DNA of 5,337 nucleotides. Source: a bacterium. GTDB taxonomy: Bacteria > ARS69. This document shows, piece by piece, positions 1 through 5,337 of the stretch (within the stretch, counting starts at the first letter, position 1; every line of letters begins with the position of its first letter). The DNA lies in NCBI GenBank assembly GCA_025774865.1, contig JALGZO010000215.1, positions 1 to 5,337 of the forward strand. Reading direction: 5' to 3'. The notes below the pieces were generated by a model that was given only the letters and a program-made list of their open reading frames with translations, had not been told where the DNA came from and did not search any database. Position numbers and translations under genes: made by a program.

Positions 1-51
1 GAGATCCCGCAGGAAGCGTTCCTCGCTGCGCTGAAACTGGGGGATTCGTGA
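1..51 (+). CDS. lepA: Elongation factor 4 (LepA), C-terminal end only
   Basis: The window opens in frame with 16 codons and a TGA stop, reading EIPQEAFLAALKLGDS. The pattern (I/V)PQEAF-LAxLKL is the typical extreme C-terminus of LepA/EF4, the ribosome-associated GTPase thought to back-translocate or remodel stalled ribosomes. Only this tail is visible, so no domain can be checked. Support comes from the next gene: lepB follows lepA directly in many bacteria, and here the two overlap by four bases (GTGA). The gene continues to the left of the window. Confidence 0.85.
   Translation, partial: EIPQEAFLAALKLGDS
39..43 (+). promoter_or_regulatory. Weak ribosome binding site for lepB
   Basis: A run of five G (GGGGG, then A) lies four bases before the lepB GTG, inside the last codons of lepA. 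It is a poor Shine-Dalgarno match with short spacing, so translation of lepB probably relies partly on coupling to lepA termination at the GTGA overlap. Confidence 0.4.
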
Positions 52-863
52 GCGCAGCTGCGACTTCGAGAAGGGCTCGCCGCAAGCGGGAAGGGGAGGC
101 CGCCGCCAAGAGCAAGGCGCCGGCTTCGGAATCCACGTGGGATCAGATCCGCACCGTCTTGATCGCGGTGATGATCGCCCTCGCGATTCGGGCGTTCATC
201 ATCGAGCCGTTTCGCATTCCCTCGGGGTCGATGCTGCCCACGCTTCTCATCGGCGACCACCTGTTCGTGAACAAGTTCGTCTACGGCCCGAAAATCCCCT
301 TCACGGACAAGCGGTTGCCGAGCCTGCGCGAGCCACAGCGCGGCGACATCATCGTCTTCACCGTGGCCCAAAGCGGAGGCGAGACCTTTCCCGCCGATCG
401 CCACCCCGAGCTTCCGCGGGAGGAGTACGTAAAGCGCATCGTGGGGCTTCCCGGAGACCGCGTGGAGTTTCGCGAGGGCAAGGTCTTCGTGAACGGCGAG
501 GCGATGCAGGTCGAGCCGCTGCGCGAGATCTTCCGCGATGGCTCTGGCCGCGAGCTCGACGTGTTGCAGGTCTCCGTCGATTCGAAGCGGTACAAGGTCC
601 TGGACGACCCCGCCGCGGACTTCCGCGCGCCGCGCGCCGTGACCACGGTCGAGCCCGGCCGCTACCTGGTGCTCGGGGACAATCGCGACTACTCGAAGGA
701 CAGCCGGGTCTGGGGGACGGTTCGCGAGGCCGAGATCAAGGGCCCCGCCTTCATTCTCTACTGGTCGTGGGATTTCAACGGAGGCTGGCTCGAGCTCCTG
801 AACCCGCTCACCTGGTGGAACGCCGAGAAACGCTGGGGTCGGATCGGTGCCAGTTTGGACTGA
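48..863 (+). CDS. lepB: Signal peptidase I (leader peptidase)
   Basis: This membrane-bound serine protease removes signal peptides from exported preproteins on the outer face of the inner membrane. The 271-residue protein has a very basic N-terminus (RRARRKR near residues 8-14), then one hydrophobic segment at about residues 36-52. Next comes the catalytic serine box IPSGSMLPTL with nucleophile Ser61, and the general base Lys129 in YVKRIVGLPGD. Box E, GDNRDYSKDSR, follows at 210-220. These cover the S26A family signatures in the right order, so the enzyme looks active. With a single membrane anchor it resembles the shorter signal peptidases rather than the two-anchor E. coli LepB. The start is the GTG at 48, overlapping the lepA stop by four bases; the next in-frame ATG (residue 42) falls inside the membrane segment and is too late. 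It probably belongs to the lepA transcript; the pyrimidine genes downstream have their own candidate promoter. Confidence 0.96.
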   Translation: MSAAATSRRARRKREGEAAAKSKAPASESTWDQIRTVLIAVMIALAIRAFIIEPFRIPSGSMLPTLLIGDHLFVNKFVYGPKIPFTDKRLPSLREPQRGDIIVFTVAQSGGETFPADRHPELPREEYVKRIVGLPGDRVEFREGKVFVNGEAMQVEPLREIFRDGSGRELDVLQVSVDSKRYKVLDDPAADFRAPRAVTTVEPGRYLVLGDNRDYSKDSRVWGTVREAEIKGPAFILYWSWDFNGGWLELLNPLTWWNAEKRWGRIGASLD

Positions 864-884
864 GACGCCCGAAATAAGGCGAAT

Positions 885-914
885 TTGACGAATCCTACGG
901 GTACCCTGTATCTT
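885..914 (+). promoter_or_regulatory. Candidate sigma70-type promoter for the pyr operon
   Basis: In the lepB-pyrR gap a -35-like TTGACG (885-890) is followed after 18 bases by a -10-like TATCTT (909-914; T, A, T and the final T match TATAAT). This would put the transcript start near 920-922 and give a leader of about 55 bases ahead of pyrR. The gap is locally richer in A and T than the coding DNA on either side. Support is the near-consensus -35 and the position between two functionally unrelated genes. The weak -10 and lack of expression data keep this tentative. Confidence 0.5.
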
Positions 915-935
915 CCCCACGGAACGATTCGAGCT

Positions 936-966
936 CTTTTAATTCCGTCCGGCGAGGCGGAGAAAG
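936..966 (+). promoter_or_regulatory. Candidate PyrR-binding RNA hairpin covering the pyrR Shine-Dalgarno
   Basis: The leader RNA can form an upper stem pairing 943-949 with 956-962 (U.G, U-A, C-G, C-G, G-C, U.G, C-G). It closes a six-base loop CGGCGA at 950-955. A lower stem pairs 936-939 with 963-966, leaving UAA (940-942) as a one-sided bulge. From memory, known PyrR-binding loops follow ARUCCNGNGAGGYU, with hexaloop CNGNGA, a purine-containing bulge on the 5' side, and GARAAG-like sequence on the 3' side. Here UCC at 948-950, NGNGAG at 951-956 and GAGAAAG at 960-966 all fit. The consensus outer A-U pair is replaced by C946-G959, which keeps pairing. The Shine-Dalgarno GGAG (959-962) lies in the 3' arm, so bound PyrR would hide it. 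That predicts translational repression, as described for mycobacterial pyrR, rather than attenuation. The leader has no visible terminator or antiterminator. Confidence 0.65.
959..962 (+). promoter_or_regulatory. Shine-Dalgarno of pyrR, inside the predicted hairpin
   Basis: GGAG sits 14 bases before the ATG at 977 (11 before a TTG at 974), which is rather long spacing. No better site exists nearer the start. Its position in the paired 3' arm of the candidate PyrR loop makes accessibility a likely control point. Confidence 0.5.
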
Positions 967-976
967 TGCGGCCTTG

Positions 977-1597
977 ATGCGAGAAGAACCCCCCTCGGCT
1001 TCCGGGGGCGACCCCCAGAACGGCATACGTACGATCCTCGACGACACCGGCATTCGCCGTGCTCTGATGCGGATCGCCCACGAGATCTTCGAGCGCAACG
1101 ACGATCTCGCGAACGTCTACCTCGTCGCCATTCCCAACGGGGGCGTTCCCCTGGCTCGGGTCCTGGCGGAGAACCTCCGGCAGATCGCCGACGTGAACGC
1201 GACGGTCGGCATTCTGGACACCACCCTCTACCGCGACGATCTCACGTCCACGAGTTCGCGCCCGATGCTGCGCACCACCGAGATGCCGTCGGCGGTGGAC
1301 GGCCGGGTCGTCGTCTTGGTCGACGACGTCGTGAAGTCAGGGCGCACCCTTCGGGCCGCGATGGACGCGCTGATGGATTTCGGGCGCCCCAAGATCGTCC
1401 AGGTGGTCGGTCTGGTGGATCGGGGGCATCGCGAGCTCCCGATCAAGCTGGACTACGTCGGCAGGAACGTTCCCACCAACCCCGAGGAGATCGTCCACCT
1501 GCGCGGCAACGACGGGGATCCGGACAGCACCCTCGAGATGGTCGTGCTGCCGGGCGATCGCAAGGAGAGCCCCCCCGCGGATTGGAGAGAGGCGTGA
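977..1597 (+). CDS. pyrR: PyrR: pyrimidine operon regulator with uracil phosphoribosyltransferase fold
   Basis: PyrR binds uridine nucleotides and pyr mRNA to repress pyrimidine synthesis; some members also make UMP from uracil and PRPP. The 206-residue protein has the family signatures in order: IRRALMRIAHEIFERN (26-41), DTTLYRDDL (81-89), the PRPP-binding VLVDDVVKSGRT (113-124), DRGHRELPI (148-156) and DYVGRNVPTN (159-168). Aligned from memory to B. subtilis PyrR, the RNA-contact residues R19, H22, R27, H140 and R141 correspond to R32, H35, R40, H151 and R152. R146 and K152 become K157 and R163, and T18 becomes Met31. Oddities are IPNGG (52-56) where many members have I-x-T-R-G, and KSGRT in place of the usual Y/F-TGRT. 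It is longer than the usual roughly 180 residues, with about 13 extra at the N-terminus and a polar C-terminal tail. ATG 977 is preferred; an in-frame TTG at 974 would add one residue. Its stop overlaps the pyrB start. Confidence 0.93.
   Translation: MREEPPSASGGDPQNGIRTILDDTGIRRALMRIAHEIFERNDDLANVYLVAIPNGGVPLARVLAENLRQIADVNATVGILDTTLYRDDLTSTSSRPMLRTTEMPSAVDGRVVVLVDDVVKSGRTLRAAMDALMDFGRPKIVQVVGLVDRGHRELPIKLDYVGRNVPTNPEEIVHLRGNDGDPDSTLEMVVLPGDRKESPPADWREA
989..1016 (+). other. Mutually exclusive C-run/G-run hairpins in the first codons of pyrR
   Basis: Five G at 1004-1008 can pair either with the C run upstream (989-994, nine-base loop) or with five C downstream (1012-1016, three-base loop CGA). 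Both are strong short stems in codons 5-14, the N-terminal part of PyrR that extends beyond the conserved domain. They could slow early elongation or compete with folding of the leader, but a chance effect of GC-rich sequence is quite possible. Confidence 0.3.
1584..1592 (+). promoter_or_regulatory. Ribosome binding site that fixes the pyrB start
   Basis: GGAGAGAGG lies just before the GTG at 1594, with GGAG ending six bases upstream of it. This spacing and the GTGA overlap with the pyrR stop favour GTG 1594 over the in-frame TTG at 1582, which lies upstream of the site and would add four residues. Confidence 0.7.
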
Positions 1598-2535
1598 TCG
1601 GCAGAGACCTACTCGGCATCGAAGATCTCCCCCGCGACGACATCGAGCGCATTCTCGACACCGCAGAACGCATGCGGGAGATCGGCGGGCGGGTCGTCAA
1701 GAAGGTTCCGACCCTGCGCGGCCGGACGATGGTCAACCTCTTCTTCGAGGCGTCCACACGCACCCGCTCGAGCTTCGAGATCGCCGGGAAGCGCCTCTCG
1801 GCGGACGTCGTGAACTTCTCGCCCGCGAGTTCGAGTCTCAAGAAGTCCGAGAGCATCCTCGACACGGCCCGTACCCTCGACGCCATGGATCCCGACCTGG
1901 TGGTCGTGCGCCACTCCGTCGCCGGGGTTCCCAAGCGGATCGCCGACGTGCTCACCGCGCCCGTGGTGAACGCCGGCGACGGGGCCCACGAGCATCCGAC
2001 CCAGGCCCTGCTCGATCTCTTGACCGTGCGCCAGGAGAAGGGACGCATCGAAGGCCTCACCGTCACGATCGTGGGGGACATCCTCAACTCGCGAGTGGCG
2101 CGATCGAACATCTACGGGTTCAGGAAGATGGGCGCCGAGGTCCGCATCGCGGCGCCGCCGCCCATGGTTCCTCCCCACGTCGAAGCGCTGGGTGTGAAGG
2201 TCTTCACCTCCCTGCGCGACGCGCTGTCGGGAGCCGACGTGGTGATGGCCCTCAGGATCCAGACCGAGCGTCTCTCCGGCGCCTGCATTCCGAGCGTTCG
2301 CGAATACTCGGCGACCTTCGGCATCGACCGCGCGAAGCTCCACTATGCGAAGGACGACGCCATCGTGATGCATCCGGGGCCCGTCAATCGCGGCGTCGAG
2401 CTCTCCCACGAGCTAACGGACGACCGCCCCAGCGTGATCCTCGACCAGGTGCGCAACGGAGTCGCGATCCGCATGGCGGTGCTCTATCTCTTCGCGGGCC
2501 GCCGGTCACAGCCGTCGAGAGGAGGGGCCGCGTGA
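1594..2535 (+). CDS. pyrB: Aspartate carbamoyltransferase catalytic subunit
   Basis: This cytoplasmic enzyme transfers the carbamoyl group from carbamoyl phosphate to aspartate, giving N-carbamoyl-L-aspartate, the committed step of pyrimidine synthesis. The 313-residue protein, a normal length, carries the carbamoyl-phosphate site FFEASTRTR (51-59; S55-T-R-T-R59) and the lid segment SSSLKKSES (79-87, with Lys84). It also has R106 and H107 before VAGVPK, HPTQALLDL (134-142), GDILNSRVARSN (161-172), and the aspartate-side MHPGPVNRG (259-267). All expected active-site motifs are present. No pyrI regulatory subunit gene is next to it, so it is probably an unregulated trimer or, as known for Aquifex-type systems, a partner of type I dihydroorotase from the adjacent gene. 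Control would then come from PyrR at the mRNA level. The start is GTG 1594, overlapping the pyrR stop by four bases; its own TGA overlaps the pyrC start in the same way. Confidence 0.96.
   Translation: MIGRDLLGIEDLPRDDIERILDTAERMREIGGRVVKKVPTLRGRTMVNLFFEASTRTRSSFEIAGKRLSADVVNFSPASSSLKKSESILDTARTLDAMDPDLVVVRHSVAGVPKRIADVLTAPVVNAGDGAHEHPTQALLDLLTVRQEKGRIEGLTVTIVGDILNSRVARSNIYGFRKMGAEVRIAAPPPMVPPHVEALGVKVFTSLRDALSGADVVMALRIQTERLSGACIPSVREYSATFGIDRAKLHYAKDDAIVMHPGPVNRGVELSHELTDDRPSVILDQVRNGVAIRMAVLYLFAGRRSQPSRGGAA
2520..2525 (+). promoter_or_regulatory. Strong ribosome binding site of pyrC
   Basis: A perfect AGGAGG lies six bases before the GTG at 2532, inside the last codons of pyrB. It is the best Shine-Dalgarno in the window and fixes the pyrC start. 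Confidence 0.8.
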
Positions 2536-3814
2536 ATCGAATCCTCGTGCGGGGAGGGCGCATCCTCGACCCGTCGTCGAAACGGGACGAGCTCGGCGAC
2601 GTACTCGTCGAGGACGGCAAGATCGCCGCGGTGGGCGAAGGTCTCGACGTCCGCGGGTCGGAGGTTCTCGAGGCCGAAGGCGGGTGGATCGTGCCGGGCT
2701 TCTTCGACATGCACGCCCACCTGCGGAGTACAAGGAGGACATCGCTTCGGGCGGTCGCTCAGCCGTTGCGGGCGGCTTCACGTCGGTGGCGTGCATGGCG
2801 AACACCCACCCGGTCAACGACGACCCGGCGATGACCGACTTCATCCTCGACCGGGCGCGTCACGATTCACCGGCGAAGATCTACCCGGTGGCCGCCGCGA
2901 CCATGGGCCTTCGCGGGGAGATCATGACGGAGATGTCGGCCCTGGTCGCCGCCGGCGCCGTGGCCTTCAGCGACGACGGCAAGACGATCCAGAACAGCGG
3001 CGTGATGCGCCGCGTCCTCCAGTACTCGCGACTCGTCGACGTCCCCATCATCGTCCACGACGAGGACCTCACCCTGGTGGGCGACGGTGTCGTCAACGAG
3101 GGGCCGGTCTCCACGCGCCTCGGTCTACCCGGCAACCCGTCGCTGGCCGAAGACGTGCTCGTGACCCGTGACCTGATGCTCGGGGAGCTCACCGGGGCCC
3201 GGCTCCACGTGGCGCACGTCTCGAGCGCGGGATCCGTCGAAGCGATCCGGCGCGCGAAGGAGCGGGGGATTTCGGTGACCGCCGAGGTCACGCCGCATCA
3301 CCTCACGCTCACCGACGAGGCCACCCTGGGCTACGACACCAACACCAAGGTCGCCCCGCCGCTGCGCTCGGCGGAAGATGTCGCGGCCTGCCGGAAAGGG
3401 CTCGCCGACGGCACGCTCGACGCCATCGCCACGGACCACGCCCCCCATGCCCTCCACGAGAAGGACCTCGACTTCGCCGAAGCTCCGCCGGGCTTGATCG
3501 GATTGGAAACCGCCGTCGCCGTCGTGCTCGAGCTCGTGCGCCAGAACGAGATCTCTCCGCTGGAGCTGGTGCGGCGGCTCTCGACGAATCCCGCGCGGAT
3601 CCTGAACCGTCCGGGCGGCGAGCTGAGTGTGGGATCCCCGGGGGATGTCACGGTCGTCGATCCCGAGCGCCGCTGGACCTACGATCCCGCGAAGGGGTTT
3701 TCGAAGAGCCGCAATTCGCCGTGGGCGGGAAAGGCTCTCGAAGGACGCGTGATCGCGACGATCGTCGATGGTCGGTTGGTCTACCACGTCGATCGCGGCG
3801 TCCTGTTCCCGTGA
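2532..3814 (+). pseudogene. pyrC: Dihydroorotase (type I), frame broken by a short deletion
   Basis: Dihydroorotase cyclises N-carbamoyl-aspartate to dihydroorotate. From GTG 2532 the frame reads a normal start through PGFFDMHAHLR (55-65), containing metal ligands H61 and H63 and substrate-binding R65. It then turns into non-homologous sequence and stops at 2832-2834. Homology resumes in another frame at GAG 2726-2728 with EYKEDIASGG and continues to TGA 3812-3814. That part has CMANTHPVND, FSDDGK (metal-ligand Asp), [25 protein letters not shown] and ATDHAPH (catalytic Asp), all intact. Family members read HLREPGxEYKE here, so about 13 bases encoding EPGx plus one base are missing. Restored, the protein would be about 431 residues, normal for the type I family. 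Neither fragment alone could be active, as the metal ligands are divided between them. Full conservation of the second part points to a very recent mutation or an assembly error. The gene overlaps pyrB and carA by four bases each. Confidence 0.88.
2724..2728 (+). other. Frameshift/deletion junction in pyrC
   Basis: At CGGAG the CGG of Arg65 (2724-2726) shares its last base with the GAG of Glu in EYKED (2726-2728). In an intact gene five codons (E-P-G-x-E) would lie between that Arg and the Tyr at 2729; only two bases (AG) are there, so 13 are missing. A likely ancestral arrangement has similar CGGGAG or CGGAG words on both sides of the lost segment, so slippage or collapse between short repeats could explain it. 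The ancestral bases are not visible. Confidence 0.8.
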
Positions 3815-5049
3815 CGGATTTCGCGGAGCGACGCGGCCCCGCTGCTCTCGCGCTGTCCGACGGAGCCATCTATCGCGGCCACGCCTTCGGCGCCGCCGTT
3901 GTCGGAGTCGGCGAGGTCGTCTTCAACACCAGCATCACCGGGTATCAGGAGATCCTCACGGATCCCTCCTACGCCGGGCAGATCGTGGTGATGACTGCCC
4001 CGCAGATCGGGAACGTGGGGGTGAATCCAGAGGACGAGGAGTCGGCTCGCCCGTTCCTGCAGGGATTCGCCGTCAAGGAGGTCTCCCCGCGACCGTCCAA
4101 CTGGCGCTCCCGGGGGCCCCTCGGTGCCTACCTGGCGCGCCACGCGGTTCCGGGGATCGCGGACATCGATACACGCGCCCTCGTTCGGCGCATCCGGGAG
4201 GGAGGCGCACAGGTCGGCGTCCTGTCCACGGATCCGGAGCAACAGGACGCGGCGGCGCTCGTGGAGCGCGCGCGGTCCGATCCGGGCCTCGACGGGCGCG
4301 ACCTGGTGGCCGACGTGACGTGTGAGCGTCCCTACGCATGGACCGAGGGCGGTTGGACCGGCGTTCGGGGCCAGCTGCCCCGGAAGGCCCGCCCCGTGCC
4401 GACCTTCCGCCTCGTGGCCTACGACTTCGGAATCAAGCGGAACATCGCCAGGCAGCTGGTGGAGAACGGCTTCGAGGTGACCGTCGTGCCGGCCCACACG
4501 TCCGCCGAAGAGGCGCTGGCGATGGATCCCGACGCGATCTTCCTCTCCAACGGGCCGGGCGATCCCGCCGGCGTGCGGGGCGTGCGGGAGAACGTGCGCA
4601 AGCTCGCCGCCGAGAAGCCGCTCTTCGGGATCTGCCTGGGCCATCAAATCCTGGCGCTGGCCCTCGGCGGGCGGACGAAGAAGCTCAAGTTCGGTCACCA
4701 CGGGGGCAACCAGCCCGGCCAGGACCTCGCCACCCGGAAGGTGGCGATCTGCGCGGAGAACCACGGATACGCCGTCGATGCCGACTCGTTGCGGGCCGCC
4801 GGCGAGCCCGTGGAGGTCACCCACGTCAACCTGAACGACGGCACGGTGGAGGGCCTCGCGCACCTCCAAAGGCCGCTCTTCTCGGTGCAGTACCACCCCG
4901 AAGCGTCCCCGGGGCCCCACGATGCGGCGTATTTCTTCGGCCGCTTCCGAGAGATGGTGGCCCGCCACAAGGCCGGTGAAGCCGTCACCGGCGCGCAGAT
5001 CGCCGCGGGCGAAGTGCCCACGTCCGGCGCCGACCCAGCGGAGAGATAG
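3811..5049 (+). CDS. carA: Carbamoyl-phosphate synthase small (glutaminase) subunit
   Basis: CarA hydrolyses glutamine and channels ammonia to CarB for carbamoyl phosphate synthesis, feeding both pyrimidines and arginine. The 412-residue protein starts with the CPSase small-subunit domain: [15 protein letters not shown] (13-27), [19 protein letters not shown] (36-54) and the [15 protein letters not shown] segment (116-130). A class I glutamine amidotransferase domain follows: LSNGPGDP (245-252), nucleophile Cys275 in [15 protein letters not shown] (293-300), ENHGYAVD (316-323), and His362/Glu364 in [11 protein letters not shown]. The catalytic triad is complete. At 412 residues it is somewhat longer than the usual 370-390, because of a polar, Ala/Gly-rich tail of about 25 residues after the last conserved helix. 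GTG 3811 overlaps the pyrC stop by four bases; further upstream in this frame the sequence is not CarA-like. No Shine-Dalgarno is visible before it, so translation probably depends on ribosomes finishing pyrC. Confidence 0.95.
5040..5043 (+). promoter_or_regulatory. Ribosome binding site of carB
   Basis: GGAG, in a longer purine stretch GGAGAGA, ends ten bases before the GTG at 5054 and lies inside the last carA codons. It supports the GTG start, which gives the family-typical N-terminus MPRREDI. Confidence 0.55.
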
Positions 5050-5053
5050 CGGC

Positions 5054-5337
5054 GTGCCCAGACGCGAAGACATCCAAACGATCCTGGTGATCGGCTCGGG
5101 GCCGATCGTGATCGGTCAGGCCTGCGAATTCGACTATTCCGGCACCCAGGGGTGCAAGGCGCTCCGCGAAGAGGGGTATCGGGTCGTGCTGGTCAACTCG
5201 AATCCCGCCACCATCATGACGGATCCGGAGACCGCCACCCGGACCTACATCGAGCCAATGACCGTCGAGAGCGTCGAGCAGATCATCGCGCGCGAACGCC
5301 CCGACGTGATCCTGCCGACGTTGGGAGGCCAGACGGC
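5054..5337 (+). CDS. carB: Carbamoyl-phosphate synthase large subunit, N-terminal part
   Basis: CarB uses two ATP, bicarbonate and ammonia from CarA to make carbamoyl phosphate. The visible 94 codons match the family's N-terminus closely: [20 protein letters not shown], then [17 protein letters not shown], then [21 protein letters not shown], and LPTLGGQTA at the window edge. This is the pre-ATP-grasp (Rossmann-like) part of the first, carboxyphosphate-forming half. The ATP-grasp domains, the second half and the C-terminal regulatory domain lie beyond the window; the family is normally about 1070 residues. It starts four bases after the carA stop, so the pair is closely spaced but, unlike the other junctions, does not overlap. 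The GTG start is chosen because MP-(K/R)-R-x-DI is the usual CarB beginning. Confidence 0.97.

Follow-up and report, generated by a model that had tools for sequence, protein, structure and literature searches.

The closest described relative of the leader considered here is that of the pyr operon of Mycobacterium smegmatis, for which PyrR-dependent translational repression was reportedly described by Fields and Switzer in 2007 (J Bacteriol, PMID 17601781). The same authors are said to have proposed that this mode is used by numerous other bacteria. In that system the first part of the transcript reportedly contains the PyrR loop, which occludes the first ribosome-binding site and has neither terminator nor antiterminator beside it, and pyrR is the first gene of the pyr operon. 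The other point of reference is the pyr attenuation of Bacillus subtilis, represented by the Rfam family RF00515. A literature search found no paper on a PyrR regulon in Deltaproteobacteria, a search for PyrR together with Myxococcota gave only an irrelevant one, and a plasmid search found nothing.

The window (the whole stretch of 5,337 nucleotides that was analysed) shares all of these features with M. smegmatis, its promoter being a predicted one. Compared by description, it differs in coming from an unrelated phylum, Myxococcota, and in its very compact leader of about 55 nt; furthermore, its clade has a C-tract after the start codon and an extended, variable PyrR N-terminus. With B. subtilis it has the RNA target in common (CNGNGA, U.G and C-G closing pairs, a 5' bulge and two stems), but it has a single site where B. 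subtilis has three, lacks antiterminator and terminator alike, and carries the Shine-Dalgarno sequence within the 3' arm. The predicted mode is therefore a known one, that of M. smegmatis, here newly seen and, judging from the leaders compared below, widespread in a lineage of uncultured, Gram-negative Myxococcota. What was a mycobacterial case of PyrR translational repression would thereby become a system spread through a whole lineage of Gram-negative bacteria in this phylum.

The pyr operon, its PyrR and its host

The genes of the window are the following:
48-863, + strand, lepB
977..1597, + strand, pyrR (NF003549, 205.7 bits against a cut-off of 138)
1594..2535, + strand, pyrB (NF002032, 396.9 bits)
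2532..3814, + strand, pyrC, with its frame broken near 2715-2735
3811..5049, + strand, carA (TIGR01368, 466 bits)
from about 5054, + strand, carB, running off the window end

The gap between lepB and pyrR is 113 nt. The preferred pyrR start is the ATG at 977, which the nearest relative (L039) also has in this position; an in-frame TTG at 974 is also possible. Three junctions, pyrR-pyrB (where the pyrB start is GTG), pyrB-pyrC and pyrC-carA, are 4-nt GTGA start/stop overlaps, the classical arrangement of translational coupling. The pyrC frame breaks directly after the HAHLR motif, leaving two overlapping open reading frames (2532-2834 and 2684-3814), which means that either the assembly is wrong here or the gene is damaged. 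The operon copy on this contig may thus be damaged or misassembled, a point that counts against the explanation favoured below.

The pyrR product clearly belongs to the PyrR family by its NF003549 match, and relatives in the PDB were found. It is 46% identical to B. subtilis PyrR, the reference sequence used being identical to PDB 1a3c. All 13 sequences compared have the same Arg or His at the positions corresponding to B. subtilis R19, H22, H140 and R141, four residues that reportedly matter for RNA binding according to work by Savacool and Switzer in 2002. A match to a curated PyrR family is accompanied by conserved basic positions of predicted RNA-binding function. The replacement of B. subtilis T18 by Met in the clade counts against the favoured explanation.

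Two further features of the protein were observed. The pyrophosphate-loop sequence IKTRG of B. subtilis reads IPNGG in the whole clade (residues 50-56, window positions ~1124-1147), and this change from KTRG to PNGG may mean that the uracil phosphoribosyltransferase activity differs. The conserved core is preceded by a variable N-terminal extension rich in Pro, Ala and Ser, of 18-65 residues (median ~30), at 977-1030 in the window.

The window is contig 218 of bin G000, whose contamination is 8.3%. The other PyrR of the bin, on contig 634, has 71-83% identity to its counterparts in three same-family genomes, whereas the window PyrR shows 43-49% to these three and 84% to that of L039. Given these identities and the presence of three signal peptidases in the bin, contig 218 is most likely misbinned and would belong to the lineage of L039, a Myxococcota MAG. 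On this evidence, the bin was rejected as the true host.

The predicted PyrR loop and its conservation

The features of the leader, and of the first codons of pyrR, are as follows:
885..914, + strand, promoter-like pair: TTGACG (885-890), 18 nt, TATCTT (909-914); one found, 0.1 expected
936..966, + strand, predicted PyrR-binding loop, based on motif, RF00515 alignment, conservation, covariation and a 35-position model
936-966, 937-965, 938-964 and 939-963, lower stem (CUUU/AAAG)
U940, A941 and A942, 5'-side bulge (UAA)
943-962 (U.G), 944-961, 945-960, 946-959, 947-958, 948-957 (U.G) and 949-956 (C-G), upper stem of seven pairs
950-955, hexaloop CGGCGA, which is CNGNGA
961..966, + strand, Shine-Dalgarno sequence AGAAAG, within the 3' arm of the loop and complementary to the clade 16S tail CUUUCU
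989..994, + strand, C-tract CCCCCC (codons 5-6, Pro-Pro), at a position conserved in relatives

The 31-base element reads CUUUUAAUUCCGUCCGGCGAGGCGGAGAAAG. The first-pass annotation had described it as reproducing the PyrR target in sequence and in shape, and every detail that it listed holds at 936-966. The CNGNGA hexaloop stands on C-G and U.G closing pairs (the latter at 948-957), and the upper stem, the purine-rich 5' bulge and the lower stem are those of the RF00515 element. The replacement of one consensus A-U pair by C-G with pairing kept, also noted there, is confirmed against the B. subtilis PyrR-target consensus, ARUCCAGAGAGGYU (PMC7430163), whose outer A-U pair is C-G in the window. 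Most relatives have one more C-G pair at the outer end (alignment columns 2 and 34), where the window has a U.U mismatch, a point against the explanation favoured below. The clade leader consensus pattern has a single exact match in the window, with 0 expected from 200 shuffles.

The Rfam covariance model agrees with this assignment in part. RF00515 matches over the loop, at 932-978, with 29.8 bits (E 0.0095 on the 137-nt leader), but the gathering score of 54 bits is missed, which counts against the favoured explanation. Of the 115 nt that the model covers, part is attenuator sequence, and the window has the loop part only. An Rfam search of 11 clade loci at the gathering threshold reported none of them, and since these loci fall below the threshold too, the low score is due to the 115-nt attenuator model and not to the site. 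The Rfam PyrR model overlooks such sites, being built around whole attenuators, and a short 35-nt model finds them. This 35-position model (R1), made from the loops of relatives, scores the window loop at 56 bits (E 1.5e-12), the window being itself one of the 55 training rows.

Homologous loci were collected by scanning genome contigs with the window PyrR, which gave 80 loci. The 59 nearest (L039-L097) come from MAGs labelled Myxococcota or 'Deltaproteobacteria', with 60-84% identity over the best segment. The loop is present upstream of pyrR in all 59 as well as in the window, and the alignment of these 60 leaders is ungapped. The hexaloop has the same form in 60/60 clade, 10/10 sister and 16/16 distant leaders; the search pattern presupposes a hexaloop, so that the completeness of this count rests on the matches in all 60 nearest homologues.

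The pairing of the loop is backed by covariation. Standard pairs occupy 96% of the pair cells in 55 rows, against 49-61% when the partner is slid by 1-3 columns, and the cells changed on both sides number 37 against 13 in shuffles, counts that are inflated by kinship among the leaders. Three pairs show a change on both sides in any row, no more than in shuffles, because there is little variation in most columns. The strongest covariation is found at pair 943-962, which occurs as G-C, U.G, C-G and G.U. In a sister group retrieved by the model search (L180-L186) the third upper pair is A-U, and it is G-C in all 60 main-clade leaders. Such a change and counter-change in separate groups would be hard to obtain without structure. 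Moreover, RNAalifold, given no structure beforehand, arrived at these 11 pairs. Related leaders, to which the first-pass annotation had pointed as a check, keep both the CNGNGA loop and its pairing, with compensatory changes present.

The leader fold is no more stable than shuffles (z +0.98), and thermodynamic stability was dropped as evidence because the z-scores are positive. The support for the loop is its motif, conservation and covariation, not its folding energy.

In each of 25 genomes of relatives the R1 model finds exactly one strong match, which stood directly before pyrR in every case where its location was looked at; no strong second PyrR site was seen elsewhere in the window or in these genomes. 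In a phylum survey of 282 genomes, 56 contain an R1 match at E 0.01 and 162 a PyrR homologue at 1e-20. The match stands in front of pyrR in 30 of the 30 loci returned by the phylum search, many of them already aligned and several new. No PyrR loop was found at the more distant Myxococcota pyrR loci that were opened (L187-L195, L198), and it is the PyrR branch nearest to that of the window which has the loop. These comparisons support the translational mode as a predicted lineage-wide property of one Myxococcota lineage, and not a peculiarity of the window operon. In six of the distant loci (L187, L188, L193, L194, L195 and L198) lepB lies directly before pyrR, yet there is no loop between the two genes.

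Ribosome-binding site, promoter and proposed repression

The Shine-Dalgarno sequence had been placed inside the 3' arm of the loop, and its position at 961-966 is confirmed. It matches, as AGAAAG(G), the 16S tail from the clade genome L220, CCUCCUUUCU; a clade-genome 16S 3' end reads ...GGATCACCTCCTTTCT. The last four of its six bases are the 3' arm of the lower stem, and the loop and the pyr operon's first ribosome-binding site overlap, as in the mycobacterial type. The distance from AAAG to an in-frame ATG, GTG or TTG is 6-16 nt in 60/60 leaders (7-8 in 44 of them), and the window ATG at 977 lies 10 nt after AAAG. The predicted mean unpaired probability of the Shine-Dalgarno sequence is 0.18 over the 60 leaders and 0.37 in the window. 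Since the window hairpin alone amounts to only about -8.7 kcal/mol and the leader is no stabler than shuffles, occlusion of the site must depend on PyrR.

The promoter-like pair of the window ends about 20 nt before the loop. A TTGAC(16-18)TATNNT pair precedes the loop in most relatives, ending at a median of about 15 nt upstream, so that the transcript would start almost at the loop. The mean best promoter score among the relatives is 8.3 of 12, compared with 4.1 in shuffles, and scores of at least 9 are reached by 55% of their leaders but 0.08% of shuffles. With this predicted promoter, the sequence places the loop in the first part to be transcribed.

Autogenous translational repression by PyrR, carried down the operon through the overlapping genes, is the best reading of these data and very probably the right one, given the conserved and covarying loop, the Shine-Dalgarno sequence in its 3' arm, the adjacent promoter and the lack of terminators in all 60 leaders. 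The first-pass annotation had proposed the same mode for the whole coupled operon, and this proposal is supported by the same features together with the GTGA overlaps. From them we infer PyrR binding, its nucleotide dependence, the translational effect and the coupling. Transcription from the promoter at 885-914 would produce a leader of about 55 nt, in which the 31-nt hairpin would be the RNA target of the PyrR encoded downstream. When UMP and UTP are plentiful, nucleotide-bound PyrR would bind and stabilise the hairpin, and ribosomes would be unable to initiate at the pyrR Shine-Dalgarno sequence held in its 3' arm. When pyrimidines are scarce, PyrR would leave, the marginal lower stem would open and pyrR would be translated. 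This control would be carried down the operon by translational coupling, since the starts of pyrB, pyrC and carA lie inside the preceding stop codons.

The C-tract and alternative readings

A run of 5-8 C begins within 60 nt after the start codon in 42 of the 60 leaders, and within 17 nt (1-17 nt past it) in 39, whereas a similar run is found at that place in 2 of 97 control open reading frames from one complete clade genome. Of the 98 proline codons at residues 2-8, 76 (78%) are CCC, against 36-39% in the rest of pyrR and in pyrB. In the predicted ensemble the tract is mostly single-stranded, at a median of 20 nt after the loop. Its conservation reflects either selection on the nucleotides or shared inheritance. 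Candidate roles are Rho loading, CTP-dependent pausing, proline stalling and CCC-C frameshifting, and the linked tract raises a concrete new question on leader function. It is possible, if rather unlikely, that it is a second regulatory element coupled to the loop, acting either in Rho loading on untranslated pyr mRNA or as a CTP-sensing pause of RNA polymerase, on which the race of PyrR against the ribosome would depend. If true, one short leader would hold two pyrimidine sensors. Pairing of the tract with the 3' arm of the loop, as an anti-sequestering switch, was rejected, with a predicted pairing of about 0.05 and no alifold support.

A fuller role for Rho would be an addition to translational repression: once PyrR has blocked initiation, Rho would terminate the ribosome-free pyr mRNA, perhaps loading at the C-tract, and the mRNA level would fall too. 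The frequency, codon choice and predicted accessibility of the tract are in keeping with this, as is the C-rich, G-poor composition of the first 60 nt after the start (0.44 against 0.28; 0.33/0.34 in the pyrR core). However, rut sites are usually much longer than 5-8 nt, the sister group L180-L186 has the same loop and no C-tract, and the leaders are related, so that the counts are not independent; this addition is decidedly unlikely.

The hairpin could also work without PyrR, as an RNA thermometer, a low-efficiency ribosome site or a relic, and the low unpaired probabilities given above do predict partial occlusion of the Shine-Dalgarno sequence by the hairpin itself. This reading is very improbable: the CNGNGA loop and its closing pairs, which have no influence on the pairing of the Shine-Dalgarno sequence, are conserved as much as the stem, they are the elements that PyrR reportedly needs (PMC7430163), and the element always precedes pyrR itself.

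In transcription attenuation of the Bacillus style, bound PyrR would tip the leader towards a downstream terminator and away from an antiterminator. In its favour, attenuation elsewhere is driven by this very element, and in the native pyrR leader of the same bin (contig 634) the loop is joined to a terminator. The reading is hardly credible here, because a scan of the 170 nt beyond the loop finds no terminator-like hairpin in any of the 60 clade leaders, the window has no terminator at 780-1150, the start codon lies only 10 nt past the loop, and a conserved alternative structure is absent. The same terminator scan, as a positive control, finds a terminator in 11 of 16 distant relatives, and attenuation was rejected on this basis. 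The consensus fold of the 60 extended leaders consists of the loop hairpin alone, with no competing structure. The downstream antiterminator and intrinsic terminator of the Bacillus type were thus found neither in the window nor in the 60 leaders nor in their consensus fold, which bears out, in 60/60 leaders, the earlier claim that no such pair is present. Attenuation of this type is excluded as far as sequence can exclude it, and occlusion of the Shine-Dalgarno sequence by the PyrR-bound loop remains.

Homologous loops do lie upstream of pyrR in Desulfuromonadales, Syntrophales, Nitrospirota and the bin's own lineage (L098, L100, L105, L109, L110, L113, L118 and L119, the last on contig 634). 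Their leaders have an intrinsic terminator 31-81 nt after the loop, and the pyrR Shine-Dalgarno sequence lies farther downstream; in a Paenibacillus leader (L114) the terminator follows 102 nt after the loop. Related bacteria would thus display both outputs of one RNA element, attenuation and occlusion of the Shine-Dalgarno sequence.

The attenuator-type order of loop, GC-rich hairpin, T-run and pyrR was seen in these eight leaders and in L017. In L098 and L100 the 3' arm of the loop, CAAAGGATGACN, comprises a Shine-Dalgarno-like stretch and an ATG that opens a small frame towards the terminator, which suggests attenuation through translation of a leader peptide.
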